15,617 nucleotides of DNA from Boothiomyces macroporosus (Eukaryota; Chytridiomycota; Chytridiomycetes; Rhizophydiales; Terramycetaceae). Below the pieces are notes generated by a model. The model was not told where the DNA came from and ran no database searches. It worked only from the letters and a program-made list of their open reading frames with translations. How positions within the stretch are numbered: the first letter of the stretch is position 1; every line of letters starts with the position of its first letter. Shown here in pieces: positions 1 through 15,617 of this stretch. Location: positions 1-15,617 of the forward strand of contig JADGKB010000196.1 of NCBI GenBank assembly GCA_027604185.1, given 5' to 3'. The position numbers and the translations under genes are program-made.

Positions 1-71
1 GGACTTGAACCTGCGACCACAAAGTGGAACAGATTTCAAGTCTGTCGCCTTAACCGCTCGGCCACGTTGTC
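1..71 (-). tRNA. tRNA-Ser(UGA), 3' end cut by window edge
   Basis: Read on the minus strand from 71 down, the sequence opens with acceptor arm GACAACG, has the A-box region TGGCCGAGCGGTTAAGGC, an anticodon stem-loop whose loop is CTTGAAA (anticodon TGA), a long variable arm with a CCAC/GTGG stem typical of class II serine tRNAs, and the B-box GGTTCAAGTCC. The window ends inside the T arm, so about the last dozen bases including the 3' acceptor strand are missing. No intron is visible. It closely resembles the tRNA-Ser(AGA) at 8684-8765. Confidence 0.93.
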
Positions 72-777
72 ATCGCCATTTTAACATGCGAACTTATCTC
101 ACTTTATTAATAATAAAAATATGCTGAAGCTTCTAAAGAGGTTCTTATATACTAAACCAAGATGCATAATGCATAAGTTTGGGTCAGGTGACTTAGTACA
201 ATAGCATATACCATCGTTCTTTGGCAGCGATTTGATAGACGACCATTACGAGTAGAGGACAAATGAGACTATTAATGTATATATTATTAACACGATAAGG
301 ATGTATAGTCGTGGTTAGGTAAGTGATAAGCGGTCAATGTTAGGAAATCTGTATGTACCAGAGAGAAAGAAGGGTTGGACGTAACACTATCTATTATAGT
401 TCCAAGTGTAATGCATCAGATTGGTTGGTTCTTTGAATGAAATGGGGGTAATAAAATAAACCTAACTGTAAATCTGTCCATTTATTCATTTCAGTACGCT
501 CACCATCTAAACTATCGTCTCATGTTACATCATCATATGTTACGCGGTCTTCGATACGATTCACTGCAAGATTAGAAAACAATCCATATTATTGCGGCTC
601 TTCCAACCACCAATTGTGAGAGACATTCTATCCTCTTACCATGTAATGTAATTCGCGTGATGTGTACATAAAAATAATCCTCCTGTTCACTTCCTATACT
701 GTTAGAGGGTAATTACTTGTATTCAATAGAATAAAGTATGTTATGTTTAAAAAATTACAAAGAAAAGATTCTGTCAT
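72..777. other. AT-rich stretch without a recognisable gene
   Basis: No reading frame longer than about 60 codons and no coding-like stretch was seen on either strand. It separates the tRNA gene from the retroelement debris. I looked for an LTR (TG...CA ends, terminal copies) near 600-740 because the gag-like relic follows, but found no second copy to support one. Confidence 0.5.
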
Positions 778-1370
778 ATATAGAGAAGGTTTATCTATTA
801 GCTGGCCATGATACGCTATTCATCAAGTATTATGTCACAAGATACATCCAGGAGAACCAGCAAATCCCAGTTGCAGATGAGAAATTCGTATGATCCATCC
901 TTTATCTCCTCAACAAAGGGGCTGCATGGAAGCCGAAAATGCCGAGAAGCGAATGAAAGGAGTTCTCATTCCGTATGTTTCCGGATATAACCTCTGTACT
1001 CAGTAAATTCGATCAACAACCATCAATAACTTGGTTACTTTGAAATGCTAAATCTCTAAAAAATAGGATATACAGTGACAACAAGATTGATGAAGCTGAA
1101 CCAATTGGAGTAGACCCAACCATTATTGACGACCTTAAATCACTAAACATACCATTTAATGAAGACAGAAGTGTGGGTAATCAGTTTGAGAAGACCCGAT
1201 GTCATATCTGAGGTAGAGTTGCCTCAATTTTAACGGATGTTAGTTGATCTGTTCATATAGCTAATCCCTACGCTAAAAGTATTCAAGCAAAGGCTGAATC
1301 AAAAGCAGCTTCAAGTATTATATATGCAAAAAGAAACTCGGAGAGCTTTAAATGTAGTGGTCATTGATCC
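778..1370 (+). mobile_element. Degenerate gag-like retroelement relic (tentative)
   Basis: Reading the plus strand with several stop codons and frame changes gives long coherent amino acid runs (for example TLFIKYYVTRYIQENQQIP at about 811-866, then a segment ending TSVLSKFDQQ, then IDEAEPIGVDPTIIDDLKSL at about 1088-1147). A late stretch around 1350 reads FKCSGH, which could be the remains of a zinc knuckle. This layout recalls a capsid/gag protein, but no motif is decisive. At least four in-frame stops make it dead. It lies opposite in orientation to the copia relic that follows, so the two need not be one element. Confidence 0.25.
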
Positions 1371-1395
1371 AAACTAAAGAGATTTATTATACTGT

Positions 1396-1911
1396 CAGGA
1401 TGAGAATTGGAAAACTTCAAACACCATCGATTTCACTTTTCCTTCATATTTGAGCTTCTCAACTAAAGCACGAGCAAAGTCGTCATCAACGAAAAGTGTG
1501 AGGTAGCAGATAATCCTATCTTGTCGGTAGACATATCCACAAGTCATACAAACAAAATCCTTCATCATGCCATCTAACTGTGATAACTATCATTAACCCA
1601 TGACTAATAGACAGACCATGCTAGTCAACAATCATGTCATAACCTTGAGGAATTTCCATAAAGATCTCTTCATTCAACCGTTCATTGAGAAACGCAGTCT
1701 TTGTGTCAACAGAGAGTACAACTCAACCATAAGAATTAGCCAAGCGAAGAAAGATTCGAAATGAGCTACGCTTGAGAGTGGACAATGATATAGAAAAGCA
1801 GTCTACGCCTTCACGTTGTTGATTTCCCAATTCAACCAAGCGAGCGTTGTACTGGATAATCTCCATTATTCGATTTGTTTTTGTCGTAAACACATATTCT
1901 TCAATTGTCAT
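1396..1911 (-). mobile_element. Ty1/copia reverse transcriptase relic
   Basis: The minus strand encodes the recognisable copia reverse-transcriptase core in broken frames. From 1911 downward it reads VFTTKTN...IQYNARLVELG..QREGVD, matching the conserved VF..K....YKARLVAKG..Q..G.D block. At 1711-1682 it reads VDTKTAFLNE (family: DVKTAFLNG), followed by EEIFMEIPQGYD (EEIYM.QP.GF). Around 1545-1470 it reads YRQDRIICYLTLFVDDD, where FVDD is the YVDD catalytic motif. Stops, frame changes and a shortened span between the PQG and VDD blocks show that it is inactive. No integrase, protease or LTR was identified, so this is an internal fragment. Confidence 0.78.
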
Positions 1912-2227
1912 ATATTTAATATGCCTGCTTACTCGAAATAGTGATAGATCTTATAATTTCCAATAGATAAATGGGAGCACATTCTCCAAACTCAAGTACC
2001 AGATGACTATTACTATCATCAATATATTTGAGTTGATTGGCAAAGTTAGAGTTTTTGCAATAGATTATAAACCAATTGGTCGTTCTTTTACCGCTTCCAA
2101 GCTCGCCGTTAGATAGCATTTGATAGATCACAAGTGATATATCGCAATTTTGTAATACCATTAGATAAGTTTCACTTTGCAAAAGTATGTCAATCTCATT
2201 ACTTGTGGCAATTCAGAGATTAAATTC

Positions 2228-2671
2228 TCAATCACTTTCTTCTTTGATTTTTTTCAGGTAGAGTCTGTGATATAATTCAGACACCAGATGGTCAGGAAGG
2301 ATCGACTTGGACAGCACGTTGCTGCGCTCTTTCAACCTGGCGAATACCTTGTCGTGGTACTAGGTGTTGTAAAAGAGCTCCAGTGCAGAGTTTACGATGA
2401 AAGAGTACGCACGGACCATAGACTTTATCTTTAATTGTTTCAGTAAGGTATCGATTAACTTTCTTTTTTCTCTAATGTCCTTTGCCCCTTTGAGCGTTTT
2501 CGACCCGTGTATACGAATGTGAGTGCTAGTGATTCCCATGTGTTTTCTCTGCGAAAGGATCAAAAATTTGATGGATATCGTTAATTTTACATGAACTTTA
2601 TTCATGTTGCCAGCTTCTACACAGATCGGCAGGTTCTCACTTGCATACTGGTATGACTTGGTGATATGTTC
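2228..2671 (-). pseudogene. Fragment of an unidentified protein-coding gene
   Basis: Unidentified. Minus-strand reading is open from just after a stop at 2674-2672, with an internal ATG at 2605, and gives protein-like sequence rich in Lys, Leu, Ile and His (for example ITKSYQYASENLPICVEAGN, then KRKLIDTLLKQLKIKSMVRA). A single TAG at 2362-2360 interrupts it; beyond it the same frame continues for 43 more good codons (YHDKVFARLKERSNVLSKS...) to a TGA at 2230-2228. The TAG lies at the end of a possible 36-nt GTAAAC...CCTAG intron (2395-2360) whose removal keeps the frame, so this may be spliced and not dead. The coding-like sequence upstream of the ATG suggests a missing 5' part. It may be the downstream half of the gene at 4566-5180. 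Confidence 0.4.
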
Positions 2672-2689
2672 TCAAGACCAGACCAAACA

Positions 2690-2900
2690 TGAAACGTATA
2701 TCAAGATCTTAAAAGCAAATATGCTGTAGATCAAACAGGAGAAATGTCACTTCTTCCTGAAAAAGATCCACTACAAAGCTGTGCTCACTACCAACTTATG
2801 AATCAATTAGATAGTACTTTTGACTATGAGCATCTTCTGGTGCGTTTGTCGTTCTTGGTAGCTGAAAGGGATCGTATTCGTTGTTGACTCTTGAATATCA
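2690..2900 (+). mobile_element. Short LINE remnant
   Basis: At 2783-2826 the plus strand reads AHYQLMNQLDST, close to AHYQMTNPLDST in the LINE reading frame at about 4060-4095. The DNA is also similar: both copies share GCTCACTACCAA followed by a matching GATAGTAC. The flanking translation quickly loses similarity and meets stops. I read it as the C-terminal piece of a second, older copy of the same element, lying just upstream of the better-preserved one. The boundaries are guesses. Confidence 0.4.
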
Positions 2901-2926
2901 TTGAGGCAACTGATGTCTTAACCTAG

Positions 2927-4609
2927 CCAACGCTCACATTTCTAGAATTTTTCACTAAATGTGCAATAGTGTCCACATACTCAGACTTACTACAACTAAT
3001 CAATTTTCTGCATGGCCATTCAAATTCTTTTCTTGGAGGCACAGCATGTGAATTTCTTACTACTCGATGTGAAGACTGGTCCATCTTGAACGGAATGAAG
3101 TTTGCTGCGACAAAGTGTATTTTTGTTGGGGACGAAAATATCCATGATTATAGAATCTATAATGTCCCCATCAGCAGTGAAAAACAGCCAAAATACCTGG
3201 GCATACCTCTGGGAGGGAGTGGAATCGACCTGGCCTTGAACGCACAGCAAAGAGCAACGAAAACGAGGGCAGTAACACATATGCTGGCTGAACTTGGCAT
3301 GAACAGCACAGGGTTTCCTCAAGAAGCATCAGTTAGAATGTACAAAGCCTTTATCCGTCCCACTTTTGAGTATGGACTGCAGCTAGGCACTCTCGATAAA
3401 CCATCACTTGAGTTGCTTCAAAAAGCTCAGAACCTAGCACTCAGAATGATCCTTGGCGCCAACAGAAGCACCTCGATTGCCGCAATGCACAAGCTATGTG
3501 TGCTAGAAACTGTATCCCAGAGAAACAACTATCTCTCCACTTGTTTCTTTGCTCCCCTCATCAACAATGATCCTCAAGTCCAAGACTTTCCAGCTACCAC
3601 TCTGGTCCAAGCTCAAATCCGCACTCACACTGCTTCCACTTTATTCAGCAAAGCAGTGACTCAGAACTCACTGCTCCAGTCCTTATTGAACCGAGCAAAC
3701 CTCAATGCTCTCCGATGGATCCCCTTTGAAAATCAAGTCCAAGATCTAGTCCAGCTCCCAGAGAAATCCTACTTTTACGACCTACTAGTTAACATGGAAG
3801 CTCCTTACCATCGTCCTGATCCAGAAACTGTCACTGTAGCTGGTGCTGTGTGTCTTGTTGAAAAAGAAACTACCAGGGTTGTGTTGACTTCAAAAGTAAA
3901 AATGCAAAAAAAAATTCGAGCGGCACTCCTTAAATGGCTAACTGGTGGCGTGGCACGACATCAAGAATGCAAATGTGGACAAGAACTCTCACGGTCGCAT
4001 GCAGTATTATGCTCTGGAGTAGGTGCATTTCTGAACCAGCATCTGCCTAGAAGCTCAGCTCACTACCAAATGACGAACCCTTTGGATAGTACCATTAACT
4101 TTTATCGCTTAGAGAGGAACCCTGAGGTGTATCTACTTATATTTCGATGCATCCAAGCCATCTATGTTAACTGTTTGGGCTACCAGCAAAGACCCAATGG
4201 CTACTACTCTAGCGAAGAGCAGGCTAGAAACGATGCAGCAGCTGCTGGTCTAGAGCCCAATATCGTTGAATACTTTCCCATGGACGCTCCTGATATAGTG
4301 CAGCTTGCACAGACTGTGTCTGCTTGGCCCTCAGAACCGCCAGAAGTGACCATAGCTACCAAATTGGCTCAAGCAACAGACCGTCGACCCTCTGGTCGAG
4401 TGTACACTTGGAATGGAGTGGTAGACTATGAATTCCTGCCAGTAGCCCAGAGAAATGCGATTGCAAGAAGGAACAGAGCTCGAAATAGAGTGCCTAACCG
4501 CTACAACCGCCAATTTGCACTGCCTGCTGCTCAAAGGGCGATTGAAATTGAAGCTATCCATGATGCTATGGACGTTGACGCTGAAATGATAAACAGGCAT
4601 TATTATTGA
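2927..4609 (+). mobile_element. 5'-truncated LINE (non-LTR) ORF2 C-terminal part
   Basis: An uninterrupted frame of about 560 codons, open from a stop at 2924. Its first in-frame ATG lies well inside, so it has no proper start. It carries the region after the reverse-transcriptase palm: CEDWSILNGMKF...KC (a W..NGM.....K block), YLGIPLGGSGID, YKAFIRPTFEYG and LQKAQNLALRMILG, a series common to fungal LINE proteins. A Cys/His cluster follows, C-x-C-x7-H-x3-C (residues 334, 336, 344, 348 counted from 2969), like the zinc motif at the end of many LINE ORF2 proteins. The catalytic YADD motif and the endonuclease are absent, so it cannot work alone. The stop codon sits within a few bases of coding-like host sequence, so the 3' UTR must be nearly absent. 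The intact frame suggests fairly recent insertion. Confidence 0.82.
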
Positions 4610-5180
4610 CTTTGCTCCTCAAATCCTTGATGTGCGCAACCACGATTGAGACGTGACAATTGCCCAAATGCAGTGAGGAGGATTTAACACAGTCCTCAAA
4701 TTGCTTTTGCAATATTTCTAGACCCTTAATAAGGTTATCGCCAGTACTATGCTTCAATTTTTTAAGCTCTTTTAATCTATTGTATGGAACTCTATCCAAA
4801 TGACTAAATACATCATGAATAGTTTATTGCTCCTCTAGTTTGACTAGTGTTCACAAAACTAATTGAATTGGCCGAATATTCGGATTATTTTGGAATTGTA
4901 CATTGAAATTTTGAAGGGAAATTGGATCTGGTTTGTTTACATGTGGTATTTCATGGGTGTGGTCGTTCAAATGTCTAACAACACACCTATCCAACTCTTG
5001 GCAGTAATCAAACTTTAATCTTGGCAACCAGTTTATAGGATATGGTGTTTCCAGGTTACAATGACAGTGGTTCTGATTTTTATTCCTTTTCTTCTTTTTT
5101 GGACTCTCAAGATTAGCATAATGAGAAGAGGGAGCACCGGGAGTGGTGGCAAAATAAACAGACTTGGAATGAGATTTCAT
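4566..5180 (-). CDS. Unidentified two-exon gene running into the LINE
   Basis: Unidentified. I start at the ATG at 5180-5178. Exon 1 (5180-4855, 108 codons plus 2 nt) encodes KSVYFATTPGAPSSHYANLE, a basic patch PKKKKRNKNQ that could be a nuclear signal, and a His/Cys-containing stretch. A 51-nt GTGAAC...TTTAG intron (4854-4804) joins in frame to exon 2, which reads HLDRVPYNRLKELKKLKH and then an amphipathic helix (KGLEILQKQFEDCVKSS). Good coding sequence ends near 4610 (HIKDLRSK); the last 15 codons to the stop at 4566 are antisense of the LINE end, so the true C-terminus is probably lost or replaced. A 20-nt intron choice (4854-4835) would instead end the protein soon after, at a TGA. Role unknown. 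Confidence 0.5.
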
Positions 5181-5607
5181 TATTTCAACAGGTTCAAAAT
5201 GAAATATCGCACAAATAGGAAAACTGCATGTTGTTCTCAATCAGCATGCGTCGGAAGATGTGAAGATGATTAATATTGACTTATTCCTATTTGCTGTATG
5301 CTTACTATTATATCGGAATAACTCTGCTGGAACAAATTGTTTTACAAAGAACCCTTGTTTTATCAGTGGACACATTTCTGTCGCAAAAAGTAGCGAAATT
5401 TGCATTTTGCTATGAAACTTCAAATAATGATGTTATACATTTCAAATTTTGTTGTGAATGTAAGGAATTTGCAGTCGCAAGTTTAGAAAACTTAAATTTG
5501 AAGTGTGTATTAGTTGAATAGCTTTATTATAGTAAATTCCTTTGACGACTTTATGGTATTTAGGGTGGCCATCGTCTCCTGGTACGTACGAAATATCGTT
5601 GCTTTTC
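5181..5607. other. Intergenic stretch upstream of the minus-strand gene
   Basis: Overlapping short frames occur on both strands, but none has convincing composition or a recognisable motif. It presumably contains the promoter of the minus-strand gene starting at 5180. No clear TATA box was seen. Confidence 0.4.
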
Positions 5608-5724
5608 GGATCGTTTCCACGTGATATCGTATTGTATCGTTCCATAGTGTACGATACGATAGGATGCGAAAATGTAGTCTAAGGATACGATACAATACGG
5701 AACGATGTCACGTGGGAACGATAC
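5608..5724. repeat. Imperfect inverted repeat of ATACGATA words with paired CACGTG
   Basis: The left arm (about 5608-5643) and right arm (about 5684-5724) are imperfect reverse complements. Both contain CGTATTGTATCGT-type sequence and a palindromic CACGTG (5618-5623 and 5709-5714). The 40-nt centre and the following bases up to about 5790 hold further ACGATACGATA words. The arms differ by small indels. It could be a degraded MITE, a local satellite or a regulatory dyad: CACGTG is the E-box core bound by Pho4/Cbf1-type bHLH factors, and GATA words recur. The sequence does not decide between these. Confidence 0.7.
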
Positions 5725-5994
5725 GATACGAATACGAAAATTTAAACCCCAGAGTAAACTATACGATACGAAAACAGACACAAGATACGATCATTGGTTG
5801 GTTTGGTCATGGCGCAATTACGTGAATGAGTGATATTGCAAATTCAACTTGAAAACGATATTATTGATAGACAACCATTTTTACTTGTTTTATTCATCTA
5901 ATAAAGGTGTAAATAAAGAATATCTATTTTCCTTTGAGCATTTTGGATTGTGATAATGTGGGTGGAAAACGTCATTTCAGTTATCCATTAAACT

Positions 5995-6834
5995 ATGGAG
6001 ACAAAACTATTGCTACTAGGAGTAGTATTATTTCTAGGGTTATTAATCATCTTTATCGACATATACGGCTTATTTGCAATATACAAACGTGCAGCAATTA
6101 TATCACCAATTTTCAAACTTGTTGTTACAGTGTTGCTTTTTACAGTGCTGTTACAGTCCATAATTAGCTTGCTAAATACTTTTTTTATACTAGATGGATA
6201 TCTCGCAAGGTTGGCAGGAACGATACTGTACATAGTCATTCTGATAATTACCCTGTTTAATATCCAAATTCTGGAAATATTTTCAGTGTTAAATGAACAT
6301 ATTACTCCAAGGTTAATCTTTAGTTTCAGAGTATTTGCAGTGCTTTGGCATGTCATATTATTAATTCCAAATTACATTACTTTATTTTATGGCGACCTCT
6401 TGCCCAATTGGATTACCGTCACAGGTCCTATTGGTGTTTCACTGTATATACTAACTTCAGCTATCTATGACAATTCGCAGGGAATATTTCTTGTTATTTT
6501 ACTCTACAATTCAAAACAAAAACACAAACGCAAACTGTCGCAAAAAAGTTTGGAATGTTTAAAAAACATGGTTCTGTCCAACTTCTGTATTCTAGTTTTA
6601 GACTGGGCAGCTATCATATTGTACCTGTCAGAGATATACAAGTTTGTTTCTGGAATACAGCTGGTAGATGTCGACTTTCTTGTCGTTCAAATTTGTGAAC
6701 TCGTTTCCTGTCTCCATGCAACCTGCATGATCTTTGTTATCAAAATGCTTATCGACTTTACTTTTGCCGACAAGAAAGCAAACAGAAACCAAAAGGTTGA
6801 ACAGGAACAGGATACAATCAAACTAACACGCTAA
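5995..6834 (+). CDS. Seven-transmembrane protein of unknown function
   Basis: A single-exon frame of 279 residues from ATG 5995 to TAA 6832-6834. Hydrophobic segments lie at roughly residues 5-27, 36-63, 72-97, 108-132, 140-171, 190-212 and 225-257, giving a seven-helix plan with an extracellular-type short N-terminus (METK) and a charged cytoplasmic-type tail (ADKKANRNQKVEQEQ). A Lys/Arg-rich loop, SKQKHKRKLSQK (173-184), sits between helices 5 and 6. This looks like the uncharacterised seven-helix membrane proteins of fungi and resembles a receptor in layout. I saw no rhodopsin-class motif (DRY, NPxxY) and no opsin-type retinal lysine motif, so a sensing role is only a guess. No in-frame stop or intron is needed. 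Confidence 0.8.
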   Translation: METKLLLLGVVLFLGLLIIFIDIYGLFAIYKRAAIISPIFKLVVTVLLFTVLLQSIISLLNTFFILDGYLARLAGTILYIVILIITLFNIQILEIFSVLNEHITPRLIFSFRVFAVLWHVILLIPNYITLFYGDLLPNWITVTGPIGVSLYILTSAIYDNSQGIFLVILLYNSKQKHKRKLSQKSLECLKNMVLSNFCILVLDWAAIILYLSEIYKFVSGIQLVDVDFLVVQICELVSCLHATCMIFVIKMLIDFTFADKKANRNQKVEQEQDTIKLTR

Positions 6835-6935
6835 TCGAAAATAATACTTTTACCAGAAAAGCCTACAATTGATATGATAGACAATTACTTTCTCATCAAG
6901 AAAAGTAAAAATTATGAAGGGGTTAAAAATCAAGA

Positions 6936-7177
6936 ATGTCATTTAGTGTGTTGGATGCAATCAAAGGAAAAGTTGATCGTTTAAAATAATTCCGTGAAAT
7001 TTGGTAGAGTGCGAGGAGAGAGTACAACTTTACAGGAAGGAATTTAATAATAGGATTGAAAGCTTGGAAGAAACGGTTAGGATTTACCAAAGTATATTCA
7101 AAGCCGTAATTCAAGATCCTACATTAAATGTAGACACCACTCTTGGTGCTGAATTTGAAGGCAGGTGGGTGAGCTAG
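6936..7177 (+). CDS. Small two-exon coiled-coil protein
   Basis: Exon 1 (6936-6978) encodes MSFSVLDAIKGKVD plus one base. Removing a 29-nt GTTTAA...GGTAG segment (6979-7007) joins it in frame to exon 2 (7008-7177), which reads QCEERVQLYRKEFNNRIESL and ends GAEFEGRWVS before TAG 7175-7177. The result is 70 residues, mostly one charged amphipathic helix (about residues 10-50) with heptad-like spacing, so a coiled coil is likely. Without splicing, exon 1 stops after three more codons. I do not recognise the family. It lies tail-to-tail with the minus-strand gene at 7396-8304. Alternatives are a relic of a longer gene or a frameshifted ORF. Confidence 0.5.
6979..7007 (+). other. Probable 29-nt intron
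   Basis: The segment begins GTTTAA and ends GGTAG. It contains an in-frame TAA (reading from exon 1, phase 1), is 3n+2 long, and its removal joins two coding-like stretches in the correct frame. The 5' site is weak and no CTAAC-type branch word is obvious, so it is less certain than the introns in the tyrosinase gene. Confidence 0.45.
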
Positions 7178-7395
7178 ATGACATTTATCGTTGAATCAAA
7201 GTCTATAACACAAGCTTCCAAGTAATGATAATTATTAAAAAAGATATTGTTTTGCAATCCACTGACCCAATTAAAGTATATTTACTAAATATATATCATC
7301 TTAATCATAATGTACATTGCTTTCATTGAATTCATGTATTTCCCATTCCTGGTCTATATCTGTTTGCTCAGGAATCCTATTTTGAAACATACGTG

Positions 7396-8304
7396 TTAAA
7401 TGTCCTTCAGTTGGCCTTGTTGCACTCTAATATTAATCCAAATATTAACCACAGTTTCCGGGATTACTCGGTAGTAGGCATCTAATGTATTTTCAAAAGA
7501 AGAAAGAATATTTGACATTTGTGTCTGTCGTACTTTACACTCCTCTACGCTTAACCTATGTAGCTCTTTCATTTTTCTTAATTCCTCTCTTGCATGCTCT
7601 AAAATGTTCATTGCTATTCTAGCTGAACTGTGAAGTGAATCAATTTGTTTTCCCTATTGTTTCGTACTGGTCGAAACAGCCCTGAAATTGCTGGTGGAGG
7701 TGGTTCTTTGATATGTTCTTCCTGTGCGTGAGTTGGCAAGTCCGCAATATATGAAGCCCAGGTTATCCAATTTGCACTTGAACTTTCATATCTTTCTCCC
7801 CATTCCTGTTTCAACAACCGAACTATTTCAAATAAATCACTGTTACTTGCAGCTCCACTTCTATCTGTACTTTTGGGTGCAACAAATTGAGCTTGTACAA
7901 CAGTCCAGTGTGCCTTGGTCACTACATTAAATGAGTAGGGGCACACAAAAACTGCGACGGGACCGGTGCTATTAAAGTTTTGCAAGGTAGTGATAGAAAT
8001 GTTTCCAGGCAGGTGAAAATGATTACTTTTTTTTATTCTGATGAATTTGTTAATGTCCTGAATGGTTGGTGCTTCTGCGCAGATCTCTGCTGTATTATCG
8101 TCATTGAATTTCACTTCCTTCTGCAGAATATTGTGGAGTAACTCCCAAAGTTTTTCTTTGAATTCTTTTTGTATTTTTACATTGTATTTGATGGATTCCA
8201 TGGGAACTAACGTTTCTGTTTTGCTGGTTTGCGAAATCCTTTATCCATGCTTCTATTATAATTGTGAAATATGCGTCTCTAGTTTCTTTCTCTTCAGATT
8301 GCAT
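7396..8304 (-). CDS. Unidentified three-exon protein with C-terminal coiled coil
   Basis: Unidentified. Proposed exons are 8304-8212 (MQSEEKETRDAYFTIIIEAW..., 31 codons), 8120-7678 and 7627-7396, giving about 255 residues. Intron 1 (8211-8121, GTTAGT...TTCTGCAG, 91 nt) and intron 2 (7677-7628, GTTTCG...TTCACAG, 50 nt, with TTGATTC near its end) both restore the frame. The middle exon has a GNISITTLQNF...VFVCPYSF beta-rich stretch and SSSANWITWASYIADLP; the last exon is a charged helix (NILEHAREELRKMKELHRL). An alternative start at ATG 8201 keeps the frame across intron 1 and reads an equally protein-like helix (QKEFKEKLWELLHN), so the 5' end is open to doubt. If intron 2 is wrong, the gene has a frameshift near 7660. 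Confidence 0.5.
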
Positions 8305-8683
8305 TTAATGTGGCAAAAAACACACACATTGAACTGTACCACTAGATTACGAAAATGACGATTAATGCACAAGATTTTGCAATTCAATAACCTGGATGAA
8401 ACAATAAACAAATAGTAGGGTATATCAAAACCTGAATTTCAATGGTGTCTTCAAAGGAATTCCCATTAATGAAACCAAAGTTCATTGCTTGAGTGGGAGA
8501 TCAAATGGATAGACAAATTTACAGGCAGGGCTTCTTTCACACCAACTGCTTGCCTGAAAGACATTTGGCTAATAAGTGGATATAAGATGAACAAGTTGCA
8601 TGTGTAGCACTTCAAAAAGATGGTTTAGAATTGTGAAACTACAGTATTATATTCGTATAGAGGCAGTCCAACTCTGCTCATAT
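8305..8683. other. Intergenic stretch upstream of tRNA-Ser
   Basis: No gene is called. A 38-codon stretch at 8491-8607 (EWEIKWIDKFTGRASFTP...) looks coding-like, but another frame over the same bases looks about as good and neither has a start or a neighbour to join, so it is not annotated. Confidence 0.4.
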
Positions 8684-8765
8684 GACAACGTGGCCGAGTG
8701 GTTAAGGCGATTGACTAGAAATCAATTTCCCTCTGGGAGCGCAGGTTCAAGTCCTGCCGTTGTCG
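8684..8765 (+). tRNA. tRNA-Ser(AGA)
   Basis: Complete 82-nt class II tRNA. Acceptor strands GACAACG (8684-8690) and CGTTGTC (8758-8764) pair perfectly, with G as discriminator base at 8765. The D-arm/A-box TGGCCGAGTGGTTAAGGC is followed by anticodon loop CTAGAAA (anticodon AGA, read as IGA), a short variable stem and the B-box GGTTCAAGTCC. Six T residues at 8768-8773 form the Pol III terminator. There is no intron. It shares acceptor, D and T arms with the tRNA-Ser(UGA) at the window start. Confidence 0.97.
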
Positions 8766-8767
8766 TA

Positions 8768-8773
8768 TTTTTT
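8768..8773 (+). terminator. Pol III terminator of tRNA-Ser
   Basis: A run of six T begins three bases after the tRNA 3' end; four or more T is the standard Pol III stop. Confidence 0.85.
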
Positions 8774-8806
8774 AATGCATTTCTTTGGTTTTGCACCAAT
8801 AACAAT

Positions 8807-8890
8807 ACTCTATCACTAGTTTACCGATATTGTATTGTTAGTTTACCGATATTCTATTGTTAGTTTATCGATACTCTATCACTAGTTTAC
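8807..8890. repeat. 22-bp minisatellite, 3.8 copies
   Basis: Four head-to-tail units start at 8807, 8829, 8851 and 8873 (the last 18 nt long). Each has the form A(C/T)T(C/G)TAT(C/T)(A/G)(C/T)TAGTTTA(C/T)CGAT. Units 1 and 4 share the CTCTATCACTAG variant, while 2 and 3 share TATTGTTAG. It starts 41 nt after the tRNA. No function is evident. Confidence 0.9.
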
Positions 8891-8903
8891 TAATTGCAAT
8901 ACC

Positions 8904-9110
8904 TTATTTTAGGAATAATGTCTGTTCTGCTTCCGTAATGTAAATGATTGTTGAATTAACAAAGTAGCCGTTAAAGATAGCAATGTAATAGCCATCAATG
9001 CAATTGTAATTATTGCTCAAAATATCTGGTACCCAACGATTTTGTTTTACATACTGAATTGAATGCAAATTCCCTCTTGGTCTACTTAAATTATTTCCTG
9101 AGCTGGTCAT
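8904..9110 (-). CDS. Putative small protein, 68 residues
   Basis: An ATG-started frame (9110) reads TSSGNNLSRPRGNLHSIQYV and later GYYIAIFNGYFVNSTIIYIT, ending at TAA 8906-8904. Composition is balanced (Trp, Pro, Cys present) and it points away from the plus-strand gene at 9232, leaving a 121-bp shared upstream region. No domain is recognised. It could be a real small gene, a fragment of a longer one, or chance in AT-rich DNA. Confidence 0.35.
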   Translation of the reverse strand: MTSSGNNLSRPRGNLHSIQYVKQNRWVPDILSNNYNCIDGYYIAIFNGYFVNSTIIYITEAEQTLFLK

Positions 9111-9201
9111 TAGAACTCTTTAAAGTTGCAAACGATAAATCACAGCCATCCGCACCGCCATGAACACAAAGCTTAGTCAGTCTGTCCCCAGTGAAAAAAA
9201 G

Positions 9202-9209
9202 TATAAATA
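9202..9209 (+). promoter_or_regulatory. TATA-box-like TATAAATA
   Basis: A perfect TATAAATA lies 22 nt before the ATG at 9232. This is close for a TATA-directed start, so either the 5' UTR is extremely short or the box is coincidental. Confidence 0.35.
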
Positions 9210-9231
9210 CTCCTTCATTTGAAGATAAAAC

Positions 9232-9827
9232 ATGCTAGGAATTGGCCCGCCAATCTATGACCCAGAATCAAATTCTCGGACCAATGTCTACCATATTTAT
9301 CGTGAAAGTCTTTTCGAGCGAAATGTACACATCAAAAGGACAGACAAGACGGAAAATCTCTATTTTGCGAAATTCGACTATTTGGGTATAAAAAAATCGA
9401 ATTTATGCAGTCAAGGGACTGGGCTTTCAAGCTTTATTGGGGTAATGATACAACTGGCCCTTTGGCAATGACCATCTCTCCAACAGGAAAAGATATTTAT
9501 CGGCGTGATGCAAAGGTGGTTGATCATTCAACAAACAAGGAAATAGTTATTCATCGACCAAGCTCTTTCACCAGAAAATATACTTGGTCTTACGATGGAA
9601 TCGACTATTGTTGGAAGCCTGCCAATGTATTTTCTGTCAATCTTGAACTAGTAAAGTATCCTGAAAAGAAAGTGGTTGCATTTTATCATCGCAACGGAAG
9701 ATTTTCTCTCAGAAAGGAAGGGAAACTGTCAATCGAACCACAGGGTTTTCATTTAACCAGTGTAATTCTGGGCACGGTAATTGCGGCGGAAATGTGGGAA
9801 TATGGGGACGAGGAGAATGATGTATAA
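9232..9827 (+). CDS. Small beta-rich protein (tubby/LURP-one-like guess), frame broken at A7
   Basis: The frame from ATG 9232 (LGIGPPIYDPESNSRTNVYH...YRESLFERNVHIKR) runs to about 9390, then the good reading moves to the frame ending at TAA 9825-9827 (DWAFKLYWGNDTTGPLAMTI... GRFSLRKEGK... ILGTVIAAEMWEYG). The switch falls on a run of seven A (9390-9396); one more A would give one 198-residue protein. No GT...AG segment of suitable length explains it, so it is either a sequencing or assembly error or a disabling deletion. The pattern of alternating strands, aromatic residues and a late glycine/hydrophobic helix recalls the compact tubby-like/LURP-one/DUF6593 proteins common in fungi; this is pattern recognition only. 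AATAAA at 9957 could serve polyadenylation. Confidence 0.6.
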
Positions 9828-10307
9828 TAATATAATTTGTACAATCTATAAAAGTAACCTTGAATTTGTGTCCATAGTGAAATTCCATCTCATATTCTAC
9901 CATTCGACTGATACAATAGTATTCATCCCTCATTGTATATGGACGCTTCTCTTGGTTAAATAAACGCATCATTCTCGTAAAGTGATTAGTAGTTCCAAAT
10001 TTCAATCAAACGTCTCTGTGTGCACAAAGTCGTGGATGGATAAAATGCGGGCGGGTAGACACCAAAAATATCCAAGTTCGCACCTTTACACAAAAACAAG
10101 ATTTAAAACAAAATCAAGTTTTAAATTTAGTCACTGTATTATCAGGTTATACTGAAAGCAGGTCGGAAATAGATCAGCGAATGTGTTGGTAGATTGTGCG
10201 CGAGAACAGTTATCTGATCGTGGATCAAAAAGCATGTGCGTTGGGAAACAATAGCCATAGAAACGTGGATTGGATTATAAAGTTTGAGCAGAAAGAGTTA
10301 AAATATC
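9828..10307. other. Intergenic stretch, mostly non-coding
   Basis: The region contains a possible polyadenylation word AATAAA at 9957-9962 and otherwise AT-rich sequence. A minus-strand frame here (ATG at 9975) has protein-like composition for about 50 codons and then only mirrors the preceding gene; it is listed among the rejected items. Confidence 0.4.
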
Positions 10308-10496
10308 ATGAATCAAGCAAAAGAGGCAGTACTTGAAGATAACCTGCAAAATTTTTTAAACAAGAACAAGCAGTTTGTAGACCTATGGCAACACAAACTT
10401 TCAATGGATAGCAATGATTCTCTCAGCGACAATGCGTCCGTCGATAGTACCAAGCTTTATCGCAATGATGCCAGGATCAATCTATTCATCAAGTGA
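10308..10496 (+). CDS. Putative small acidic/polar protein, 62 residues
   Basis: From ATG 10308 (context ATATCATGA) it reads NQAKEAVLEDNLQNFLNKNK, then LWQHKLSMDSNDSLSDNASV, a Ser/Asp-rich segment, and stops at TGA 10494-10496 before a T-rich stretch. The first half could form an amphipathic helix. No family is recognised. It may be a genuine short protein or the surviving first exon of a longer gene; AATAAA follows at about 10579. Confidence 0.4.
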   Translation: MNQAKEAVLEDNLQNFLNKNKQFVDLWQHKLSMDSNDSLSDNASVDSTKLYRNDARINLFIK

Positions 10497-10615
10497 TTTT
10501 TTAATATACCCATGTTTTTAATTCAAATTTGTAAATGCAATGCCTCCATAGCAAGGTCCAATCACCACCCAATACACTGAAATAAAAAGGCACAATATTG
10601 GATACATACTGTTTC

Positions 10616-10927
10616 ATGCTATTGTGGACATCCATAATTATTATTCACACTTTAAAATCGGGCTTGTGGATTACTCAGAGGTGTAGAACAATGGATCGAA
10701 CCACTCCCATACGTTATATAAAACGTGGCCAAACCATCAAAAAATCCGAAATGGATAGGCATTATTTTCTAGAGCATAATCTTAGACTGTTTATTTACCG
10801 CTATGGGCATCTGATTGAAAAGTGGAAACGAGATGGAGTCATCAAAGATTATTGTTGCAAAGGAAACACGAGTTCAACAAACAAATCGCTCTGTCATAGC
10901 TACATGCGCAGCAGAAATGCTCAATAA
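10616..10927 (+). CDS. Putative small basic protein, 78 or 103 residues
   Basis: Two starts are possible. ATG 10616 gives 103 residues with a hydrophobic N-terminus (LLWTSIIIIHTL) that could be a signal anchor. ATG 10691, in the better context AACAATGG, gives 78 residues beginning DRTTPIRYIKRGQTIKKSEM. The body is strongly basic (HYFLEHNLRLFIYRYGHLIE, KWKRDG) and carries two Cys in DYCCKG and one near the end. The stop is the TAA of AATAAATAG at 10925-10927. No known family is recognised. Confidence 0.4.
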   Translation: MLLWTSIIIIHTLKSGLWITQRCRTMDRTTPIRYIKRGQTIKKSEMDRHYFLEHNLRLFIYRYGHLIEKWKRDGVIKDYCCKGNTSSTNKSLCHSYMRSRNAQ

Positions 10928-11069
10928 ATAGAACATTATTGTTGATTATTCATAGCACAGCTCCACACCTGTCAATACACTCGCTCACTGAACCTAATAA
11001 TTCAGTGATAAGTGGCATCAACCGCAAGGAAAAGACATCACTTGACTAATTTTCTACTCTCAATGAGTC

Positions 11070-11344
11070 TCAACTAATAAACCTATTACGCTTGGTTTTT
11101 TGTGCATTCCCCTTGAAAATGTCCCTGAATTTGTGGTATGTATCCCTGATCCCATTGGTTGCTATTGGCTCAATTACTCTGCCTGGTTCCAAAGTGCAGA
11201 TGTATTCAGGAAAATCGGGCCCCTAAAAAGGACAAATATAGGTTTTTTTTGATGAACAAATTAGGTAAGGAGAGGATCATCGATTCTTCAATTCAGGTCA
11301 ATGCAAAACAGTTGCAGTTACACAAAACGCCAATGTGAAGCCAT
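11070..11344 (-). CDS. Unidentified small minus-strand gene, terminal exon clear
   Basis: The minus strand from 11222 to the TGA at 11072-11070 encodes 50 residues of convincing protein (GPDFPEYICTLEPGRVIEPI, then RDTYHKFRDIFKGN and a basic tail). It is preceded directly by a splice-acceptor-like TGTCCTTTTTAG ending at 11223. A simple partner exon is ATGGCTTCACATTGGCGTTTT (11344-11324, MASHWRF), followed by GTGTAA; the 101-nt intron (11323-11223) keeps the frame and gives a 57-residue protein. Other upstream exons are possible. A plus-strand reading over the same bases (11119-11226) has a hydrophobic start but is judged a shadow. No family is recognised. It lies head-to-head with the zinc-finger gene, whose ATG is 195 bp away. 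Confidence 0.45.
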
Positions 11345-11506
11345 TTTCCCTTTGTGCTCTTGTATTTCAAATTCTGAAACGTTAGTGAGATCAAAGAAAC
11401 AAATTTTACAGCTTTTTAGATCCCTTTTGCATTTAGCCACTTGTCCCCTGATTTACTTTTTCCCAACTGATGCGGGTCCTAGATTACAGTGCGGGATTGG
11501 CCGCTT

Positions 11507-11515
11507 TATATATAA
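11507..11515 (+). promoter_or_regulatory. TATA-like TATATATAA before the zinc-finger gene
   Basis: TATATATAA ends 24 nt before the ATG at 11540, the same close spacing seen at 9202. It is a candidate core promoter element only. Confidence 0.3.
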
Positions 11516-11539
11516 GAGCAAAACTCATCCTGCAAATTT

Positions 11540-12202
11540 ATGGACAACATTGACACCACGAGGCAATATCGAAGGTCATCAAAAAAGAGTGCTGCTCAGG
11601 AATGGCCCTGTAATTTCGAAGGATGCACCGCAGTTCTATACTCCAAATCGTCCCAGTTCAGGCATAGAAGACTACATGAACAACCACACTCTAAATATGC
11701 TTGCACGCAATGCAAAGAAAAATTTCTAGTAAAGCTCGATTTGATTGATCATACTAGAAAGGTGCATATGCCTGCTGGCTCGTATGTCCTTTGTGAGCAA
11801 TGCAAACGAACGTTTAGCAGCTTATCAAACTTGAATGCACACATGGAAATTCACAAAGAAGCAGTCAAACCAAAGTACAGCTGCAAGGCGTGTAATGTAT
11901 CATACTTTCATCGATCGGCTCTAAGAAGGCACCAAAGGACAGAACATACGTATACCCCAGAAGAATCAGAATCCTCAGAATCACCAACCGAAATGTCAGA
12001 AACGTCGACGATATCGAATATTATTGGATGTAAGATATGCAGCAATAGTTTCATTAGCGACTATGAATTGCACCAACATTTAGGAACGCATTTTCTGTCC
12101 AAAGATTACAAGTGTATTATTAATCATTGCAATTATCAAGTCGAGTCATTACTGGACTTTGAAGAACATGGAAAATTTTCCCACAATACATTTAATTTGT
12201 AA
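11540..12202 (+). CDS. C2H2 zinc-finger protein with six fingers
   Basis: An intact 220-residue single-exon frame. Six C2H2 fingers have metal ligands at C24-C29-H42-H46, C55-C58-H71-H76, C85-C88-H101-H105, C115-C118-H131-H136, C164-C167-H180-H184 and C192-C197-H210-H215. The first and last fingers have C-x4-C spacing (the TFIIIA-like form); the others are C-x2-C. Fingers 4 and 5 are separated by a Ser/Glu-rich acidic linker (EESESSESPTEMSETSTIS). The basic N-terminus (RQYRRSSKK) could act as a nuclear signal. The protein most likely binds DNA or RNA in the nucleus as a regulator. TFIIIA was considered, but it has nine fingers and different linkers. The stop is only 26 nt before the next gene's first recognisable exon. 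Confidence 0.88.
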   Translation: MDNIDTTRQYRRSSKKSAAQEWPCNFEGCTAVLYSKSSQFRHRRLHEQPHSKYACTQCKEKFLVKLDLIDHTRKVHMPAGSYVLCEQCKRTFSSLSNLNAHMEIHKEAVKPKYSCKACNVSYFHRSALRRHQRTEHTYTPEESESSESPTEMSETSTISNIIGCKICSNSFISDYELHQHLGTHFLSKDYKCIINHCNYQVESLLDFEEHGKFSHNTFNL

Positions 12203-12228
12203 TATTCATTTTTGTTTTCGGCCCGCAG

Positions 12229-14264
12229 CCAATTCGGATTGGTTTGTTTCAACACTACGCTGAGGGCCCTAAGGAGTCGGCTCACATTAAACTCACAAAA
12301 GTAACATTCCGGTTCATTGAAAAGTGCGGCCGAAAATTAAAAGTACCAGAATTAGCATTTGATGAGTTTGAGAAATTCGCAGCTTTCAATTTTCCTGTCT
12401 GGATTTCAGACGAAAAATATTTAAATCTCAATGAGCCAAATGGAGATATTGAAAGAGTGCGGACAGGAATTTCTGCTGAAACCAAAAAACATCAACCAGA
12501 CGCTTCAAAAGATTGAATCTTGCTTCAACTCTCAGAAATCGCAGATCAGACAGCAAGCGTTCATCGAATGGCAGAAGCTGATTTACATGTTTCGAAACGA
12601 TCTCAATCTTAAAAAGGTAAAGCTGATTCTGGTACCGATATTGAACTGTTTAAAGTTTGAAAAGAACAGTAAAGTCCTCGAGTCGGCGAAAGAAACGCTA
12701 ATGTACTTGGCAATATTGGGAAATGGGTTGTTGGTGTACGAGCTGGCTGACGGAGCGCAGGAATTGGATGCGATCTTGTTGAAACTGTATTCAGGTAGGT
12801 ACTAGATCTTGGATCTTTAAAAGAGCATCTAATTTTAGACCCACTCACTAGCAAGAAGGGAAATGAACTTGGAGTAGAGCAACTGGGGAAACCGTATGAA
12901 GAAATAATCAAAGTGTCTCCAAAGCCTATGAGCGAAATTGAATTCACAAAAATCAAGTATTTACTAGAAAAAAACAAACTGTTTCCAGTAGTAATCAATT
13001 ACTTTTCCTATCTATGGAACGAAAGAAAGCCTACAACGTTTGATTTGCTGAATATGATTATGGTTCATTTGGATCAGCATTTTAGCAAAGAAAACTGTTT
13101 GACATTGACAAGTATAAAAATTCCATTCAAGAAGGGGAACAGTGACCTAAAAATTCTTCGATATCTAACCAAACTGGTGGACAGGTTGATTCAAATGAAT
13201 TCGTTTGACGAGCTGGTTGAATTTTCCAAACTGTTAAAGCAGGAAGGAACTGGAAAGTCTCCTCTATCCCTAATCAAACGGCTAAAAAACGAATCTCCCT
13301 TGAAAAAGCAAGAGAGTTCACCATTGAAAAAGAAAGTAAATCAGGCACCAGAGATTGATTTGGGTAATATTTTTGAATATCCAGAATCAATTCAGGCTAA
13401 AAAGACTGTAAATATTAACCTGGATGAAAAATCAAACATATTTGACGATCAAACAGTTGAAAAATCCAAAGTGTTGGGGAACGCTGAACGTGCCGTGAAT
13501 AACATATCTCTACCTTTTGAAGACAGTACGAAATCCATGACAGTAAATGGTGAAATCCTTGGTAATATTCAAGATCTTTCAGTGATATTTGGTCAAGATC
13601 CTAGCACTCCAAATATTGAGGTGGACCAAACACAATCTTTTCATATTGAAAATTCATTAGTGACGGAAGACGCCATCTCAAAAAAGGATGGAATTATACC
13701 AGCTGTGTGTCAAGAGCCTTCAATGATTCTCCCTGTACAGTCGAAAGAGCTGTATGAATTGTCAACAATACAGCCAAACGAATTCAATGATCAGACTATC
13801 AATCTTGACTTTGAAAAATCAATAGCTGAAAAGGAAAACAATCATTTAGCGGAAACTGCTATGCTTCTGGAACCATTATCAACTCCAACTGTACCATTTC
13901 AACCTCAAGCGGACACAGTTACCAATCAGGCGGTGAATCAAGATTTGGAAACTACACCAATTAATAGAAAAGACCACAAACGCAAGAAACGTCAATCGAC
14001 CGAATACATATCTGTTAGTACTACTAAACCAACAACAATACATGTAAATATGAATTAACTTAGCAAAAAAGCAGCGCAAACTTTATTCCGAAAATGTACA
14101 GCTCTTTGGACCAATCACAGAAACGGCTCAAGGTGGATAATTGGCGAGAAATATTAGAATCAAATATTGAGCAAATGAGCATCGGGGAGTTACTTCGAGT
14201 TCAAAAAGATTTGGGTGAAGTGGTATCCACTATCAGTTCTTTAATATTAAAGAAAATAAACTAG
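12229..14264 (+). CDS. Rif1-like HEAT-repeat protein (tentative), 5' end unresolved
   Basis: Coding-like sequence starts after an acceptor-like CCCGCAG at 12228 and reads HIKLTKVTFRFIEKCGRKLK...FPVWISDEKY with no ATG. Near 12397-12457 the reading moves to the frame of ATG 12431 (QEFLLKPKNINQTLQKIESC, RQQAFIEWQKLIYMF). Then follow a 44-nt intron (12795-12838), a long exon (12839-14043) and, after a 20-nt intron, a last exon to TAG 14264. From ATG 12431 this gives 589 residues. The first part is helical-repeat-like, with IRQQAFIEWQKLI recalling the Rif1 N-terminal domain (R..A...W..LI); the middle is polar and disordered, with basic DHKRKKRQ; the end is a short helical domain (WREILESNIEQMSIGELLRV). 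True Rif1 is much longer, so this could be a shortened homologue, a truncated gene or another HEAT protein. Confidence 0.5.
12795..12838 (+). other. 44-nt intron in the Rif1-like gene
   Basis: GTAGGT at the 5' end, TCTAATTTTAG at the 3' end with a CTAAT branch-like word 5 nt before the end. The length is 3n+2 with an in-frame TAG. Removal joins LKLYS to DPLTSKKGNE in frame. Confidence 0.75.
14044..14063 (+). other. 20-nt intron in the Rif1-like gene
   Basis: GTAAATATGAATTAACTTAG. Phase 0; the in-frame TAA falls inside the branch-like TTAAC. Removal joins ...TTIH to QKSSANF...SQKRLKVDNW in frame. A longer choice ending at TCACAG 14120 (77 nt) also keeps the frame, but its acceptor lacks a nearby branch word; the close match to the tyrosinase introns favours 20 nt. 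Confidence 0.6.
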
Positions 14265-14565
14265 TAATCCTATTTGGTTGGCATTCATAGTTTAAATCCT
14301 AACTTTCAAAGTAAGACTGTTCAAGTAGCTGCTTCTTTTCAAACAGGAGCGAAAATGAATTATCAGCGTGTAATTAAGCATCTAGTGCGTTCTTTCAGAT
14401 GGATTACAACATAGCTGGTGTAAAATGATCCAGGAAATCCACCCTTTGATAAGAAATTAAACAATGCGCTATTTTTGCCCAAAGTTTTTGTTGACTTGCA
14501 AATATTTACGTATCCATGCCAAAGATCAAGTATTTAAGCATCTTTATTTTAATACGAAATTAATC
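14265..14565. other. Intergenic stretch and tyrosinase upstream region
   Basis: No independent gene is seen. An in-frame ATG at 14464 would add 34 residues to the tyrosinase but would bury its signal peptide, so this stretch is taken as promoter and 5' UTR. Confidence 0.5.
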
Positions 14566-15617
14566 ATGCTCATCAGTCTCTTGTTTGTAAAGCTTGTGCT
14601 ATCTGCCTGTACAACTTTCCGCGAAAATGTTGAATGGAGGGAAATGACGTTGGACGAACAAAAATCTTTTTTGGACGCTGTAAAGTGTTTGAAAAGCAAG
14701 CCATCAAAGATCTTGAATAATGAATTTGAATGGGACGAATTGACTTATGCTCATGCACAAGTTGCTTCCAGCATTCACAACCATCCAGTTTTCTTGCCTT
14801 GGCACAGACAATTCATTCAAATTATGGATCGAAAGTTGATTGATTCGTGTGGCTACTCTGGTAAATTCCCATACTGGGATGAACAGGTACATTGTTGCTG
14901 ATTTAGCACGATTCTCAAGCCCCTGAACTTTCTCCACTTTGGGAGCTATTTGGTGGCAATGGAGAATCCGGCGATCATTGCGTTGTAGATGGACGTTTGG
15001 GTACTTTTTCAAGCTAACTTTAGCAAACATGATGTCTAGCTATCCATCAAAGCACTGTGTAGCTCGAGAGTGGTCTGGTGCATCCCAAGGTAGTAATCAA
15101 GACGAATTGATGGCATCTTTCTATTCCCCTGCCCAAGTAGCTCTAATCCTTGCTTCACCTGATTATGACAATTTTCGTGAAAACCTCGAAAACAATCTCC
15201 ACAACATGGTTCATGTGGGCATTGGTGGTGACATGTATGATCCAACAACATCTCCAGGTGATCCAATGTTCTTTATGCACCACAGAAACGTAGACAGATT
15301 GTGGTGGGTTTGGCAACAACAAGATCCAAACAACCGCTTAATGCAATATCAAAGTACGGATAGTATTACTGCCACGATGCCTTCATTTTCTGGGCTAAGC
15401 AAGAATTACCTTATCTCTGATGTTATGGACATCACCAATGGAGGTAGAATTATTACTTGACAGTAGGCGCCGATGGTTCAATGTGTGTAAAGTACTCAAA
15501 TTCAATTACTCCTGATGACAACGATGCATATTTACAAGCTCCAGCACCACCAGTTTATTCACCAGCACCACCAGTTTATTCACCAGCACCACCAGTTTAT
15601 TCACCAGCACCACCAGT
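14566..15617 (+). CDS. Secreted tyrosinase with PAPPVYS repeat tail (3' partial)
   Basis: Exons 14566-14886, 14907-15000, 15024-15443 and 15464 onward give 329 codons before the window ends. The chosen start yields a signal peptide (MLISLLFVKLVLSA). The CuA site has H63, H71 and H80 (YAHAQ...IHNHPVFLPWHR). The CuB site has H198 and H202 (HNMVH, followed by GIGGDM) and H224/H225 in DPMFFMHHRNVDRLW. These define a type-3 dicopper enzyme oxidising monophenols to o-quinones, as in melanin formation. FPYWDE, LFGGNGESGDHC and YPSKHCVAREW match fungal tyrosinases. After exon 4 begins, the chain turns to PAPPVYS repeats, which suggests a cell-wall or extracellular attachment tail in place of the usual latency domain. 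Three 20-23-nt introns interrupt it. The 3' end is outside the window. Confidence 0.92.
14887..14906 (+). other. 20-nt intron 1 of the tyrosinase gene
   Basis: GTACATTGTTGCTGATTTAG, phase 0. The in-frame TGA lies inside the branch-like CTGAT. Removal joins FPYWDEQ to HDSQAPELSPLWELFGGNG, the expected tyrosinase order. Confidence 0.88.
15001..15023 (+). other. 23-nt intron 2 of the tyrosinase gene
   Basis: Begins GTACTT and ends GCTAACTTTAG, phase 1, with a perfect fungal branch word CTAAC. The in-frame TAA lies inside it. Removal joins HCVVDGRL to ANMMSSYPSKHC. Confidence 0.88.
15444..15463 (+). other. 20-nt intron 3 of the tyrosinase gene
   Basis: GTAGAATTATTACTTGACAG, phase 1. The in-frame TGA lies inside the branch-like TTGAC. 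Removal joins DITNG to VGADGSMCVKYS and opens the repeat tail. Confidence 0.85.
15541..15617 (+). repeat. 21-bp coding tandem repeat (PAPPVYS)
   Basis: Three perfect copies of CCAGCACCACCAGTTTATTC+A start at 15541, 15562 and 15583, and a fourth, cut by the window edge, starts at 15604. Each encodes Pro-Ala-Pro-Pro-Val-Tyr-Ser in the tyrosinase frame. Visible units are identical at DNA level, so the array is young or homogenised, and copy number may vary between strains. Confidence 0.95.

Follow-up and report, generated by a model that had tools for sequence, protein, structure and literature searches.

The tyrosinase gene at one end of a contig of the chytrid Boothiomyces macroporosus is broken by three short GT-AG segments of 20, 23 and probably 23 nt. 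Judged from the sequence, these are very probably spliceosomal introns, predicted members of a genome-wide population with a sharp length peak at 19 to 22 nt. The first-pass annotation had proposed ultra-short spliceosomal introns in a fungus on the basis of this gene, and the proposal is supported by an excess of GT-AG segments, by recurring branch words and by occurrence across the genome. The gene lies in the window, the 15,617-nt stretch of DNA that was analysed, which is the whole of contig C196 in an assembly of 15,203,306 bases (15.2 Mb) and 216 contigs. NCBI taxonomy places the organism in the Chytridiomycota, Rhizophydiales, Terramycetaceae. The spliced tyrosinase of the window is identical across 278 aa to the B. 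macroporosus public protein HK103_002600, and another public protein of the species, HK103_003493, is matched by a second gene on contig C26.

The tyrosinase gene occupies 14566..15617 on the + strand, starting with the public model's first ATG and lacking its 3' end, which is cut off where the contig stops. Intron 1 (14887..14906, + strand, 20 nt, GTACATTGTTGCTGATTTAG) carries the branch word CTGAT with its A at intron nucleotide 15, and intron 2 (15001..15023, + strand, 23 nt, GTACTTTTTCAAGCTAACTTTAG) carries CTAAC with its A at nucleotide 17. Once both are left out, translation gives a continuous tyrosinase. The spliced protein scored 132.4 bits against the PF00264 profile and the outer pieces 46.1 and 81.5 bits; a PF00264 search with the middle exon alone gave no match. 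The public model splices introns 1 and 2 identically and ends at the start of intron 3. This third intron (15444..15466, + strand, GTAGAATTATTACTTGACAGTAG; branch word TTGAC, A at nucleotide 17) is likely 23 nt long. Ending it at 15466 gives NGGADGSMC, which aligns without a gap to LGGANG of a paralogue. A 20-nt intron 3 ending at 15463 was rejected: it leaves one extra residue relative to related proteins and puts the AG only 3 nt past the branch A, a distance found in one of 69 introns with a branch word. The predicted end is likely better placed at 15466 than at 15463. The lengths given in the first-pass annotation (20, 23 and 20 nt) are thus exact for introns 1 and 2, and its start for intron 3 stands, but the end of intron 3 probably does not; the three branch words that it named are all present, but the third had been set in the rare 3-nt spacing. 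The 23-nt introns of the window fall in the upper tail of the population, which centres on 19-21 nt. At 15540-15617 the C-terminal part of the tyrosinase enters tandem repeats (PAPPVYSPAPPVYSP), which are probably the reason the assembly broke there.

Tyrosinase paralogues provide an internal control. In a paralogue on contig C75, introns of 20 and 22 nt are predicted at positions that differ from those of the window gene, and the sites interrupted in either gene are continuous in the other. All five junctions of the two spliced tyrosinases align gap-free. Tyrosinase matches on C93 (three copies) and C97 read through the whole domain with no stops.

A further intron is predicted upstream in the window, in a Rif1-like gene (12425-14264, with the Rif1_N match at 12425-12802). 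It lies at 14044..14063 on the + strand, is 20 nt long (GTAAATATGAATTAACTTAG) and has the branch word TTAAC with its A at nucleotide 15; its removal links the frame from 12928 to 14264. A frame change in the same gene near 12790-12805 coincides with no high-scoring short intron. Elsewhere in the window, at 2927-4609, a GC-richer long ORF of 560 aa resembles by eye the 3' part of a non-LTR retrotransposon; a Pfam scan of this ORF returned no matches.

In the survey of intron lengths, run on DNA, the predicted introns peak at 19-22 nt by frame rescue and at 19-21 nt by motif scanning. For frame rescue, 20 stretches of 10 kb outside the window were sampled by a fixed rule, two from each of ten larger contigs, and all removals of 12-200 nt that join two open stretches and cure a stop or a frame change were counted. 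This test is blind to stop-free introns whose length is divisible by three. With open flanks of 180 nt, GT-AG ranked first among all end-pairs at 19-22 nt (137 vs 46.2 expected). It also came first with the other flanks, at 69 vs 11.8 with 300 nt and 292 vs 177.0 with 120 nt. The next end-pairs, GG-TA (81 vs 42.5), AG-TA (95 vs 62.2) and TA-GG (65 vs 39.5), appear to reflect the GT-AG introns in a shifted register. At other lengths, with 180-nt flanks, GT-AG removals were close to expectation: 60 vs 63.0 at 12-18 nt and 94 vs 91.6 at 23-29 nt; and, against a baseline fitted on 30-200 nt, so that a surplus spread evenly over those lengths would stay hidden, 583 vs 574.7 at 50-79 nt, 991 vs 997.8 at 80-119 nt and 2565 vs 2602.0 at 120-200 nt. 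The surplus at 30-49 nt was marginal (324 vs 288.4) and leaves room for a minor class of introns that are longer or paired. In these 20 stretches the GC-AG and AT-AC classes were not in excess.

An earlier frame scan covered the 20 stretches and the window and took its baseline from dinucleotide frequencies. It counted 34, 57, 27 and 23 removals at 19, 20, 21 and 22 nt vs 13.0, 17.0, 4.0 and 13.6 expected; between 23 and 130 nt there was no peak. The same lengths emerge when the reading frame is ignored. A motif scan for GTANHY followed by YTRAY and then YAG found, with the branch A 5 nt before the last G, 36 matches at 19 nt and 31 at 20 nt, and, with the A 6 nt before it, 24 at 20 nt and 12 at 21 nt. 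The background at 32-120 nt averaged 1.38 (5 nt) and 1.16 (6 nt) per length, as against 1.31 and 1.18 in reversed-donor controls, and this range showed no excess. A strict pattern that allowed a spacer of 0-30 nt and fixed the tail at 6 nt matched the whole genome 151 times and its reversed form 28 times. Among the 100 matches listed, 50 were 20 nt, 20 were 21 nt, six were 22 nt, three were 23 nt, three were 17-18 nt, 16 were 26-46 nt and, under-counted owing to the fixed tail, two were 19 nt.

Heuristic gene models contain 208 introns in 115 models, with at least one intron in 85 of the 115; the script used hand-set scores that favour 19-21 nt and permitted only 18-24 nt, so its intron lengths are no evidence for the peak, and it missed several exons of Isy1. 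Rough extrapolation puts the total for the genome between about 7,000 introns (scaled from the frame-rescue excess) and about 16,000 (scaled from the gene models).

Predicted junctions were also checked against proteins. In six genes picked for their conservation rather than at random, the two tyrosinases among them, 20 of 23 junctions are gap-free and the remaining three could not be judged. For example, all four junctions are gap-free in a ubiquitin-conjugating enzyme, as are all four in 7-dehydrocholesterol reductase when aligned with Batrachochytrium and other chytrids. In a USP5-like protease five of six are gap-free, the sixth lying in a region too weakly aligned to judge, and in the U2AF large subunit two of four, the other two lying outside the printed alignment. 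Three of 20 randomly drawn gene models were scanned for domains; of the seven junctions predicted in them, five lie within the RPN1, RhoGAP and CAP-Gly domains that they match.

The splice signals have a tight geometry. In a training set of 86 introns of 19-21 nt that start with GTA, 69 have a YTRAH branch word. The distance from the branch A to the last G is 5 nt in 40 of these and 6 nt in 23, hence 5 or 6 nt in 63, and the A is intron nucleotide 14 in 33, 15 in 29 and 16 in six of the 69. In a set of 97 introns of 19-22 nt, G is the last exon base in 58% and stands at intron position 5 in only 9%, giving the donor consensus AAG|GTAAWT. Donor position 5 is weaker than the 5' end of U1, AUACUUACCUG, would allow. 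A mechanism can be proposed in which the first six intron nucleotides of this consensus would pair with U1 and then with U6, while the branch word a few nucleotides downstream would pair with U2. The donor duplex and the U2-branch duplex would just fit side by side, the lariat loop would be of ~14 nt, and the tail of 5-6 nt after the branch would offer no space for a polypyrimidine tract. The spacing from donor to branch would then itself form part of the splice signal.

Several components expected to act on such introns are encoded in the genome. Two U2 snRNA genes scored above the cut-off and contain GUAGUA, with which the YTRAY branch words are able to pair. One U6 gene carries ACAGAGA. One U1 gene scored 68.8 bits, 0.7 below the cut-off of 69.5, and has a canonical 5' end. 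A genome search for U5 gave no match, and neither did the control of that search. All five splicing proteins that were sought were found: the large and small subunits of U2AF, SF1, Isy1 and Cwc25. The genes for U2AF, SF1 and Cwc25 are themselves broken by predicted introns of 19-22 nt. Taken exon by exon, the U2AF large subunit reached 230.7 bits, below the curated cut-off of 310.3; the spliced protein matched the solved human U2AF65 with 1.3e-61. The first 14 residues of Cwc25, MGGGDLNLKKSWHP, are identical to chain 5yzg_X of a solved spliceosome, so that its N-terminal plug is intact. Cwc25 is present twice with equal scores (loci L040 and L041, on C49 and C100), perhaps by duplication or as two haplotypes of one locus. 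The first-pass annotation had named U2AF, SF1 and U2 components for inspection. The genes are there; from their sequences the parts examined look ordinary and not remodelled, and the introns are likely removed by a largely ordinary splicing machine.

The consequences of short introns for gene annotation are seen in 7-dehydrocholesterol reductase on C26. The public model, HK103_003493, is 367 aa long vs 483 aa in the short-intron model, and it is reproduced letter for letter when 281 and 128 nt are removed. The 281-nt skip begins within intron 1 and stops where intron 2 does, and the 128-nt skip spans everything from the first nucleotide of intron 3 to the last of intron 4. Four introns of 20-21 nt instead give back 115 residues that are present in other chytrids. 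Relative to the short-intron model the public protein lacks 86 and 29 residues, about a quarter of the whole, has 6 unrelated ones in their place and has its start 7 residues further in. At the first two junctions of the gene, 4 and about 17 residues are missing from the reductase of Terramyces sp. JEL0728 (P0069), a hint from the protein sequence which suggests that Terramyces carries the same short introns there. Proteomes of this group would suffer from gene finders that avoid very short introns.

The two skips in HK103_003493 could also be taken at face value, with true introns of ordinary length and the short segments as decoys within them. This is very improbable, since the 115 residues deleted by the skips can be aligned with the reductases of other chytrids, and since frame rescue in the sampled stretches showed no peak at 50 to 200 nt and the motif scan no excess at 32 to 120 nt. 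Still less probable is that the segments are kept in the mRNA and bypassed in translation, through ribosomal bypassing or frameshifting. Removal from RNA and skipping by the ribosome are inseparable by sequence alone, but the GT-AG ends, the YTRAY words able to pair with U2, and the genes for U1, U2 and U6 point to the spliceosome. The least probable reading attributes the breaks to insertions made in assembly or sequencing. The assembly is a draft in 216 contigs, and no high-scoring short intron accounts for the window's frame change near 12790-12805; errors, though, would not pick GT...AG at 19-22 nt from all end-pairs, nor would they place a branch word at 5-6 nt from the end.

Searches of an open-access library turned up no account of such introns in a chytrid. 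The terms 'short introns' and 'shortest' are absent from the available text of a survey of 644 fungal genomes (PMC8476143), and the available text of two Rhizophydiales genome papers gives no intron lengths (PMC13391722, PMC5364385). In the papers cited here, uniform introns near 20 nt have been described from ciliates, nucleomorphs and mikrocytids, and in several of these the signals are degenerate or the spliceosome is reduced. The nucleomorph of Bigelowiella natans comes closest in length, with uniform GU-AG introns of 18-21 nt (PMC10245619) or 18-23 nt (PMC6461891), nearly equal to those of Boothiomyces. However, it is a relic genome with 800-1,000 introns in which neither a donor motif nor a branch signature is identifiable (PMC6461891, PMC2483917), whereas Boothiomyces has a fungal nuclear genome of 15.2 Mb, an estimated 7,000-16,000 introns and clear branch words. 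Stentor coeruleus resembles Boothiomyces in having uniform tiny introns without genome reduction and retains a broad set of splicing parts (PMC9505925). Its introns are shorter (15-16 nt) and lack a strong branch consensus, and its Cwc25 is without the glycine-rich N-terminal plug, a divergence conjectured to give room for the tiny lariat (PMC9505925). With clear branch words and an intact Cwc25 plug, Boothiomyces differs on both counts; by this comparison, made on Cwc25, a plug divergence of the Stentor type seems unneeded here.

The introns of mikrocytids (16-17 nt, n=224) share with those of Boothiomyces a very narrow length range and a conserved sequence, but these are reduced parasites in which 17-19 spliceosomal proteins were found (PMC10245619), while in Boothiomyces introns are abundant and the five splicing proteins sought are all present. 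Paramecium and Nyctotherus likewise have very short introns genome-wide, but longer ones of about 25 nt (PMC5014332), in Paramecium without a branch signature (PMC2483917). Encephalitozoon cuniculi, a relative of fungi, has 13 introns with a mean of 35.8 nt and a conserved branch motif (PMC2483917). It combines short introns with a branch motif as Boothiomyces does, but over a wider length range; those of Boothiomyces peak narrowly at 19-22 nt and occur in 85 of 115 gene models. Boothiomyces shares with the ultra-short systems the narrow peak and the lack of a substantial longer class. The degenerate or absent branch signal of nucleomorphs, Stentor and Paramecium was not found; its branch words are clear and their spacing fixed. 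The GT-AG ends and a branch word predicted to pair with U2 are those of U2-type introns.

A wider interpretation is reasonably probable, if well short of assured. In a fungus with a nuclear genome that is not relic-like, essentially the whole intron population, numbering thousands, would have shrunk to 19-22 nt, while branch sites and a conventional Cwc25 plug were kept. The core of the spliceosome would then need no special remodelling to work at the geometric minimum, and the 14-15-nt spacing from donor to branch would act as a recognition signal. The trait would be common to related genera such as Terramyces, with damage to the public gene models there. A chytrid with clear branch sites and ordinary-looking parts would let one probe the minimum substrate of the spliceosome, and it would argue against the idea that tiny introns require a remodelled active site.

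Two minor observations concern the introns themselves. One 20-nt intron pattern occurs five times in the genome (on C2, C3 and C9, with two copies on C9 543 nt apart) and its control not at all; five are too few to judge copying, and intron copying and gene duplication are both possible sources that these counts do not separate. At the 5' end of the Isy1 gene (L042, 1259-1299) two intron-like 20-mers lie one base apart, possibly as a paired or nested intron, and this pair may be linked to the slight surplus at 30-49 nt.
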